Assembly: GCA_000517565.1 (NCBI GenBank)
Contig: CP007051.1
Span: 829,039-893,038 of the forward strand
DNA: 64,000 bases
Reading direction: 5' to 3'
Source of the DNA: Desulfurella acetivorans A63
GTDB lineage: Bacteria > Campylobacterota_A > Desulfurellia > Desulfurellales > Desulfurellaceae
The position numbers and the translations under genes are program-made. The notes beneath the pieces are model-generated. The model searched no databases and was not told where the DNA came from. It saw nothing but the letters and a program-made list of their open reading frames with translations. Numbering within the stretch: the first letter of the stretch is position 1; every line of letters starts with the position of its first letter. Below, piece after piece: positions 1 to 64,000 of this stretch.

Positions 1-16
1 TATTTTTATTGTAAAT

Positions 17-709
17 ATGCCAAATACGCATGAAAAACTCTCAAAAATATTAAAAGAAAATCAAATCCAGACATTTGAGCAAAAACAACTAAAAGATATG
101 ACCCAAACTGGTGAGATGAAAGAATTGGATCTTTATAAATTTTTTCATTACATTAAAGATAATCAAAAAGTCACTGCTTTGGTTTATGATAAAAAACTAG
201 AATTTTTGACTTCAAACGGCAAAATTTTTATATTAAGAAACGATTTTGAAGATTTTAAAGATTTTTTTCTAAACACAAAAGTAAAAGCTGCCTATCATGA
301 ATTTAATACATTTAATTTTGCTGAGCGTATATCTATAGAAAAATTTAAACAGATAAGCATAAGAGAGTTTATAAAACAAGGCCTGGAAAATATTTTAGAC
401 GAAAAACACTTATATAAGCTATTGCCTGAAAATAAAACAAAAATATCGGTAAAGGCAAATCTATATATATTAAAAGATTTATTGCCCAAAGACTCTCAAA
501 TAAATATAAACTGGCTTCACAAACACACAGACCTCACAATAGAAGATGTATTAAAAAAATTTGATTATATAAAATCCTTGCGTGATATTGTTATAATGTA
601 TTTTGCAAAAGCAATTGATTTGCTTGATCCTGCAAATGACAGCAATTTTGATTTGACTTTGACATCTAATCTGCTAAGCCAGATAAAAAATAAAATTCAA
701 AGCTTATAA
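17..709 (+). CDS. PATAN-like (DUF4388-type?) protein next to pilA
   Basis: A 230-residue soluble protein with no signal peptide or membrane segment. I do not recognise it by a catalytic motif. Its residues from about 105 to 220 clearly resemble the C-terminal half of the protein encoded at 21749-22762: both share the blocks INWL, SVKANLY/TVKAPLY, a LLP segment and a VIMYF/VVMYM segment in the same order and spacing. That second copy carries an N-terminal receiver-like domain and sits beside a Ras-like GTPase, so this protein is probably a receiver-less paralogue acting as an adaptor. PATAN/DUF4388 is my best family guess, from context more than motif. It ends 70 bases from the convergent pilin gene. 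The start ATG lies near the window edge, so an upstream operon partner cannot be excluded. Confidence 0.7.
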   Translation: MPNTHEKLSKILKENQIQTFEQKQLKDMTQTGEMKELDLYKFFHYIKDNQKVTALVYDKKLEFLTSNGKIFILRNDFEDFKDFFLNTKVKAAYHEFNTFNFAERISIEKFKQISIREFIKQGLENILDEKHLYKLLPENKTKISVKANLYILKDLLPKDSQININWLHKHTDLTIEDVLKKFDYIKSLRDIVIMYFAKAIDLLDPANDSNFDLTLTSNLLSQIKNKIQSL

Positions 710-738
710 ACTATAAAAACTTAAATTGCAAGGAAAAT

Positions 739-771
739 ACCAAAGCCTGCCTCAATGAAGCAGACTTTGGT
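739..771 (-). terminator. Hairpin terminator of the pilin gene
   Basis: Two 12-base arms (739-750 and 760-771), complementary except for one position, enclose a 9-base loop. Read on the reverse strand the stem starts 8 bases after the pilin stop and is followed by a short T-run (ATTTTCC). Pilin messages are abundant, so a strong terminator fits. It could also stop the convergent gene at 17-709, but the forward strand lacks a good T-tract after it. Confidence 0.65.
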
Positions 772-778
772 TTAGGTA

Positions 779-1252
779 TTAGAAGCCGGAGTATTGTCCG
801 GAGCAGGAGTCGTAGAAAACAGGAGTATTTGAAGAGCCAGGACCGCTTGCAATTTGGCTATTAGTGCCTTTTACGGTATAGCCATAGGCACCAGCGTTTG
901 CTGTATTCGAACCGCAAGCTGCATAACTAAATTCTATGGTGTTACCTTTTGAAATATTAACTGCACCAGTAGATGTATTAGTTCCATCTGACAAATTGCA
1001 GGGTGAATTACTGCAGTCCGTTGTGGTTGGTAGATGCCCATATTGAGCATTAAATGCCTCTATTGCCGTTACAGCATTTTTTACATCGCTTCTTACTGAA
1101 TCCAGATAAGCGCCCTGTTTGTACTTTAAAAACTGCGGTATAGCAATAGCAGCCAGAATAGCTATGATTGCGATAACAATCAATAGCTCAATCAAAGTGA
1201 AACCCGCTTGCTTTTGCAAGCCCCTTTTTAGTGCCACATCGTGTTTTAACAC
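779..1252 (-). CDS. pilA: Type IV major pilin (prepilin)
   Basis: Structural subunit of a type IV pilus, processed by prepilin peptidase and assembled at the inner membrane. The leader (17 residues, MLKHDVALKRGLQKQAG) is followed by FTLIELLIVIAIIAILAAIAIPQF, the class III signal with Glu at +5 and a long hydrophobic helix. The mature chain is about 140 residues and holds four cysteines (two in the TDCSNSPC stretch, one in AACGSN, one in DSCSGQ), enough for two disulfides. I chose the GTG at 1252 because AGGAGG lies 7 bases ahead of it; an ATG 45 bases upstream (1297) has no such site. A TTGACA promoter and a hairpin terminator flank it, so it is probably monocistronic. Confidence 0.93.
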   Translation of the reverse strand: MLKHDVALKRGLQKQAGFTLIELLIVIAIIAILAAIAIPQFLKYKQGAYLDSVRSDVKNAVTAIEAFNAQYGHLPTTTDCSNSPCNLSDGTNTSTGAVNISKGNTIEFSYAACGSNTANAGAYGYTVKGTNSQIASGPGSSNTPVFYDSCSGQYSGF

Positions 1253-1284
1253 GACACACCTCCTAAATATAAAAATATATAATA

Positions 1285-1313
1285 AACTTACAATCAAAAT
1301 TACACAATGTCAA
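1285..1313 (-). promoter_or_regulatory. Sigma-70-type promoter of pilA
   Basis: On the reverse strand TTGACA (1313-1308) is followed after 17 bases by TAAGTT (1290-1285). The -35 is perfect, the -10 weak, with an alternative TTTATT slightly downstream. The predicted start lies about 25 bases ahead of the pilin GTG. I found no sigma-54 element here, although many pilA genes use one. Confidence 0.5.
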
Positions 1314-1342
1314 GGAAAAAATTAATTTTTTAAAAATTTTTT

Positions 1343-1897
1343 TGTCATTCTGAGGGCAACGCCCGAAGAATCTCATAAGTAGATCCTTCGCTTACGCTCA
1401 GGATGACAACAGGGGCGCTTCAGGATGACTGACTCTACCGTCATTCTGAGCGTAGCGAAGAATCCCACCACTTGACACCCCTTTTGTCATTCTGAGCACA
1501 CGAAAGTGTGCGAAGAATCCCACTACTTTAATAATGGCACAAAGTAGATCCTTCGCTGACGCTCAGGATGACTGACTTCGCTTACACTCAGGATGACAAC
1601 AGGGGCGCCTCAGGATGACTGACTCTACCGTCATTCTGAGCGTAGCGAAGAATCCCACCACTTGACACCCCTTTTGTCATTCTGAGCACACGAAAGTGTG
1701 CGAAGAATCTCACTACTTTATAATGGCACAAAGTAGATCCTTCGCTGACGCTCAGGATGACTGACTTCGCTGACGCTCAGGATGACAACAGGGGCGTTTA
1801 GGATGACTGACTTCGCTGACGCTTCAGAATGACAAAAAACACTTTACATTAACAAAAAAAAAATTACAATGACAAAAAAAGGACGCATCAGCATGAC
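1343..1897. repeat. REP-like palindromic repeat block (no gene)
   Basis: This gene-free stretch between pilA and the membrane-protein gene is filled with variants of one element in both orientations: GTCATTCTGAGCGTAGCGAAGAATC and its inverse GATCCTTCGCTGACGCTCAGGATGAC. Some copies hold an inner hairpin (CACACGAAAGTGTG). The copies are visibly GC-richer than the surrounding DNA. The pattern matches REP/BIME-type short palindromes, which are intergenic and mobilised in trans by other enzymes. I see no open frame of substance inside it. Confidence 0.85.
1411..1789. repeat. Two tandem copies of a 190-bp unit inside the REP-like block
   Basis: The unit beginning AGGGGCGC at 1411 recurs at 1601, a period of 190 bases. 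The second copy is one base shorter because an AATAATGG stretch is reduced to ATAATGG. The copies differ otherwise by only a few substitutions, so the duplication looks recent. A third truncated start (AGGGGCG) begins at 1790 and a partial precursor is seen at about 1376-1410. Confidence 0.85.
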
Positions 1898-1908
1898 AGG
1901 ATGTAATT

Positions 1909-3876
1909 ATGGAAAAAATCACTAAAACAAAACTTGATCAATTTTTTTATCTTTTGCTTGCTGTATCAACATTTATTTTAACACATGCCTATAATGGCAT
2001 AAGGCATGATAGCATACTTTATATGGGTCAAGCACTTTTAGAGCTTCACTCAAATCTTAAGCTTGATCCTTTTTTTGTTTTTGGCTCTCAAAACAACTAC
2101 ACTATTTTTTCGCCTTTTTATGCATTTTTTATTAAACTTTTTGGGTTGAATTTTGCAAGCATATTTTTGCTATTGATTGCACAAAGTGCTTTTTTTACAA
2201 GCGTATTTTTGCTTATAAAAAAATTTACAAATTTTAATTTTGCATTTTTTGGTATAATTGTTTTATCTATAGCAAACCCATTTTACGGTGGCTATGGGAT
2301 TTTTTCTTATGGAGAGCCTTTTTTAACAGCACGTTCATTTGCTGAACCTTTAAGTCTTTTTGCTTTGTATTTTGGTTTGGACAATAAGTGGTTTTTAGCA
2401 TTTGGTTTAGGTTTTTTGGCTGGATTAATACATCCTTTGATGGCATTGCCTGCAATGTTTATTTTATGGTTTTTGTTTAGCATGCAATACAAATCTGGTT
2501 ACATTGCTTTGGTTTTAGGCATAATTTTTATTGTAATAGGCGCATATTTAGGCATTCACCCTTTTAATAAGCTTTTTCTGACATACGATAATGCATGGTG
2601 GCATTTGGTAAATATTCACAATCCATTTTGTATTTTAAGCAAGTGGAGAAACGGCAACTGGTTTCGCCTTGTTGTAAATTTTTTTACAGCAGTAGCTGGT
2701 ATATTTTATATAGAAAACAAAAAGTTAAAAGATTTGTTTATAAGTATAGTTATTGCCTGCATAATTTTTTTTGCTTTAGCCCAAATTGGAGATATGATAA
2801 AGAATGTTTTTTTTGTGAGCCTGCAATTGTGGCGTGTAAATTGGATTTTACAGTTAATTGATATGGCATTTTTGCCTTATTTGACTTATAAAATGTGGAC
2901 AAAAAATTATGTTGGCAAAATTTTGGCAATTATTTTTATAAGTATATTACTAAATCAAATAGAAAATGATTACACTACATTTTTTGAAGCTTTTTTGCTT
3001 GCCATAACTATCTTAATCTTTTATAAAACAAATATAGATTTTGATGAAAATATTAAAAGATTATTTGAAAGAAAGAATTTTGCCTGGCTTTTTACTTTGA
3101 CAATTTTAGTTTTATGTGAGAGATTTATATGGCTTTATGAGATTAGTTTTTACCCTATAGATTTTCAATTTAATTTACTTGTAATGGAAAAATGTGCTTA
3201 TTTTACTTTGGCAATGGTTTTGTTTTACGCTTTTGCAAAAGGTATAAGGATTGACGAAAAACTTCTTTATATAGTAAGCGCAAGTTCTATTGTAGCTTTA
3301 GCTATGAGTTTTTTTGGTATTGATTTTAGCAGTTTCAATTATTTTTTAGGTTTTAACGCTAATCCATACATGCTGAATAGAGCTTTTGTGCTGTTTATTA
3401 TAGGAATATTGTTTATTTTAATTTTAAGGTTAAAGGCTTTAGGTTATGTTTTGATTTCTGGTTTGTTTGTTTTATCTATTTTGCTTTGGGACCAAAGGGG
3501 CAACTGGGATTTGTACATTGAAACTCATACTACAAATAATCCGTTTTACAAATACATTCCAGAGGATTCTTCTGTATATTTTAACGGGCAATTAAAATAT
3601 GTGTGGATTTTGTTTGATAGGCCGTGTTTTTATTCAAGACAACAGTGTTCTGGTGATTTATTCAATAGAAAAAGCGCGTTTTTAATTGAAAGACGATTAA
3701 ATCTTGTAAAAAAAAATAAAAAAGATATCATAAACCTTTGTTTTGAAGATAAAAATTTAGGTTTTATTGTAAGTCAAACAAAACTGATTTATAAGCCTGT
3801 AGCTATCTGGCATACAGGAATAAAAGACGGATTTGATAATCTATATTTGTATGATTGTAAAACACTTAGAAATTGA
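1909..3876 (+). CDS. Polytopic membrane protein, possible GT-C-type glycosyltransferase
   Basis: A 655-residue protein with roughly a dozen or more hydrophobic segments and a hydrophilic C-terminal tail of about 120 residues carrying several cysteines (RPCFYSRQQCSGD). I do not recognise the family with certainty. Its architecture (an early loop after the first helix containing HDS, many helices, then a soluble tail) resembles GT-C lipid-linked-sugar transferases and O-antigen type membrane proteins. The next two genes overlap it or each other, and one is a GtrA-like protein, which supports a role with polyprenyl-linked sugars. The start has only a weak upstream purine stretch (AGGATG). Confidence 0.6.
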   Translation: MEKITKTKLDQFFYLLLAVSTFILTHAYNGIRHDSILYMGQALLELHSNLKLDPFFVFGSQNNYTIFSPFYAFFIKLFGLNFASIFLLLIAQSAFFTSVFLLIKKFTNFNFAFFGIIVLSIANPFYGGYGIFSYGEPFLTARSFAEPLSLFALYFGLDNKWFLAFGLGFLAGLIHPLMALPAMFILWFLFSMQYKSGYIALVLGIIFIVIGAYLGIHPFNKLFLTYDNAWWHLVNIHNPFCILSKWRNGNWFRLVVNFFTAVAGIFYIENKKLKDLFISIVIACIIFFALAQIGDMIKNVFFVSLQLWRVNWILQLIDMAFLPYLTYKMWTKNYVGKILAIIFISILLNQIENDYTTFFEAFLLAITILIFYKTNIDFDENIKRLFERKNFAWLFTLTILVLCERFIWLYEISFYPIDFQFNLLVMEKCAYFTLAMVLFYAFAKGIRIDEKLLYIVSASSIVALAMSFFGIDFSSFNYFLGFNANPYMLNRAFVLFIIGILFILILRLKALGYVLISGLFVLSILLWDQRGNWDLYIETHTTNNPFYKYIPEDSSVYFNGQLKYVWILFDRPCFYSRQQCSGDLFNRKSAFLIERRLNLVKKNKKDIINLCFEDKNLGFIVSQTKLIYKPVAIWHTGIKDGFDNLYLYDCKTLRN

Positions 3877-4264
3877 GTTTATTAAGTATCTTATAACAAG
3901 CGTGGTAAGCCTTGCTGTTGATATGGCAGTGTATCTAGTGCTTGGCAAATTAATGCATAATTATTTGATTTCTGCTTCTATTGGCTATATTGCAGGGCTT
4001 TTTGTAAACTATATATTATCTATAAAATGGGTATTTAGCTATAGAAAGATAAAAAAATACCACATAGAATTTGGAATTTTTGCAATTATTGGCTTTGGCG
4101 GACTTTTGGTAAATGAAGCGGTAATTTATGCAGGCCTTTTTTGGCTTATTATTGGGCCTTTCTGGGCTAAAATGACAGCTGCAGTTTTTTCTTTTGTTTT
4201 TAATTTTGGTGCAAGAAAATTGTTGCTTTATACAAAATGGAAAAAATATGACAGAATTTTTTGA
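3851..4264 (+). CDS. GtrA-like membrane protein
   Basis: A 137-residue protein with four hydrophobic segments and the GtrA-family pattern: an N-terminal [19 protein letters not shown] helix, then an [23 protein letters not shown] segment and a C-terminal helix ending in basic [10 protein letters not shown]. GtrA proteins act in translocating or modifying polyprenyl-phosphate-linked sugars in the inner membrane. I prefer the ATG at 3851, which leaves the usual short N-terminus before FIKYL; a TTG at 3833 is possible. It overlaps the end of the preceding gene by 26 bases and the next gene by 17, so the three are translationally coupled. Confidence 0.82.
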
Positions 4265-5750
4265 TGTAGTTATAATTGGGGCAGGACCTGCTGGTATAAC
4301 ATGCGCATTAGAGCTTGCAAGAAATAATAAAAAAGTGCTTATTTTAGAGCAAGACTCTCAGGTAGGCGGCATATCAAAAACAATTAATTACAAGCAAAAC
4401 CGCATTGACATAGGCGGTCACAGGTTTTTTTCAAAATCAGAGTGGGTAAAAAGATGGTGGATGGAACTTTTAGAGCCATGTGAACTTGAAGAAGCTTGTA
4501 TAAAAGATAAATGTATGCTAAAGCGGGATAGATTGTCTCGAATTTACTTTGAGAAAAAATTTTATGATTACCCGCTGAAACTAAATTTCAATACGGCACT
4601 TAATATTGGATTTTTTAGGGGAATTAGCTTTTTAAAAGATTATATTAAAGCAAGGATTAATCCAATAAAGCCAGAGAAAAATTTAGAGGATTTTTTTATC
4701 AATAGGTTTGGCGTTGGGTTGTATGAAACCTTTTTTAGAGACTATACTCAAAAAGTCTGGGGTGTATCTTGCAAAAATATCAGTAAAGAATGGGGTGCAC
4801 AGAGGATAAAAAGTCTCGATATATCAAAAGCAATACTTCATGCGTTTAAGTCTTTATTTTTAAAAAATTCAGCATCTGCTACTACTTTGATAGAAGAGTT
4901 TGATTATCCAAAGCTTGGACCAGGTCAGTTGTGGGAAACGGCTATTCAAAAAGCCATAGATAGCGGTGCAAAACTCAAGTTAAACACAAAGGCGCTTTAT
5001 TTTGAAAAAATTGGAGACAGGATAGATTCTTTAACTTTTTTAGATACAACTACCTCAGAGGTGGATGCGGTTAAATCGGATTATTTTGTTTCAACAATGC
5101 CTATAAAAGATTTAGCTTTAGGAATTAGACCAGAAATTGAAGAAGATGTGTTTAATATAGCTACAAATTTGCAGTACAGAGACTTTATAAGCATAGGCTT
5201 GCTTTATAAAAAATTAGCCATACAAAGCAAAAACTACCGCAAAGAAGCAGGTGCTTGCAGGATACCAGACAATTGGATTTATATTCAAGAACCAAATGTC
5301 CAAATGGGCAGAATTCAGCTTTTTAATAATTGGAGTCCTTTTATGGTAGCTGACATTAATACAGTTTGGCTTGGGCTTGAGTATTTTTGCAATGAAGGCG
5401 ATAATTTGTGGCAAGCAAGCGATAAGGAGCTTATTGAGCTTGGTTTAGGCGAGCTTGAAAAAATTGGTTTTGCGAAAAAAAATGATTTTGTAGACGCTAC
5501 AGTTATAAGACAAAAGAAAGCATATCCAGCCTACTTTGGAACTTATGAAAAATTTGATTTAGTTAAAAACTACTTTAATCAATTTGAAAATCTTTTTTTA
5601 ATCGGCAGAAACGGTATGCACCGCTACAATAACCAGGACCACTCAATGTTAACAGCAAAAGAAGCAGTAGAGTGTATTTTAAAGGCTAAATCAGATAAGA
5701 ATGCTATCTGGAATATAAATGTAGATGATGATTATCACGAGGAAAGTTAG
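4248..5750 (+). CDS. FAD-dependent amine-oxidase/UDP-galactopyranose-mutase-like protein
   Basis: A 500-residue flavoprotein. It opens with a Rossmann dinucleotide motif ([29 protein letters not shown]), followed by [22 protein letters not shown], typical of the NAD(P)/FAD-dependent amine-oxidase and UDP-galactopyranose-mutase group. The C-terminal [27 protein letters not shown] segment fits the FAD-contacting end. I start it at the ATG at 4248; the upstream frame to 4194 would lie inside the GtrA gene. Position after a GtrA gene suggests work on a nucleotide- or lipid-linked sugar. The substrate is not known. Confidence 0.8.
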
Positions 5751-5842
5751 AGTAGATTTAGGGTATCTTGGCATTTTATAGCGTTTTATTTCCACAATTA
5801 AAAATTAATTCACTTATCTAGTTTTACAAATCACTAATCACT

Positions 5843-5880
5843 ATTTACAATTTTGTAGATTTATTTACAATTTTGTAAAT
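5843..5880. promoter_or_regulatory. Two tandem palindromes upstream of the glnB/K operon
   Basis: ATTTACAATTTTGTAAAT at 5863-5880 is a perfect inverted repeat (8-base arms, 2-base centre). A near copy, ATTTACAATTTTGTAGAT, lies at 5843-5860, exactly 20 bases away, about two helical turns. The sites lie roughly 80-115 bases ahead of the predicted sigma-54 start, the place where an NtrC-type enhancer-binding protein would sit. The sequence is not the classical NtrC box. Confidence 0.6.
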
Positions 5881-5933
5881 GATAGCTTAATTTAAGCTCA
5901 TATTTTCTTATATATTTGCTGTTATAACAATAA

Positions 5934-5949
5934 TGGAACACTTTATGCT
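5934..5949 (+). promoter_or_regulatory. Sigma-54 promoter of the ammonium operon
   Basis: TGGAACACTTTATGCT has the invariant GG (5935-5936) and GC (5947-5948) separated by exactly 10 bases and matches the TGGCAC...TTGCT consensus at most positions. The predicted start is near 5960, giving a leader of about 24 bases with AAGGAGG before the ATG at 5984. Sigma-54 control of PII/AmtB genes is well established in other bacteria. Confidence 0.65.
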
Positions 5950-5974
5950 AATTATTTGGCATCTTGTTTTTTAA

Positions 5975-6322
<348 letters not shown>

Positions 6323-6331
6323 GAGGCTCGT

Positions 6332-7627
6332 ATGAAGAAAGTTTTTTTTATATTATTTTGGATATTGGGTATACCTGCTCTTTCTTTTGCTTCTGCTACG
6401 CCTGTACTAAACTCTGGAGATACTGCATGGATGCTTACATCAAGTGCACTTGTTATGCTTATGACGCCAGCTGGTCTTGCTTTATTTTATGGAGGGATGG
6501 GCAGATCAAAAAACATATTAAACACTATAGGCTTATCATTGATTGCATATGCTGTTGTAAGTGTAGTATGGATGCTTTGGGGATTTAGCTTTGCTTTTGG
6601 GCCGGATATTGATGGTATAATTGGTTCAACAAAGTATTTATTCTTAGGTGGTGTAAGCGGTTCTTCAATATTTCCCGGCACAACTATACCTGTTTTTGTA
6701 GAAGCTGCTTTTCAGATGACATTTGCTGCCATTACTGTGGCTTTGGCAAGCGGTTCAGTGGTAGAGCGTGTTAAATTTTCTTCTTGGATATGGTTTAGTT
6801 TATTGTGGGTTACTTTTATATATGCTCCTATTGCTCACTGGGTATGGGGTGGAGGATGGCTTTCTAAGCTTGGTGCACTGGATTTTGCAGGTGGCACTGT
6901 AGTTCATATAAATGCTGGTGTTGCAGGTTTAGTATTTGCTTTAATGCTTGGCAAAAGAAAAGGCTATGGAAGTCAGGCTATGCCACCTGCCTCTATTACC
7001 TTAACAATTTTAGGCGCAGCGCTTTTGTGGTTTGGATGGTTTGGGTTTAATGCAGGTAGTGCGGGTGCAGCAAATGGTTTGGCCGGTAGTGCATGGGTTG
7101 CAACAAATACAGCAGCAGCAATTGGCGCATTAAGCTGGATGTATTGTGAATGGATTGTAAATAAACACCCTACAATGCTTGGCGCAGCAAGCGGTGCAGT
7201 AGCCGGGCTTGTTGCGATTACACCAGCAAGTGGTTTTGTAAATTTAGAAGGAGCTTTAGTTATTGGGCTTATCTCTGGCATAGTGGGCTTTTTAGGTGCT
7301 GGCGCAATAAAGAGATTTTTTAAGTACGATGATTCTTTGGATGCATTTGGCGTGCATGCGCTAAATGGTATATGGGGTGCTTTGGCTACCGGTATATTTG
7401 CAGACCCTTTAATCAATGCTGCAGGCAAAGGCGCTTTGTATGGCAACCCAAAGCAAATACTCATTCAGGCAATAGCTATAGCTGCTACCATAACCTACAC
7501 TGCTATTGGTACATTTATAGTGGTAAAAATAGTATCACTGCTAACAGGCGGCATAAGGGTAGATGAAGAAACAGAAGTAATGGGTCTTGATTTGGCTGTG
7601 CACTCAGAAAAGGGGTTTGATTTATAA
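6332..7627 (+). CDS. amtB: Ammonium transporter AmtB
   Basis: A 431-residue ammonium channel with an N-terminal cleavable-type signal (MKKVFFILFWILGIPALSFASA) and eleven expected membrane helices. The pore twin histidines are H192 in DFAGGTVVHINAG and H342 in DAFGVHALNGIWG. The family signature around residues 184-210 is intact. It is cotranscribed with the PII gene ahead (AGGAGG between them) and the porin-like gene 22 bases behind. In low nitrogen it brings ammonium into the cell and is expected to be gated by the PII protein. Confidence 0.95.
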   Translation: MKKVFFILFWILGIPALSFASATPVLNSGDTAWMLTSSALVMLMTPAGLALFYGGMGRSKNILNTIGLSLIAYAVVSVVWMLWGFSFAFGPDIDGIIGSTKYLFLGGVSGSSIFPGTTIPVFVEAAFQMTFAAITVALASGSVVERVKFSSWIWFSLLWVTFIYAPIAHWVWGGGWLSKLGALDFAGGTVVHINAGVAGLVFALMLGKRKGYGSQAMPPASITLTILGAALLWFGWFGFNAGSAGAANGLAGSAWVATNTAAAIGALSWMYCEWIVNKHPTMLGAASGAVAGLVAITPASGFVNLEGALVIGLISGIVGFLGAGAIKRFFKYDDSLDAFGVHALNGIWGALATGIFADPLINAAGKGALYGNPKQILIQAIAIAATITYTAIGTFIVVKIVSLLTGGIRVDEETEVMGLDLAVHSEKGFDL

Positions 7628-7649
7628 TAAGATAAAAAGGAGGAAAACC

Positions 7650-8759
7650 ATGAAGCACGCTTTGTTAATAGTTTTTACGTTATTATGTTTTAGCTCAAGC
7701 GCATTTGCCTTTGATGTAAAAACAGATATAGGCAATATAAACATAAACGGCACATTATCTGGCTACAGCATTTTAACGGACAACGCAAACCCAAGTGGTT
7801 TTTTTGATACAAATGGAGAAGACAAGCATGTAAGATACGATATAAGCAATGCTTTAGTCAATGTATCAAAAACAACAGGAGTGGTACGGTTTAATGTTTT
7901 TGGCGGTGCTTATGCTTTTCCAACCGTTGGCATGCCCGGTAATAAAACCATTACCGATGATGCAAATACAGGACTTTTCGGACCACTGCCCATTGCCTAT
8001 GTTGAACTTGATCCTGCTTCTTTTTTATCAATTAAAGCAGGCAAACTACCCACACTCATAGGGTATGAATCAGCCTTTACCTATCAGAACATAAATATAC
8101 AAAGGGGTCTTGTGTGGAACATGGAGCCAGTAATTTCAAGAGGCATAAGGGCTATAGTTACAGCAGGCCCGCTAACACTAAAGGCAGGAGCAAACGATGG
8201 TTTTTACTCTAAAGATAAACTAGCGCTGGAAGGTTCTATTGGACTTACATTAGGGAACTTTTCAACATCGTTTAATGTTCTCATACCAAATAAAAATACG
8301 TCTGCAAACGATACGGCAGCTGTTGCAAACAAACAGGAATACGACCTTATAGCATCTTATACTATAGGAAAATTAACGCTAGGCTCTGATTTGCTCTACG
8401 TTTATTCTCCTAAAAGTTCTCAATCAGGTTTTAGCGATTCAGCTGCAGCTTACGGATTGGCTGGTTTTGCAGATTACAACATAAACGATAAATTTTCTGT
8501 AGGTGCAAGGCTTGAGTATGCTTCAAATAAATCTACAAATAACCCAAACAGTGCAAATGCTGATTTGGTAGGATATGGTCCTTCTTCAAAAGCTTTTAGT
8601 CTTACAATTACTCCAATGTATAAATATAAGTATCTATTTGTAAGGGCTGATCTGTCTTATGTGCGCATAAATAATTTTGCAGAAGGAAGTGGCTTTGGAG
8701 TTAATGGCAACAAGGCTAATCAATACAGACTGGGCCTTGAAGGGGGTATAATATTTTAA
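7650..8759 (+). CDS. Outer-membrane beta-barrel (porin-like) protein of the ammonium operon
   Basis: A 369-residue exported protein: signal peptide MKHALLIVFTLLCFSSSAFA, then alternating short beta-type stretches and a C-terminal phenylalanine (GLEGGIIF), the usual end of an outer-membrane barrel recognised by BAM. The body (VRFNVFGGAYAFPTVG, IKAGKLPTLIGYESAFTYQN, NIQRGLVWNMEPV) resembles porins predicted in other chemolithotrophs. I chose the ATG at 7650 because AAAGGAGG lies 6 bases ahead. It follows amtB by 22 bases and ends at a hairpin terminator, so it is the last gene of the operon. A role in letting ammonium cross the outer membrane is inferred from position. Confidence 0.75.
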   Translation: MKHALLIVFTLLCFSSSAFAFDVKTDIGNININGTLSGYSILTDNANPSGFFDTNGEDKHVRYDISNALVNVSKTTGVVRFNVFGGAYAFPTVGMPGNKTITDDANTGLFGPLPIAYVELDPASFLSIKAGKLPTLIGYESAFTYQNINIQRGLVWNMEPVISRGIRAIVTAGPLTLKAGANDGFYSKDKLALEGSIGLTLGNFSTSFNVLIPNKNTSANDTAAVANKQEYDLIASYTIGKLTLGSDLLYVYSPKSSQSGFSDSAAAYGLAGFADYNINDKFSVGARLEYASNKSTNNPNSANADLVGYGPSSKAFSLTITPMYKYKYLFVRADLSYVRINNFAEGSGFGVNGNKANQYRLGLEGGIIF

Positions 8760-8790
8760 ATAAATTTACCAACCACCTCCAAGTATATAA

Positions 8791-8821
8791 AAGAAGAAGC
8801 TTTATGCTTCTTCTTCTTCTT
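8791..8821 (+). terminator. Terminator of the ammonium operon
   Basis: AAGAAGAAGC (8791-8800) pairs perfectly with GCTTCTTCTT (8806-8815) around a five-base loop, followed by a T-rich TCTTCTTTT run. It lies 31 bases after the porin stop. The stem is rather weak in GC but long enough for intrinsic termination. Confidence 0.7.
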
Positions 8822-8844
8822 CTTTTAAAAATAAGGAGCGTTGT

Positions 8845-9540
8845 ATGAGCAAAGTGCTTACTATAAGACATGTTAAAATTGAACATGCAGGGTTATTAGG
8901 TGAAGTTTTATACAATATGGGCTATAAGATACACTACCTTGATACGCCAAAAGGACAGCTCTTGGAAGAACCACTGGAAAATTATTCTTTAGTTCTTGTG
9001 CTTGGTGGCTATATGGGAGCATATGAAGAGGATAAATATCCTTTTTTAAATTATGAGTTTAAGATTATAGAATATTCTTTAAAAGAAAATATACCGCTTA
9101 TTGGTATCTGCCTTGGCTCACAAATGCTCGCAAGGGTTTTAGGCTCTAAAGTATATAAAGGCCCCATTAAAGAGATTGGGTTTTTTGAGGTAAAAAAAGC
9201 TGAAAAACACCCATACTTTGATAGTTTCCAAGATAGTTTTAAAGTTTTTCAATGGCACAATGATACGTTTGACTTGCCTGAGTCTGCTATTAGAGTGTTT
9301 ACTTCAGATACATATCCAAATCAAGGCTTTGTTTACAATAAAGCACTAGGTTTGCAATTTCACATAGAAGTAGATGAAAGCATGATTAAAGAATGGCTGC
9401 TAGAATACTCTGATGAGATAAACAAAGAAGGTATAAACACATCGGATATCCTTAAGTCTGCTTCTATACTAACACAATCGCCAAAAAACTACATACAGAT
9501 ATTTAACTTATTAACTAAAATATGCAAAACAAAAAACTAA
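8845..9540 (+). CDS. Class I glutamine amidotransferase domain protein
   Basis: A 231-residue stand-alone GATase of the GMP-synthase-like type. The nucleophile is C89 in GICLGSQ, and the His/Glu pair is H173 and E175 in LQFHIEVDE, so the triad is complete. It hydrolyses glutamine or a gamma-glutamyl compound; no synthetase partner lies next to it, so it may act on free gamma-glutamyl amides or pair with a distant subunit. AAGGAG precedes the ATG. It follows the ammonium operon but behind a terminator; a nitrogen link is only positional. The true substrate cannot be told from sequence. Confidence 0.85.
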   Translation: MSKVLTIRHVKIEHAGLLGEVLYNMGYKIHYLDTPKGQLLEEPLENYSLVLVLGGYMGAYEEDKYPFLNYEFKIIEYSLKENIPLIGICLGSQMLARVLGSKVYKGPIKEIGFFEVKKAEKHPYFDSFQDSFKVFQWHNDTFDLPESAIRVFTSDTYPNQGFVYNKALGLQFHIEVDESMIKEWLLEYSDEINKEGINTSDILKSASILTQSPKNYIQIFNLLTKICKTKN

Positions 9541-9558
9541 TAATTAGGAGGTATTTTT

Positions 9559-9597
9559 ATGTCAGTTGAAAAAATTTTTCTTTTAGTGCTCATTTAA
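9559..9597 (+). pseudogene. Possible 5' remnant of a gene: strong start followed by 12 codons
   Basis: A perfect AGGAGG (9546-9551) sits 7 bases before an ATG that opens a frame of only 12 codons (MSVEKIFLLVLI) before TAA. The following DNA is a REP-like repeat patch. The start is as good as any in the window, which suggests either a tiny peptide or the head of a gene whose body was lost when the repeat arrived. It lies 18 bases after the amidotransferase stop. Confidence 0.35.
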
Positions 9598-9610
9598 TCA
9601 CCCTTAAAAC

Positions 9611-9723
9611 TGTCATACTGAAGGCGTACAAGTTTTCGAAGGATCTCATTGCCTCATTGATGGTACAGGGTAAGATTCTTCGCTTACGCATCAGAATGAC
9701 ACAAATGGGCGCATCAGAATGAC
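9611..9723. repeat. Second REP-like palindromic repeat patch
   Basis: TGTCATACTGAAGGCG...CGAAGGATCT and the opposed AAGATTCTTCGCTTACGCATCAGAATGAC are diverged members of the same family as the block at 1343-1897, arranged head to head. A further GCATCAGAATGAC half copy ends the patch. It lies between the amidotransferase and the convergent GGDEF gene. The copies are more degenerate than those near pilA. Confidence 0.75.
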
Positions 9724-9779
9724 ATATTTGTCGCAATAACAAGGGGTGTTTTTTCATCATTTGCTTAAAGGTATTTTGT

Positions 9780-11522
9780 TTAATGGTTATTATATATAAC
9801 CCAAAACTTATCTCTTGTATTTTTATTTTTTTTACTTTGATACATTGCTTGATCAATGTAGCGTATCATGTTGTCTGGTGTAGTGAACTGTGTTTTAGAG
9901 TATAAGTATACACCCATACTTAATCCTACTTTTACAATAATGTTTTGTTTTATTTCTATTGGAGAACATATAGCTTTTTCGATCTTGGCAAATATTTTTT
10001 CTAGGTGGTTTATATTTTTTATTGATTCGAGGAAAATTACAAACTCATCTCCACCCAATCGAACAATAAAGTCACTTTTTCTAAGTCTTAGAGTAAGTCT
10101 TTCTGCAATGGTTTTTAAAACAACATCTCCTATCTCATGCGAGAAAGTATCATTTATAGGTTTAAAATCGTCCAAATCTATCATGCAAACAGCTAGGATA
10201 CTATTGTTTCTGTTTGCGCGTTCCATGGCTTTTGGAAGTTCAAGTTCCAGGTACCGCCTGTTTGCAAGCCCTGTAAGTGTATCGTGAAAAGCTTGAAAAT
10301 GAAGCTGTTCTCTTGCCTTATACAATTTTGTGATGTCAATGGCGCTACATAAAATGTAAGGTTGTTTATTTATTTCAATTAAAGAGCCTGTTACTTCTGC
10401 CCAGATGGTTGAGCCGTCTTTGCGTTTAAAGCTATATTCGAGGTTTAAATTTTCTTTTGGGTTTTCAAACAGTTTTCTAAAATAGTTTTCAAAATGCTCA
10501 AAAGATTCCTGGTCTTTGTGGATTAATTGGATGTTTTTTCCTATAAGCTCTTTTTTTTCATAAAAAAGCACTTTACATAGAGTATTGTTTACATCTATTA
10601 TGTTTCTGTTTTTATCTACAATCATCATAGCTGCAGCGTTGTTTTCAAATAGCGTTTTATGGTATAAAAAGGATTCCTTAAGCCTTTCTTGGGCTTTTTT
10701 GAGTTTTTCTTCAATAATCTTTTGTTGGGTTATATCTCTTGCTACTCCAAGAATGCCTGTAATATTCCCTTTTTCGTCTTTTTTTGGAACTTTGATTACA
10801 TCTAAATAAAGGTAGTTTCCAGCTACATTGCCATATTCATTAAATCTGCCAGGTTTTTTTGTAGACAAAATCACATCATCTGAATCCATACACAGTTTTC
10901 CAAATGTATGGTAGTTTGGGTCATCAGGCTTTTGGGCCTTTATCCTTTGGGCAAAATACAAATCAGTTTTGCCTATAGGTTCATTTGTATCTTTTGCAAA
11001 AAGGAGTTGATCGCAGATTGCTTTATTTGCAAATAAGTATCTTTTGTGCGTGTCTTTTAGCCATATCATATCTGGTACTAAATCTGTTATTTCTCTTAAA
11101 AAACGTTCCTGCTGCTTTATTTTATTTTCGTTTTCTTTTAGCTGTGTGATATCTATGAAATAATACAGATAAATGTTATCATCTATAGGAACCCAATGAG
11201 ACTGCCAGTATTTGTTTAATAGATAAAGCTCTTGGGTTAAATGCTCTTTTTTATTTAGTGCTTCATCTGAGACGCAAAAATAGCACTGCATATTTGGCAA
11301 AATTTTACCTTGCTTAAATAGTTGTTTGTGCTCTTGAGTTAACGTTTCACCTTTCCACAGCTCAATCCAACATAAACCACCAACTTTTGAATTGAAAATC
11401 TTAGAAGCAGCTTTGTTTTGAAACAGTATCTTATGGTTTTTGTCAACAAGCAAAGCCGGCATTTGTATGCCATCTAGCATTTTACGTATAAGCTCATAGT
11501 TTGAGTCTAGAATTTTAGTCAT
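9780..11522 (-). CDS. Diguanylate cyclase with three PAS domains
   Basis: A 580-residue cytoplasmic c-di-GMP synthase. Three PAS-type domains lie at about 15-128, 145-265 and 285-400, the third followed by a PAC-like YILCSAIDIT end. The GGDEF domain spans about 410-575 with an intact active-site GGDEF (490-494) and an inhibitory RxxD site (RKSD, 481-484) five residues ahead, so product feedback is expected. The first PAS carries C51 and a CYFC pair near 80-83, which might bind metal or a redox group. No membrane helix and no EAL domain are present. The gene stands alone between two convergent or unrelated units. Confidence 0.9.
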   Translation of the reverse strand: MTKILDSNYELIRKMLDGIQMPALLVDKNHKILFQNKAASKIFNSKVGGLCWIELWKGETLTQEHKQLFKQGKILPNMQCYFCVSDEALNKKEHLTQELYLLNKYWQSHWVPIDDNIYLYYFIDITQLKENENKIKQQERFLREITDLVPDMIWLKDTHKRYLFANKAICDQLLFAKDTNEPIGKTDLYFAQRIKAQKPDDPNYHTFGKLCMDSDDVILSTKKPGRFNEYGNVAGNYLYLDVIKVPKKDEKGNITGILGVARDITQQKIIEEKLKKAQERLKESFLYHKTLFENNAAAMMIVDKNRNIIDVNNTLCKVLFYEKKELIGKNIQLIHKDQESFEHFENYFRKLFENPKENLNLEYSFKRKDGSTIWAEVTGSLIEINKQPYILCSAIDITKLYKAREQLHFQAFHDTLTGLANRRYLELELPKAMERANRNNSILAVCMIDLDDFKPINDTFSHEIGDVVLKTIAERLTLRLRKSDFIVRLGGDEFVIFLESIKNINHLEKIFAKIEKAICSPIEIKQNIIVKVGLSMGVYLYSKTQFTTPDNMIRYIDQAMYQSKKNKNTRDKFWVIYNNH

Positions 11523-11543
11523 TTATCACCTTATACTAATAAA

Positions 11544-11572
11544 ATAATAATAGATTTTTATTAAAAAAACAA
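11544..11572 (-). promoter_or_regulatory. Sigma-70-type promoter of the GGDEF gene
   Basis: Reverse strand TTGTTT (11572-11567), a 17-base spacer, then TATTAT (11549-11544). The start would lie about 15 bases ahead of the ATG at 11522, with AAGGTG as ribosome site. The DNA is very AT-rich, so a chance match is possible. Confidence 0.4.
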
Positions 11573-11684
11573 GAGCATATAAAGAAAAATTCAAGGCAAA
11601 AAGTACAATTTAATTTTTAAAAAATCAACTTTGTAAAAATAAAACGTCGTAATTCTATTTAAAACAGGAAATAACGCAACACTT

Positions 11685-12281
11685 CTAATAACATATATTA
11701 ATAATTGAAATTGGTGAAAGATTGTTGCAATTTAGCGCATTTATTAAGCAAAACGCCCTAAATTTGTAAAGATCTGTTATTTTTACAACTTCTTCTTTAA
11801 TTTTGTTTTCTTTTAACAATTTAGCTCTACAAGTTCCCATTAATAAAGGGATAGCTGGAGTTACCCATTCTTTTCCATCATAAAATACGATATTTGCAAT
11901 TGATGTATCGGTAATAAATCCATTTTTTATAATTAAAATGTCATCACAAGTTCCTTTTTGGTGCACTAAATCGTTTATTTGTGAACGGTCAGTAAATTTT
12001 AGAGAATAATTTATCTCGTTGTTTTCAACAATTTTTAAAGTAATGATTTTACGCGGTTTATAATGCAAAAATTCAAGTTTATAGCTTTTTTCAGAGTACA
12101 AAAAACGGAGTTTAACCAGACCTTTAGAAAAATCTTTTGGAATATTAATAATATCACTCAAAAGGAAAGGCGCTTTCTTTTGAAAATAGATTTGAAAAGA
12201 AAATTCTAAGCGTTTTTGATGAAATGATAAGTTATAGATTTTACCATCTAAAATTTTTATTGTTTCAAATAATGGGAACAT
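11685..12281 (-). CDS. pabC: Aminodeoxychorismate lyase-like (class IV aminotransferase fold)
   Basis: A 198-residue protein of the PLP fold-type IV family, which includes PabC. PabC releases pyruvate from 4-amino-4-deoxychorismate to give p-aminobenzoate for folate. Visible family features are an N-terminal FETIKILDGKIYNLSFHQKRLEFSF segment, and the LIIKNGFITDTSIANIVFYDGKEWVTPAIPLLMGTCRAKLL segment typical of the PLP phosphate pocket. It is shorter than the usual 250-270 residues. It overlaps the preceding pabB by 17 bases, which supports the assignment more strongly than the sequence alone. Confidence 0.82.
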   Translation of the reverse strand: MFPLFETIKILDGKIYNLSFHQKRLEFSFQIYFQKKAPFLLSDIINIPKDFSKGLVKLRFLYSEKSYKLEFLHYKPRKIITLKIVENNEINYSLKFTDRSQINDLVHQKGTCDDILIIKNGFITDTSIANIVFYDGKEWVTPAIPLLMGTCRAKLLKENKIKEEVVKITDLYKFRAFCLINALNCNNLSPISIINICY

Positions 12282-13239
12282 ATACTTTATCTTTTAATTC
12301 TCTATATTCATCTATTGGATTACTATTTGATGTAATACCACCTCCACTGCGAAACCGTATATGATTTCCGATTTTTTCTATAAAGCGAATATTTACAGCA
12401 CTATCAATATTTGTGCCATCATAAATACCAAAAATGCCAGTATAGTATCCTCTGTCAATTTTTTCAGCTTCCTTAATTATTTCTACTGTTTTTTTCTTTG
12501 GAGCACCACTTATTGATCCTGCAGGTAATAAATTAACTAAAATTTCACCGATTTTGTTTTGCCAATTAGCGGGAAGTTTGCCGCGGATTTCAGAACTTAC
12601 CTGTAGTAAATCTTTTCTATTGGTATATATTTTTGTAATAAATCTAAACCTTGTGACGGTAATATTTTTTGCAATTATAGATAGATCATTTCTTATTAAA
12701 TCAACAATAGTATTATGTTCCCATTCTTCTTTTTTATTTTTTAAAATAATTTTCTTTGCATTAGGCAAACTTGCATCAATAGTTCCTTTCATTGGATAAG
12801 AAAAAATAAATCTATTTTTAGTTTTTATAAAAGATTCCGGTGAAAAAAGAATAAATTGGTTATCAAAAAAAAGTTTATAAGGAGATTTTGCAATATGAAA
12901 AAGCTCCAATAAAGAACAATTAGTTGTAATAGTTGTAGGAAATGTTAAATTTAATAAATAGGTATTACCTGCTAAAATATTTTTCATTACAATATCAAAT
13001 GCTTTCAAGTATTCCTCATAGTTAATTGGATATAACTCTAATATAGGTTTTTCGCAGATAGAGGTATTTTTGTCATCAAAATTTCTTTTAGTACCAATTT
13101 GGTAGAGTACATTTAGCTTGGAAGCTCTATCTAAAGTACACAAAAAAAGTTTGTGCATTTCAAAATCAACTAAAAATAAAAAAGGAATATGTTTTGCACC
13201 ATAAAAATTTGCTTTTTCTATAAATTCTAAAAGGACCAT
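12265..13239 (-). CDS. pabB: Aminodeoxychorismate synthase component I
   Basis: A 324-residue short-form PabB that aminates chorismate with ammonia from PabA. It has the chorismate-binding motifs FSYPMKGTIDAS, NLLPAGSISGAPKKKTVEIIKEAE and FRSGGGITSNSNPIDEYRE in order. The N-terminal domain of long PabB/TrpE proteins is reduced, as in Campylobacterota. I prefer the ATG at 13239, which puts the start just ahead of the conserved AKHIPFLFLVDFEM stretch; a TTG at 13275 would add 12 residues. Neither has a clear ribosome site. pabC overlaps its end, and pabA lies upstream on the same strand. Confidence 0.88.
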   Translation of the reverse strand: MVLLEFIEKANFYGAKHIPFLFLVDFEMHKLFLCTLDRASKLNVLYQIGTKRNFDDKNTSICEKPILELYPINYEEYLKAFDIVMKNILAGNTYLLNLTFPTTITTNCSLLELFHIAKSPYKLFFDNQFILFSPESFIKTKNRFIFSYPMKGTIDASLPNAKKIILKNKKEEWEHNTIVDLIRNDLSIIAKNITVTRFRFITKIYTNRKDLLQVSSEIRGKLPANWQNKIGEILVNLLPAGSISGAPKKKTVEIIKEAEKIDRGYYTGIFGIYDGTNIDSAVNIRFIEKIGNHIRFRSGGGITSNSNPIDEYRELKDKVYVPII

Positions 13240-13403
13240 TGTTAAATAATCTTTTGCAAACTTTACAAATAACAATAAATTCTAAAATACTTTACCTTAA
13301 CAAACATAAATATTATAACACAAATTTGTATAGAAGTGGATAAGTTTTTTGAGACTTATAAACCTAAATAAAAAGTTTGTAATTGAAAATCAAATAATAT
13401 GAT

Positions 13404-13985
13404 TTATAGGTTTAAATTAATAAAGTTTTTTATAATATTAAAGCCATATTGCGTTATATAAGACTCAGGATGAAATTGAATTCCAAAAATATTGAATCTT
13501 TTAGAAGATATAGACATTATAATGCCATATTCTGAAACAGCTGTAATTTCTAATTCTTTTGGGAAATTTTTATAATCAATAGCCCACGAGTGATATAAAC
13601 CTACTTTTAAAGTTTTAGGTATGTTTTTAAATATTGGAGTTTGCTTTACTACTTTGATTTTATGTGCTTGACCATGTACAACTGGAAAAATATTAATAAG
13701 ATTAGCACCAAAAAAACTACCTATTGCTAAATAACCCAAACAAATTCCCAGAATATGTTTGGATGTATGGTATTCTTTAATAATTTCATAGATAATAGGA
13801 AAGTCTTTTGGTAATCCTGGACCAGGAGATATTATTATTTTATCAAAATAATTTACTTCAGATAGGCTAATTCTATTGCTTTCTTGAGTTTCTATGTTTA
13901 TGTTGTTAATTTTTCTTAAATAATCTACAATATTGTAGGTAAATGAATCTGCATTATCAATTACAAGAACGCTGATTTTTTTCAT
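13404..13985 (-). CDS. pabA: Aminodeoxychorismate/anthranilate synthase glutamine amidotransferase
   Basis: A 193-residue class I GATase that supplies ammonia to PabB. Motifs are IDNADSFTYNIVDYL at the N-terminus, the oxyanion SPGPGLP, nucleophile C82 in GICLGYLAIG, and H172/E174 in IQFHPES. The family is shared by PabA and TrpG; the pabB and pabC genes behind it favour PabA, and the protein could serve both. A 128-base gap separates it from pabB. There is no visible ribosome site before the ATG. Confidence 0.9.
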   Translation of the reverse strand: MKKISVLVIDNADSFTYNIVDYLRKINNINIETQESNRISLSEVNYFDKIIISPGPGLPKDFPIIYEIIKEYHTSKHILGICLGYLAIGSFFGANLINIFPVVHGQAHKIKVVKQTPIFKNIPKTLKVGLYHSWAIDYKNFPKELEITAVSEYGIIMSISSKRFNIFGIQFHPESYITQYGFNIIKNFINLNL

Positions 13986-14103
13986 GTTTTATATAGTGTA
14001 GTTTTTAGTCAACTAAAACGCTACTATTTTCTAAACCAATTAAGGCTAAGATACATTATCTTATCCTTAAGACATCACTTTACTTAAATGGCAATTAGCA
14101 ATA

Positions 14104-14180
14104 TGGTGCCCCGAGCAGGAATCGAACCTGCGGCACCAGGATTAGGAATCCTGTGCTCTATCCTTCTGAGCTATCGGGGC
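14104..14180 (-). tRNA. tRNA-Arg (anticodon CCT)
   Basis: A 77-base cloverleaf on the reverse strand. The acceptor stem GCCCCGA pairs with TCGGGGC, followed by an encoded ACCA end. The anticodon stem CAGGA/TCCTG closes the loop TTCCTAA, giving anticodon CCT, which reads AGG. The T-arm has GGTTCGATTCC. A clear promoter lies directly upstream. Confidence 0.97.
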
Positions 14181-14194
14181 ATTTAGCCAAAGTT

Positions 14195-14223
14195 TTTATA
14201 CTATTTTATACGGAATTTGTCAA
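14195..14223 (-). promoter_or_regulatory. Promoter of tRNA-Arg
   Basis: Reverse strand TTGACA (14223-14218), 17-base spacer, TATAAA (14200-14195). The start falls about 8 bases before the mature tRNA 5' end. It is one of the best sigma-70 matches in the window. Confidence 0.8.
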
Positions 14224-14242
14224 CTATACACCATATAAATAA

Positions 14243-14270
14243 TTGACTTATTTTAAAGCAAAAGTATAAT
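14243..14270 (+). promoter_or_regulatory. Promoter of the yggS-flhA-flhF-flhG-ccdA operon
   Basis: TTGACT (14243-14248), 16-base spacer, perfect TATAAT (14265-14270). The start is about 12 bases before the yggS ATG, with AAAAAGGAG as ribosome site. It diverges from the tRNA promoter. This implies housekeeping rather than flagellar sigma control of flhA-flhF-flhG. Confidence 0.75.
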
Positions 14271-14288
14271 CGTAAAAAGGAGTTTTTT

Positions 14289-14957
14289 ATGGAAAATATT
14301 TGTGAAAACTTAAAAAAAATAAAACAGGAATTGGAAATTTTAAATCCAAATGTCAAATTAATGGCGGTTTCAAAAAACTTTAGCTATTTAGCTGTAAAAA
14401 AAGCTTATGAGTGCTCTCAAAAAATATTCGGGGAAAACAGAGTCCAGGAAGCAATTGAAAAAATTGAACTTGCAAAAGCAGACAATTTAGATATTCAGTG
14501 GCATTTAATAGGACACCTTCAGTTAAATAAAGCCAAAAAAGCAGTTAGCTATTTTGACTATATTGATAGTGTTGACTCAATAGTACTTGCAGAAAAATTA
14601 AATAAATACGCTCAATCTGAAAACAAAATCATAAATATAATGCTTGAAGTAAACATTGCGGGTGATTCAAAAAAATTTGGCTTTTCTAAAAATGAAGTTT
14701 TAGATGCTGCAAAGAGAATAGTTAATTTTGAAAATCTAAAACTATACGGTCTTATGTGCATTGGACCACAAGCCCAAGAAAGTGAAATTAGAAAAGCTTT
14801 TAGGGATATGAAATCAATATTTGAAGATTTAAAGAAAAGCATTTGTCCTACTTTGAGCGAGTTATCGATGGGTATGAGTGATGACTTTCGTATAGCAATC
14901 CAAGAAGGCTCGACTATTATACGCATTGGAAGGGGAATTTTTGGAGAAAGAACTTAG
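14289..14957 (+). CDS. YggS-family PLP homeostasis protein
   Basis: A 222-residue alanine-racemase-fold protein that binds pyridoxal phosphate and keeps PLP and amino-acid pools balanced; no enzymatic reaction is firmly known. The PLP lysine is K29 in LMAVSKN. The signatures FGENRVQEAIEKI, WHLIGHLQLNKAKKA, LSMGMSDDFRIAIQEGSTIIRIGRGIFG are all present. Length is normal. It heads the flagellar regulator operon; its last 17 bases overlap the preferred flhA start. AAAAGGAG precedes the ATG. Confidence 0.93.
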   Translation: MENICENLKKIKQELEILNPNVKLMAVSKNFSYLAVKKAYECSQKIFGENRVQEAIEKIELAKADNLDIQWHLIGHLQLNKAKKAVSYFDYIDSVDSIVLAEKLNKYAQSENKIINIMLEVNIAGDSKKFGFSKNEVLDAAKRIVNFENLKLYGLMCIGPQAQESEIRKAFRDMKSIFEDLKKSICPTLSELSMGMSDDFRIAIQEGSTIIRIGRGIFGERT

Positions 14958-17010
14958 TTTAATGGGTCAAATTACGCGCTTTAGCGATTTCCTTATACTT
15001 GTTGCAGTAATTATTATTCTTACAGTTTTAATTGTGCCCTTGCCACCTTTTTTGCTTGATTTTTTTATAACTATTTCTTTTGCTTCTGCATTACTTATTT
15101 TTTTTGTAAGTATTTATACACAAAGACCGCTGGATATATCGACTTTTCCTACAATACTTTTAACTGTAACCTTATTTAGATTGTCTTTAAGTATAGCAAC
15201 TACAAGAGCAATTTTGCTTCACGGAGCTCAAAGTGCCGATGCAGCTGGAGAATTTATAAAAACTTTTGGTTACTTTGTTGTTGGAGGAAGCTATGTTGTT
15301 GGTTTTATAATATTCATTATATTGGTAATAATAAATTTTGTTGTAATAACAAAAGGTGCAGGTAGAGTTGCAGAAGTTGCAGCACGCTTTACTTTGGATG
15401 CAATGCCTGGAAAGCAAATGAGTATAGATGCAGATTTAAATTCAGGAGTAATAACTGAAGCAGAGGCAAAAAAACGCAGACAGGAAATAGCCAAAGAAGC
15501 AGATTTTTACGGAGCTATGGATGGTGCAAGCAAGTTTGTAAGAGGCGATGCAATAGCGGGTCTTTTAATAACTTTTATTAACATAATAGGCGGTATAATT
15601 ATTGGCGTGCTTCAACATAAAATGGGTTTATCAGAGGCAGCTAGCAGATACACTGTACTTACTATTGGCGATGGCCTTGTTGTTCAACTACCAGCACTAA
15701 TTATTTCTACAGCAGCAGGTATTGTAATTACAAAAAGCTCAAGCGAAGAAAGTCTTGCACCTGATTTAATTAATCAGCTTACAAAACAATACAAAGCTTT
15801 GTATTTATCCGCTGCAATTTTAGCTATCCTTGCATTATTACCAGGTATGCCGCATATATTATTGATTCTTTTGGCCGCTATTTTTACTTATCTGGCTTAT
15901 TCAATTTCTCAAAAAAACCGCGAGGCTACTGAAGAAGAGAAAATTACTCAAGAACAATCGCAAGTTCCAATAGTTGAAGAAAACATCGAAGAAGCAATGA
16001 AAATTAATGTACTAGAGCTTGAAATAGGCTACGGCTTGATACATTTAACAGAAGAAACAGAAGGTGCCAATTTGCTAAATCGAATAAAATTAATGCGAAA
16101 ACAGCTAGCCTTAGATATTGGTGTTATAATACCTTCTATTAGAATAAGGGACAATCTTACTTTAGACAAAAATGAGTATATTTTTTTAATCAAAGGCATT
16201 GAAGTAGGTAAATACAGGATTGAACCGGATAAATTGCTTGCTATGTCACCTGCCCCCCTAAAGCAAATAGAAGGTATAGCCACTAAAGAACCAGCGTTTG
16301 GTTTGCAGGCAATATGGATAGATAAGGAAAAAAAGAATGAAGCAATATTAGCTGGATACACAGTAGTTGATCCAGTTACTGTCATAATTACACATATAAC
16401 CGAACTAATAAAAAGAAATATTTATGACATATTTACGCGCCAGGATGCAAGTAAATTACTTGAAAACTTAAAAGTTGATTATCCTAAAGTTATAGAAGAA
16501 TTAGGACAGTATTTAACTCTTGGTCAAGTGCATAAGGTATTAAAAAATCTTCTTAAAGAGCAAGTACCTATAAGAGATTTGCTCACAATTTTTGAAACGC
16601 TTGCCGATTGGGCTCCACATACTAAAGATCTAGATTTGCTAACAGAGTATGTAAGAAGCGCTCTAGCTTACCATATCACAAATAAATATAAGGATGAAAA
16701 TAATGTTTTAAATGTAATTTTGCTTGGCTCAAGTGCAGAAGGTATATTAAGCGCAAATATTAAAGAAGAAAGCGGTTATTCTTATATGAATCTGCCTCCA
16801 AATATTGCTGATAAGCTTATTCAAGCTACGCAAAATCAAATTGCTAAGGTTGCAGAAAATGGTATTGAGCCTATTATCGTTACATCTCCAAGGGTAAGAA
16901 GGCATTTTAAAGCGTTTCTTGAAAAATTTTTTCCTAGAGTTGCTGTACTTTCTTACTCAGAGGTTGCCAATAATGTTGAAATTAAAACATTGGGCACAAT
17001 TGAATTATGA
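14941..17010 (+). CDS. flhA: Flagellar export gate protein FlhA
   Basis: Inner-membrane component of the flagellar type III export gate, about 689 residues. The N-terminal half has eight hydrophobic segments with FASALLIFFVSIYTQRPLDISTFPTILLTVTLFRLSLSIATTRAILLHG and the conserved AEVAARFTLDAMPGKQMSIDADLNSG cytoplasmic loop. The C-terminal domain (from about 345) binds export chaperones. I favour the TTG at 14941 because AAGGGG lies 5 bases ahead of it; ATGs at 14926 and 14962 are in frame and lack a good site. flhF starts in the last four bases (ATGA). Confidence 0.95.
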   Translation: MEKELSLMGQITRFSDFLILVAVIIILTVLIVPLPPFLLDFFITISFASALLIFFVSIYTQRPLDISTFPTILLTVTLFRLSLSIATTRAILLHGAQSADAAGEFIKTFGYFVVGGSYVVGFIIFIILVIINFVVITKGAGRVAEVAARFTLDAMPGKQMSIDADLNSGVITEAEAKKRRQEIAKEADFYGAMDGASKFVRGDAIAGLLITFINIIGGIIIGVLQHKMGLSEAASRYTVLTIGDGLVVQLPALIISTAAGIVITKSSSEESLAPDLINQLTKQYKALYLSAAILAILALLPGMPHILLILLAAIFTYLAYSISQKNREATEEEKITQEQSQVPIVEENIEEAMKINVLELEIGYGLIHLTEETEGANLLNRIKLMRKQLALDIGVIIPSIRIRDNLTLDKNEYIFLIKGIEVGKYRIEPDKLLAMSPAPLKQIEGIATKEPAFGLQAIWIDKEKKNEAILAGYTVVDPVTVIITHITELIKRNIYDIFTRQDASKLLENLKVDYPKVIEELGQYLTLGQVHKVLKNLLKEQVPIRDLLTIFETLADWAPHTKDLDLLTEYVRSALAYHITNKYKDENNVLNVILLGSSAEGILSANIKEESGYSYMNLPPNIADKLIQATQNQIAKVAENGIEPIIVTSPRVRRHFKAFLEKFFPRVAVLSYSEVANNVEIKTLGTIEL

Positions 17011-18203
17011 TAATAAAAACATTTGAAGCAAATAACCTTCAAGAAGCCATAAAAAAAATAAAAAAAGAATTAGGCGAAGAAGCCGTTATTTTATCAACAA
17101 GAAAGGTAAGAAAAGGGTCTTTTTTTTCATTTTTTAAAAGAGAGGTTATCGAAGTAACTGCTGCTATTGAGCACAAACAAGAAAGTAAAAAGGCTAATTT
17201 TGTAAGCTTAATTGAGTCACAAAACATTGACTCGTCTAAACAAGATCTGGAAAAAAAGATTTTAGAGTTGGAAAATTTGTTAAAAAGCGCTACTAAAAAT
17301 CCACTTCAGGAAGTTGTAGAAAGTATTAAAAATGATCTTGATAACTTAAAAAGTTCTCTTTCATATATGGCAAAAAAAGAAGGCGAAATCGATATTTACA
17401 ATTTGCCTATTTCGGTCCAAAAGTATTTTAATCTTATGAATGAAAAAGGTATAAATAAAAAATACTCTTTCAAGATTTCAAAAGCCATGTATGATAATTT
17501 GTATGCAGAAAAATTAAAAGATGAAAATTATACCATTGATTATTTAACCGTTTTATTGTCGCAATTTTTTAAAACTGCTCAGTTAGACGAGCAAATAGTG
17601 GTACTAACTGGCCCAACAGGTGTTGGCAAAACTACAACAATAGCAAAACTTGCAGCTATTGAAAAATTAAAAAACAAAAAGAAAGTAAGTATAATTACAA
17701 CCGATACTTATCGTATAGGTGCCGTTGACCAACTATTAACATATTCAAAAATCATGGAAATACCAATGCACGTTTGTATTACAAAAAATGATCTTCAAAA
17801 AGCTGTTAATGAATTTAGTGACTACGATAAAATTTTTATTGATACCGTGGGAAGAAGCCAAAAAGATATTAAACGATTAGAAGAATCATTTAATTTATTT
17901 AAAGATCAAGAAGGCATGCATTTTAGTTTGGTTTTAGCTTTGAATACAAAAGAAGAAGATTGTATGGAAATTTACGAGAAATTTTCTAAACTCAGAATTG
18001 ATAGCCTACTTTTAACAAAATTAGACGAAACAAATACGCCGGGTACAATGCTTAATTTTGCTGTTAAAACAAAAAAACCAATTTCTTACATTAGTTTTGG
18101 GCAAGATGTTCCAGATGATATAGTTAAAGCTGATCCATTAAGTATATCTTCGTTTATTATTAAAAATACAATAAAAGAGGAAGAAAATGAACGATCAAGC
18201 TAA
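17007..18203 (+). CDS. flhF: Flagellar SRP-family GTPase FlhF
   Basis: A 398-residue SRP-type GTPase that fixes the site of flagellar assembly at the cell pole. The basic N-terminal domain (1-60) and a coiled-coil-prone linker (70-125) precede an NG domain with P-loop GPTGVGKTT (202-210), TTDTYRIGAVDQL and DTVGRS motifs, and TKLDETNTPGT as the guanine-specific site. It overlaps flhA by four bases and flhG by 17, the classic arrangement in polar flagellates. Confidence 0.95.
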   Translation: MIIKTFEANNLQEAIKKIKKELGEEAVILSTRKVRKGSFFSFFKREVIEVTAAIEHKQESKKANFVSLIESQNIDSSKQDLEKKILELENLLKSATKNPLQEVVESIKNDLDNLKSSLSYMAKKEGEIDIYNLPISVQKYFNLMNEKGINKKYSFKISKAMYDNLYAEKLKDENYTIDYLTVLLSQFFKTAQLDEQIVVLTGPTGVGKTTTIAKLAAIEKLKNKKKVSIITTDTYRIGAVDQLLTYSKIMEIPMHVCITKNDLQKAVNEFSDYDKIFIDTVGRSQKDIKRLEESFNLFKDQEGMHFSLVLALNTKEEDCMEIYEKFSKLRIDSLLLTKLDETNTPGTMLNFAVKTKKPISYISFGQDVPDDIVKADPLSISSFIIKNTIKEEENERSS

Positions 18204-19035
18204 AAAGTTAAGAGAATTGGTTGATACAAACAAGAAAAACCAGAAAGTTATAGCAGTTTCAAGTGGCAAAGGTGGTGTAGGAAAAACCAGCATTGTTGCA
18301 AATATGGCTGTAGCATTAAGCAATATAAATAAAAAAGTTATATTATTTGATGGAGATTTAGGGCTTGCAAATGTAGACATTGTATTGGGTATTAAAACAA
18401 GTTACAGTATAATTGATGTGATTAACAAATCAAAAAAATTAGAAGAAATTATTGTTGACTATAATCAAAATTTAAAAATTATACCTGCAGGCAGCGGCAT
18501 TGAAGAAATTTCCAATGTTGCAGAAAATGATTTAGGAGAAATACTAGATAAGCTTAATGAATTATCTGCTCAATCAGATGTGTTATTGATAGATACAGGT
18601 GCGGGTATATCAAAAAAAGTTATGACTCTTCTTAAAAATGCTATTGATATAATTATTGTGGCAACACCTGAGCCAACATCAATAGCCGATGCTTATGCAA
18701 CAATTAAAATATTGACTTTAAATTACAAGCGAAAAGATATTAAAATGTTTATAAATATGGTAAAAGATAAACAAGAAGCTCAAAATGTTTTTAATAATAT
18801 GAACAATATTTGTGAAAAATTTTTACATACAAAACTTGATATGGCAAGTTATAGTTTGTTTGATAAAAACCTGTCAAGTTCAATCAAAAGTCAAAAACCA
18901 ATTATTCAATACAACCCTGACTCAAGTTTCTCTATTTCTATCAAAAGATTGATAAATTACTTTTTTTCTCAAAACATTAAACTTATTGACAATCCAATAA
19001 AAATGTTTTTTAATAATCTATTTGGGAGGGTTTAA
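18187..19035 (+). CDS. flhG: Flagellar number regulator FlhG (MinD/ParA-like ATPase)
   Basis: A 282-residue MinD-family ATPase that limits flagellar number and antagonises FlhF. It has the deviant Walker A SSGKGGVGKTS near residues 25-35, LFDGDLGLANVDIVLG, the DTGAGIS switch and VATPEPTSIADAYATIK. The N-terminus carries a short QAKKLRELV helix like the FlhF-activating motif of other FlhG proteins. The stop overlaps the next gene's ATG by one base. The usual next genes fliA and the motor switch are elsewhere: fliA lies at 57805. Confidence 0.94.
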   Translation: MNDQAKKLRELVDTNKKNQKVIAVSSGKGGVGKTSIVANMAVALSNINKKVILFDGDLGLANVDIVLGIKTSYSIIDVINKSKKLEEIIVDYNQNLKIIPAGSGIEEISNVAENDLGEILDKLNELSAQSDVLLIDTGAGISKKVMTLLKNAIDIIIVATPEPTSIADAYATIKILTLNYKRKDIKMFINMVKDKQEAQNVFNNMNNICEKFLHTKLDMASYSLFDKNLSSSIKSQKPIIQYNPDSSFSISIKRLINYFFSQNIKLIDNPIKMFFNNLFGRV

Positions 19036-19700
19036 TGTATTTTAGTGCACTTTTTGGCGGTCTTTTGTCCTTTATTAGTCCATGTATTTTGCCATTGATA
19101 CCAATTTATATCTCATACATTTCGGGAGTAACCGTAAAAGAGTTAAAAGAGTCTAAAGATAAAAATGTTTATAAAAAGGCAATTTTAAACTCTATAGCTT
19201 TTGTTTTGGGATTTAGCGTTATATTTACCCTCATGGGTACAAGTGCAAGCTATATAGGAACAATAATAGTAACAAATAAAATTTTACTTGCTAAAATTTC
19301 TGGTATTTTAATAATAATATTTGGAATTTTGTATATTTTTAAAATAGATTTTATTTATAAATTTTTACGAATTAATGTTCAAGTGAAAAGTGTAAATTTA
19401 TTTACATCATTTTTGGTTGGTATTTTCTTTGCGTTTGGGTGGAGTCCATGCGTTGGACCAATTTTATCATCTATACTTGTAATTGCAGCTAACACTGCAA
19501 GTTTATCAAAAGGTGCTATGCTACTTTTTATATACTCGCTTGGACTTGGAATACCATTTGTGCTTGCATCTATATTTATGGGCTTTTTTGTTAACTCATT
19601 TAACTTTTTGAAAACAAATTTGATTACATATGTCATGAGTATTTTTTTGGTATCAATAGGGCTTTATATGTTTGTAAACGGTAGGTTACCAAGTTTTTGA
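19035..19700 (+). CDS. ccdA: CcdA-type thiol-disulfide membrane transporter
   Basis: A 221-residue inner-membrane protein with six hydrophobic segments. The two redox cysteines lie in SFISPCILPLIP (helix 1) and FGWSPCVGPILSS (helix 4), the hallmark of CcdA, which passes electrons from thioredoxin to periplasmic thiols for cytochrome c maturation. It begins inside the flhG stop, so it rides on the flagellar operon. Its last 37 bases overlap the convergent flavoprotein gene. Confidence 0.9.
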   Translation: MYFSALFGGLLSFISPCILPLIPIYISYISGVTVKELKESKDKNVYKKAILNSIAFVLGFSVIFTLMGTSASYIGTIIVTNKILLAKISGILIIIFGILYIFKIDFIYKFLRINVQVKSVNLFTSFLVGIFFAFGWSPCVGPILSSILVIAANTASLSKGAMLLFIYSLGLGIPFVLASIFMGFFVNSFNFLKTNLITYVMSIFLVSIGLYMFVNGRLPSF

Positions 19701-20830
19701 GAAACTAAATAACCAGTTGAAAACGCTGCCTGAATGTTAAAACCGCCTATTGGGCCTGCAATGTCTAAAATTTCTCCACAAAAAAATAAGTTACTAACAA
19801 GCTTTGAAGAGCAACTTTTTGGATCTACTTCTTTTAAATTTATTCCACCTTTTGTAACAAAAGCTCTATCAAAACCACATAGTTTTACATTAATTTTATA
19901 ATTGCAAAGTAGTTCAAATGCAAAGTGTATATTTTTTTTTGAAACTTGATTTATATTTTTTTCAATAAATGGAATTTTTTTTGATATATTATTAATAAAG
20001 CGTTTTGGTAAATAATCTTTAATAAGCAATTTTATACTTTTAGCTTTTTCTAATTCTTTAAAAAAAATATCTTTATTTTTTCCTAAAAAATTAATGTTTA
20101 TTATGTCGCAATTTTTAACAAAACATGAAGCTTCTAAAATAACAGGTCCGCTTAAGCCAAAGTGAGTAAAAAGCATATCGCCAGAAAAAATTTTATTTTT
20201 GTATTTTATTTGAACATATAAAGATATTCCACTTAAATTTTCAAATAGGCTATCTTTAATGCAAAACGGCGTTTCAAATGGTTTTGGCGGTATAATTGTA
20301 TGACCAAGAGATTTTGCAAACATATAGCCATCTGCACTTGCACCTAATTTTTTACGTGCTAATCCACCTGTTGCTATGACAAGATTTTTTGATTTGTATA
20401 TGTTTCTTGAAGTATAAACTATAAACGTTTCTTTTTTTTCTATTTTAATGACTTTCTCGTTTTCAACTAGATGAATATTTCTATTTAATATAAAGTTTTT
20501 TAGTTTATTGACAAGAATTTTCCCATTTGAATTCTTCAAAAAAACTTTATTATTTTCGACTTCTATATCAAGATTAAGTGTATTTATAAATCTAAGTAGA
20601 TCATCTCTAAAAAAAATTTTAAATGCATTTCTTAGAAATTCGCCATTTGGAACATAGGCTTTTAAAAATTCGTTTAAATCTGCAAGGTTAGTTAAATTTA
20701 CACGTTCATTTCCTGCAATTGATAATTTTTTGCCCGCTGATTGTTTATCTATAAGAAGGGTTTTGCCTTTACAAAAACAGGCACAAGCAAGTCCACTTGT
20801 ACCTGCTCCAACAATAATAGCGTTATACAA
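19664..20830 (-). CDS. BaiN/HI0933-family flavoprotein
   Basis: A 388-residue FAD protein of the HI0933 (YhiN/BaiN) family. The Rossmann motif NAIIVGAGTSGLACACF is followed by KKLSIAGNERVNLTN, and then GILATGG-type VIATGGLARKKLGASADGYMFAKSLGH, a family signature; the C-terminus has KGGINLKEVDPKSCSSKL and FFCGEILDIAGPIGGFNIQAAFSTG. Cellular role is unsettled in the family. It overlaps mqnD by 8 bases and likely shares its promoter. The 3' end overlaps ccdA on the other strand by 37 bases. Confidence 0.88.
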   Translation of the reverse strand: MYNAIIVGAGTSGLACACFCKGKTLLIDKQSAGKKLSIAGNERVNLTNLADLNEFLKAYVPNGEFLRNAFKIFFRDDLLRFINTLNLDIEVENNKVFLKNSNGKILVNKLKNFILNRNIHLVENEKVIKIEKKETFIVYTSRNIYKSKNLVIATGGLARKKLGASADGYMFAKSLGHTIIPPKPFETPFCIKDSLFENLSGISLYVQIKYKNKIFSGDMLFTHFGLSGPVILEASCFVKNCDIININFLGKNKDIFFKELEKAKSIKLLIKDYLPKRFINNISKKIPFIEKNINQVSKKNIHFAFELLCNYKINVKLCGFDRAFVTKGGINLKEVDPKSCSSKLVSNLFFCGEILDIAGPIGGFNIQAAFSTGYLVSQKLGNLPFTNI

Positions 20831-21647
20831 GCGTTATTTTAGTACTTTTTTTAATCAAACCAGCTTTATATGCTTCATCAAGCAATAGCTGACAGGCTTT
20901 TAATCCGTCTTCTCCCATATCTACTGTTAATTTATTTACATACATACCTATAAATTGATCTGCAAGTGAAGTTTCCATGCCTCTTGCAAATTCTAAAGCA
21001 TAATTTACAGCTTCGCTTCTATGCTCTAAAGAGTATAGAATACTTTTTTGAAGGATATCAGATATTAAACTTTTGTCTTCTAGGTTTTTTTTGATGGAAT
21101 TAACACCAAGGGGAAGAGGCAGTTTTGTTTTTTCATACCACCATTTACCAATATCAAATACATTGTAAAGATTAAAATCTTTATATGTAAGTTGACCTTC
21201 GTGTATTACTAGTCCAGCCTGTGCATCTCCATTTAATACATGATCAAATATTTTATTAAAAGGCACAATAAGTATATCTAAATCTTTGCCAAGCAATAAT
21301 TGTAACTCTAAAAATGCGCTTGTATAAATACCTGGTATGGCAATTTTTGATTTTTTTATTTCATCTAAAGACATAGGTTTTTTTGACACTATAATAGGTC
21401 CATATTTAAAACCCATGCTTGCACCACTTTTTAGTATATCGTACTTATCCTGTATAAGGGGATAAACCGCAAGAGAAATTGCAGTTATATCATATACAGC
21501 TTCAAGTGCTTTTTCATTTAAGGTTTGTATATCGCTTAAAATTTGCTCAAAAGTATATCCGTGTGTCTCTATTGCGTTTATATTTAAAGCATAGAACATA
21601 AATGCATCATCTGAATCAGGGCTATGAGCTAAAGTTAATTTTTTCAT
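20823..21647 (-). CDS. mqnD: 1,4-dihydroxy-6-naphthoate synthase MqnD
   Basis: A 274-residue periplasmic-binding-protein-fold enzyme of the futalosine pathway to menaquinone; it cleaves cyclic dehypoxanthine futalosine to 1,4-dihydroxy-6-naphthoate. The start LTLAHSPDSDDAFMFYAL, the conserved GPIIVSKKPMS, GLVIHEGQLTY and KWWYEKTKLPLPLGVN segments match the family. AGGAGG lies before the ATG and a TTGATA/TATAAT promoter upstream. Another pathway gene (mqnX-like) is at 32191 and ubiX at 40217. Confidence 0.93.
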   Translation of the reverse strand: MKKLTLAHSPDSDDAFMFYALNINAIETHGYTFEQILSDIQTLNEKALEAVYDITAISLAVYPLIQDKYDILKSGASMGFKYGPIIVSKKPMSLDEIKKSKIAIPGIYTSAFLELQLLLGKDLDILIVPFNKIFDHVLNGDAQAGLVIHEGQLTYKDFNLYNVFDIGKWWYEKTKLPLPLGVNSIKKNLEDKSLISDILQKSILYSLEHRSEAVNYALEFARGMETSLADQFIGMYVNKLTVDMGEDGLKACQLLLDEAYKAGLIKKSTKITLV

Positions 21648-21666
21648 TTTTACCTCCTATTTTTTT

Positions 21667-21694
21667 ATTATAACATAAAAATTTTTTTTATCAA
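21667..21694 (-). promoter_or_regulatory. Promoter of mqnD
   Basis: Reverse strand TTGATA (21694-21689), 16-base spacer, perfect TATAAT (21672-21667), followed by AGGAGG and the mqnD ATG. It diverges from the promoter of the receiver/PATAN gene. Confidence 0.7.
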
Positions 21695-21709
21695 TTTTAA
21701 AAAATTTTC

Positions 21710-21738
21710 TTGACTTATATATATGTATTATATAAAAT
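21710..21738 (+). promoter_or_regulatory. Promoter of the GTPase module, probably giving a leaderless message
   Basis: TTGACT (21710-21715), 17-base spacer, TAAAAT (21733-21738). The start is predicted at about 21745, only about 4 bases before the ATG at 21749. There is no ribosome site in between. The TTG of the -35 is in frame with the gene and must not be read as its start. Confidence 0.65.
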
Positions 21739-21748
21739 CACTTATAAG

Positions 21749-22762
21749 ATGCTAAAGGTATTAGATAAAAGCAAGAAAGCTTATTTAGTTTTAGATGATA
21801 ATTTGCTTGCAAAAATCTTGCAGTATATTTTAAGCACAGATGGATGGTCTGTTGATTGGGTTGATGATCCCCGTCAGATTAAAGAAGATATTGCGAATTA
21901 TAATTTAATTATAATAGGAAATCATAAAGGCTTAACTACTAAATCAAAACTTGCCGAAGTTTTTTTAGAAAAAATAAATGCAAATAATTTAGAGCCTGGC
22001 TTTATTAAGCCAACTATCGTCATTTTAAAAGACGAAACAGACATTATTCCAAATACAAAAGATGTTATAAGTATTGTTTATCCATCATTTCATAAAGAAA
22101 TATTTGCAGCTATTTCAAACATTAATAATAAATTCAAAACTTTAGAAAGAATATCTTTTGATAATTTTAAAGAAGTTAGGCTTGGTGAGTTTTTAAATTC
22201 TATTAGAAGTAACCAAAAAATTAGTTTTTTGGTTGGCAATAGACAGCTTAAAATTCTTATAGTGGGAAGTGAAATAAACTTCATACATTCTGATTTTGAA
22301 AATTTTTATGATATATTTAACTATCCAACACTTTATGTTGCCCAAGACATTATAGAGATATCCGATTTATCAAATATATCCAATGAAAGAACTCCAAGAA
22401 TTAGTTTAAAAAATTTCGTTTGGGAAGGGATTAAAAATATTGATAATAAAGAACATCTTATGTCTTTGCTTCCAAAAGATAGAAATATTGTAACTGTAAA
22501 AGCACCACTATATGCCGTAAAAAGCTCTTTATTGCCTGGTAGTAATTTAGATATTAATTGGTTAATGAATAACTCTAATATTAGCGTAGATAAAATTCTA
22601 AGACGATATGGCTATGATATAAGAGTTTTACAAAACCTTGTAGTAATGTACATGTTGAGAATAATTGATTTGTCATCTGATCAAGATTTAACAAATAAGT
22701 TCGATGTAAAGATAAAAAAAGGTGTTTTGCATAAAATTTTAGATAAAATTAGAGGTTTGTAA
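21749..22762 (+). CDS. Degenerate receiver plus PATAN-like protein
   Basis: A 337-residue soluble protein. Residues about 10-120 look like a response-regulator receiver (AYLVLDDNLLAKILQYILSTDGWSVDWVDD) whose phospho-acceptor Asp seems lost: the third strand reads NLIIIGNHKG where LIIID would be expected. Residues about 140-337 match the protein at 17-709, including DINWL, TVKAPLY and LVVMYM blocks. Family label PATAN/DUF4388 is tentative. The gene ends 3 bases before an MglA-like GTPase, so the pair is cotranscribed and the products probably interact. The ATG at 21749 lies just behind the promoter with no ribosome site. Confidence 0.75.
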   Translation: MLKVLDKSKKAYLVLDDNLLAKILQYILSTDGWSVDWVDDPRQIKEDIANYNLIIIGNHKGLTTKSKLAEVFLEKINANNLEPGFIKPTIVILKDETDIIPNTKDVISIVYPSFHKEIFAAISNINNKFKTLERISFDNFKEVRLGEFLNSIRSNQKISFLVGNRQLKILIVGSEINFIHSDFENFYDIFNYPTLYVAQDIIEISDLSNISNERTPRISLKNFVWEGIKNIDNKEHLMSLLPKDRNIVTVKAPLYAVKSSLLPGSNLDINWLMNNSNISVDKILRRYGYDIRVLQNLVVMYMLRIIDLSSDQDLTNKFDVKIKKGVLHKILDKIRGL

Positions 22763-22765
22763 AAA

Positions 22766-23296
22766 ATGGCTATTTACAAAATAATTGTTACAGGTAGTTT
22801 TAATTCAGGTAAAACAGAATTTATTAAATGTATAAGCGAAATTGATCCAATTACAACTGATAAACCGGTTACAGAAGAAGGGTTAAAAGATATAAAAAGT
22901 TTTACTACTGTGGCTATTGATTTTGGCACAATTACAATTGACAAAGAAATTATAATACATATTTACGCAACACCTGGCCAAGAGCGCTTTAAATTTATAT
23001 ACGATATATTAGAAAAAAATGCCCTTGCTTTAATAGTACTTGGAGATATAACGAGTAAAGAATCCGTTTCCAATATGTACAAATATTATCGCGAATTTAT
23101 GAAAATAAAAAGACTGCCTGCGGTATTTGCACTTACAAAAAAGGATTTACCAAATAGAATAGATGATAAGGTTATAGAACAACTACTTTCCAATAAACCA
23201 AAAGACATACCTTTAATTAAGATTTCAAACAAAAACAAAGAAGAAGTAAAGCAAGCGATACTGCTTGCTTTAGAGCAATTAGTTGCAGAAGATTGA
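22766..23296 (+). CDS. MglA-like small Ras-family GTPase
   Basis: A 176-residue single-domain GTPase. P-loop GSFNSGKT (10-17), switch II DxxG replaced by ATPGQERF (68-75), and the guanine-specificity motif TKKD (124-127) are all visible; a FTTVAIDFGTI stretch gives the switch I region. MglA and related bacterial GTPases set cell polarity and work with MglB-type roadblock activators. A roadblock protein is encoded at 24353-24718 on the other strand. The partner ahead is a receiver/PATAN protein. The end lies 7 bases from the convergent sensor gene. Confidence 0.88.
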   Translation: MAIYKIIVTGSFNSGKTEFIKCISEIDPITTDKPVTEEGLKDIKSFTTVAIDFGTITIDKEIIIHIYATPGQERFKFIYDILEKNALALIVLGDITSKESVSNMYKYYREFMKIKRLPAVFALTKKDLPNRIDDKVIEQLLSNKPKDIPLIKISNKNKEEVKQAILLALEQLVAED

Positions 23297-23303
23297 TTTT
23301 AGA

Positions 23304-24341
23304 TTAATCTTTAAAGCCTATCCTTAAAGCGCCCCAATGCTTTCCATTGATCATTACAGGCATGGAGATGTCATACATAATTTTGCCAAGGTCTCTTGGA
23401 TATATTTGAAATAAAATAGGATCTGTATTTTTTGCAGCGGCAAGACCTGTTGGGTCATTAAATATGCGCATTGATCGGTTTCCTGCAAGGTCTTTTTGAT
23501 AATCGCCTGTTAGTGGTTGATCATATATTGTATTGTGCGCGGGTAAATAACCGTTTTCATCAACCAACACTACAAAAACAAATTTTTTGTTTAGATTTAG
23601 TACTTCATCTTCAATTGGTTGAATGAATTTTTTCATGAAATCAGTAAATTTTGTTTTGTATTTTTGAGGGTTTGTATTTTCTATTGGGATATAATTTCTA
23701 TCCCAGAGTTCTTCTTCGGATATCACACCATCCTTTAGTGCATTTTCTATTGTAGTTTGTATTTTTTCTACAGATGATTTTAAAATTTCATAAATTGATT
23801 TAAAAGCATCATCTTCTTCAAAGATAAAACTCATAATACAATCTTGAGGTTCTTTTTTCATGTAGCCTTTTTCTTCTTTTTTCATTTTGGGTGTTAAAAA
23901 TGAAAGTGTATTTTTAGCTAAAACATCAAAATATGTAGAAAAAAGTGGAGGGTATGGACATACGCTAGTATCAACTGGACCGCCACCTACACCAACTGGG
24001 CAAAACATACAAGAGTCTTTTCTAATGTTTATTGTAGCTATCATTTTTGAATTTTCTTGAGTAATAGATACATTGTAATGATTTGCAAATTGGAGGTATT
24101 CGTTTAAAGCATCAAGGGCTTTTTTAATGTTAATATCCAGACTATCTTGTGGATTGAATTTTGGCAACAGATTTTTATACATTTGATGCAATACTAACCT
24201 TTGCGCTGTTGCTTTCATTGCAGGCACTATTATGGCTTGATTCATTATACCCAAATCATAAGAAGACCCAACCAAAGATGCCCAAAAAACATGAGCACCA
24301 GTCAATTTTTCAAGTCGTTCTTTTTTCTCTTCTTCGCTCAC
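23304..24341 (-). CDS. Orphan sensor protein with cysteine motif and chemoreceptor-type C-terminal domain
   Basis: A 345-residue soluble protein. The C-terminal 90 residues (FVFVVLVDENGYLPAHN..., GNRSMRIFNDPTGLAAAKNTDPILFQIYPRDLG..., GKHWGALRIGF) match a domain found at the end of some methyl-accepting chemotaxis proteins. The N-terminal part is unknown to me; it holds C111-M-F-C114 and C128 in a CPVGVGGGPVDTSVCP stretch that could bind metal or heme. There is no methyl-accepting, kinase or GGDEF output domain. It starts at a GTG with AAAGGAG ahead, 11 bases after the roadblock gene, so both form one operon. It probably feeds a signal to the GTPase switch. Confidence 0.7.
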   Translation of the reverse strand: MSEEEKKERLEKLTGAHVFWASLVGSSYDLGIMNQAIIVPAMKATAQRLVLHQMYKNLLPKFNPQDSLDINIKKALDALNEYLQFANHYNVSITQENSKMIATINIRKDSCMFCPVGVGGGPVDTSVCPYPPLFSTYFDVLAKNTLSFLTPKMKKEEKGYMKKEPQDCIMSFIFEEDDAFKSIYEILKSSVEKIQTTIENALKDGVISEEELWDRNYIPIENTNPQKYKTKFTDFMKKFIQPIEDEVLNLNKKFVFVVLVDENGYLPAHNTIYDQPLTGDYQKDLAGNRSMRIFNDPTGLAAAKNTDPILFQIYPRDLGKIMYDISMPVMINGKHWGALRIGFKD

Positions 24342-24352
24342 AATACGCTCCT

Positions 24353-24718
24353 TTACGACATTAATTCTTTTAGTTTTTTTGATGTGTTTTTAATGTCCAA
24401 ATAAAGCAAACCCAGCTTTACATCAGGTTTTGCAAGCACAATTAAAACTGCTTCACTGCCAGCTGATGTCAATATAATGTAGCCTTTATCACCTTTAACT
24501 GTAACCTGCTCAGGTACGCCTTTTTCTAATTCGTCCACTGCCCGCTCACCCAATGTTAGCAATGCAGCTGACATTGCAGCAACCCTGTCTTCATCAAAAT
24601 TAGCTGGCAACTGTGAGCTTATCATCAAACCATCCGAACTAACTAAAGCTGAACCTTCAATTTGCGGATTTAATCTAACTAATTCTGCCAATTGAGCATT
24701 GAGATCTTCTTCTTTCAT
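24353..24718 (-). CDS. MglB-like roadblock/LC7 protein
   Basis: A 121-residue roadblock/LC7 domain protein. LAELVRLNPQIEGSALVSSDGLMISSQLP, DRVAAMSAALLTLGERAVDEL, VTVKGDKGYIILTSAGSEAVLIVLAKPDVKLGLLYLDIKNTSKKL follow the family pattern along the whole chain. MglB is the GTPase-activating partner of MglA in Myxococcus and Thermus, and the MglA-like gene lies 1 kb away facing this one. AGGAGG-like GGAGG precedes the ATG, and a strong TTGACA/TATAAA promoter lies upstream. Confidence 0.9.
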   Translation of the reverse strand: MKEEDLNAQLAELVRLNPQIEGSALVSSDGLMISSQLPANFDEDRVAAMSAALLTLGERAVDELEKGVPEQVTVKGDKGYIILTSAGSEAVLIVLAKPDVKLGLLYLDIKNTSKKLKELMS

Positions 24719-24745
24719 TATTAAACCTCCAGGGCAATTTTTTAA

Positions 24746-24774
24746 TTTATATAATAATCAATAAAGAATGTCAA
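24746..24774 (-). promoter_or_regulatory. Promoter of the roadblock-sensor operon
   Basis: Reverse strand TTGACA (24774-24769), 17-base spacer, TATAAA (24751-24746), then GGAGG and the ATG at 24718. A near-consensus housekeeping promoter. Confidence 0.75.
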
Positions 24775-24801
24775 GTCATAAGGACAAAACTTTATAATTA
24801 T

Positions 24802-26418
24802 TTAATTAGTTAGCATATTATAGTAAATTTTATCTTTAAAGTCTCTAAATATTGTTTGTATTGCTTTTTTTGTATATTCTATTGAATTTGATATATACAT
24901 ATTATTTTTTAAAATCATATTTGAAAGAATTGCTGGATTTTTATCTAAAAAAATTTTGTATTCGTTTTTTGAGAATCGCAAAAACCCTATCTCAATTGAG
25001 TGCAAGTGTTTTATTTGTTTTAAAAAACTTACAAAACTTTCATATTGACTTAAAAATTCACCAAAAAAGGGATCAAAACGAATGCCAATATTAAAACCAG
25101 CATTATCTAATAATTTTATCGCTTCAAGCCTCCTTGGCAGGCTTGGTGTTAAATATTCAAACTTTTCTATCGCATTTTGCGGTGCAAGGGAAAAAGCAAT
25201 TATTGTATTTTTAAAAGGTTTGTGTTGTAATAATTCTTTAACATTGGCTGATTTTGTCCTAATTTCTAATATTGCATCGAGATTTTCAAAGAACTCAGCA
25301 AATTTAATATAGCTTTTGTCAAAAATACTTAAAGCTATAGGATCAGAAAATGTTCCAAGGTAAAAGTACATTGGCCTTAGTTTATCTTTTGAGAGAATTT
25401 TTTTTATTTGCTCAAAATAATCTTCTATGTTTTTGAAAATAACAGGATTGAATGTTTTAAAATATCCTTTTAAGAAGCAATATGAACAATCGTATATGCA
25501 GTTATAAGATTGAAGAATTGAGTATCCATAAGTATTTTGTGGTGTGTAATGATCTGGAGTTTTCCTTAGAAATTCTCCTTTCTTATTTGCATAAATAACT
25601 GCGCATTTATCTTTTAAATTGTGAAAAATACCAACATAGTCGTCAATTTTTATATATTTTTGTTTAACATGTATTTCACTAAAGCTACGTTTAAGTTTAA
25701 ATGGTTTTTTGATAATTTCTGTAGAATTAATAAGAATTTTTTTATAGATATTTTGACGCATTGTAAACGTGTAGTGTTTTTTTTCAAAAAGCCTTTTTAA
25801 ACCAAAAAGTACTTTTACATCGAGAATGTGCGTTTTTACAAAAATTTCTGTTAGGTTATTATTTGCTATTATTTTAAAAGTATTTATCACATCTAAAGCT
25901 TTGGAGTAATCAATTGTAATAAATTTATTAGTTATATCATTATTATCACTTATAAGTTTTACAATAAGGCCTTTTGTATTTAATTGATTAAGTGCTTTTG
26001 CAAAAAAGTAGGCTTCCATATCAATACAATCACCAAATAGACTTAGATCTTTATTTAGTGCATAACTACCAAAAACGCTTATACAATCAACATTTTTAAA
26101 ACCATTAACTGTATTTAGTTCTACAGGGTTTAATAATGGTGATAGACTCGTGTCAAATAATTTGGTCTTTTTAGCTATTATTATCTCACCTATTTTTAAG
26201 TCTGATATATTTCCTGCTGTGCCAAATAGAATGCTTAAATCCGGTTTAAGTGTCTCGTTTAACTTTGTAAATTCAAAAGCAAGGTTCAATGCGCCTTTTC
26301 CGAAGTTTACATATATTGCTATACCTTCTGTTAGGTATAAATTGCGTTGCTTTTGAGCCTTGAAATATTCAATAAATGGTTTTGCTTCGTTGTAGTGTTC
26401 GCAACATAAAAGCAACAT
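24802..26418 (-). CDS. Fusion: nucleosidase-like domain plus SPL-type radical SAM domain
   Basis: A 538-residue two-domain protein. Residues 1 to about 175 follow the PNP/UDP phosphorylase and MTA/SAH nucleosidase fold: LFGTAGNISDLKIGEIIIAKKTKLFDTS, then CIDMEAYFFAKALNQ with E135, and VKLISDNND with D158, matching the catalytic ME and SD positions of MTAN. Residues about 270-538 resemble the spore photoproduct lyase group of radical SAM enzymes, with the cluster motif C307-IYD-C311-SY-C314 after QSYNCIYDC. No cysteine follows the cluster, so the hydrogen-donor cysteine of true photoproduct lyase seems absent (TFSD at 356-359 where I expect it). The gene overlaps the LolA-like stop or start by one base and ends the operon. 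The reaction is unknown. Confidence 0.75.
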   Translation of the reverse strand: MLLLCCEHYNEAKPFIEYFKAQKQRNLYLTEGIAIYVNFGKGALNLAFEFTKLNETLKPDLSILFGTAGNISDLKIGEIIIAKKTKLFDTSLSPLLNPVELNTVNGFKNVDCISVFGSYALNKDLSLFGDCIDMEAYFFAKALNQLNTKGLIVKLISDNNDITNKFITIDYSKALDVINTFKIIANNNLTEIFVKTHILDVKVLFGLKRLFEKKHYTFTMRQNIYKKILINSTEIIKKPFKLKRSFSEIHVKQKYIKIDDYVGIFHNLKDKCAVIYANKKGEFLRKTPDHYTPQNTYGYSILQSYNCIYDCSYCFLKGYFKTFNPVIFKNIEDYFEQIKKILSKDKLRPMYFYLGTFSDPIALSIFDKSYIKFAEFFENLDAILEIRTKSANVKELLQHKPFKNTIIAFSLAPQNAIEKFEYLTPSLPRRLEAIKLLDNAGFNIGIRFDPFFGEFLSQYESFVSFLKQIKHLHSIEIGFLRFSKNEYKIFLDKNPAILSNMILKNNMYISNSIEYTKKAIQTIFRDFKDKIYYNMLTN

Positions 26419-26909
26419 TAAAAATCAAATATTATAATATTGCCATAAACATCTGTGATTTTAATTTTTTTAAGTTTTTGGTTAGTTAAAGAAAGCTCAA
26501 CTTGTGCAATGTTTGTTTTTTGTTGTGGTGTAAGCAAAAAGCTACCATTTGTTTTTTTAATATCAAAAATTGAATTAATGTTTTCTTTTCCTAAAAAAAG
26601 ATTGTATAAAACTTGATTAAAACCTTCAAGAGGGTAAACTTTAGTGCTATTGTCTATAGTATCATATACTTTTGCGTCTTTTAGTTTTACTGTTTCATCT
26701 TTATATGTAAAAACCATGTATTGTCCTTTTTTTATTGTCAATATACCATTTCTTTCAATTTTTTGTTTTGTCATTGCATTTATTGCAATTTGTTTAAAAG
26801 GCAAGACCTGGTAATTCTTAAGAGAAATACCCAAATCTTTTAAGGTATAGGCAAAAGCACTAGTTGTGAGCAAGACCAACAAGCTTGCTAACATCATCAA
26901 TTTCTTCAT
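26418..26909 (-). CDS. LolA-like periplasmic protein
   Basis: A 163-residue exported protein with signal peptide MKKLMMLASLLVLLTTSAFA. The remainder fits the LolA pattern (FKQIAINAMTKQKIERNGILTIKKGQYMVFTYKDE..., ending ITDVYGNIIIFDF), a half-barrel that ferries lipoproteins from the inner to the outer membrane. Length is a little short for LolA (about 180-200). It starts inside pyrD with a 50-base overlap, so its translation is coupled to the pyrimidine genes. Assignment rests on pattern and export signal. Confidence 0.65.
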   Translation of the reverse strand: MKKLMMLASLLVLLTTSAFAYTLKDLGISLKNYQVLPFKQIAINAMTKQKIERNGILTIKKGQYMVFTYKDETVKLKDAKVYDTIDNSTKVYPLEGFNQVLYNLFLGKENINSIFDIKKTNGSFLLTPQQKTNIAQVELSLTNQKLKKIKITDVYGNIIIFDF

Positions 26910-27771
26910 TTTCTAAATACCTCATTATTCCATCTATAATTTTTAAACTAATATCTGGTTCAACAAAATTAGCTGTACCAATTTGTATTAAAGATGCTCC
27001 AGCAAGTAAATACTGAATAGCAATATCAGGACTATTTATACCGCCAACTCCAATTATTGGTATATTTATTTTTTCATAGGTTTCATAAACCATTCTAAGA
27101 CCCACTGGATAAATAGCTGGTCCACTTAATCCGCCAAATTTATTTCCAAGGAAAGGTTTTTTTGTTTTTGTATCAATAACCATACCCGTAATAGTGTTTA
27201 TTAAACTTACCGCATCAGCTTTAGCAGATTGAGCCGCCTGTGCAATTAGAGCAATATCTGTAACATTTGGTGTTAATTTTACAATTATTGGTTTTTCGCA
27301 AACTTTTTTTATACTTGATACAAGAACAAATATAACCTCTGGGTCTTTTCCAAATGTAGCTCCGCCTGCTTTAACATTTGGACACGATACATTTACTTCC
27401 AAAGCGGAAATTTGTTTGTAATTATTTAGTTTACTTGCAAGTTCCACAAATTCTCCAATTTCACTACCATAAATATTCACTATTAAGTTTGTATCAATAT
27501 TGTCAAATTGGGGTAAAATATCGCTAACAAATTTATTATAGCCTATATTTTGTAAGCCAATAGAGTTTAGCATACCACATGGAGTTTCTATAATTCTTGG
27601 TGGCGGGTTGCCCTGCCTTGGGTTTAGACTTAAGCCTTTTACTATAATACCGCCAAGAAGCCCTATATCAAAAAATCTATTGTACTCAATTCCGTAACCA
27701 AATGTACCAGAGGCTGTCATTACAGGATTTTTAAATATTAAATTGTTTAATTTTACTGATAGGTTTACCAT
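26860..27771 (-). CDS. pyrD: Dihydroorotate dehydrogenase B, catalytic subunit
   Basis: A 303-residue FMN enzyme oxidising dihydroorotate to orotate, class 1B. It has FKNPVMTASGTFGYG, the active-site cysteine in EVNVSCPNVKAGG, KLTPNVTDI, and the phosphate-binding IIGVGGINSPDIAIQYLLAGASLIQIGTANF. PyrK follows the operon order directly upstream with a 7-base overlap, confirming the NAD-linked B class. The organism therefore makes UMP with the soluble heterotetramer, using NAD rather than quinone. Confidence 0.94.
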   Translation of the reverse strand: MVNLSVKLNNLIFKNPVMTASGTFGYGIEYNRFFDIGLLGGIIVKGLSLNPRQGNPPPRIIETPCGMLNSIGLQNIGYNKFVSDILPQFDNIDTNLIVNIYGSEIGEFVELASKLNNYKQISALEVNVSCPNVKAGGATFGKDPEVIFVLVSSIKKVCEKPIIVKLTPNVTDIALIAQAAQSAKADAVSLINTITGMVIDTKTKKPFLGNKFGGLSGPAIYPVGLRMVYETYEKINIPIIGVGGINSPDIAIQYLLAGASLIQIGTANFVEPDISLKIIDGIMRYLENEEIDDVSKLVGLAHN

Positions 27772-28475
27772 ATTATCTCCGTATAGTTAAAGATTGGCCC
27801 ATCTTTACAAACCTGTTTGTATCCTTTTATTGTGTTTACGCTGCAGCCTAAGCACACACCAAAGCCGCATGCCATGTTTGATTCTAAAGATACATCCACG
27901 CTAAAACCTTTTTCATCTGCAAGTTTACATAAAGCACTAAGCATAGCATTTGGTCCACAAGCATAAACATGATACGAATTATCTAAATGAGCCAGCATAT
28001 CAATAACTGTGCCTTTTATACCAGAAGAGCCATCAATTGTCGCAATAGATCCAAAGTCTACAAAGCAATCCTTAGCTGTATTAAAACCAAAAAAACACTC
28101 CGATTCGATTTTTTGCTCGTCTAAAAAGTTTTTTAAACCAATAAGTGGTGCAACACCAATGCCACCACCTACTAAAGCAAGACGTTTGTATTTTATTTCA
28201 AAATTATTTCCAAAAGGTCCAGTAATGTCAATATATTCACCATTCTTTAAAGCTGATAAAATCTTTGTTCCAAGACCTACAATTTTATAGTATATATCTA
28301 TTGAACTTACAGCTTTAGCTATACTAAATGGCCTTCGAAGTAATGGTTCATTTAAATTATTTACCTTTATCATTAAAAATTGACCTGGTTTATAATCAAA
28401 ACCGTACGGTTTTTGCAGCTTAAGACAATATATATCATTCGCAACTTTATCGTTGCTTAATACTAATGTTTGCAT
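27765..28475 (-). CDS. pyrK: Dihydroorotate dehydrogenase B, electron-transfer subunit
   Basis: A 236-residue FAD/2Fe-2S subunit linking PyrD to NAD. It has the FAD motif RRPFSIAKA, the NAD-binding LALVGGGIGVAPLIGL, and the C-terminal cluster cysteines in CGFGVCLGCSVNTIKGYKQVCKDG. Order and spacing (2 bases after greA, overlap with pyrD) place it in the carB-greA-pyrK-pyrD unit. Confidence 0.94.
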   Translation of the reverse strand: MQTLVLSNDKVANDIYCLKLQKPYGFDYKPGQFLMIKVNNLNEPLLRRPFSIAKAVSSIDIYYKIVGLGTKILSALKNGEYIDITGPFGNNFEIKYKRLALVGGGIGVAPLIGLKNFLDEQKIESECFFGFNTAKDCFVDFGSIATIDGSSGIKGTVIDMLAHLDNSYHVYACGPNAMLSALCKLADEKGFSVDVSLESNMACGFGVCLGCSVNTIKGYKQVCKDGPIFNYTEIIW

Positions 28476-28477
28476 AA

Positions 28478-28948
28478 TTATGATATATCCTCTATTTCAA
28501 AATTTTTTACGCCCGCTGGAACTTTTACAGTTACGATATCTCCAACTTCTTTGCCTAAAAGTGCTAAAGCTATTGGACTGTTTACTGAAATTTTTCCTTC
28601 GTTTGGGTTTGCTTCATCTTCGCCTACTATCATATATTCAACTTCTTCATCTGTGTCGGTATTTAATAACTTTACTTTACAACCAAAGCTTATTTTATCT
28701 TTTGGAACACTATTTGGATCAATTATACAAGCTTTGTTTATTTTGTTAGAAATTTCTGTTATGCGTTTTTCTATGAAAACTTGTTTTTCTTTTGCTGCAT
28801 GATACTCGGCATTTTCACTTAAATCACCTTTAGTACGTGCTTCTTCTATTTCTTTTATAATTTTAGGTCTTTCAATTTTTTGTAACTTTTCTAATTCATC
28901 AATAAGCTTGTTATAGCCTTCTGGTGTAAAAAAAACTTTATTGCTCAT
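28478..28948 (-). CDS. greA: Transcript cleavage factor GreA
   Basis: A 156-residue factor that rescues backtracked RNA polymerase. The N-terminal coiled coil ([18 protein letters not shown]...) carries the tip acidic residues in [21 protein letters not shown], and the C-terminal domain ends [18 protein letters not shown]. Length is normal. It overlaps carB by 11 bases; carB-greA linkage is common. Confidence 0.95.
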
Positions 28949-31900
28949 ATTCTATCTCCTTATAATAATCTTGTATTGCTTTTACATCTATAGTTTGAGA
29001 TTGAATCTTTGCTGTTATGGCTTCTATGCTTGTTAAAGCTCCCCAAACCGTAGTACAGTATGGTATGTTTTTTAATAACGATAATCGCCTGATATGGAAT
29101 GAATCGCTAAAAGAAACCTTACCTGATGGTGTATTTATGACAAAATCTATTTCATCATTAATTATTAAATCAAGTATATTAGGCCTTCCCTCGCTAACTT
29201 TTTTTACATAATATACGTTTTCAAGATTTTTTATCATGTTGTAAGTTCTTTGCGTTGCAAATATCTTAAAACCTAAAGAAACTAATTTTTGTGCAATCTC
29301 ATTTACATAAGCTTTATCTTTATCAGCAAGTGACAAAAATACATTGCCTTTTGTAGGCAAAACTGATCCACTCGCATAAAAAGCCTTATAATAAGCTAAA
29401 GAGAAATTTTTATCAATACCCATAACCTCGCCTGTAGACTTCATTTCTGGTCCCAAAACCACATCTACATCTGGAAACTTAGCAAACGGTAACACTACTT
29501 CTTTTACAGCATAATATTTAGGGACAACTTCTTTAACATTAAGTTCTTTTAGTGTTTTGCCAAGAAGTACTTTTGTTGCAATTTTTGGCCAGGCAACACC
29601 TGTTGCTTTGCTAACAAAAGGTATTGTCCTTGAAGCTCTAGGATTAACTTCGAGAATATAAATAGTATTGTCTTTTATTGCAAATTGTATGTTTATAAAA
29701 CCAATAATCTTTAACTCTTTAGATATGATTTTCGTTTGGCGCTTTAGCTCATCTATTATTTGACTATTTAGAGTTCTAGGAGGTAAAGAACAAGCAGAAT
29801 CTCCTGAGTGCACACCAGCTGCTTCAATATGCTCCATTATACCACAAATAACCGTATCAGTCCCATCTGATAATGCATCAACATCTATTTCAATTGCATC
29901 TTCTAAAAATTTATCTATCAATATAGGGTGATCTCCTGATACTTTAATGGCTTCCTGTGAATATTTTTCCATATGTGATTGGTCGTATACTATCATCATT
30001 GCTCTTCCACCTAGAACATATGAAGGCCTTACTAGCACCGGGTATCCAATTGTATTTGCTATCTCAATTGCTTGCTGTATTGTTGTTGCTGTTGCACTTT
30101 CGGGTTGCTTTAAACCTAATTTATTAATTAGCTGCTTAAATAATTCTCTATCTTCGGCTATATCTATGCTTGATGAGTCTGTACCTAATATTTTAACATT
30201 GTTTTTTTGCAGTTCGCTTGCAAGCTTAAGTGGTGTTTGACCCCCAAATTGCAAAATTACACCTTCTGGATTTTCATTTTCTATAACATTCATAACATCT
30301 TCAAAAGTTAAAGGTTCAAAATAAAGTTTATCTGAAATATCATAATCTGTTGAAACAGTCTCGGGGTTACAATTTATCATGATAGATTCGTAACCTTCTT
30401 CTTTTAATGTAATGCTAGCATGGACGCATGTATAGTCAAATTCTATGCCCTGACCTATTCTATTTGGACCACTGCCTAAAATTACAACCTTTTTTTTGTT
30501 TGATCTCTTGGATTCATTTTCCTCTTCGTAGGTTGAATAAAGGTAAGAAGTATATGATTCAAACTCAGCAGCGCATGTGTCAACCATCTTATATACATTT
30601 TTAATATTCAAACTTTTTCTTAAAGTCCTTATATCTTCTTCTTTTTTATTGACAAGATTTGCAATATATTTGTCTGAAAAACCATACTGTTTAATTTTTT
30701 TAATGTTTTCAATATTTACACCATTTAATTTTATCTCATTTTCCATATCAAGTATTTGTTTTATATTTGCCAGAAACCATTTGTCAATAAATGAATACTT
30801 GTATATTTCATCTATAGACATACCCATTCGCATTGCTTTTGCGATGTAAAATAAGCGTTTACTATTTGGATGAACAATTTTGTCTATAATTTTTACAATA
30901 TCATTTTCTTGGGGATCTTCAAAACCATAGTAATCTAACTCAAGAGATCTTATAGCTTTTTGTAAGGATTCTTTAAATGTGCGACCAATTGCCATAACTT
31001 CGCCTACACTTTTCATCTGCATTCCAATTTCATCTTTTGTGTTAAATTTTTCAAATGTAAAGCGTGGTATTTTGGTTACCACATAATCCAATGTTGGCTC
31101 AAAGCTTGCAGGTGTTTTTTTAGTTATATCGTTTGGTATTTCATCCAAAGTGTAGCCAATGCTTAAAAGTGTTGCAATTTTTGCTATAGGAAAGCCTGTA
31201 GCTTTACTTGCTAAAGCGCTTGAGCGTGATACTCTTGGGTTCATTTCTATTACGTAAAATTCGCCATTTTGGGGATTAACACAAAACTGTATATTGGACC
31301 CACCTGTTTCTACACCTATTTCCCTGATTATTGCAATACTTGCGTCTCTTAAAAGCTGATATTCTTTATCTGTAAGTGTTTGCGCAGGTGCAACTGTGAT
31401 TGAATCTCCTGTATGCACGCCCATTGGATCAAAGTTTTCAATTGAGCAAACTATAACAACGTTATCCGCTTTGTCTCGCATAACTTCAAGCTCAAATTCT
31501 TTCCAACCTATAACGGATTGTTCTACCAATATTTCTTTTATTGGGCTTTGATCCAATCCCCATTTTACAACTGCTTCAAATTCATCTTTGTTATAGGCAA
31601 TACCCGCTCCTGTGCCACCCAATGTAAATGATGGTCTTATAATTACTGGAAACCCTATTTCGCTTACAGCAAGATTTGCTTCTTCAAGGCTTCTTACTAC
31701 AGCTGATTTTGGCGTTTTAAGACCTATTTTGTTCATTGCTTTTTTAAATAATTCCCTGTCTTCAGCCTTTTTTATTGATTCTACATTTGCACCGATAAGT
31801 TTTACATTGTGTTTTTCAAGAATACCTGCTTCATATAAGCCCACAGCTGCATTTAATGCTGTTTGACCACCAAGTGTAGGCAACAAATGCGTAGGCTTTT

Positions 31901-32141
31901 CCTTTGCTATGATTTTTTCTATAAATTCTACGCTTATTGGCTCAATGTAAGTTTTGTTTGCAAACTGAGGATCTGTCATTATTGTAGCTGGGTTTGAGTT
32001 AACTAAAACTACTTCAATGCCTTCTTTTAACAAGGCTCTACAGCTTTGCGTACCAGAATAATCAAATTCACATGCCTGGCCAATTACTATTGGGCCTGAG
32101 CCTATAATAAGGACTTTTTTGATAGATTCGTCTTTTGGCAT
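28938..32141 (-). CDS. carB: Carbamoyl-phosphate synthase large subunit
   Basis: A 1067-residue enzyme making carbamoyl phosphate from ammonia (delivered by CarA), bicarbonate and two ATP, for pyrimidines and arginine. Two homologous ATP-grasp halves are seen: [22 protein letters not shown] opens the first and [20 protein letters not shown] the second, each followed by an ATP-grasp core ([16 protein letters not shown] and [16 protein letters not shown]). The MGS-like allosteric domain forms the last 130 residues. carA is not in the window. It lies behind the deaminase gene with a 49-base gap. Confidence 0.97.
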
Positions 32142-32190
32142 ACATTAACCTCATTTTTCATAGTCTTAAACATAATACAAATTTTTATAT

Positions 32191-33333
32191 TTATTGCAAA
32201 ATTTCTTCAAGCGCATTGTTTGTAGATGCTCTTATAAAGAAAGGATAAGCATAAAATCCTTTTTTAAAGCCAATTTTTAAATTTAGTGCATTGTAACCCC
32301 CCAGTGTGGCTAATTCAAAAAAATAAGCAGGATCAATTGTGCTATAATATTTATATAAAAATTTCAACTCATTGATAATGCTTAAATCCCAGTTACTAGC
32401 AAGAGAATCTGTGCCAATTGCCACATTTATACCAGACTTTTTTAGTAACTCTAAATTTGGAAGAGTTTTGCTAATATAATAATTACTGCGTGGCGATATT
32501 ACAATACTTGAGCCTTTAGATTTTAAAAAGTCAATTTCATGAGGTTTGATATATACACAATGAACAAATAAACCTTTTTTTATGTCTCCTAAGCTTTTTA
32601 TGTATTCAAGTGCACTTGGATAATGTAATTTGTCTTCTATTAAACCCTTTTGTTGAAGCATTTCATATAAATCTCCACAGGAATTGGCAAATAGATTTTC
32701 ATATTCACTTTCTAAAAAATGCAAACTGAACAAGTCGTTTCCAATCTTTAAATTGTTTTTGAGCAATGTATATTTTAATAAGTTTTTGTGTGTAGAATAA
32801 ATAGAATGCGCACTAACATAAATTTTTACGTATTTTTTTTGTTTTATATTGTCAATATTATTTTCGATATAGGTAATTTTTTCATTTGCTATATCTTTTT
32901 TTAGTGAATAATTTTCAAAAAAAATAATAGGTTTTGGTATTTTAGTAAGATAATCTGCAGTTTTTAAAGTGTTGCTAATATCTGCAAGCGCGCAAACTCC
33001 ATTTTTAATTTGAGTGTCAACTGCAATTTTGATAGAATTTTGTAATTGGTTTTCATTATCTTGTTTTTTGCTTTCTATCATTGTTTTAAGCCAGTTTACA
33101 AATCCCAGATATGGCTCAATTTTTATATTTGAAAGTTCAAGATGTGTATGTGCGTTAACAAAACCACTAAACAATACACCTTCTCCATAATCTATAAAAT
33201 TCGAAAGCGGGTAGAGTTTTTTTGCAACTTTAAGTGGTAATAAATCTATTACAATATTATTTTCAAGTACACATGCTGTTTGCTTTCTAAGCTTTTTACC
33301 ATCAAACAACCATTTAGCATAAACTATTTCCAT
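32191..33333 (-). CDS. mqnX: Aminofutalosine deaminase-like amidohydrolase
   Basis: A 380-residue metal-dependent amidohydrolase. The metal motif is NAHTHLELSN, with a second histidine site in VSAHSIYSTH and SLHFLESEYE, and a TDSLASNWDLSIINELKFL C-terminal motif, all in the order of the ATZ/TRZ group that includes the deaminase acting on 6-amino-6-deoxyfutalosine in Campylobacterota. The gene at 20823 (mqnD) shows the pathway is present. I start at the ATG at 33333; a TTG directly before it is in frame. No ribosome site is seen, and the promoter lies very close. Guanine or other deaminase activity cannot be ruled out by sequence. Confidence 0.72.
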   Translation of the reverse strand: MEIVYAKWLFDGKKLRKQTACVLENNIVIDLLPLKVAKKLYPLSNFIDYGEGVLFSGFVNAHTHLELSNIKIEPYLGFVNWLKTMIESKKQDNENQLQNSIKIAVDTQIKNGVCALADISNTLKTADYLTKIPKPIIFFENYSLKKDIANEKITYIENNIDNIKQKKYVKIYVSAHSIYSTHKNLLKYTLLKNNLKIGNDLFSLHFLESEYENLFANSCGDLYEMLQQKGLIEDKLHYPSALEYIKSLGDIKKGLFVHCVYIKPHEIDFLKSKGSSIVISPRSNYYISKTLPNLELLKKSGINVAIGTDSLASNWDLSIINELKFLYKYYSTIDPAYFFELATLGGYNALNLKIGFKKGFYAYPFFIRASTNNALEEILQ

Positions 33334-33344
33334 CAAAGTTATTT

Positions 33345-33373
33345 ATGCTACTCAATTTTTCTTAGAATGTCAA
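33345..33373 (-). promoter_or_regulatory. Promoter of the mqnX-carB-pyr operon
   Basis: Reverse strand TTGACA (33373-33368), 17-base spacer, TAGCAT (33350-33345). The start would be near 33338, about 5 bases before the ATG at 33333, so the leader is almost absent. Confidence 0.6.
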
Positions 33374-33403
33374 GTTAGCGTTATATTATTTTAAAAAAAA
33401 CGC

Positions 33404-33431
33404 TTGACAAAAAACTTACTTTATTTAAAAT
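33404..33431 (+). promoter_or_regulatory. Promoter of the MoeA-like pair, probably leaderless
   Basis: TTGACA (33404-33409), 16-base spacer, TAAAAT (33426-33431). The start is predicted at about 33438, immediately at the GTG at 33439. There is no ribosome site. The promoter faces away from the mqnX promoter, and the two -35 boxes form an interrupted inverted repeat. Confidence 0.6.
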
Positions 33432-33438
33432 TAAGTTC

Positions 33439-34458
33439 GTGAAAAAAATAAAAGTACCTATTGAAAAAAGCGTTGGTTTAGCCTTAGCTCATGATATCAC
33501 ATATATAAACAAAGATGAAGGTTTTAAGGGTGCGCGATTTAAAAAAGGTCATATTGTTGGAAAAAACGATATTGAGATTCTAAAATCTATTGGTAAAAAA
33601 TACATTTACCAGTTAATTCCAGAAAAAGATGATGTTCACGAAGATGACTTTGCCATTGAGATAGCCCCTTTTATTGCAGGAAAAAATGTTTTTTACGATA
33701 GAGCTCCAAGCGAAGGTAAAATTAATTTTTATTCTTCAATTAATGGTTTACTAAAAATTGACAAGGATAAACTATTTAAAATAAATTCTCTTAGCGATTT
33801 ATCTCTTCCTTGCATACATAATAACTTTGCATGTACATCAAATAAAACAATTGCAGCGTTTCGCATTATACCTCTTTATACGAAAAAAAACTTACTGGAT
33901 AAAGCAAAAAAAATTTTAAGTAAACCCCTTTTTAATGTAATACCATATACTGTAAAAAAAATAAATGTAATAATTACGGGAAATGAAATCTACTACGGTC
34001 TAAGAAAAGATAAATTTAAAAGCCATATAGAATCAAAACTCAAAAAATTTAACTACTCAATTTGTGATTATAAAATTGTTCCAGATGACATAAACTCTAT
34101 TGTAAAAGCCACACACGATTTAAGTGATGCTGATTTGCTATTTGTTTGTGGTGGAAGCAGCGTTGATCCAGACGATGTAACAAAGAAAGCGCTTAGTAGA
34201 GCAAAAGTAAAATTTATATTTAAATCAAATCCTATACAACCAGCAAATAATTTAAGTATCGGGTATTTTAATAATACTATTGTATGTGTTGTACCAGCCG
34301 GTAGCCTATACTATAAGGCAAGTGCACTTGATATTTTTTTACCAAGGCTTCTTGCAAAAGACAGAATTGACAAAAAAGAATTAAAATTCTACAGTGAAGG
34401 GGGTTTGTGCCACTTTTGTGATTATTGCACATACCCTATTTGTCCGTTCGGTAAATAA
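33439..34458 (+). CDS. Molybdopterin-binding MoeA-like protein with C-terminal cysteine cluster
   Basis: A 339-residue protein. The N-terminal half (KKIKVPIEKSVGLALAHDITYI, GARFKKGHIVGKNDIEILKSIGKKYIYQL) and the MoCF-type fold (VIITGNEIYYGL..., LLFVCGGSSVDPDDVTKKALSR, NPIQPANNLSIGYFNNTIVCVVPAGSLYY) match a family of molybdopterin-binding proteins that resemble MoeA without its full length. The end has C324-HF-C327-DY-C330-TYPI-C335, a likely iron-sulfur or zinc site. The next gene, overlapping its stop, is a full MoeA. A role in molybdenum or tungsten cofactor assembly or delivery is likely; the exact step is unknown. Confidence 0.8.
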   Translation: MKKIKVPIEKSVGLALAHDITYINKDEGFKGARFKKGHIVGKNDIEILKSIGKKYIYQLIPEKDDVHEDDFAIEIAPFIAGKNVFYDRAPSEGKINFYSSINGLLKIDKDKLFKINSLSDLSLPCIHNNFACTSNKTIAAFRIIPLYTKKNLLDKAKKILSKPLFNVIPYTVKKINVIITGNEIYYGLRKDKFKSHIESKLKKFNYSICDYKIVPDDINSIVKATHDLSDADLLFVCGGSSVDPDDVTKKALSRAKVKFIFKSNPIQPANNLSIGYFNNTIVCVVPAGSLYYKASALDIFLPRLLAKDRIDKKELKFYSEGGLCHFCDYCTYPICPFGK

Positions 34459-35630
34459 TGATAAAAAGAAATGTTTTAGAAGCGCTCGAAATAATACTTG
34501 AATGCATCAAGCCCAAACCATCTCAGATGGTTTATTTAAATGAATCATTAGGCAGGGTAATTTATACCGATATAATTGCAAAATCAGATTATCCTTCATC
34601 AAATAAAACAGCTATGGATGGCTATGCTATAGTCTATAAAAACAAAGACAAACCATTAAAAGAAATTTCGGACAATGCCAATTTAGATGAAAATTGTGCC
34701 TTAAGATTAAACACAGGCAATGAAATACCAGAAATCTTCGATTGTGTGGTAGAAGTTGAGCTTATTGAAAAAGATAGAGAATTTATAAAAATCAAAAAAA
34801 ACATTGAACAATACAGAAATTTTGTTTTTGCTGGTTCTGAGATAAAAAAAGGTGAAATTGTACTTAAAAAAGGCGAGCTTATAAATGAACAAAAAAGAGC
34901 CCTAATCGCTTATCTTGGAGAAGTTTTGGTTGAAGTTTACCAAAAACCTATTGTTGGAATAATCACAACAGGCGATGAAGTTGTTTTTCCAGGTTTTAAC
35001 ATAAACAATGGGTCTGTTTACAATACGAATTATTTTTATCTTGAAGGTTTTGTAAAAAGACTAAATGCTGAATGCATTTATTTTGGCCATGTGAAAGATA
35101 ACCTAGATGATTTGATTAAAATTTATGAGTATGCAATTTCACGCTGTGATGTGCTTGTTAGCACAGGCGGTTCATCAAAAGGCACAAAAGATTTTACAAA
35201 AAAAGTTTTTCAAGATTTAGGAGTAGATATAAAATTTGATGAAACTACTGTAAAACCTGGCAAACCTTTGATATTTGGCCAATTAAAAGATAAATTAATA
35301 TTTGGTATGCCAGGATGGCCTTCATCGCTAGTGGTAAATACTCAGGTTTTTTTAAAACCAGCTCTAAAAAAAATATCAGGCTACATAAACTATCAAAACA
35401 AACTATATCTTGCTAAAACAACAAAACCTATGCATTCAAGGATTGGAAAAGACTACTTCAATAGAGCAATTTATACGTATAGCGATGATGGTCTAATTGT
35501 AGAGCCACTTGAAAATCAGGAGACAAGTAATTTTTTTTCGATGGCAAAAGCTAATTGCCTAGTATGGCTAGATTCAAATATCGGGGATGTTGCAAAAGGA
35601 TCACTTTTGCCAATTATAATGATTGACTAA
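34458..35630 (+). CDS. moeA: Molybdopterin molybdenumtransferase MoeA
   Basis: A 390-residue enzyme that inserts molybdate (or tungstate) into adenylated molybdopterin. It contains SDYPSSNKTAMDGYAIVY, the MoCF-fold IGIITTGDEVVFPG, VLVSTGGSSKGTKDFTKKV and the LIFGMPGWPSSLVVNTQVFLKP segment. Length is normal. The ATG overlaps the stop of the preceding gene by one base, so the two are coupled. Confidence 0.93.
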   Translation: MIKRNVLEALEIILECIKPKPSQMVYLNESLGRVIYTDIIAKSDYPSSNKTAMDGYAIVYKNKDKPLKEISDNANLDENCALRLNTGNEIPEIFDCVVEVELIEKDREFIKIKKNIEQYRNFVFAGSEIKKGEIVLKKGELINEQKRALIAYLGEVLVEVYQKPIVGIITTGDEVVFPGFNINNGSVYNTNYFYLEGFVKRLNAECIYFGHVKDNLDDLIKIYEYAISRCDVLVSTGGSSKGTKDFTKKVFQDLGVDIKFDETTVKPGKPLIFGQLKDKLIFGMPGWPSSLVVNTQVFLKPALKKISGYINYQNKLYLAKTTKPMHSRIGKDYFNRAIYTYSDDGLIVEPLENQETSNFFSMAKANCLVWLDSNIGDVAKGSLLPIIMID

Positions 35631-35633
35631 AAA

Positions 35634-35939
35634 TTATTTTATCAGGTTAAAATCTAAATTAGATCCCGGCATTGTAGAGCTTATTTTTATATCACTTTTT
35701 GCTTCTAAATACTTATTTTTTATATCGTCTGGGACGTCTTTGAATTCATATACAATCTTATCCAATGGAATTTTACCACCAATTTTATCTTCAAATGGAA
35801 AACCATAAGGCAATATAGCAAGTTGAATACCACCAGAAGATGGAATTACCTGAATTAATGCAACATCTTCTAAATAGTCTGAAACTTTTGTGCCAATTAC
35901 TGTCTCACCCGTAACAATTTTTACAATTTTAATTTCCAT
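35634..35939 (-). CDS. Small conserved-looking protein, Sm-like fold candidate
   Basis: A 101-residue soluble protein I cannot name. The start EIKIVKIVTGETVIGTKVSDYLEDVALIQVIPSSGGIQLAILPYGFPF has the strand-rich layout (conserved VTGE...IG, then a short beta strand series) of small Sm-like proteins seen in phage and bacterial genomes. AGGAGG lies before the ATG, so translation is likely. It is convergent with moeA, 3 bases apart, and has no operon neighbour. Function unknown. Confidence 0.6.
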   Translation of the reverse strand: MEIKIVKIVTGETVIGTKVSDYLEDVALIQVIPSSGGIQLAILPYGFPFEDKIGGKIPLDKIVYEFKDVPDDIKNKYLEAKSDIKISSTMPGSNLDFNLIK

Positions 35940-36008
35940 AATTTCCTCCTGATTTCAAGATTATACAATATTGAAACTTTGTCAATAACAAAATGAATAT
36001 TTTTAATG

Positions 36009-36038
36009 TTGACAAAACTATTTGCTATAGTCTACAAT
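36009..36038 (+). promoter_or_regulatory. Promoter of the SurA-like gene
   Basis: TTGACA (36009-36014), 18-base spacer, TACAAT (36033-36038), then AAGGAG before the ATG at 36074. The two following genes probably share it. Confidence 0.6.
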
Positions 36039-36073
36039 AGGCATAGAAAAAATTGATTTTTTAAGGAGTGTGT

Positions 36074-36616
36074 ATGAAGTTTTTGGCAAGTTTATTTATG
36101 GTAATGGTTTTTTTGACGACTACTGCTTTTGCCCAGACTCAGGATAAAGTTTTAGCCACTGTAAACGGGTACGAAATTACACAATCGGCTGTGGATAATA
36201 TTATGAAATCTCTTCCTGCTGGTGTTGTTAATGATAAAAACAAAGAACAAGTAAAAGAAAATGTGCTTAATTCACTTATTAGTGAAAGAGTATTATTGGA
36301 TGAAGCAAAGAAACTTAATTTAGAAAAAGACCCTGTAGTTGCCCAAGAAATTAAAGCTCAAACAGACAATATTTTGATCAATGCGCTTTTTCAGAAGAAA
36401 TTTGGAAATCAAAATTTTACACCCACTGACAAAGAAATAACTGACTTTTATAACCAAAATAAATCAAGATTAAAAGACTCTAAAGGACAACTGCTACCTT
36501 TAAGTAAGGTAAAACCTGAGATTGCTCAATATTTAACAAATATGAAAAAGAAACAAGCACTGGATCAATATATTGAAGAATTAAAAAAACAGGACAATAT
36601 AAAAATTAACAAATAA
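36074..36616 (+). CDS. SurA/PpiC-type N-terminal domain periplasmic protein
   Basis: A 180-residue exported protein (signal MKFLASLFMVMVFLTTTAFAQ). The body DKVLATVNGYEITQSAVDNIMKSLP..., VLNSLISERVLLDEAKKLNLEKDPVVAQEIKAQ is the SurA-type chaperone domain with the helical NLISERVL core. No parvulin catalytic domain is visible, though the C-terminus repeats the IAQYLTNMKKKQALDQYIEELKK closing helix of the family. It probably helps fold or deliver outer-membrane proteins. AAGGAG precedes the ATG at 36074. A GH18 lipoprotein gene follows after two bases. Confidence 0.75.
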   Translation: MKFLASLFMVMVFLTTTAFAQTQDKVLATVNGYEITQSAVDNIMKSLPAGVVNDKNKEQVKENVLNSLISERVLLDEAKKLNLEKDPVVAQEIKAQTDNILINALFQKKFGNQNFTPTDKEITDFYNQNKSRLKDSKGQLLPLSKVKPEIAQYLTNMKKKQALDQYIEELKKQDNIKINK

Positions 36617-36618
36617 CA

Positions 36619-37728
36619 ATGAAATTTTTAACGCTTATTATAGCGTTAGTTATGTTAGCTGGCTGCAGCTATACACCAAATATTTCTAAAATTGTAGAGC
36701 AGCAGCCAGTAATTGAGCAAAAAACAACTAAAGTTTCTACATTTTTGATTGCTGGTTTTTACCCATTTTGGGAGCAGAAAAAATTTCCACCACAAATTGC
36801 AATTAACGATAATATTAATTTGTTATATCATGCATTTGTTTGGCCCGATGAAAAAGGCAATCTTATTGTGCCTAAAAATTTTGATAATAGTGAAATTATA
36901 AATATAGCTCAAAATAAAAATATTAAAGTTTTATTATCAGTTGGTGGTGGTAATACCTCAAAGTCATTTTCTGTTGTTTTAAACAATAAGGATTTATTTT
37001 ATAAGTTTGCTTATCAATTAATAAATTTTGTTGTTAAAAATAATTATGATGGTGTTGATATTGATTGGGAGTTTCCAAAGAACATTAATGATGAATATAA
37101 TTTAAATAAATTTGTTGAGTTTTTAAGACAAAATCTAGGTGATAACTATACAATAAGTATAGATCTGCCTTTTGCCAATTACAGTGGTAGGTATTTTGAC
37201 ATAGATTTTTTGAAAAATTTTGTTAATTATTTTGTAGTTATGACTTATGATTATTCAGGCGCATGGAGTAGCATTAGTGGATACAATGCACCGCTTACAC
37301 CAGGCTTTTGTAATTCACACAGCATACAAAAAAGTATTGAATATTGGCTTGCAAGGGGTGTTAAATCTAAATCCATATTACTTGGCATACCATTTTATGG
37401 AAGAGCTTTTAATTCTGATGAGCCTTGTCAGGAATTTAACCAGTCTTTTGCTGCTACTTATAGAAATATTCTATCGCTCTTAAAAAGCGATGATTATCAG
37501 TATTTTTGGGATTTTATGACAAAAACACCATATCTTATAAATAAGAAAAATAGGATTTATTATAGTTTTGATGATCCTTCGTCTATTAATGCCAAGATTC
37601 GTTATGCTTTTGATATGAATCTGGGTGGCGTTGCTATTTGGGAGATAACTCAAGATATAGTAAATAATCACCATACTTTACTGCCAGATATAGCTCAAAC
37701 AGTAAAAAATAATGAATTATTAAATTAA
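36619..37728 (+). CDS. GH18-family glycosidase lipoprotein
   Basis: A 369-residue lipoprotein with signal MKFLTLIIALVMLAGCSY (lipobox LAGC, lipidated C16). The catalytic domain is glycoside hydrolase family 18: beta-strand LLSVGGG and the catalytic motif DGVDIDWE (144-151) with E151 as acid, then MTYDYSG and LGIPFYGRAF. GH18 enzymes cleave beta-1,4 GlcNAc polymers such as chitin or act on cell-wall glycans. The gene follows a SurA-like gene by 2 bases. A cell-envelope remodelling role is my inference; the substrate is unknown. Confidence 0.88.
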   Translation: MKFLTLIIALVMLAGCSYTPNISKIVEQQPVIEQKTTKVSTFLIAGFYPFWEQKKFPPQIAINDNINLLYHAFVWPDEKGNLIVPKNFDNSEIINIAQNKNIKVLLSVGGGNTSKSFSVVLNNKDLFYKFAYQLINFVVKNNYDGVDIDWEFPKNINDEYNLNKFVEFLRQNLGDNYTISIDLPFANYSGRYFDIDFLKNFVNYFVVMTYDYSGAWSSISGYNAPLTPGFCNSHSIQKSIEYWLARGVKSKSILLGIPFYGRAFNSDEPCQEFNQSFAATYRNILSLLKSDDYQYFWDFMTKTPYLINKKNRIYYSFDDPSSINAKIRYAFDMNLGGVAIWEITQDIVNNHHTLLPDIAQTVKNNELLN

Positions 37729-37742
37729 GAACAGATTTTGCT
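37727..37742 (+). promoter_or_regulatory. Weak sigma-54-like element before flgF
   Basis: AAGAACAGATTTTGCT matches the sigma-54 consensus at the -12 (TTGCT) and partly at -24, with the correct 10-base gap between G and GC. The first G of the -24 GG is replaced by A. The start would fall just ahead of AGGAGG and the GTG of flgF. Given one missing key base, this is a candidate only. Confidence 0.3.
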
Positions 37743-37768
37743 ATATCATAATGGGTAGGAGGTATGAC

Positions 37769-38557
37769 GTGTTAAGTGGTATTTATACATCTGCAAGCGC
37801 AATGATTATAGCAGCACAAAGGGTAAATAATATTTCAAACAACATTGCAAATGCAAATACAATTGGTTTTAAAAGTGAAGGTATAAATCAAAAAAGCTGG
37901 TCAGAAGTTAATGGTTATGCAAATGCTAATCTTCCAATACCACCGAACACTAAACTTGCTGCCAATTTTATAAATGAAACGGTGAATTCTGTTGTTCATA
38001 TGGATAAAGATTATATAAATTTTTCTCAAGGTTCATTGGAGCAAACAGGAAATAAACTGGATTTTGCTATTGAAGGCAAAGGTTTTTTTGCTGTTTTAAC
38101 ACCAAACGGCATACAATACACAAGGGATGGTCAATTTGGTATAAACAATCAAGGAATATTGGTTCAAAGAGGTACAAATTATCCAGTTCTTGGTGATAAT
38201 TATTTTAAAAATGGAAAATTTATCAAAGTCAGTTCTCAAACAACTTTTTCTCAAACTGGGGCTGTGTTAGAAAATGGTGCCCAAGTAGATACAATTGCAA
38301 TAAGAGATTTCAACAATTATGCAAATTTAAGAAAGGTTGGAGATAATTGTTTTGTTCCAGTTAATAATATGCAACCACAGTTAACAGCGAGCTTTACTTT
38401 AAAAGAGGGTTATTTAGAACAATCAAACGTTAATATTGTAAAAGAAATGGTTGAACTTATACAAAACCAGCGCTCATATGATAGTTATCAGAAAGTTATA
38501 TCAACATTTGCAAATCAATTGGTACCAAATACAATTGCATTAGGTAATCTAGCATAA
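37769..38557 (+). CDS. flgF: Flagellar proximal-rod protein FlgF
   Basis: A 262-residue rod protein. It starts LSGIYTSASAMIIAAQRVNNISNNIANANTIGFKSE, the shared rod N-terminus, and ends VKEMVELIQNQRSYDSYQKVISTFA. Assignment to FlgF rests on gene order before FlgG and the N-terminal MLSGIYTSAS form. I chose the GTG at 37769 because AGGAGG lies 6 bases ahead; an ATG at 37751 is upstream of that site. Confidence 0.85.
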   Translation: MLSGIYTSASAMIIAAQRVNNISNNIANANTIGFKSEGINQKSWSEVNGYANANLPIPPNTKLAANFINETVNSVVHMDKDYINFSQGSLEQTGNKLDFAIEGKGFFAVLTPNGIQYTRDGQFGINNQGILVQRGTNYPVLGDNYFKNGKFIKVSSQTTFSQTGAVLENGAQVDTIAIRDFNNYANLRKVGDNCFVPVNNMQPQLTASFTLKEGYLEQSNVNIVKEMVELIQNQRSYDSYQKVISTFANQLVPNTIALGNLA

Positions 38558-38575
38558 AAAAGGAGGAAGTAAAAA

Positions 38576-39364
38576 ATGATTAGGGCTTTGTGGACAGCAG
38601 CCACAGGCATGCAAGGCCAGCAAACAAATATAGACGTAATAGCAAATAACTTGGCAAACGTAAATACAGTAGGATTTAAACGTTCCAGAGCAGACTTTGA
38701 AGATTTAATATACCAAACGCAAAAAGAAGCAGGTGTAAACACTACATCCAACACTGTAGAACCAACAGGTATTCAAATTGGTTTAGGTTCGCAACTTGCA
38801 GATGTGTCAAAAAATTTCATGCAAGGAAGTCTTCAAGAAACTGGAAATCCACTTGATCTAGCTATACAAGGTAGTGGTTTTTTTCAAATAACAATGCCAG
38901 ATGGTACAATAGCATATACTCGAGCTGGAGATTTTAAATTGGACAATAATGGAAGAATTGTTACTCCAGATGGTTACCCCTTATCGCCTGAGATTACTAT
39001 TCCACAGGATACAACTTCAATAAGTGTGGGAAATGATGGCACTATATCTGTGTTGGAAGCTGGTCAAACAACGCCCACGCAGCTTGGTCAAATTCAGTTA
39101 GCTTTTTTTGCAAATCCAGCAGGTCTTAAAGCTATTGGTCAAAATCTATTTCAACAAACAGTATCATCAGGTACACCTACGCTTGGTACACCTGGTATAA
39201 ATGGTCTTGGCACTATTAACCAAGGTTATCTTGAAATGTCAAACGTTAGTGTTGTTCAAGAAATGGTTGATATGATTGCAGCGCAAAGAGCATATGAGAC
39301 AAATGCAAAAGTTATACAAACATCTGATCAAATGTTGCAAACTGCCAATAATCTCAAGCAGTAG
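38576..39364 (+). CDS. flgG: Flagellar distal-rod protein FlgG
   Basis: A 262-residue distal rod subunit. It begins [47 protein letters not shown], an almost textbook FlgG N-terminus, and ends [39 protein letters not shown]. Length is exactly the family norm. AGGAGG lies before the ATG, 18 bases after flgF. flgA starts inside its 3' end. Confidence 0.96.
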
Positions 39365-40220
39365 CTTACTATTAGTAATATTTATTTTAATATATGTTGT
39401 TGCACAGGCTTGTGATATCGATTTAATAAAAAATGTTGAAGTTAACTCAGATAGGATTTTTATATCTAATATAGCTTCAAAATATCCCAAAAATATAGAA
39501 AAAATGCCAGTTTCTTTAGCTCCTATGCCAAATGAAACTACAAAAATTGATGCCAATTATTTAAAAAGTGTATTAAATAGCAACAATATGCATTATAGTG
39601 TATGTGGAGAATATTCTATAGTAAAGAGAAAGGCATTTTTAATCACAGCTGATACCATATATAGATTAATGGGCGAAAAAGATTTAATTATACAAACAAA
39701 ATTACCAATAGCTTTGCCTTACAATCATTATACTTTAAGTATTAGCGGTATAAAAAATTATGGCGAATATAGTTGGATCCAATTAACAGTTATGCTTAAT
39801 AATCAAGTTTATAGAAATTTTTTTATACAATATTTAAAAAAAATTAATTCTTTGGTACCCATAGCCAGTCAGGATATAAGAAGCTATCAGGTAATATCTA
39901 AAGACGATATAGAATACAAAAAGGTAGATTATGTGCCCTCTTATGTAATTACGAGTAAAGACTCAATTATTGGTGCAAAAGCGCTAGGGAACATAAAGCA
40001 AGGTAGTTACTTTACTTTTTATAATACCCAAAGACAAATGTTAGTTAATTATGGCGATATTGTAAGTGCTGTATATGATAAAGATGGTATTGATATACAA
40101 ACAAGCGCAAAAGCTTTGCAAATGGGTTATAAAGGTGATATAATAAAAATAGAATTTCATTCAAAAAGAATTGGCAATGCTAAGGTAATTGGTTTAAAAA
40201 AAGTTGAAATAATTCAATGA
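39303..40220 (+). CDS. flgA: Flagellar P-ring assembly chaperone FlgA-like
   Basis: A periplasmic protein of about 305 residues with an N-terminal hydrophobic segment ([22 protein letters not shown]) as export signal. The C-terminal SAF-type part ([24 protein letters not shown]..., [50 protein letters not shown]) fits FlgA, which folds the P-ring. It is longer than the usual 220 residues. The frame opens inside flgG; I used the ATG at 39303, but the true start could be at 39276 or 39294, so the N-terminus is uncertain. The stop overlaps ubiX by four bases. Confidence 0.82.
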
Positions 40221-40774
40221 AAATTGTTGTAGGTATAAGCGGCGCAAGTGGTATTATATACGCAAGAAAATTGCTCGAATATTTAAGCTATACCAATAAA
40301 TACAAAATTTATGCTGTAGCATCAAAAGAGGCAATCAATATTGCAAAAAAAGAGGCAAATATTGATTTAATAGATTTTTTTAAATTTTTAAACATAGAGT
40401 ACTTTGATAACGATAATTTTTATTCTCCTATTGCCAGTGGTTCTTTTTTGGTTGATAAAACTATAGTTATACCATGTTCTGTTAAAACTCTAGCAAGCAT
40501 TGCTTGCGGATTTTCTTATAATTTGATAACTAGAGTATGTGATATAGCAATAAAAGAAAGGCGAACTCTTACAATTTGTCCGAGGGAAATGCCTTTTTCT
40601 TCAATACATCTTGAAAATATGCTGAAGTTGGCAAAAATTGGTGTAAATATTGCTGTGCCTACTCCAGCTTTTTATGGTGACCCCAAAACAATAGATGACT
40701 TAGTCAATTTTGTTGTTGGTAAAGTATTAGATGTTACAGGTATTGAAAACGATATATATAAACGATGGAAATAA
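40217..40774 (+). CDS. ubiX: Flavin prenyltransferase UbiX
   Basis: A 185-residue flavoprotein making prenylated FMN, the cofactor of UbiD-type decarboxylases. It opens [22 protein letters not shown], and has IPCSVKTLASIACGFSYNLITRVCDIAIKERRTLTICPREMPFSSIHLENMLKLAKIGVNIAVPTPAFY, typical of the family. In organisms with the futalosine route it probably serves a naphthoate decarboxylase. It overlaps flgA at the start and ubiB at the end, so it belongs to a flagellar-quinone operon. Confidence 0.92.
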   Translation: MKIVVGISGASGIIYARKLLEYLSYTNKYKIYAVASKEAINIAKKEANIDLIDFFKFLNIEYFDNDNFYSPIASGSFLVDKTIVIPCSVKTLASIACGFSYNLITRVCDIAIKERRTLTICPREMPFSSIHLENMLKLAKIGVNIAVPTPAFYGDPKTIDDLVNFVVGKVLDVTGIENDIYKRWK

Positions 40775-42387
40775 GAAGAACCTTTGGAAACATAAAACGA
40801 TTTCGTGAAATATCATTTATACTTGCTAAATATGGCTTTGGTTTTGTTACAAAAAATATAAAGTTTCGAAAAACTAAAACCTCTACAACTCCAGAGCAGT
40901 TTAGAAAATTACTCGAAGAATTAGGGCCTACTTTTGTAAAATTTGGTCAGCTTTTATCCACTCAAGAAAATATTTTGCCATATGAATTTATAGAAGAATT
41001 AAAGAAACTTCAAGATGATGTTACACCTTTTGAATTTAGCAAAGTTAAGGCAATTATAGAAACAGAATTTAAAAAACCTTTGAATGAAATTTTTTCATAT
41101 TTTAACGAAAATGTTGAAGCAAGCGCTTCACTTGGCCAGGTACACAAAGCAATTCTTGTTGATGGGCAAACTGTTGCCATTAAAGTAAAAAGACCAAATA
41201 TAGAAAAAATTATACAATCTGATATAGAACTTCTAAAACAGATTGGTGATTATTTAAATTCAAAATTAAAATTATACTTTAATTTTGAAATTAAGCCTTT
41301 TATATTGGAGTTTGAAGAAACAATCAAAAAAGAGCTTGATTATGAGATCGAAGCTCAATACATGCAAACATTTAAAGAAAATTTGGCCCAATTTAAGAAT
41401 GTTTATGTACCAAAGGTATTTTGGGAATACACCTCACGCAATGTGCTTACAATGGAGTTTATAGATGGCTTTAAGGCTACAAATATAGAAAATATTAGAC
41501 AAGCAGGATTTGATACCCAAAAACTTGCTATTGAAGGCGCTAAGGTTTTTTGGACACAGATTTTTGATATTGGTCTATTCCATGCAGATCCACACCCGGG
41601 AAATATCATAATAATGCATGATGGAAAAATCTGTTACTTAGATTATGGAATGGTCGGTAGGGTTACAGAAGATGATAAATTAAATTTGGTAGAAATGATA
41701 CTGGGATTTATACAAAAAGATGCTGATAAAATTTTGATATCTGTTTCAAATTTTACATTAAACCCAAATATCCTAAACAATGCTTACCTTAAATCAGATA
41801 TTGTAGAACTAATAGACATATATCATTCTCTACCATTAAAAAGAATTGATATATCAAAGGTTTTGAGAGATTTATTTAGAATATTAAAAAAATATAATAT
41901 TATAATAAGCAAAAACTCACTTAGACTTTTAAGGGCCATCATTATAGCAGACGGAGTTGGAAGACAATTTTATCCAGATTTTAACTTTACAGAAATAGCA
42001 AAACCTTATTTTGAAAGTTTTGCAAAGAAACTTTACTCACCTTTTAGAATTCTAAAAAAAATTCTACAACCTAATGCTACTTATGCGATAATAGCGAATA
42101 AAATTCCTTTTTTATTCAAAAAAGCTGAAGATGTTTTGGAAAGCGGTCAAGTAAAAATTGAAATTCAAATTAACGAACTTGATAAACTTATAAATACAAT
42201 CCGTCTTGTAGCTAGGCAGATAGGTATTAGTTTGATAATTAGTTCCATTATACTTGGTACATCGATTTTAATAAAAGATCATTTAGGTAAAACTGTTTTT
42301 GGGCTCCCAATCAAATTAGTAATATCAGTAATTATTATAATAATTTTAGGGATAGGTATTTATAAAGCAGAAAAAGAACTCAAATAA
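40765..42387 (+). CDS. ubiB: UbiB/AarF-family atypical kinase
   Basis: A 540-residue ABC1/UbiB-family protein. It has the KxGQ-type segment PTFVKFGQLLSTQENILPYEFIEELKKLQD, the ATP-site SASLGQVHKAILVDGQTVAIKVKRP (A-rich loop), the catalytic FHADPHPGNIIIM and LDYGMVGR, and two C-terminal hydrophobic helices that anchor it in the inner membrane. UbiB proteins support ubiquinone or menaquinone synthesis, perhaps by extracting lipophilic intermediates. The gene overlaps ubiX and is convergent with the HD-GYP gene by 8 bases. Confidence 0.9.
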   Translation: MEIRRTFGNIKRFREISFILAKYGFGFVTKNIKFRKTKTSTTPEQFRKLLEELGPTFVKFGQLLSTQENILPYEFIEELKKLQDDVTPFEFSKVKAIIETEFKKPLNEIFSYFNENVEASASLGQVHKAILVDGQTVAIKVKRPNIEKIIQSDIELLKQIGDYLNSKLKLYFNFEIKPFILEFEETIKKELDYEIEAQYMQTFKENLAQFKNVYVPKVFWEYTSRNVLTMEFIDGFKATNIENIRQAGFDTQKLAIEGAKVFWTQIFDIGLFHADPHPGNIIIMHDGKICYLDYGMVGRVTEDDKLNLVEMILGFIQKDADKILISVSNFTLNPNILNNAYLKSDIVELIDIYHSLPLKRIDISKVLRDLFRILKKYNIIISKNSLRLLRAIIIADGVGRQFYPDFNFTEIAKPYFESFAKKLYSPFRILKKILQPNATYAIIANKIPFLFKKAEDVLESGQVKIEIQINELDKLINTIRLVARQIGISLIISSIILGTSILIKDHLGKTVFGLPIKLVISVIIIIILGIGIYKAEKELK

Positions 42388-43561
42388 TTATACCAGCTAT
42401 ATTTATAAGAGGATTTTTAACCAAGTCTATTTCAAGTGGAGTTATTCTCCTTTTTGAAGAATTATATAACAATCTTATTGTAGGACGTGTTAAATTTTCT
42501 TGATTTACTTTTGAAACAACACCTATAAAATTTTTATATTTCCCGTTTAAAATGTACACGGTTGTACCAATAGGATAAATTGGAATAATATCAGAAAACA
42601 CTCTAAATGCTTCAATATTGAGTTGCGTTCCAGCTAATCTTTTCATAATAAAAAAAGCCTGATCTGGAGTATAAGCAGATCTATATGCTCTAGGCGACAC
42701 CAAAGCATCATAGATATTTGCGATGCTAACAATTTCGGCTAAAGGCATAATGTATCCTTCTTCTGTTGATTTATCTGGAGTTGGCAATAAATTGTTTCCT
42801 TTTAGTCCTCTTGGATAACCCAGACCATCTTGTTGTTCATGATGTTGGTATGCTATATGAGAAGCAATGATTCCAACTTGCGTAATGTCTTTTAATACTA
42901 AATAGCCTATTTGAGGATGTTTTTTTATTAATTCATATTCTTGGCTAGAAAGTTTTCTTGGCTGAGTATATAGACTTTTATTTATTAGAATCCTACCTAT
43001 ATCGTGTAGCAAACAACCTTTTGCTAATTCAATAAGTTTCTTTTTTGTATATAATAGCTTATTTGTAAGCGCAACAGAAAGAATTGTAACATCAAGGCAA
43101 TGCTGGTAAGTAAAACTATCCTGCCTTTTAAGGCTTGATAATCCATTTAAAACTTTTATATCAGCCAACGAATTAACAATATCAAAAGCTATAGATTCTA
43201 TCGACTTAATAAAAGGAGAATCAGCTAACTTTTTTTTAATTTCACCTTTTTCTATTTTTTTTACAATCTCTTTATAATCATCTACATTATCATCTTTCGT
43301 AGGAGTTACTACATCAAAAACTTTTTTGATAGTTTTTATTGCTTTATTTTTTAGCTCATCACTTATTTCATCTTCTATAATAATATCTTTTGTATCATCG
43401 TCTTCGACATATACAAATTGATAACCATATTTATCAAGTATATGAATGTAATGTTCGTCTAACTTTACACCTTTATTTAAAAGAACCTGGCCTTTTTCGT
43501 TTACAATAGCTTTTCCTAAAATGTCATTAGGTTTAAGTGATTTTACTGAAACTAAGTACAT
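42380..43561 (-). CDS. HD-GYP c-di-GMP phosphodiesterase
   Basis: A 393-residue protein with an N-terminal domain of about 130 residues and an HD-GYP domain. The HD pair is H186-D187 in CLLHDIGRILI and the signature HHEQQDGLGYPRG spans about 240-252, then VSIANIYDALVSPRAYRSAYTPDQAF. Both metal and GYP loops are intact, so c-di-GMP hydrolysis is expected. A cyclase is encoded at 9780-11522. It is the last gene of the translation operon. Confidence 0.93.
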   Translation of the reverse strand: MYLVSVKSLKPNDILGKAIVNEKGQVLLNKGVKLDEHYIHILDKYGYQFVYVEDDDTKDIIIEDEISDELKNKAIKTIKKVFDVVTPTKDDNVDDYKEIVKKIEKGEIKKKLADSPFIKSIESIAFDIVNSLADIKVLNGLSSLKRQDSFTYQHCLDVTILSVALTNKLLYTKKKLIELAKGCLLHDIGRILINKSLYTQPRKLSSQEYELIKKHPQIGYLVLKDITQVGIIASHIAYQHHEQQDGLGYPRGLKGNNLLPTPDKSTEEGYIMPLAEIVSIANIYDALVSPRAYRSAYTPDQAFFIMKRLAGTQLNIEAFRVFSDIIPIYPIGTTVYILNGKYKNFIGVVSKVNQENLTRPTIRLLYNSSKRRITPLEIDLVKNPLINIAGIII

Positions 43562-43567
43562 TTAGTA

Positions 43568-43960
43568 TTAATTATTTTGCTCTTTTTTGTATATTCTTTC
43601 GTATTCACCAAGAAAACTATCTATACTATCTCTGAGATTTGTTAGTATCTCAGCCCATTTTGCTAAGTTATCCCTGCCGGCTTTTGTAATGGCATAAATT
43701 CGCCTTGCATTGCCCTTTTCTTGCAAATTCCATTTGGATTTAATAAGTCCCTCTTTTTCCATTGTACGAAGAGTTTTGTAAACATAACCTAGCTCGTAAT
43801 TTTCATAATGTATACCCATATTCTTTAATTTTTCGATTAAATCATAGCCATGGGATTCTTCTATGCCAATGAAAAAAAGTAAAAAAGCTCTTAAAAATCT
43901 TGGTGGACGTTCTCCGGGATATTCTTTACACCAACCTTTTATTTTAATTTGCGATTCCAT
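43568..43960 (-). CDS. PadR-family transcriptional regulator
   Basis: A 130-residue winged-helix regulator. The PadR core is seen in RAFLLFFIGIEESHGYDLIEKLKNMGIHYENYELGYVYKTLRTMEKEGLIKSKW and RRIYAITKAGRDNLAKWAEIL. PadR proteins repress membrane or stress genes and sense small ligands. It lies between truB (17-base overlap) and the HD-GYP gene, so it may be a passenger of the translation operon rather than its regulator. Confidence 0.88.
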   Translation of the reverse strand: MESQIKIKGWCKEYPGERPPRFLRAFLLFFIGIEESHGYDLIEKLKNMGIHYENYELGYVYKTLRTMEKEGLIKSKWNLQEKGNARRIYAITKAGRDNLAKWAEILTNLRDSIDSFLGEYERIYKKEQNN

Positions 43961-44657
43961 TAGACACCTCCAACATATCTATTTTAGTAATATACTTTAC
44001 TTTTTCAATAGGAATAATGTGATTTTGACTGACACAACATAATTCCACAGCATCTTTAATACTAAATGGGAAAATATATAATCTCTCTAAATAGGTAACA
44101 GTTGCATAAGAGTTAATTGATCTTGCAATATCTCTTGCAAGTGCTCTAATGTAGGTTCCTTTGGAACAGGTTATCTTTATCTCTAAGACACCATTATTGT
44201 AATTTAATATATCAATAGATGATATGTAAACTGTTTTTTTGGGTAAAACAACGTGTTGGTTTGAAAGTGCATATTTATAGAGCCTTTTGCCATATACTTT
44301 AACATTAGAATATATAGGCACAATTTGTTCAATTTTACCGATGAAATTTTGTGTGATGGTTTTTAATATATCATCTAAATTGGGTATTTTATTATTTTGA
44401 TACACAATGTTTCCTGTAATATCTAGTGTATCTGTCTCAAAACCAAATGTTATTTTTGCTTTGTATACTTTATAGCTTTTTTCAAAAAAAGATAATAATT
44501 TTGTGGCTTTTCCTATTCCAATAACCATTAATCCACATGCAAATTTATCTAAAGTCCCGCTATGACCAACTTTAACATTAAAAATTTTTTTTATTTTTTT
44601 AACGACATCAAATGAAGTAATACCGCTTGGTTTATCAATAAGCAGAATACCATTCAT
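43944..44657 (-). CDS. truB: tRNA pseudouridine(55) synthase TruB
   Basis: A 237-residue enzyme forming pseudouridine 55 in the tRNA T-loop. The start MNGILLIDKPSGITSFDVVKKIK and catalytic D37 in VGHSGTLDKFACGLMVIGIGKATK are typical, with YKAKITFGFETDTLDITG and CSKGTYIRALARDIA following. The C-terminal PUA part is much reduced, a common short form. It overlaps nrnA by four bases and padR by 17. Confidence 0.94.
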   Translation of the reverse strand: MNGILLIDKPSGITSFDVVKKIKKIFNVKVGHSGTLDKFACGLMVIGIGKATKLLSFFEKSYKVYKAKITFGFETDTLDITGNIVYQNNKIPNLDDILKTITQNFIGKIEQIVPIYSNVKVYGKRLYKYALSNQHVVLPKKTVYISSIDILNYNNGVLEIKITCSKGTYIRALARDIARSINSYATVTYLERLYIFPFSIKDAVELCCVSQNHIIPIEKVKYITKIDMLEVSNGIAN

Positions 44658-45613
44658 GATAAAAAAGAAAAAGCTTTAATAAGTTTTTCTTTAATACCTT
44701 CTATACTACCTTCCAGTTCAAATCCAGCGGCATTTTTATGTCCACCGCCACCAAAAGATGCTGCAATATTTGATACATCTACTTCATCTTTCGAACGTAA
44801 ACTTACTTTTATAAAATTTGGTCTATCTTCCCTTAATAGAACTCCTACTTCACAACCTTTTACACTTCTTGCAATATTAACAAAACCTTCTGTATCATCT
44901 GAAGTAGTGTTTGTCTCATTATACATTTTTTGTGTAATATGCATTATTATAAGTTTATTGTTGTAATAAGGTGTTATTGTATTTATAGCCTGCCCCATTA
45001 ATTTTAATGTAGATAATTTTTTAGATTCATATATATTATATGCGATTTTCCACGGCTTAACGCCTAAGTCTATAAGATCTGAAGCAATTCTAAAGGCATT
45101 TGCGCTAGTTGATGAATACCTAAAAGATCCCGTGTCTGTTAATATACTTAAGTATAAGTATTCTGCTGTTTTAAGACTTATTGGTATATTATTAAACTTT
45201 AAAATTTCGTAGATTAAGCAACCTACTGCAGCTGCCTGTGGTACGACATAATTAATATTGCCATATTGTGTATTTGTTGGGTGATGATCTATATTTATTA
45301 AAATCTTGTCTTTAACATAATTTTTGTCAAGTTTAGTCCTTTCAAAATCAGCACTATCTACTGTTATAATAACTTGAGCTTTTTCATTGTTTTGTAGTTG
45401 TAAAATATTCTTTACATCATCAAGAAAAAAGTATAAATCAGATATTTTGGATGTATTTGCTACGATAGTATTTTTACCATATTCAGTTAGCGCTTTATAA
45501 AGAGCTAAACTTGAGCCTATTGCATCACCATCAGGATCTTTATGCCCTACAATGAGAAAATCATTGTAGTTTTTTAAGTAATATCCTATTTTTTCCAATA
45601 TATTTTCACTCAT
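44654..45613 (-). CDS. nrnA: DHH-family nanoRNase/pAp phosphatase NrnA
   Basis: A 319-residue DHH/DHHA1 phosphoesterase that degrades 2-5-nt RNA and dephosphorylates pAp. Motifs are HKDPDGDAIGSSLALYKAL, VDSADFERTK, the DHH centre LINIDHHPTNTQYG and the C-terminal SFGGGGHKNAAGFEL. Position between rbfA and truB is common in bacteria that lack oligoribonuclease Orn. It overlaps both neighbours. Confidence 0.92.
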   Translation of the reverse strand: MSENILEKIGYYLKNYNDFLIVGHKDPDGDAIGSSLALYKALTEYGKNTIVANTSKISDLYFFLDDVKNILQLQNNEKAQVIITVDSADFERTKLDKNYVKDKILINIDHHPTNTQYGNINYVVPQAAAVGCLIYEILKFNNIPISLKTAEYLYLSILTDTGSFRYSSTSANAFRIASDLIDLGVKPWKIAYNIYESKKLSTLKLMGQAINTITPYYNNKLIIMHITQKMYNETNTTSDDTEGFVNIARSVKGCEVGVLLREDRPNFIKVSLRSKDEVDVSNIAASFGGGGHKNAAGFELEGSIEGIKEKLIKAFSFLS

Positions 45614-45959
45614 TTTTAATCTGCCTCAATATTTCATCAATTTTAAAACCATTTTCAATGGATTTATCGTAAACAAACCTAAATGTTGGCTTGTTACGCA
45701 ACTGTATTTTTTCACAAGTTTTTCTGCTTATGAAGCCGCTGGATTTATTTATTAGATTAGTAATTTCTTTTTTTGAAATTTCACTTAATTCACAACTAAA
45801 GTAAATCTTTGCGTACTTAAAGTCTTTGCTTAATTCTACATCTGTTATTGTAACGCTTTTTAAGCGTTCGTCATTAAGATCAAATTCAATAACATTTGCA
45901 ATTATTTTTTTCAGCGTACTTGATACTCTTTGTGTTCTTTTATAAGGTTTTGTATTCAT
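45606..45959 (-). CDS. rbfA: Ribosome-binding factor A
   Basis: A 117-residue KH-type protein that helps mature the 30S subunit. KPYKRTQRVSSTLKKIIANVIEF, ERLKSVTITDVELSKDFKYAKIYFSC and LRNKPTFRFVYDKSIENGFKIDEIL match the family along the chain. It overlaps the DUF503 gene by four bases and nrnA by eight. Confidence 0.93.
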   Translation of the reverse strand: MNTKPYKRTQRVSSTLKKIIANVIEFDLNDERLKSVTITDVELSKDFKYAKIYFSCELSEISKKEITNLINKSSGFISRKTCEKIQLRNKPTFRFVYDKSIENGFKIDEILRQIKNE

Positions 45960-46249
45960 AATATCTGCCTTTCTATATGTAAAATTTCTATTAAATAATT
46001 ATTTAAAATGAAATTATAAATGTTGTCCATAAACTTTTCGGTTGCACTTTTTTTATTAGAAACCGTAGCAATTGCCAATGTAGCTTTATTATAAAGTATC
46101 TTTTCTGATACATCTGCAACAGACACATTATAATTTGCCCTTAGTTTGTTAATAATGCTTGAAATTATGTTTCTTCTATCTTTTATATTAAAAGCATCTT
46201 TTAATAATAATTCAACAATAAGTATGCCAATAAACAAAATACCACACAC
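45956..46249 (-). CDS. DUF503 (YlxP-type) protein
   Basis: A 97-residue small protein of the DUF503 family, whose members sit between infB and rbfA in many bacteria. The matching part is GILIVELLLKDAFNIKDRRNIISSIINKLRANYNVSVADVSE. The function is not firmly known; ribosome assembly is suspected from context. It starts at a GTG 2 bases after infB; a later TTG start is possible, as the first few residues exceed the usual N-terminus. Confidence 0.88.
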   Translation of the reverse strand: MCGILFIGILIVELLLKDAFNIKDRRNIISSIINKLRANYNVSVADVSEKILYNKATLAIATVSNKKSATEKFMDNIYNFILNNYLIEILHIERQIL

Positions 46250-46251
46250 CT

Positions 46252-48366
46252 CTAAAGTGTTTTTTTAATCTCTTTTAATATATATGATTCGAGCTGATCA
46301 CCAACATTTATATCGTTAAACTTGTCGATTCTAATACCACACTCATATCCAGCAACAACTTCTTGGACATCATCTTTAAATCTCTTTAAAGATGCAATAG
46401 ATCCCTCAAAAATTATTACGCCATTTCTAATAACACGTATTTTTGAATTTCTTGTAACTTTACCGTAAGTTACATAACATCCTGCTACATTACCAATTTT
46501 TGGCACGCTGAAAACTTCCCTGACATCTATTCTACCTAAGATCTCCTCTTCAATGGTTGGTGAGAGTAAACCGGATAAGGCTTTTTTTATATCTTCTATA
46601 ATATCGTATATAATTTTGTATGTTCTAATTTCGACTTTTAAATCATTTGCAAGTTTTAGGGCATCATTTGAAGGCCTTACATTGAATCCTATTATAATTG
46701 CATTGGAAACACTTGCTAAATTTACATCAGATTTTGTAATCTCGCCTACGCCAGAATGTATTATTTTAACAGCAACTTCATCTGTTGATACTTTCTGGAC
46801 AGAATTTGAAATTGCTTCAATAGAACCAAACACATCAGCTTTTATCAAAATTGGAAGTTCTTTTATTTGACCTGAAGATAAGCTTTCAAATATATTTTCT
46901 AAGCTAACAGCAGATTTTTTTTGTAAACTTGCCTTGTATTTTTCTTTTCTTTCTTCAGCTATCGATTTTGCTGTTTTTTCATCTTTAACCACAAATAACA
47001 CATCCCCTGCTTCCGGCACATCGTGGAGACCAAGAATTTCCACAGGCATTGAAACTGTGGCTTTTTTAACTCTTTTTCCTTTATCGTCAATAAGTACTTT
47101 AGCTTTACCGTAAGCAATACCAGCTACTATGCTATCTCCTACATTTAGTGTACCTTCTTGAATAACAACATCGCAAACAGGTCCCCTTTGCTTGTCAAGT
47201 TTTGCTTCTAAAACAATACCTTTTGCGCGCTTGTTTGGATTTGCTTTTAATTCCATAATCTCTGCTTGTAGCAAAATACTCTCAAGCAAATCATCAATAC
47301 CAATATTTTTTTTTGCGCTTACATTTACAAATAAATTTTCCCCCCCCCACTCTTCTGGTATTATATTGTGATGAGACAGTTCTTGCTTTACTTTATCTGG
47401 GTTTGCATTTGGTTTATCTATTTTATTTATTGCTACAACAATAGGAACATTTGCTGCCTTTGCATGATTTATTGCTTCTATTGTTTGTGGCATTACACCG
47501 TCATCAGCTGCAACAACAAGAACAACAATATCAGTTAAAAGTGCACCTCGGGCTCTCATTTCTGTAAATGCTTCATGTCCTGGTGTGTCTAAAAAAGTAA
47601 TTTGCTTACCTTTATAGTTAACAGAATATGCGCCAATATGCTGTGTAATTCCACCTGATTCTTTCGCAACTACATGTGTGTGTCTAATTGCATCAAGTAT
47701 TGAAGTTTTTCCGTGATCAACATGCCCCATTACTGTAACAATTGGAGGTCGTGGCTGTAAATCTTTTTCATCATCGAGACTTTCTGTTTCTTCTAAAATG
47801 GTTTTTTCTAAAGTTTTTTCTTCAACCTCTACGCCATAGTCTTGAGCAATTATTTTTGCGGCATCTAGATCTATAATGTCGTTTTTTCTAACCATTATGC
47901 CAAGTGCAAATAATTTTTGAATTATTTCTGAAAAATCTACATCAAGCATCGATGCAAACTCAAACACTGTAGTGTTTTTTCCTATTTGAATTGTCTTTAT
48001 TTGCTCTTCTTGTTCTTCTTTGGATGGTTTTTTATAGTGCTTTTTTTTGCCCTTTAATTTTTGTGGCAGCGATGCTTCAATAAGCTCCTTTTTTTTAGCA
48101 CTTATAAACTCAGGTCGCTTTTCTTTTGGTTTTTCTTTAAGCTTTTCGTCAATTTTAGGTTTTTCTTCCATTTTTTGCTTTTTTTGTTTTTGTGATTCTT
48201 CTTTTTCTGGAGTTTTTTGTGGTTTTTCTTTATTTTCTAACTTATCTAATATATCATCCGGTATTGTACTAAAATTGCTTTTAACATCAATTCCCAAATT
48301 GTGTAGTCTTTGTATAAGTACGCTACTTTTTATATTAAGCTTTTTCGCTGCTTCATATACTCTCAC
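46252..48366 (-). CDS. infB: Translation initiation factor IF-2
   Basis: A 704-residue GTPase that brings initiator tRNA to the 30S subunit. After an N-terminal [23 protein letters not shown] domain and a lysine-rich linker (about 50-130), the G domain begins [20 protein letters not shown], with [16 protein letters not shown] and [13 protein letters not shown]. The C-terminal domains are complete. The gene carries a run of nine G in its coding strand (47340-47348), encoding the WGGE stretch. It starts at a GTG with GGGGG ahead. Confidence 0.97.
47340..47348 (-). repeat. Nine-G tract in the infB coding strand
   Basis: A run of nine C on the forward strand (nine G in the infB sense strand) encodes the middle of EEWGGENLF. 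It is the longest G/C homopolymer I saw in an AT-rich window. Such tracts are prone to slippage; a loss or gain here would break IF-2. Confidence 0.9.
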
Positions 48367-48378
48367 TAATTACCCCCT

Positions 48379-49653
48379 TTAAGTGGTTTGATTTAATACA
48401 TCGAAGATCTTTTGAGCTCTTTTTTCACCAATACCTTTTATATTTTTTAAATCATCGAGAGTTAAAGTTTTTAATTGCTCTAAAGATCTAATTCCGCTAT
48501 CATAGAGCTTATTTGCTAAATTTTCTGTTATCGATTCAACTGACATTAATTCATCGATTATTTCTTCTTTTGTTTTTTCTGTTTCTTTAGGTTTTTCTTC
48601 TTGAATATTTTTATCCATTTCGGATTCTTTTATTATGTCGATATTAACACCAGTAAGTTTTGCTACAAGTTTCACATTAACTCCCATTTTGCCAATAGCA
48701 GCTGAAAATTCTTCATCGGGAACATATACTTTTGCCCTTTTTTCATCTTCATAAAGTTCTATATAGGATACTTTGCTAGGTGCTAGGGCATTTTTAATGT
48801 AAATGCTTAAATTTGCACTCCATCTTATTACATCAACCTTTTCGTCGCCCAATTCTTTTACAATTGCAGAAATACGAGTTCCTTTTGCACCAACACATGT
48901 ACCGATCGGATCAATTTTTGAATCTTTTGAGTAAACCGCTACTTTTGTACGTTTTGACGGTTCTCTAGCTATAGCTTTTATTTCTACACTACCGTCTCTT
49001 ACTTCTGGAACTTCTTTCATGAAAAGCTCTTTTACAAAACCAGGATGCGTTCTTGAAAGAATAAGTTTAACACCTTTTGGTTCTTCAAGTACATCCATTA
49101 CATAAGCTTTTATAGTTTCACCAACCACGTATTTATCGCCTGGAGATTGTTCTTTTTTTGGTAGTATTCCTATAGCATTTTTAAAATCAACTATACAATC
49201 ATTATAAACACCTACGCTCCATATTTCACCTGTTACAATTTTACCTATTTTTTTTGTGTAATCTTCGTATGTTACGCGTTTTTCTAAATCTTTAAACATT
49301 TTAGACATAACATTTTTGGCAGTAGAAACTGCAATTCTGCCTAATTCTTCTGGATCAAACTCCACATCTACATAATCACCAATATTTACATTTGGATCGA
49401 TTTTTCTAGCTTCTTCAAGTGAAATTTCATTATGCTTTTTTGGCGTTTCAACAACCCTTTTTTCTATATAAATGTTAAAAATCTGATTTTGAGTATCTAG
49501 AGAAGTTTTTACTACACAATCCTCTCCATATTTTTTAGCAATTGAAATCTTTATAGCTTCAGCAAGTGATTCAATTACAGCTGAAGAATTTATATTGTGT
49601 TCCTTTGCTATTACATTTGCAATCTCAAATATTTCTCTCACTGCTTCCCCCAC
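48379..49653 (-). CDS. nusA: Transcription termination/antitermination factor NusA
   Basis: A 424-residue NusA with the N-terminal polymerase-binding domain, an S1 domain (about 130-200), two KH domains (VGAKGTRISAIVKELGDEKVDVIRW and SAAIGKMGVNVKLVAKLTGVNIDII) and a C-terminal helix-hairpin-helix tail (ENLANKLYDSGIRSLEQLKTLTLDDLKNIKGIGEKRAQKI). It overlaps rimP by one base and precedes infB by 12. Confidence 0.96.
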   Translation of the reverse strand: MGEAVREIFEIANVIAKEHNINSSAVIESLAEAIKISIAKKYGEDCVVKTSLDTQNQIFNIYIEKRVVETPKKHNEISLEEARKIDPNVNIGDYVDVEFDPEELGRIAVSTAKNVMSKMFKDLEKRVTYEDYTKKIGKIVTGEIWSVGVYNDCIVDFKNAIGILPKKEQSPGDKYVVGETIKAYVMDVLEEPKGVKLILSRTHPGFVKELFMKEVPEVRDGSVEIKAIAREPSKRTKVAVYSKDSKIDPIGTCVGAKGTRISAIVKELGDEKVDVIRWSANLSIYIKNALAPSKVSYIELYEDEKRAKVYVPDEEFSAAIGKMGVNVKLVAKLTGVNIDIIKESEMDKNIQEEKPKETEKTKEEIIDELMSVESITENLANKLYDSGIRSLEQLKTLTLDDLKNIKGIGEKRAQKIFDVLNQTT

Positions 49654-50105
49654 TAAATTAAGTTTAACTTAGCTTTTTTAATATCTTTATAATCAATGAA
49701 AATTTTTAATTGGCCACTTTGAATTTCAACGCCATCATCCGTTACACTAACAATTTTTCCTGAAATGTTCTTTTGATTATCTATTGGATTAAATAGATTA
49801 ATTAAGCACTCTTTACCAATTGAGTCTTCATAGTGTTTTTTAGTTTTAAGGTTTCTGTTTATGCCAGGACTTGAAACTTCAAGAATATAACTTTCTTGTA
49901 TAATATTTTCAACATCAAGGACAACAGATATGTGTTTACTTACCACTTCACAGTCATTTAAGCTTACGCCACCAGCTTTATCTATGTATACAGTAAGCTT
50001 TCCTTTTTTAGAACCTTTTGAGTATGTTAGGTCATACAATTCATAACCCATAGCTTCTATGGAATTTTTCAAAATTTTTGTAAGAGTCTCTTCAAAAACA
50101 TTCAT
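49653..50105 (-). CDS. rimP: Ribosome maturation factor RimP
   Basis: A 150-residue factor for 30S assembly. It has EAMGYELYDLTYSKGSKKGKLTVYIDKAGGVSLNDCEVVSKHISVVLD and ESYILEVSSPGINRNLKTKKHYEDSIG, the core signatures. It is the first gene of the nusA-infB operon, as in most bacteria. AAAGG lies ahead of the ATG. Confidence 0.95.
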   Translation of the reverse strand: MNVFEETLTKILKNSIEAMGYELYDLTYSKGSKKGKLTVYIDKAGGVSLNDCEVVSKHISVVLDVENIIQESYILEVSSPGINRNLKTKKHYEDSIGKECLINLFNPIDNQKNISGKIVSVTDDGVEIQSGQLKIFIDYKDIKKAKLNLI

Positions 50106-50227
50106 TTTACAACCTTTACGCCCTCATATAATGTAGGGAGAAATTACACAAAAAAATTACAAGCAACATTGTTAATATACATAAATTTATGAGATAAGTC
50201 AAGGTATAAAAACGGTTTAGTAGTAGC

Positions 50228-50255
50228 TTGACTTATTAAGAAAATTATTTACAAT
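50228..50255 (+). promoter_or_regulatory. Promoter of the cpoB-like to fliA operon
   Basis: TTGACT (50228-50233), 16-base spacer, TACAAT (50250-50255), about 25 bases ahead of the ATG at 50280, with GGGAG as ribosome site. It diverges from rimP. Confidence 0.6.
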
Positions 50256-50279
50256 AACGAAAAAGTGGTGGGAGACCTT

Positions 50280-51080
50280 ATGTTAAAAAATTTGGTTTTG
50301 CTTTGCGTAATCTTTTTGGTGTCTTCTTGTGTTTCTAATCAACAGATACAAAATATAAATTATAAATTGAGTAAAATTGAAAACGCGACAGATCAAAATA
50401 GCAGGGATTTGGATATTATAAAACCAAAAGTGCATGCAATAGAAGAAAAATTAAATGCACTAACAAAAAAAATAGATTTATTAGAAAATTCTACAAATTC
50501 AACTAAAAAAGTCAAAATTTCAGAAAAAACTGTTGTAGAAGCAAGTTTTGACAATAGCACAAATAATATAATAAGTAAAATTCCTCCAGCTAAAGTTGTA
50601 TTTTCAAAAAACACTCAAGAAATTCAAAAAAAAGTTGAAAACAACGAAATCAAACAAAAAAAAGAACAAGAAAAAGCTAGTAAAAAAACCGCTTCACCTT
50701 CTTCTGAGGCTTTGGAAGTATATAATGATGCCCTATCTATATACATGAAAAGAGATTTTTCAAAAGCTTTGGAAAAATTTTTATTATTTTTAAAAGATTA
50801 TCCACATACAACATTGGAACAAAATGCTGTATTTTGGATAGGAAATAGTTATTATAATTTAAACGATTATGATAAAGCATTGAATTATTTTTCTGATTGT
50901 CTAAATAATTTTCCCAAAAAACCTACATTAGAAGGTGGTAAAACTGATGCATGCTTGTTTATGTTATACAAAACCTACAAAGCAATGGGTAACACGCAAA
51001 AAGCTTATGATTATTTAATGCAATTAAAAAAAGAATATCCAATAAATCCATATTTTGAGTTTAGAGGTGTTAAAAAATAA
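50280..51080 (+). CDS. CpoB/YbgF-like TPR lipoprotein
   Basis: A 266-residue lipoprotein (signal MLKNLVLLCVIFLVSSC, lipobox SSC). A coiled-coil-prone N-terminal part (about 20-75) and a lysine-rich linker lead to TPR repeats: ALEVYNDALSIYMKRDFSKALEKFLLFLKDYPHTTLEQNAVFWIGNSYYNLNDYDKALNYFSDCLNNFP, the CpoB (YbgF) pattern. CpoB works with Tol-Pal and peptidoglycan synthases during envelope constriction. No tol or pal gene is beside it. I start at the ATG at 50280, not the GTG at 50265, because GGGAG fits it. cysS begins in its stop codon. Confidence 0.78.
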   Translation: MLKNLVLLCVIFLVSSCVSNQQIQNINYKLSKIENATDQNSRDLDIIKPKVHAIEEKLNALTKKIDLLENSTNSTKKVKISEKTVVEASFDNSTNNIISKIPPAKVVFSKNTQEIQKKVENNEIKQKKEQEKASKKTASPSSEALEVYNDALSIYMKRDFSKALEKFLLFLKDYPHTTLEQNAVFWIGNSYYNLNDYDKALNYFSDCLNNFPKKPTLEGGKTDACLFMLYKTYKAMGNTQKAYDYLMQLKKEYPINPYFEFRGVKK

Positions 51081-52489
51081 TGCTAAAAATATTTAATACA
51101 CAAACAAAAAAGTTAGAAGAATTTGTACCTTTAAATGATAACATTGTTACAATGTATGTATGTGGTGTTACCGTTTATGATTACTGTCATGTTGGACATG
51201 CCAGAAGCGCTATATGTTTTGATATGATATATAGATATTTATTATATAAAGGCTATGATGTAAAGTTTGTTAAGAATTTTACAGATATAGATGATAAAAT
51301 TATCAATAAAGCTAATGAAGAAAACAAGCCCTTTGATGAAATTAGTGAAAAATACATAAAAGAATTTTACACAGATATGGAAGCTATTGGCATAAAAAAA
51401 CCAACATTTGAGCCAAAAGCAACCATGCATATAAAAGATATAATCGATTTTATATCAAAACTAATTGAAAAAGGTTACGCTTATGAAGTTGATGGCGATG
51501 TTTACTACAGTGTTAGCAAATTTGAAGCCTATGGTAAGTTGTCACATAAGAAAATTGAAGAGCTAAAAGCTGGGGCAAGGATTGATATAAACGAAAACAA
51601 GAAAGATCCACTGGATTTTGTTTTATGGAAAAAATCTAAACCTAACGAACCAAGCTGGGATTCGCCATGGGGTAAAGGCAGACCAGGCTGGCATATTGAA
51701 TGTTCTGTAATGAGTATGTACTATTTAGGTGAAACTATAGATATTCACGGTGGTGGTGAAGATTTAATTTTTCCTCACCATGAAAACGAAATAGCTCAAA
51801 GTGAAGCCTTAAGTGACAAACAATTTGTAAGATACTGGATACATAACGGTTTTATTAAGATTAACAACGAAAAAATGTCTAAATCATTGGGTAACTTTTT
51901 TACAATAAGGGATGTATTAAAAAAATTTAATGGAGAAACACTTAGATATTACATGCTTCTTACGCATTACAGAAATCCAATTGACTTTTCATATAATGGG
52001 CTTTTGGCTGCAAAAGAAGCTCTAAATCGCTATTATACATTTTTAATGAGGCTTGATAATACTAAATTTGGCGATGAAGCTTTTAGGATTGATTCGATTG
52101 AAACATTAATTTTTAACTTTGAAAATGCTATGGATAATGATTTTAATACACCTCAAGCTATTGCCGAAGTATTTAACTGCATAAAAGATTTCAATCTTTA
52201 TCTAGACACTTGCCAAAAAAACAATCTAACGCCATCTTTACAATTAAAAAAAACCTTTTTAAATTCTATGTCTAAAATTGCACAGGTTTTGGGAGTATTT
52301 GATAAATCTTATAAAGAATGGTATAATTTAGAAAATAACCAATGGATAGAAGAAAAAATTAAGCAAAGAAACAAAGCAAAAAGGGAAAAAAATTATGCAT
52401 TAGCAGATAGTATACGTAATGAATTGCTTAATGCAGGTATTATTTTAGAAGATTATAAAGATAAAACTATATGGAAAAAAATAAAATAA
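51080..52489 (+). CDS. cysS: Cysteinyl-tRNA synthetase
   Basis: A 469-residue class I synthetase. The HIGH-type motif is HVGHARS, zinc ligands lie in MYVCGVTVYD and WHIECSVMSMYYLG with the GGGEDLIFPHHENE segment, and the KMSKS motif is NEKMSKSLGNF. Length is normal. It overlaps the following sigma gene by 19 bases. Confidence 0.97.
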   Translation: MLKIFNTQTKKLEEFVPLNDNIVTMYVCGVTVYDYCHVGHARSAICFDMIYRYLLYKGYDVKFVKNFTDIDDKIINKANEENKPFDEISEKYIKEFYTDMEAIGIKKPTFEPKATMHIKDIIDFISKLIEKGYAYEVDGDVYYSVSKFEAYGKLSHKKIEELKAGARIDINENKKDPLDFVLWKKSKPNEPSWDSPWGKGRPGWHIECSVMSMYYLGETIDIHGGGEDLIFPHHENEIAQSEALSDKQFVRYWIHNGFIKINNEKMSKSLGNFFTIRDVLKKFNGETLRYYMLLTHYRNPIDFSYNGLLAAKEALNRYYTFLMRLDNTKFGDEAFRIDSIETLIFNFENAMDNDFNTPQAIAEVFNCIKDFNLYLDTCQKNNLTPSLQLKKTFLNSMSKIAQVLGVFDKSYKEWYNLENNQWIEEKIKQRNKAKREKNYALADSIRNELLNAGIILEDYKDKTIWKKIK

Positions 52490-53310
52490 AAATTAAAGAA
52501 AAAGAATCAGAAGTAAAAGATTCTATAAATCAATACCTTGATGAAATATCAAAAATCCCTCTTCTAACAAAAGACGAAGAAATTGAATTAGCTAAAAAAA
52601 TTCAAAAGGGTGATAAAGAGGCGCTAAAAAAACTTGTTAAGCATAATTTAAGATTTGTCGTATCTATTGCTCAACGTTATAAAAATTTTGGTGTTCCGCT
52701 TTCTGATTTAATTAATGAAGGCAATATTGGGTTAATTAAAGCTGCTTCAAAATTTGATCCAGACAAAAATATTAAGTTTATTTCATATGCTGTATGGTGG
52801 ATAAAACAAGCAATATTAAAAACATTAAGCGAGCAAACTTCACCAATTAAAATACCCATTAAAGCACGGGCCAAATCAAATAAGTTAAACTATATAAAAG
52901 ATGCTTATTTTAGAGAATTTGGCGAAGAAATGGACAATGAAGAAGCTTCTAAAGTAAGCGGTTTTAGTGAAAAAGAAATTAGAGATATTGAAACTGGCAG
53001 ACTCAAATTTAATTCTTTAGATAAAGCCATAGCAGAAGATGGTGACAACAATCTACTGGATGTTTTAGAAGATGAAAGCGTATCTGTAGAAGATGAATTC
53101 ATTTATGAATCAAGTATTAATGTTCTTAGAAAACTTTTAAAACAATTACCAAATAGGCAACAAGATATTATTAAAATGAGATTTGGGCTTGATTTAGATA
53201 GACGATATACTTTAGACGAGATTGGAGAAAAATACCATATATCAAAAGAAAGAGTTAGGCAAATAGAAAAAGAAGCTCTAAATAAACTTAAAAAAATGTT
53301 TGATAGATGA
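52471..53310 (+). CDS. Short sigma-70-family factor
   Basis: A 279-residue RNA polymerase sigma factor of group 1/2 type without region 1.1 or the long non-conserved insert. Region 1.2 (SINQYLDEISKIPLLTKDEEIELAKKIQKGD), 2 (LRFVVSIAQRYKNFGVPLSDLINEGNIGLIKAASKFDPDKNIKFISYAVWWIKQAIL), 3 and 4.2 (YTLDEIGEKYHISKERVRQIEKEALNKLKKM) are complete. Region 2.4/3.0 reads EQTSPIKIPIKARAK where the principal factor usually has RTIRIP. I take it as an alternative factor. It overlaps cysS and the DnaJ-TPR gene. Confidence 0.88.
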   Translation: MEKNKIKIKEKESEVKDSINQYLDEISKIPLLTKDEEIELAKKIQKGDKEALKKLVKHNLRFVVSIAQRYKNFGVPLSDLINEGNIGLIKAASKFDPDKNIKFISYAVWWIKQAILKTLSEQTSPIKIPIKARAKSNKLNYIKDAYFREFGEEMDNEEASKVSGFSEKEIRDIETGRLKFNSLDKAIAEDGDNNLLDVLEDESVSVEDEFIYESSINVLRKLLKQLPNRQQDIIKMRFGLDLDRRYTLDEIGEKYHISKERVRQIEKEALNKLKKMFDR

Positions 53311-53948
53311 CAATGGATCCTTATAAAGTTTTAGGTTTAACAAATGATGCAAGTATAGATGATGTAATTAAAGCATACAGACAGTTAGCTAAAAAATATC
53401 ACCCTGATTTAGCAAAAAACGAAGAAGAAAAACTATATTTGTCAAGCATTTTTCAAGATATTACAAATGCATATAACCAGATTAAAAATTCACATCAAAA
53501 AACGCAAAACGTATTTACAACACAAATTGACAGTGATTATGCAAAATACCTTATTTTTAAGGCAGAAAATTTCTTAAATAAAAATGAAATAGACAATGCG
53601 TTAAATACATTAAAAATACTTCAAAAAAATCATGAAAATGCCAAAATTTATTTTCTTTTTGCAAAAGCATATATGGCAAAGGGCTACTACAAACAGGCTA
53701 TTGATTATTTTAGAAAAACATTAGAGCAGGAAAACTATAATGTAGATGCTTTACTTGGACTTGCAAACTGTTATGAAAAAATTGGTTTAAAAAATACAGC
53801 AAAAAAAGTATATAAAGAAATTTTAGAGTGGGAACCAAATAATAAAATTGCTTTAAATAGACTTAATGAATTTGAAAAGAAACAAACACTTATAGAAAAA
53901 CTATTATCAGGTTTTGGGAGCAAAAAAAATAAAAAAGCTACTCCATAA
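53307..53948 (+). CDS. J-domain protein with TPR repeats
   Basis: A 213-residue cytoplasmic protein. The J domain (residues 1-70) keeps the DnaK-stimulating HPD motif (32-34 in KKYHPDLAK). After a linker, about residues 85-195 form TPR-type helices (YLIFKAENFLNKNEIDNALNTLKILQKNHENAKIYFLFAKAYMAKGYYKQAIDYFRKTLEQ). It lacks the glycine-rich and zinc parts of true DnaJ, so it is a specialised co-chaperone. The ATG overlaps the sigma stop by four bases. Confidence 0.85.
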   Translation: MTMDPYKVLGLTNDASIDDVIKAYRQLAKKYHPDLAKNEEEKLYLSSIFQDITNAYNQIKNSHQKTQNVFTTQIDSDYAKYLIFKAENFLNKNEIDNALNTLKILQKNHENAKIYFLFAKAYMAKGYYKQAIDYFRKTLEQENYNVDALLGLANCYEKIGLKNTAKKVYKEILEWEPNNKIALNRLNEFEKKQTLIEKLLSGFGSKKNKKATP

Positions 53949-54366
53949 ACTGTTTACTCTAAACGATACGCCAAAAAAAATTGCTCTTTCATTTGCAATA
54001 GGGGTATTTATATCTATAACGCCAACGTTTGGATTTCATACAATACTAGCTATTATTATTGCTTTTTTGTTTCAGCTAAACAAAATATCTATAATAATCG
54101 GTACACTTTTAAACAATCCTTGGACAACTGTGTTTGTTTATGCATTATCATATAAAATTGGTGCTTTATTATTAAATACTAAATTGAATGTAATTAATAA
54201 CTTTTCAATTGATTTTTTGCTACATAAAGGTTTGCATATTTACCTAATAACATGGTTTGGGAGCATAATAATTGCAATACCAGTTTCTGTATTTTTTTAT
54301 TTTATTGTAAAATTTGTATTGGAAAAACGAAAAAAAATAAAAAATGAAGTAAATGAGATCGCATGA
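53914..54366 (+). CDS. DUF2062 membrane protein
   Basis: A 150-residue integral membrane protein of the DUF2062 family. TPKKIALSFAIGVFISITPTFGFHTILAIIIAFLFQLNKISIIIGTLLNNPWTTVFVYALSYKIGA is the family block with its TPTFGFHT and NNPWT motifs. The function is unknown. The TTG start at 53914 lies inside the end of the preceding gene; its stop overlaps the LpxH-like gene. DUF2062 proteins often neighbour envelope-lipid genes. Confidence 0.85.
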   Translation: MGAKKIKKLLHKLFTLNDTPKKIALSFAIGVFISITPTFGFHTILAIIIAFLFQLNKISIIIGTLLNNPWTTVFVYALSYKIGALLLNTKLNVINNFSIDFLLHKGLHIYLITWFGSIIIAIPVSVFFYFIVKFVLEKRKKIKNEVNEIA

Positions 54367-55047
54367 AAGCACTTTTTTTATCAGACATACATTATAAAGG
54401 TAATGAGGAATTTTTGGTTTTTTTAGATACAATATACAAACAATACGATAGAATATACATAGTTGGCGATTTATTTGAATTTTACTATGGTTATGAATTT
54501 TTGTTTTGTCAGCATATTAAGCTCATTAGCCTACTTAAAAAGATATCTGAGGAAAAAAAAGTTTACTTATTTGAAGGAAACCACGAATACAGGCTTGAAG
54601 CAATAAAAAAATTTTTACCAAAAATTGAGGTTGTTAAAAAAGAGTTAATAGAAAATATTGATTCAAAATTATTTTATATTGAACATGGTGATTGTATTGA
54701 TAAAAAGGATAAAGCTTATCTAATGTTTCGCAATATCCTTAAAAATCGTTTTACTCTAATGCTTATAAATTTGATATCACCTGTTTTTTTGCTTAAATTA
54801 GCAAATATTGCATCAAAAATAAGCAAAAAAAACTTAAAAAACAAAACTTTAAGAAGAACAGATGCTGCCTTAGAAGAATTTGCCCAAAATCTAATTAAAA
54901 AAGGATTTGACTTTGTATTATTCGCACATACTCACAACCCTGTGCTAAAACAAATAAATAATGGAATATATGTCAATATTGGTGATTTTTGTGAAAATTT
55001 TACATATGTTGAATTTGATAAGACTATAAAAATCAGGCGATACCAAA

Positions 55048-55061
<14 letters not shown>
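54363..55061 (+). CDS. LpxH-like metallophosphoesterase
   Basis: A 232-residue calcineurin-fold phosphoesterase. Metal motifs SDIH (7-10), GDLFEFYYG, GNHEYR, a central IEHGD and a C-terminal FAHTHNP are all present. The layout is that of UDP-2,3-diacylglucosamine diphosphatase (LpxH), which releases UMP from the lipid A precursor, with a hydrophobic LMLINLISPVFLLKLA insertion as lipid-binding lid. No other lpx gene is near, so I give LpxH as likely but not proven. Confidence 0.78.
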
Positions 55062-57798
<2,737 letters not shown>

Positions 57799-57804
57799 TA
57801 TTTT

Positions 57805-58524
57805 ATGGGTTTTAATAATGTAAGTTTTAATGACGAGCAAATTAAATATTTCTACCCTATTGTTAAAAGGATGGTCAGAAAAATTGTTGTAAAAATGCCA
57901 GAATCTTATGATGAAGATGATTTTGTTCAGGTTGGAATGATTGGACTTTTAAAAGCATTTGAAAATATTGATACTACAAAAGATGAAAAAGCTTTCTACA
58001 AATATGCTTTATTAAAAGCAAAGGGTGCAATACTTGATAAGCTGCGTAGTGTAGATGTAGTTTCACGATACACTAGAGATAAATTAAAAAGCATTTCTAA
58101 AGCACATAAAGAATTTTTAAAAGAAAATATTTTTGATGCATCAGAAAAAAGCATTGCAGCAAAAGCAGGTATGACAATGAAAGAATATCATAAAACAATG
58201 CTTGAAGTATCAAATTTAGATATTGTAAGCCTTGATGAAATGTTAGAAGACGAAATTAGCTTACAAGAATCTATTGAAGATAAAAATTCAAAATCAGCAA
58301 TAAACATTTTAGAAGAAAGCGAACAAATTAATATGTTAACAAAAGCTTTAAGTAAACTTTCAAAAATAGAACTTGATGTATTATCCATGTATTACTATGA
58401 GGATTTTAGCGTAAAAGAAATTGCACAAATTATTAAAAAAACTCAAAGCAGAGTATCTCAGATTAAAACGAATGCCATTATAAAGTTAAAACATTTAATT
58501 GAACAAGAATATACAAAATATTAA
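57805..58524 (+). CDS. fliA: Flagellar sigma factor FliA (sigma-28)
   Basis: A 239-residue sigma-28 factor directing late flagellar genes. Region 2 has PESYDEDDFVQVGMIGLLKAFENID...KYALLKAKGAILDKLRSVDVVSR, region 3 follows, and region 4 is LSKIELDVLSMYYYEDFSVKEIAQIIKKTQSRVSQIKTNAIIKL. The RSVDVVSR stretch corresponds to the RxxDWxPR block seen in FliA proteins. The gene ends an operon running from 50280. FlhF and FlhG are encoded at 17007-19035. Confidence 0.9.
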   Translation: MGFNNVSFNDEQIKYFYPIVKRMVRKIVVKMPESYDEDDFVQVGMIGLLKAFENIDTTKDEKAFYKYALLKAKGAILDKLRSVDVVSRYTRDKLKSISKAHKEFLKENIFDASEKSIAAKAGMTMKEYHKTMLEVSNLDIVSLDEMLEDEISLQESIEDKNSKSAINILEESEQINMLTKALSKLSKIELDVLSMYYYEDFSVKEIAQIIKKTQSRVSQIKTNAIIKLKHLIEQEYTKY

Positions 58525-58531
58525 TTAAAAT

Positions 58532-58560
58532 TTGACACTATAATGAATTTATAGTAAAAA
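58532..58560 (+). promoter_or_regulatory. Promoter of the permease gene with an operator-like palindrome
   Basis: TTGACA (58532-58537), a 17-base spacer, then TAAAAA (58555-58560). The spacer itself (58538-58554) is an inverted repeat, CTATAA TGAAT TTATAG. A repressor bound there would block polymerase. AGAGGGGG lies before the ATG at 58589. Confidence 0.5.
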
Positions 58561-58588
58561 TTATCTGATATTAAAAGAGGGGGTATCT

Positions 58589-59968
58589 ATGTCGAAACAA
58601 ATGAATGAAAATTATTTAAAAGAAAATCTAAAAAGAGATTTAAAAAATAGGCACATCCAGCTTATTGCTTTGGGTTCTGCTATTGGCGTTGGTTTATTTT
58701 TAGGTTCTGCAACAGGCATAAAATTTACAGGACCATCATTAATCTTGTCTTATATTTTGGTAGGATTGGTTGTTTTTATTGTTTTAAGAGCACTTGGCGA
58801 AATTGCCGTAGTGTATCCTGTATCTGGAAGCTTTAGTGCCTGGGCTGATCACATATTAGGACCAATGGCTGGTTATATAACAGGGTGGACTTATTGGTTT
58901 ATGTGGACGGTTACAGTTATGGCAGAAATAACTGCCGTTGGCATTTATGTTACTTTTTGGTTTCCAAGTGTACCTCAATGGATTCCTGCACTCATATCCG
59001 TTATATTGATAACGCTTTTAAATCTAATTGCAGTAAAAGTTTATGGAGAAACAGAATTCTGGTTTTCTATAATTAAAATAGTTACAATTCTGTTTTTTAT
59101 TGTAGTAGGGGCTTTTATAATCTTTTTTGGGTTTGGTAATCACGGAATTCCTACTGGATTTAGTAATTTGTATAAGTATGGTGGTTTTTTTCCTAATGGA
59201 TTAAAAGGTTTTTTGTTTTCGCTTATTATAGTAGTGTATGCGTATTTAGGTATAGAAATTGTAGCAGTTACTGCAGGAGAAGCTCATGATCCAAATGTAA
59301 CTTTACCTTCTGCAATTGATAAAGTTATATACAGAATAATTTTATTTTATGCTTTACCAATGATTGTAATATTATCAATATATCCATGGTTTAAAATCGG
59401 CACATTTGGAAGCCCTTTTGTAGAAAGTTTCTCAAAACTGGGTATAGCAGCGGCTGCAAGTATTATAAATTTTGTTGTTATAACTGCAGCGCTTTCCAGC
59501 ACAAATGGTGGTTTATTTTCAACTGGACGAATGCTTTATTCTCTTTCACTTCAAAAAAATGCCCCTTCAAGTTTTTCAAAGTTAAGCAATAATAAAGTAC
59601 CATACATAGGCATTATTTTTTCTTCGATAGTAATGTTAATTGGTGTAATATTAAATTATTTTATACCTAAACAAGTATTCACAATTATAACAAGTGTTGC
59701 TACCACAGGGGCATTGTATGTCTGGCTTCTTATACTTATAATGCATATGAAGTTTAGAGGTTCATTAGAAAAAAGTGAATTGCCTAAATATCGCCTACCA
59801 TTTTATCCGTTTTTAAATATTTTGGGTATTGCTTTTTTGATTATGGTAATTATAGTTATGGCATTTATGCCAGATGGTAGAATTGCTTTGTATGTTGCTT
59901 TTCCATGGTTTGGTTTGCTTATTGCAGCATACTATTTGTTTGGATTAAACAAAAAAAGCAGTACGTAA
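58589..59968 (+). CDS. Amino-acid permease (APC family)
   Basis: A 459-residue transporter with about twelve hydrophobic segments. The N-terminal LKRDLKNRHIQLIALGSAIGVGLFLGSATGIKFTGPSLILSYILVGLVVFIVLRALGEIAVVYPVSGSFSAWADHILGPMAGYITGWTYW block is the amino-acid transporter (AAT) signature found in proline, GABA and aromatic amino-acid permeases. Substrate specificity cannot be read from sequence. It stands alone between fliA and tolC with its own promoter. Confidence 0.9.
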   Translation: MSKQMNENYLKENLKRDLKNRHIQLIALGSAIGVGLFLGSATGIKFTGPSLILSYILVGLVVFIVLRALGEIAVVYPVSGSFSAWADHILGPMAGYITGWTYWFMWTVTVMAEITAVGIYVTFWFPSVPQWIPALISVILITLLNLIAVKVYGETEFWFSIIKIVTILFFIVVGAFIIFFGFGNHGIPTGFSNLYKYGGFFPNGLKGFLFSLIIVVYAYLGIEIVAVTAGEAHDPNVTLPSAIDKVIYRIILFYALPMIVILSIYPWFKIGTFGSPFVESFSKLGIAAAASIINFVVITAALSSTNGGLFSTGRMLYSLSLQKNAPSSFSKLSNNKVPYIGIIFSSIVMLIGVILNYFIPKQVFTIITSVATTGALYVWLLILIMHMKFRGSLEKSELPKYRLPFYPFLNILGIAFLIMVIIVMAFMPDGRIALYVAFPWFGLLIAAYYLFGLNKKSST

Positions 59969-59974
59969 AATAGC

Positions 59975-60003
59975 TTGACATAGGCTTTATAAAAATATAA
60001 ACT
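59975..60003 (+). promoter_or_regulatory. Promoter of the TolC-like gene
   Basis: TTGACA (59975-59980), 17-base spacer, TAAACT (59998-60003), then AAGGAGG before the ATG at 60035. It starts 6 bases after the permease stop. Confidence 0.65.
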
Positions 60004-60034
60004 AAACACTTGATTAATGGCTAAGGAGGTATCC

Positions 60035-61351
60035 ATGCACCTTAAAAAAACCCTGCTTTCTATATCCATTTTAGCTTTGTTTGCAAATACTGCATTTGCT
60101 TTATCTTTGAGTGAAGTCCAGACTTTAAGCTCAAACAATAACTACCAGATAAAACAGTACGAATCTCTTTATGAGTCTTCCAAAGAATTAAAGCAAAGTG
60201 CTTTTAAAAGTTTTCTGCCAAATCTATCTACAAGTTACTCATATACAAGGCTTGATGAACCACCATACCAGATTGTTAATGGAAATAAATTGATTATGGG
60301 CTCAAACAATAACTACCAGTGGAATGTAACCATAACCCAGCCAATTTTTACAGGCTTTTATTTACTTAATAAGTACAAGTATGCAAAGTACGATGAAGCA
60401 TTTTCAAAAGCAAACTTAGAGGTTATAAGAAACCAGGTTATAACAAATGCAAAAATAGCTTACTTTAATGTATTGTACAACCAAAAGATGCTGGAAACAA
60501 GACAACTTGCAGTTGCTCAGTATGAATCACACCTAAAAGACGCTCAAAGCTTTTACAAACAGGGTCTTATACCAAAGGTAGATTTACTAAAATCAGAAGT
60601 AGCTTACTCAAATGCAAAGCAAGAGCTAAAACAAGCCTACTCAAACCTTACAGATGCAATAGCTCAGCTAAACCAATTGCTAAATGAACCCATAGATAAA
60701 ACACATACATTTGAACAGGTAGCAGATGTGGTGGATTTAAAAACACCACTTAACTCACTCTATGCCCAAATAGACAACCGCCCGGATATAAAAGCTCTAA
60801 GCTATGCAATCCAGAAGGCTAATGCACAGGTAGGCATGGTAAAGTCTGGCTATTACCCACAGCTACAGCTAAGAGCAAACTACAACAGAAATGGTCAAAA
60901 CCTTGATATGAGCAATAACCCATACTCAGATAACTCTATATACAGCTTAAACATCATAGCAAACTGGGATATATTTGATTGGGGTAAAACCAAAAACGAT
61001 GTCCAGGCTGCAAAACTACAGGAAATAGCATTGCAAAATGAGCTAAATAACCTCAAAACACAATCCAAAACTCAAATACTTAACGCATATGACCAGGCTC
61101 AGGTAGCATACCACAATATATCTGTAGCCCAAACTGCACTTACTCAAGCAAATGAAAACTATAAACTAACCAACGAGCGCTACTTAAACCAGCTTGCAAC
61201 TTCAACAGACATACTTGATGCAAGAGCGCTTCTAACGCAGGCTGAAGCTAACTATTATGGAGCTATCTACGGTTACTGCATAGCTTTGGAAAAACTTGCA
61301 AATGCTGTTGGTAAAACAGATGAATTTGATTATTTGATAAGGTTTAGGTAG
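60035..61351 (+). CDS. TolC-family outer-membrane efflux protein
   Basis: A 438-residue outer-membrane channel-tunnel subunit. Signal peptide MHLKKTLLSISILALFANTAFA, then two OEP repeats (about 25-230 and 240-430) rich in coiled-coil helices: ESLYESSKELKQSAFKSFLPNLSTSYSYTR, LKDAQSFYKQGLIPKVDLLKSEVAYSNAKQELKQAYSNLTDAIAQLNQLL, and the mirrored NIIANWDIFDWGKTKNDVQAAKLQEIALQNELNNLKTQSKTQILNAYDQAQVAYHNIS. Start chosen from AGGAGG 7 bases ahead. No inner-membrane pump gene lies beside it. Confidence 0.9.
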   Translation: MHLKKTLLSISILALFANTAFALSLSEVQTLSSNNNYQIKQYESLYESSKELKQSAFKSFLPNLSTSYSYTRLDEPPYQIVNGNKLIMGSNNNYQWNVTITQPIFTGFYLLNKYKYAKYDEAFSKANLEVIRNQVITNAKIAYFNVLYNQKMLETRQLAVAQYESHLKDAQSFYKQGLIPKVDLLKSEVAYSNAKQELKQAYSNLTDAIAQLNQLLNEPIDKTHTFEQVADVVDLKTPLNSLYAQIDNRPDIKALSYAIQKANAQVGMVKSGYYPQLQLRANYNRNGQNLDMSNNPYSDNSIYSLNIIANWDIFDWGKTKNDVQAAKLQEIALQNELNNLKTQSKTQILNAYDQAQVAYHNISVAQTALTQANENYKLTNERYLNQLATSTDILDARALLTQAEANYYGAIYGYCIALEKLANAVGKTDEFDYLIRFR

Positions 61352-62231
61352 TTTTATATAGTCTTTTATATTTGATTGTTTCTATTAAAAATGTAGAAAG
61401 CCCAATGCCAACCACTACCGCGATTACCAGGAAAAAGCCAATATTTAGATTATGTAAATTGTGAACTTTAATTGGTGTTACTATGCTAAATGATAACAAT
61501 TTTGGATCGCTCAAACCTAAAATACCCGATAAGGCAAACATAACTCCACCCAGCACAAGTGTTCTTGCAGCAGTTAACTTAGCTATATGCTGGCTTACAT
61601 TTTCTGGCAAACTTAGCCTTTTACCCATAATACCAAAAAAAGCACCTGCTAAAATTTGAACTGTAGTTGTTCCAAGTCCAAATACAAAACCAGGTAACCA
61701 GGCAACATAAGCGTTTGGCATAGAAGGAGCAAGTACTGTATATAAAATTAAAGCAAATGCGCCAAAACCCCATCCGGCAATAAAGCCGTGAACTATAGCC
61801 ATTTTGTAGGTGGTTTTTTTGTGTTTTTCGTCAATATATTTACCAGATAATGCTTCCTGATGGTGTATTTTATCTATTTTGCCAAAGTGTATATGGAATA
61901 CATTATTAAATCTAAAAACATACAAACCGCCAAACACCATTGCACTTCCAACAATCACATACACTATATAATCTATGTATGGTTTTGACATAAAACTTAT
62001 TAAAGAAAAATAAGCAAGTTCACTTGCAAGCGCGCGTTGCACACTAAATGCTAAAGAAAAAGCTAAACCAATTAAAAAACCTTTTTTGGCAGAGTAACTA
62101 CCTATTGAATAGCTAAAAGTAATTGGCCATGTATGTTCATCAGGCGTAATACCATGAACAATACCCAATAAATAAGCCAAAACCAGTGTCATCAACACAC
62201 TTGCTTGAGCATGAACATTAAATAAATCCAT
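61344..62231 (-). CDS. NicO/UreH-like membrane transporter (metal?)
   Basis: A 295-residue membrane protein with about seven hydrophobic segments. The first helix carries HGITPDEHTWP, an HxxxxDH-like motif of nickel/cobalt transporters, and a second part holds AIVHGFIAGWGFGAFAL. A histidine-rich loop (VFHIHFGKIDKIHHQEALSGKYIDEKHKK) lies between them. These features suggest nickel, cobalt or other metal transport. I start at the ATG at 62231. It is convergent with tolC and overlaps it by 8 bases. Confidence 0.6.
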   Translation of the reverse strand: MDLFNVHAQASVLMTLVLAYLLGIVHGITPDEHTWPITFSYSIGSYSAKKGFLIGLAFSLAFSVQRALASELAYFSLISFMSKPYIDYIVYVIVGSAMVFGGLYVFRFNNVFHIHFGKIDKIHHQEALSGKYIDEKHKKTTYKMAIVHGFIAGWGFGAFALILYTVLAPSMPNAYVAWLPGFVFGLGTTTVQILAGAFFGIMGKRLSLPENVSQHIAKLTAARTLVLGGVMFALSGILGLSDPKLLSFSIVTPIKVHNLHNLNIGFFLVIAVVVGIGLSTFLIETIKYKRLYKTT

Positions 62232-62257
62232 AAGCACCCCCCTTTTTGCAAATTATA

Positions 62258-62286
62258 AATATAATACCTACTAATTATATTGTCAA
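62258..62286 (-). promoter_or_regulatory. Promoter of the NicO-like gene
   Basis: Reverse strand TTGACA (62286-62281), 17-base spacer, TATATT (62263-62258), followed by AGGGGGG and the ATG at 62231. It lies between the pilin operon end and this gene, so the transporter is independently expressed. Confidence 0.6.
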
Positions 62287-62310
62287 ATTTGATAAAATTT
62301 TTATATAATT

Positions 62311-62802
62311 TTATCTTGAAATTTTATAGACAAAAGCAATATTTGAACTTTCATTTTTATTATTGAATGCATGAATTTTTACCGTGTAAAAATAGGTATC
62401 TAAAGCATTATTGTTTTCTGGCAATATCACTTGGGTTAAGACTATTGTAGCATAAACTTTGTAAGATCCAAGTTGCATAATAATATCTGGATTTGCATTT
62501 GAACAGTTCCAGTTACTCCAGGCAATGCTAGGTTTTTCTAATTTTATAGTCATACATATTGGGTTAGAAATTGTATAATAATCTGGTGGCAAATCAGGCG
62601 TTGAAGAATCAAATTTAAGCATAGATATGACAATATTGCTTGCACCTTTTGCCGCATCCTGAGCAGTCTTATACTCTGAGCTCATACCAGAAATTTTTGT
62701 GCTTCCTAAAATTAGCCAAAGCATTAAACCAACTAAAATTAATGCAAGTGCACTTATGAATATGACGATAATCAAAGCAATGCCATTTTGGTTTTTTCTC
62801 AT
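62311..62802 (-). CDS. PilX-like minor pilin
   Basis: A 163-residue protein with N-terminus MRKNQNGIALIIVIFISALALILVGLMLWLILGSTKISGMSSEYKTAQDAAKGASNIV, the PilX pattern in which the +5 glutamate is absent. Assembly of the pilus tip depends on this class. I place the start at 62802, where the ATG overlaps the PilW-like stop (ATGA). Cysteines are C80 region and CSNANPD. It is the last gene of the minor-pilin set here. Confidence 0.78.
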   Translation of the reverse strand: MRKNQNGIALIIVIFISALALILVGLMLWLILGSTKISGMSSEYKTAQDAAKGASNIVISMLKFDSSTPDLPPDYYTISNPICMTIKLEKPSIAWSNWNCSNANPDIIMQLGSYKVYATIVLTQVILPENNNALDTYFYTVKIHAFNNKNESSNIAFVYKISR

Positions 62803-63863
62803 TGATTTTGACCTATATTCATTGGTTTTATAGTCATTTTTATAACTTTCCACTCGTAATGCGAATCAATGCCAGATGGTTTAAAATTATACAGTGTCCC
62901 TACATCGCCATCACCAACAGGTATATTATTTGTGCTAATTATACTGTTTGAATATTTACTTGATTGTTTTAATATAAAAACTTTTATTAACTGTGTCTGA
63001 CTATTTATTATATTTGGAGTTAAATTGCTTGTTGAGCTATACCAATTATTACCTATCTTGCTTTCTACAAAAAAAGCTTTTACGCAGTCTAAAAGTGGTA
63101 TTAGCGTATTTGATCCGTTGTTCTGGCTTATCACAGAACGATAAAGTTCATAGGTATTCGGATCACAAAAACTTGGTAAATTATCTTGACTTAAAAAATA
63201 ATCTACCCTGTTAAATGGCATACGAGGCTGCACAGTGGAGTCAATACCATAGATTAAATAAATTTGAGATTGGTTTAAGTTTAAATTATTTATAGAATTT
63301 GCAAAATCAGAAAAATTGAAATAAAAATTGCCATTTGGATTTTCTAACAATGTTTTGTTTGAATCCATAACTATACAATAGTCATTATCATTTAAAGAAA
63401 AATGACTTAATGAATTATCTGGGTTGTAATCAATATCCCAATTGTTTGTATTTGTATTGTAATAAGTAATAGCCCATTTTTGTGAAGCATTATTTATATC
63501 AGCAATTGAAGATCTTATAACTAAATAAGAAGAGTTTGGTTGCGTTTGTGAATTTTGTCCGATGTTATACGCGCTAGCTGGTAAAGTATTATAATTGTAG
63601 GCACTTGCTGTAGAATTTGTTGCTTCATGAAAATTTAGCGGAGTTTCTATAGGACCAGATAAAGGCAAACCATAACCAGACATAGAAATATCATATTGCA
63701 ATAGAGAAGTACCAGACAACGTGGAAATTTGAGTGCTGCTTATACTGGATTGGAATAAAGAACCTTTCATAATTTTAATATATGTAAAATAGCCAATTGC
63801 TAAAACTATCATTGTGATAAATAAAGCAACTAAAATCTCTATTAATGTAAATCCTTTTTTCAT
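62799..63863 (-). CDS. PilW-like minor pilin
   Basis: A 354-residue prepilin-type protein. The short leader MKKG is cut before FTLIEILVALFITMIVLAIGYFTYIKIMKGSLFQSS, with Glu at +5. The large C-terminal domain is rich in Ser, Asn and Thr and has three cysteines. PilW-type minor pilins start pilus assembly with PilV and PilX. It overlaps both neighbours by four bases, so the set is one operon. Confidence 0.85.
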   Translation of the reverse strand: MKKGFTLIEILVALFITMIVLAIGYFTYIKIMKGSLFQSSISSTQISTLSGTSLLQYDISMSGYGLPLSGPIETPLNFHEATNSTASAYNYNTLPASAYNIGQNSQTQPNSSYLVIRSSIADINNASQKWAITYYNTNTNNWDIDYNPDNSLSHFSLNDNDYCIVMDSNKTLLENPNGNFYFNFSDFANSINNLNLNQSQIYLIYGIDSTVQPRMPFNRVDYFLSQDNLPSFCDPNTYELYRSVISQNNGSNTLIPLLDCVKAFFVESKIGNNWYSSTSNLTPNIINSQTQLIKVFILKQSSKYSNSIISTNNIPVGDGDVGTLYNFKPSGIDSHYEWKVIKMTIKPMNIGQNQ

Positions 63864-64000
63864 AAATGCACCGCTGTTGTTTGAGTATGGTAATAAGTCT
63901 GACCTTTATAAACCCAGCTTACTGTTACGGTATATAAAATAACTTCATTTTGAGGTTCTATTGATGGTGATACACTTACAGTGTAGTTTTGAGAAAAATT
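63860..64000 (-). CDS. C-terminal end of an upstream minor pilin (partial)
   Basis: The last 46 codons of a gene that begins beyond the window: NFSQNYTVSVSPSIEPQNEV, then VILYTVTVSWVYKGQTYYHTQTTAVHL and a TGA overlapping the PilW-like ATG. The beta-rich YTVTVSWVYKGQTYYHT ending resembles PilV-type minor pilins. The order PilV-like, PilW-like, PilX-like is the usual one. No N-terminal evidence is available. Confidence 0.6.
   Translation of the reverse strand, partial: NFSQNYTVSVSPSIEPQNEVILYTVTVSWVYKGQTYYHTQTTAVHL

Follow-up and report, generated by a model that had tools for sequence, protein, structure and literature searches.

Do four adjacent genes of Desulfurella acetivorans, arranged as two converging pairs, encode a single signalling system? 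They lie in the window analysed here, a 64,000-nucleotide stretch of contig CP007051.1 (positions 829,039 to 893,038, strain A63). One pair, on the plus strand, is P0001 (21749–22762, 337 aa) and P0002 (22766–23296, 176 aa), and the other, on the minus strand, is P0004 (24353–24718, 121 aa) and P0003 (23304–24341, 345 aa, GTG start). An earlier note on this DNA had described two convergent gene pairs 7 bases apart, and this is what we find: all four open reading frames are intact, and 7 bases (23297–23303) separate the stop codons of P0002 and P0003.

These are real, strongly conserved genes, because dN/dS against a congener is low (approximately 0.10, 0.04, 0.05 and 0.01 for P0001 to P0004, with dS near saturation) and their orthologues are intact throughout the order. 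A pattern scan also returned a terminator-like hairpin (23247–23272, minus strand) with a 10-bp stem and a T-rich tail, a weak candidate for the terminator of the P0004–P0003 transcript that lies within the 3′ end of the P0002 gene.

The GTPase and its receiver-like partner

MglA-family GTPases are recognised by a P-loop of the form GxxxxGK[TS], a G3 motif of xxPGQ and a G4 motif of [NT]KxD (PMC4316618). P0002 carries all of these (GSFNSGKT, ATPGQERF and TKKD), matches Pfam Ras at 6e-12 and has the MglA structure 3t12 among its profile matches, so by its motifs it is a Ras-like GTPase of the MglA family. A whole-genome search found one GTPase of this kind.

The earlier note had drawn a parallel with the MglA/MglB polarity switch of Myxococcus, and here the motifs disagree. 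Group 1 MglA proteins, the Myxococcus polarity type, have an Arg beside the G2 Thr (an intrinsic finger) and TVPGQ (PMC4316618). In our motif alignment, P0002 and its homologues read TT at G2 and ATPGQ or GTPGQ at G3, which rules out Group 1, and Myxococcus polarity control is therefore not simply transferable to this locus. Group 5 proteins carry Thr where Group 1 has the G2 Arg, together with GTPGQ, a canonical G4 and, in some cases, PATAN neighbours (PMC4316618). P0002 agrees on every point except that this order has Ala for Gly (ATPGQ), so we assign it provisionally, by motifs and PATAN neighbour, to the Group 5 type.

P0001 begins with a degenerate receiver part (about residues 1–130), whose profile matches PDB receivers at E 2e-6 and for which 7 of the 16 family members have a Response_reg match. 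The position of the phosphorylated Asp reads IIIGNHKG, and no Asp occurs there in the family alignment. P0001 is therefore best described as a pseudo-receiver, and a true response regulator is ruled out. For the region at about residues 140–305, Pfam returned nothing credible on P0001, whose own sequence has no DUF4388 match, and one member of its family matches an HMM built from DUF4388 at 2e-5. When aligned with GTPase-linked DUF4388 proteins by hhalign (probability 83, E 1e-5), P0001 shares with them a conserved basic tail at its C-terminus (IKKGVLHKILDKIRGL), and its C-terminal part falls on their winged-helix-like tail. Amphipathicity of the basic tail is not clearly above that of shuffled sequences, so we claim only its conservation. 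Taken together, the profile evidence supports a degenerate receiver joined to a PATAN-like/winged-helix region, and both this receiver-like/PATAN-like protein and the small GTPase that the earlier note read from its three motifs are borne out.

The winged-helix end raises the alternative that the locus controls transcription, with P0001 binding DNA under the control of the GTPase, as has been proposed for Group 3 MglA. The hhalign placement points that way, as does the Group 3 layout of MglA, one or two MglB and a receiver-like plus winged-helix-like protein (PMC4316618), which is close to that of P0001. However, the winged-helix region is itself a prediction, the P0001 structure model is poor (built from two sequences, pLDDT 56, with uninformative structure searches), many PATAN proteins carry the same tail with no known DNA binding, and no DNA target of P0001 was seen. 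We consider this reading unlikely.

A P0001 paralogue (2–709, plus strand; 30% identity, E 1e-34) runs past the left end of the window, and its full gene in the genome has 330 codons. A pilin gene is convergent with a P0001 paralogue, and the genome encodes both PilB- and PilT-type ATPases.

The roadblock protein and the two-domain sensor

P0004 matches Pfam Robl_LC7 at 1e-19 and PDB 7f8m at E 4e-29, and a whole-genome search found no other Robl_LC7 protein. It contains an Asp-Gly pair (SSDGLM), a feature of Group 2–5 partners, so its domain and this pair mark it as an MglB/roadblock-type protein, in agreement with the roadblock/LC7 assignment made earlier.

P0003 is predicted to be a soluble sensor of two domains. 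The N-terminal half, which the earlier note missed, is the most interesting part of the protein. Its domain (23817–24311, minus strand; residues 11–175) was examined in an AF2 model of P0003 (pLDDT 82, pTM 0.82), of which residues 11–181 were compared with the PDB. VIA-align places it on mouse Bet3 (1wc8; Z 11.5 over 148 residues, rmsd 3.1) and on a Thorarchaeota TRAPPC3 (7yh3; Z 11.1), and Foldseek also returns the V4R domains of MopR and PoxR. We therefore predict a Bet3/TRAPPC3/V4R fold, and proteins of this fold usually bind ligands that are hydrophobic or aromatic. Sequence gives a different answer: Pfam has nothing credible for P0003, V4R (PF02830) is unmatched in 15 family members, hhalign against a local V4R profile gives a probability of 1.6, and searches of the PDB with the P0003 sequence return weak, chance-level matches. 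A V4R assignment by sequence is thus ruled out, and the link to V4R rests on the predicted structure. BcsD also appears in the list of fold matches, and it does not compete as an identity because it is itself (as AxCeSD) a structural relative of TRAPPC3 (PMC10933270).

Three cysteines of the N-domain (C111, C114 and C128, in CxxCPxGVG...CPxP) are invariant in the alignment, and a fourth near residue 167 occurs in Desulfurella and the stand-alone relatives and is absent from the Hippea-like proteins. The TRAPPC3/V4R zinc site consists of four zinc-coordinating cysteines, and we describe this set as zinc-site-like. In most other taxa, stand-alone N-domain proteins are encoded beside metabolic genes and not GTPases, and our home-made HMMs found no GTPase gene next to a stand-alone N-domain gene in the named genome collection.

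The C-terminal domain (23307–23813, minus strand; residues 177–345) is predicted from the same model to have a Cache/PAS fold, with VIA-align matches to the WalK sensor (4ywz, Z 12.2) and Tlp3 (Z 11.3). Three chemoreceptors of this genome end in a region 56–58% identical to it, and about three chemoreceptors per genome carry such a C-terminus. Such a chemoreceptor has an MCPsignal match of 4e-44. P0003 has no MCP signalling domain by Pfam, which rules it out as a chemoreceptor and leaves only the C-terminal ligand domain in common. P0003 has no transmembrane segment either, so the earlier description of a soluble sensor with a chemoreceptor-type C-terminus is correct.

This shared domain could mean that P0003 reports the chemoreceptors' ligand to the GTPase and so coordinates swimming with surface behaviour. 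The flhA/flhF/flhG-like genes a few kb upstream of the cluster would suit that role, in addition to the identity with the three chemoreceptor ends. However, P0003 lacks the chemoreceptor signalling domain, the cluster holds no che genes, and the flagellar neighbours of the GTPase are not conserved in Hippea-like genomes, so we regard a chemotaxis link as distinctly improbable.

One module or two

P0001 and P0002 are adjacent wherever this can be assessed across the order, and P0003 and P0004 are adjacent in 13 of the 16 order genomes that have both. Gene order within the second pair is reversed between genera yet the genes remain neighbours, so they stay together through rearrangement. All four genes are together in all three Desulfurella genomes and only in this genus. 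In Hippea-like genomes, the two pairs lie approximately 100 kb or more apart where one assembly contig shows both, which makes the pairs the conserved units. The earlier note had proposed testing the neighbourhood in Desulfurella and Hippea and had read the four genes as one system. That reading is partly supported: the four-gene neighbourhood is kept in Desulfurella and not in Hippea-like genomes, but each pair on its own extends past the genus, so the four proteins probably work together.

The distance between the pairs in Hippea-like genomes would also be expected of two separate modules that are neighbours by chance in one genus: the GTPase with its receiver-PATAN partner, and the sensor with the roadblock protein, the latter serving something other than this GTPase. 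Several results speak against this. Genomes of the order each have a single GTPase of this family and a single roadblock protein, and these two kinds of protein tend to occur together in a set of 36 outgroup genomes (p 5e-6). A genome of the same class (G020) has an overlapping five-gene operon of receiver-PATAN, GTPase, roadblock-like, roadblock and V4R proteins. A distant bacterium (G068) encodes, in a row, a PAS histidine kinase, a roadblock protein, a stand-alone N-domain homologue and a receiver-DUF4388 protein. That N-domain gene is the only one found outside the class among 252 genomes, and it would fall no more than 200 bp from a roadblock gene by chance with a probability of approximately 0.0005. 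For two given pairs to end up adjacent by chance, the probability is approximately 0.001. We think two independent modules improbable.

We instead favour, at slightly better than even, one cytoplasmic, sensor-regulated GTPase signalling module that is functionally reminiscent of roadblock and TRAPP platforms. Counted for it are the two pairings, the Desulfurella quartet, the G020 and G068 arrangements, the co-occurrence of the GTPase with roadblock and, in the same outgroup genomes, with DUF4388 proteins (p 3e-5), and the Bet3/TRAPPC3 fold match. In addition, of 23 Group-5-type GTPase loci assessed, spread over several bacterial families, 21 have a PATAN or receiver-PATAN protein as neighbour. 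Counted against it are the genus-only adjacency of all four, the N-domains beside metabolic genes, the mismatch between N-domain and V4R sequences, P0001's lack of a DUF4388 match and the absence of an output gene from the four-gene cluster. V4R also counts against it: its co-occurrence with the GTPase in the 36 outgroup genomes gives p 0.29, and its general co-occurrence with GTPase or roadblock across bacteria is not significant.

We infer the physical contacts, the exchange factor and GTPase activator roles, the ligand binding and the output, and would arrange them as follows. P0003, with its zinc-site-like TRAPPC3/V4R-fold domain joined to a Cache/PAS domain, would be the input, and together with a P0004 roadblock dimer it would set the nucleotide state of P0002. 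P0002 would then switch its dedicated partner P0001, whose non-phosphorylatable receiver and PATAN-like/winged-helix region would make it an output or adaptor. The output would most probably concern type IV pili or some other behaviour at surfaces, because elsewhere PATAN proteins act on PilB and on pili (PMC7690835), with direct transcriptional control as the alternative. The PilB- and PilT-type ATPases and the paralogue convergent with the pilin gene support this best explanation. We hold out only a small chance for a more specific version, in which P0003 and P0004 would be the bacterial equivalent of the TRAPP core, under the control of a ligand. A dimer of the TRAPPC3 fold would dock on a dimer of roadblock proteins, and the two would jointly catalyse or block nucleotide exchange on a Ras-like GTPase, depending on a metabolite through the Cache domain and a hydrophobic pocket.

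Comparison with known systems

The Group 1 polarity switch of Myxococcus and Thermus likewise has a Ras-like GTPase and a roadblock regulator, and type IV pilus ATPases are encoded in the genome here. P0002, however, lacks the intrinsic Arg finger and has ATPGQ for TVPGQ, the locus includes a PATAN partner as well as a TRAPPC3/V4R-Cache sensor, and no RomR-like gene was seen in the cluster. Group 5 (PMC4316618) shares the GTPase signatures, apart from the Ala of ATPGQ, and the adjoining PATAN gene, a context that PMC4316618 cites from Makarova et al. 2006. Here the PATAN region follows a degenerate receiver in one fusion protein and is too divergent for Pfam, and the sensor pair P0003–P0004 is absent from the description in PMC4316618; the locus hints at what the input of Group 5 systems, largely uncharacterised so far, might be. 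Group 3 of beta/gamma-proteobacteria (PMC4316618) likewise combines MglA and one or two MglB with a partner that is receiver-like and winged-helix-like, but deviates from TKxD, which P0002 keeps, and a TRAPPC3/V4R-fold protein is added here. Actinobacterial conservons (CvnA-D) also encode a GTPase, a roadblock protein and a sensor together. No histidine kinase and no CvnC-like protein is encoded by our four genes, which rules out a conservon, and P0003 is soluble with another fold.

In eukaryotes, Rab GTPases are activated by TRAPP complexes, in which subunits of the TRAPPC3 fold, with TRAPPC3 itself a core part, are combined with others of the roadblock/longin fold. The likeness here is a predicted Bet3/TRAPPC3 fold beside a small roadblock/longin-type protein that may act on a Ras-like GTPase, in a bacterium, with no sequence similarity and with a ligand sensor fused on. 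Bet3 has been suggested to descend from the prokaryotic V4R domain (PMC2253512). In Asgard archaea, GTPase, roadblock and TRAPPC3 proteins are proposed to work together (PMC10933270), but their partners are hard to match because in MK-D1 the genes are generally not in shared operons (PMC10933270), whereas at this bacterial locus the genes adjoin one another and one protein joins the TRAPPC3-fold domain to a Cache domain. Several bacterial arrangements, unrelated to each other, make direct neighbours of a protein with the TRAPPC3/V4R fold, a roadblock protein and either a Ras-like GTPase or its PATAN partner, and these offer small protein sets from thermophiles for testing a TRAPPC3-fold and roadblock platform on a Ras-like GTPase outside eukaryotes. 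In the heat-loving Desulfurella acetivorans, the locus points to a possible bacterial counterpart of TRAPP-type switch activation.

Four genes in two conserved pairs

The host genome (1.82 Mb, two contigs) encodes four ORFs exactly where the earlier note had placed them: on the plus strand, a receiver/PATAN-like protein (P0001, 21749-22762, 337 aa) followed after a 3-base gap by a small GTPase (P0002, 22766-23296, 176 aa), and on the minus strand, a roadblock/LC7 protein (P0004, 24353-24718, 121 aa) and a sensor (P0003, 23304-24341, 345 aa). The stop codons of these converging pairs are indeed 7 bases apart. Between congeners, synonymous changes strongly outnumber amino-acid changes in all four (dS is near saturation), so we consider them real, selected genes. 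One draft genome (G001) carries the region on two near-identical contigs, C4 and C10, probably an assembly duplicate.

P0001 and P0002 are neighbours in all Desulfurellales genomes whose contigs permit inspection, and a PATAN or receiver-PATAN gene adjoins the GTPase at 21 of the 23 fetched loci of the Group 5 type (MglA groups of PMC4316618). P0003 and P0004 are neighbours in 13/16 genomes having both. Their order is inverted between Desulfurella and the sister Hippea-like family, and a pairing kept despite rearrangement argues for function. Conservation of the whole neighbourhood, proposed for both Desulfurella and Hippea, holds in the former (3/3 genomes), the only place where both pairs occur together, and fails in the Hippea-like family, where they do not meet. 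A few kb upstream lie flagellar genes at 14926-19035 (+), which read as flhA-, flhF- and flhG-like, then a ccdA-like gene; the flagellar genes are not kept next to the GTPase in Hippea-like genomes.

GTPase, roadblock and receiver proteins

P0002 matches Ras in Pfam (6e-12), its family profile matches both Sec4/Rab1 and Thermus MglA (3t12), and it is the single GTPase of its type found in the host genome. Its alignment contains the GSFNSGKT and G4 TKKD motifs named earlier, with TT at G2 and ATPGQ at G3. In the survey, Group 1 (Myxococcus, Thermus) combines TVPGQ with an Arg adjoining the G2 Thr, Groups 2-5 have Thr in place of that Arg and GTPGQ at G3, and [NT]KxD is retained in Groups 1, 4 and 5 (PMC4316618). 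Judged by these motifs, P0002 appears to fit Group 5 best, with the Gly of GTPGQ replaced by Ala in this order. P0004 is a roadblock/LC7 protein as claimed (Robl_LC7, 1e-19), the only one in the host genome at the threshold used, and has the Asp-Gly pair reported in roadblock partners of Groups 2-5 (PMC4316618).

P0001 on its own has no Pfam match. Its family profile matches receiver domains in the PDB (2e-6), Response_reg is weakly detected in 7/16 family members, and the phospho-acceptor Asp is absent from the family alignment. Beyond the receiver part, it aligns to proteins of the DUF4388 (PATAN) type, winged-helix-like tail included; hhalign gives probability 56 (E 1e-4) against DUF4388 in general and 83 (E 1e-5) against DUF4388 proteins mostly encoded beside such GTPases elsewhere, the latter match taking in a common basic C-terminal tail. 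The earlier receiver/PATAN reading thus gains good but not conclusive support from sequence comparison; the structure model was of too low quality to inform the fold. A P0001 paralogue at 2-709 (+) extends past the window's left end, with no GTPase gene found next to it. The gene convergent to it, at 779-1297 (-), encodes a type IV pilin (N_methyl, 5e-10) and is adjoined by a 655-aa ORF without Pfam match (1909-3876, +).

The sensor and its relatives

P0003 has no credible Pfam match and no MCP domain, and is soluble as described, without a membrane segment. Its chemoreceptor-type C-terminal domain was also borne out, residues 174-344 sharing 56-58% identity with the C-terminal ends of three host chemoreceptors. 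Past roughly residue 110, two host chemoreceptors (L239:495-2192 and L240:518-2194) are almost identical, but their N-terminal membrane parts differ, a pattern of the kind left by recent duplication or gene conversion.

The AF2 model, built on 24 sequences, was fair to good (pLDDT 82, pTM 0.82), and VIA-align matched it to solved structures in two separate parts. The sensor domains matched by residues 172-345 are of Cache/PAS type (Z 12.2 for WalK and 11.3 for Tlp3). Residues 11-181 resemble mouse Bet3 (1wc8; Z 11.5, 148 residues, rmsd 3.1) and Thorarchaeota TRAPPC3 (7yh3; Z 11.1); the other matches listed for this part are TRAPP subunits and BcsD, which is already known to be structurally related. 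Foldseek also returned V4R domains. The N-terminal domain does not match V4R by sequence profile, so we avoid the name "V4R protein" and, as the structural matches agree, use "TRAPPC3/V4R fold", with which the model is consistent. The domain also exists as small stand-alone proteins scattered across bacteria and archaea, with invariant Cys in CxxCPxGVG...CPxP; this stand-alone family (L158-L170) is unnamed in Pfam and ranges from Polyangiaceae to Pyrodictiaceae archaea.

Independent arrangements occur elsewhere. The strongest is in a distant bacterium, G068, the sole carrier of the N-terminal domain outside the class among 252 genomes, where only short gaps separate four successive genes, coding in turn for a PAS histidine kinase, roadblock, the N-terminal domain and a receiver-DUF4388 protein (L266:6389-9864). 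By chance, this domain gene would lie no more than 200 bp from a roadblock gene with a probability of ~0.0005, and the receiver-DUF4388 protein (Response_reg 3e-26, DUF4388 1e-22) has the same layout as that suggested for P0001. In G020 (same class, different family), genes for receiver-PATAN, GTPase, roadblock-like, roadblock and V4R (1e-16) proteins overlap in a row; G013 has P0003 (interrupted in frame by a stop codon in its draft assembly), roadblock and V4R-like genes consecutively; G021 has Ras-like, V4R, roadblock and DUF4388 genes inside ~4 kb; and, weakly, G037 has a V4R-like gene, truncated by the contig end, after a roadblock gene.

Across 36 outgroup genomes, the GTPase co-occurs with roadblock (p 5e-6) and DUF4388 (p 3e-5), but V4R shows no significant co-occurrence with the GTPase or with roadblock. 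Among 77 further roadblock stretches (home-made HMMs), one besides G068 contained V4R, ~4 kb off, and stand-alone N-terminal-domain genes have mostly metabolic neighbours. A TRAPPC3/V4R-fold partner therefore belongs to some lineages and is not general to roadblock systems. The host has two V4R genes, L127:12515-12997 (contig C1, a short way beyond the window's left end) and L242:2854-3336; one adjoins genes of fatty-acid/aromatic-compound type (FadL-like porin, acyl-CoA ligase and, the one name not from sequence reading, a BcrA/BadF-type ATPase), and the other adjoins what read as an XRE regulator and an enoyl-CoA hydratase-like gene.

Probable mechanism and known systems

In the most likely scheme, P0003 would detect a small molecule, using its pocketed N-terminal domain, its Cache/PAS domain or both, and together with a P0004 dimer would act upon P0002, which when GTP-bound would act upon P0001. 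We favour a pilus or surface behaviour as output, because cyanobacterial PATAN response regulators are tied to type IV pili (PixE is reported to bind PilB1; PMC7690835), the host encodes PilB- and PilT-type ATPases, and the P0001 paralogue converges with a pilin gene. The rival output is DNA binding through the winged-helix region of P0001, in line with a proposal made for Group 3 systems (PMC4316618).

Bet3 has been proposed to descend from the V4R domain (PMC2253512), and an Asgard study covers GTPase, roadblock and TRAPPC3 proteins together, the GTPase genes of MK-D1 lying generally outside operons of roadblock, longin or TRAPPC3 genes (PMC10933270). We found no report of bacterial linkage between GTPase/roadblock and TRAPPC3/V4R-fold genes in the literature searched, which mostly excluded subscription journals. 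We see a low probability that the present system is genuinely equivalent in function to the TRAPP core. The combination of GTPase, roadblock and PATAN is already known; the new element is a Cache-fused sensor of predicted TRAPPC3/V4R fold, kept next to the roadblock gene.

Follow-up and report, generated by a model that had tools for sequence, protein, structure and literature searches.

In the futalosine pathway, the radical SAM (rSAM) enzyme MqnE works with an MTAN-type hydrolase, MTAN/MqnB, which cuts the adenosylated product of MqnE. The succession of MqnE and MTAN/MqnB is an established precedent. MTAN (Pfs/MtnN) has the catalytic residues E12, E174 and D197. CT263 of Chlamydia trachomatis is a short, standalone protein with the MTAN fold and without an rSAM fusion, and it has a role in menaquinone synthesis. 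The spore photoproduct lyases (SPL) of Bacillus subtilis and Geobacillus thermodenitrificans (Gt) have a radical SAM fold, a CxxxCxxC motif and the Pfam domain PF20903. The SPL mutants C141A and Y99F carry out repair, but SAM regeneration stops (PMC3742179). 5'-Deoxyadenosine is an inhibitor of radical SAM enzymes that a nucleosidase or a phosphorylase clears (PMC6079011, PMC8102628), and SAH nucleosidase is added in LipA assays (PMC13232139). Biotin synthase of E. coli is supported by a separate MTAN, according to the citations of Choi-Rhee and Cronan (2005) in PMC6079011 and PMC8102628.

In the window, which is the whole 64,000-nucleotide stretch of Desulfurella acetivorans A63 DNA that was analysed, a single uninterrupted open reading frame encodes P0001, a protein that joins an MTAN-like domain to an SPL-like rSAM domain (Table 1). 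The first-pass annotation of this DNA had proposed such a two-domain layout, which is borne out by Pfam matches and by predicted structure. Homologues from relatives in the order Desulfurellales are 41-87% identical. Because the frame is unbroken at 43-87% identity in relatives, chance and a frameshift artefact are ruled out and the fusion is real. It is present in 17 of the 18 other Desulfurellales genomes searched, and a distant version occurs in one Bacillota lineage, which answers the earlier suggestion that the same fusion be sought elsewhere. The gene extends over two contigs in G010 and is truncated by a contig end in G017. In G014, the one remaining genome (88% complete), no match to the fusion is found. 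E11, D133, E135, S157, D158, the CxxxCxxC motif and F315 are invariant among the 16 order-level fusions aligned.

Table 1. Positions of the fusion gene, its domains and residues, its upstream genes and the related gene clusters. Coordinates without a locus prefix are those of the window.
Feature	Coordinates	Strand	Evidence
538-aa fusion gene P0001 (nucleosidase, linker, SPL-like radical SAM)	24802..26418	-	Open reading frame, translation, full-length homologues
Residues 1-164, MTAN-like nucleoside hydrolase domain	25927..26418	-	PF01048 above cut-off; domain model; PDB matches
E11, counterpart of MTAN E12	26386..26388	-	Alignment with E. coli MTAN; invariant in the order
E135, counterpart of MTAN E174	26014..26016	-	Alignment with E. 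coli MTAN; conservation
D158, counterpart of MTAN D197 (general acid)	25945..25947	-	Alignment with E. coli MTAN; conservation
Residues 165-271, linker and N-terminal part of SPL-like domain	25606..25926	-	Conservation in the order; domain borders from HMMs
Residues 272-524, SPL-like radical SAM domain	24847..25605	-	PF20903; top Foldseek matches are SPL structures
CxxxCxxC (C307, C311, C314), presumed [4Fe-4S] ligands	25477..25500	-	Translation; order alignment
F315 at the SPL Y98 (Gt) position	25474..25476	-	phmmer alignment with 4k9r/4fhg
T356 at the SPL C140 (Gt) position	25351..25353	-	phmmer alignment with 4k9r/4fhg; tally of 127 homologues
Upstream genes carB-greA-pyrK-pyrD-lolA	26418..32141	-	Same order upstream of the fusion in relatives
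Nucleosidase/GT2/ParB-like/SPL-like rSAM cluster	L171:427-3990, L183:1564-4987, L196:776-3764, L199:924-3915, L208:340-3825

The start codon of the fusion is overlapped by lolA by one base. The carB-greA-pyrK-pyrD-lolA block with the fusion as its last gene is common to the window and 10 other Desulfurellales loci, compared only as far as their contigs extend. This is a pyrimidine and housekeeping operon and is uninformative as a clue to function. On the other side of the fusion (window 21710-24718) lies what may be an MglA/MglB-like polarity set, with genes for a Roadblock/LC7 protein, a Ras-like small GTPase and two products that no Pfam family matches. PADLOC gives no meaningful match, and identity as a defence system was rejected. 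In the paper library searched, there was no paper linking SPL with SAH nucleosidase and none naming an SPL-family rSAM.

The N-terminal domain of P0001 matches PNP_UDP_1 (PF01048) at 32.7 bits, above the Pfam cut-off of 25.1. When the domain is modelled alone (pLDDT 89), almost all of the top 50 PDB matches are MTAN, with TMq up to 0.81; the similarly short CT263 is among the structural matches of P0001. E135 in DME and D158 in SDNND, named in the first-pass annotation, are confirmed in the translation and are kept in every rSAM-linked nucleosidase aligned. The third MTAN catalytic residue, E11, was absent from that annotation and completes the set. Unlike MTAN, the domain is fused to an rSAM. 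It is 19% identical to E. coli MTAN and falls below the MTAN equivalog cut-offs (22.3 vs 169 bits; 21.8 vs 73.8 bits). Its length is approximately 165 aa, compared with approximately 230 aa for full-length MTAN, and it has about 40 residues fewer than classical MTAN. Aligned with E. coli MTAN, it lacks a segment between about residues 88 and 107 and has shorter loops elsewhere. A first domain lacking a nucleoside pocket had been named as an outcome that would refute the proposal, and it is not what is found: the hydrolase active site residues are intact and the model matches MTAN. The N-terminal domain is very probably an active hydrolase.

The C-terminal domain matches SPL (PF20903) over residues 284-471 at 55.7 bits, above the Pfam cut-off of 27. 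It misses the SPL equivalog TIGR04070 (NCBIfam) by a wide interval, scoring 67.4 bits where the cut-off is 400. An AlphaFold2 model from the window protein and 12 relatives has a pLDDT of 82.6 and a pTM of 0.73. In a Foldseek comparison with solved structures, this model matches SPL first (E 1e-13, 4fhf) and MTAN next (E 6e-10), so that structure prediction recovers a described fold for each half. The translation contains the CxxxCxxC motif at 307/311/314 and no cysteine afterwards, as first reported. P0001 shares one tyrosine with SPL, with Y313 at the position of Y96 (Gt). It differs from SPL at the hydrogen-donor cysteine C140 (C141 in B. subtilis) and at Y98 (Y99 in B. subtilis), a tyrosine of the SAM-regeneration relay, which are replaced by T356 and F315.

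SPL-like rSAM loci were collected from about 440 genomes and comprise 127 distinct loci, 113 of which are outside Desulfurellales. The loci have flanks of 1.5-3 kb, some of which are cut by contig ends, and all neighbour counts are lower bounds; part of the set that was counted with the HMMs had also served to train them. Outside the order, at least 26 of the 113 loci have a nucleosidase within the examined stretch, and in at least 22 it is fused or lies on the same strand at a distance of no more than 300 bp. A ParB-like gene is adjacent on the same strand in at least 70 of the 113 loci and a GT2 gene is present in at least 22. The distant Bacillota fusions include L041 (24% identity) and L059. 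In G275 and G138, the distant fusion is downstream of a peptidyl-tRNA hydrolase gene. In G142 and G351, the nucleosidase and the rSAM are separate, touching genes. Where the two genes are separate they usually overlap, in either gene order. A gene read from the sequence as mtnA (methylthioribose-1-phosphate isomerase) is divergent from the pair in G351 (L062:2151-3203). Seven of the 28 nucleosidase-profile matches adjoin an SPL-like gene, with a chance probability of approximately 1e-13 under the rough assumption of six neighbour genes per 3000-gene genome and with relatedness ignored.

In the FastTree phylogeny of the 127 rSAM domains, there is a clade of 29 with a support of 98, which is local SH-like support only. 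This clade includes all Desulfurellales and Bacillota fusions and the separate pairs L127, L241, L181, L182, L226, L227 and L229-L235. L226 and L233 fall below a second nucleosidase profile, but the first profile matches both at about 46 bits. One member, L040, is cut by a contig start. Every member of the clade with a complete locus is, as far as the sequences show, linked to a nucleosidase. The remaining nucleosidase-linked loci are scattered over the sister group, and the change count on the tree for the state "fused or adjacent" is nine. The nucleosidase-linked clade, the fusions and the separate adjacent pairs support functional coupling of the nucleosidase to the rSAM domain, which we regard as highly likely.

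At the position of SPL C140, the 127 homologues contain E (90), T (13), Y (10), Q (8), H (3), D (2) or S (1), and none contains a cysteine. A conserved cysteine at this position in a homologue, the other outcome that had been named as refuting the proposal, is thus not found either. In the two Bacillota fusions, a cysteine lies two residues past this position. The missing SPL cysteine had been singled out as a feature of P0001. It is indeed absent from this protein, but its absence marks the whole SPL-like family, which is mostly standalone, and therefore does not alone explain the fusion. Loss of the cysteine was rejected as a hallmark of fusion. The clade of 29 is set apart by other residues. 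Among the 98 sister-group members, the glutamate at the C140 position is kept in 87 and the three cysteines of an upstream trio are present in 92, 76 and 91. In the clade of 29, the glutamate occurs in only three members and cysteine is not among the commonest residues at the three trio columns. At the level of the alignment, the nucleosidase-linked clade has lost the trio and usually the glutamate, and this is a genuine subfamily difference. The loss is confined to one clade, so it counts as one event and not as independent evidence. The trio (KxCPG...CC) lies just before CxxxCxxC in most standalone SPL-like rSAM sequences (for example, L061:281-1327) and is a possible extra metal site.

The linker of P0001 contains a conserved helix around T-F-T-x-R-Q-x-x-Y-K in the order alignment. 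An origin of the linker as a remnant of the C-terminal domain of the ParB-like partner was rejected, as HHalign gives no significant match. The separate nucleosidases of L127, L181, L182, L227, L229-L232, L234, L235 and L241, however, carry C-terminal extensions that as a group match this ParB-like domain (96.5%, E 1e-9). A T-x-x-Q motif is seen by eye in both the linker and the ParB-like C-terminal domain and is not counted as evidence.

The best explanation for the fusion is that its main purpose is the removal of 5'-deoxyadenosine, a reading with roughly an even chance of being correct. P0001 would be a bifunctional enzyme. The C-terminal domain would cleave SAM at a [4Fe-4S] cluster and act on some substrate. 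Without the cysteine/tyrosine relay of SPL, it would leave SAM unregenerated, and every turnover would yield 5'-deoxyadenosine, which is inhibitory to radical SAM enzymes. The MTAN-like domain would then hydrolyse 5'-deoxyadenosine to adenine and 5-deoxyribose beside its place of formation. This self-cleaning model follows from unregenerated SAM together with a product that is both inhibitory and cleaved by nucleosidases. The nucleosidase activity, the consumption of SAM and 5'-deoxyadenosine as the actual substrate are all predicted from sequence. SAM as a consumed co-substrate was part of the first-pass annotation. Replacement of the relay residues favours it, and it is reasonable if the chemistry is SPL-like, since the C141A and Y99F mutants of SPL stop regenerating SAM. 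The proposal resembles the support of biotin synthase in E. coli, where a nucleosidase also clears inhibitory 5'-deoxyadenosine for radical SAM enzymes. It differs in that E. coli MTAN is a general, separate enzyme, whereas this hydrolase is fused or adjacent to one rSAM. Outside the order, no nucleosidase lies in the examined stretch of 87 of the 113 SPL-like loci, which indicates that SPL-like radical chemistry does not always need one nearby. Against 5'-deoxyadenosine removal as the main purpose, the N-terminal domain may simply be the general MTAN of the cell, because the four fusion or paired genomes checked contain no other E. coli-type MTAN. At L028:1474-3484, a class II purine nucleoside phosphorylase gene overlaps a gene resembling a 5'-deoxyadenosine/MTA deaminase, which may give the A63 genome a second route for 5'-deoxynucleosides.

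Coupling within a pathway is an unlikely alternative that accounts for a dedicated, conserved and repeatedly fused pair. The rSAM would attach a 5'-deoxyadenosyl group to a substrate, as MqnE does, and the nucleosidase would then remove adenine from the product. The genes for a GT2 glycosyltransferase and a ParB-like protein that accompany the pair in several genomes also look more like a pathway than housekeeping. However, most SPL-like rSAM genes are without a local nucleosidase, and no addition-specific sequence feature was identified. The MqnE system further differs from P0001 in that its genes are separate and MqnE belongs to another rSAM family, which is additionally present in the A63 genome.

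The first-pass annotation offered aminofutalosine cleavage as an alternative for the nucleosidase domain. In its fullest form, the domain would be mainly the aminofutalosine/futalosine (and MTA/SAH) hydrolase of Desulfurellales and the rSAM fusion would be secondary, which is improbable. MqnA/MqnD-type genes are present in all 19 order genomes searched and an MqnE/MqnC-type tandem in all three order genomes checked. The PF01048 genes found other than the fusion encode class II PNP, the A63 copy of which adjoins a TRZ/ATZ deaminase, and a check of the A63 genome for a separate mtn/pfs gene, as had been suggested, found none. The window contains a PF02621 gene of the MqnA/MqnD type (20823-21647, minus strand; 228 bits) and, upstream of carB, an aminofutalosine-deaminase-like amidohydrolase gene (32191-33336, minus strand) that scores 166 bits against a PRK08418 cut-off of 320. 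These two genes are outside the fusion operon, however, and neither was found beside the fusion in the other Desulfurellales loci. P0001 has no match to the futalosine hydrolase model TIGR03664 at E up to 1. MqnE is not found in the fusion genomes G275 and G138 or in the paired genome G142, where the best scores are 33-41 bits compared with 446-498 for real ones. Because these three genomes are without MqnE, aminofutalosine is not why the pair exists, and its cleavage as a general role is ruled out by this distribution. Within Desulfurellales it may be a second role, since no other MTAN/MqnB gene is found, which leaves the N-terminal domain as the strongest candidate there for the MqnB step.

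In several loci, the pair is part of a larger neighbourhood. The gene order nucleosidase, GT2, ParB-like protein (or its C-terminal part) and SPL-like rSAM is found in L171, L183 and L196/L199, and L208 encodes nucleosidase and GT2 as a single fused protein. The GT2 of this module is a specific glycosyltransferase with the motif HGKxVNPxKKHxK..GG, and several ParB-like partners have ParB_N and HTH_ParB matches. The literature search found no description of the module, and this recurring neighbourhood appears to be undescribed. A GT2 partner in the A63 genome was sought and rejected, with a best match of 104 bits compared with 288-441 for clear members. The Desulfurellales fusion could be a condensed form of this module of many bacterial families, in which the nucleosidase would de-adenylate the 5'-deoxyadenosyl product of the rSAM in a pathway whose target would be a nucleic acid or a cofactor, but this is quite doubtful. 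An SPL-type DNA repair enzyme with an accessory nucleosidase is highly improbable: the PF20903 match and the SPL fold favour it, and the ParB-like gene that often adjoins related rSAM genes hints at DNA, but a true SPL was rejected on T356, F315 and the equivalog score.

If removal of 5'-deoxyadenosine is the main reason for the fusion, evolution has built a remedy for this product into one rSAM enzyme, both by fusion and as overlapping pairs in unrelated bacteria. This would offer a direct way into a widespread and uncharacterised family of SPL-like rSAM proteins, whose present name comes from a spore repair enzyme that they do not resemble closely enough to match. Radical SAM enzymes that turn over poorly could also be engineered by this rule, with an MTAN either fused to them or paired with them.
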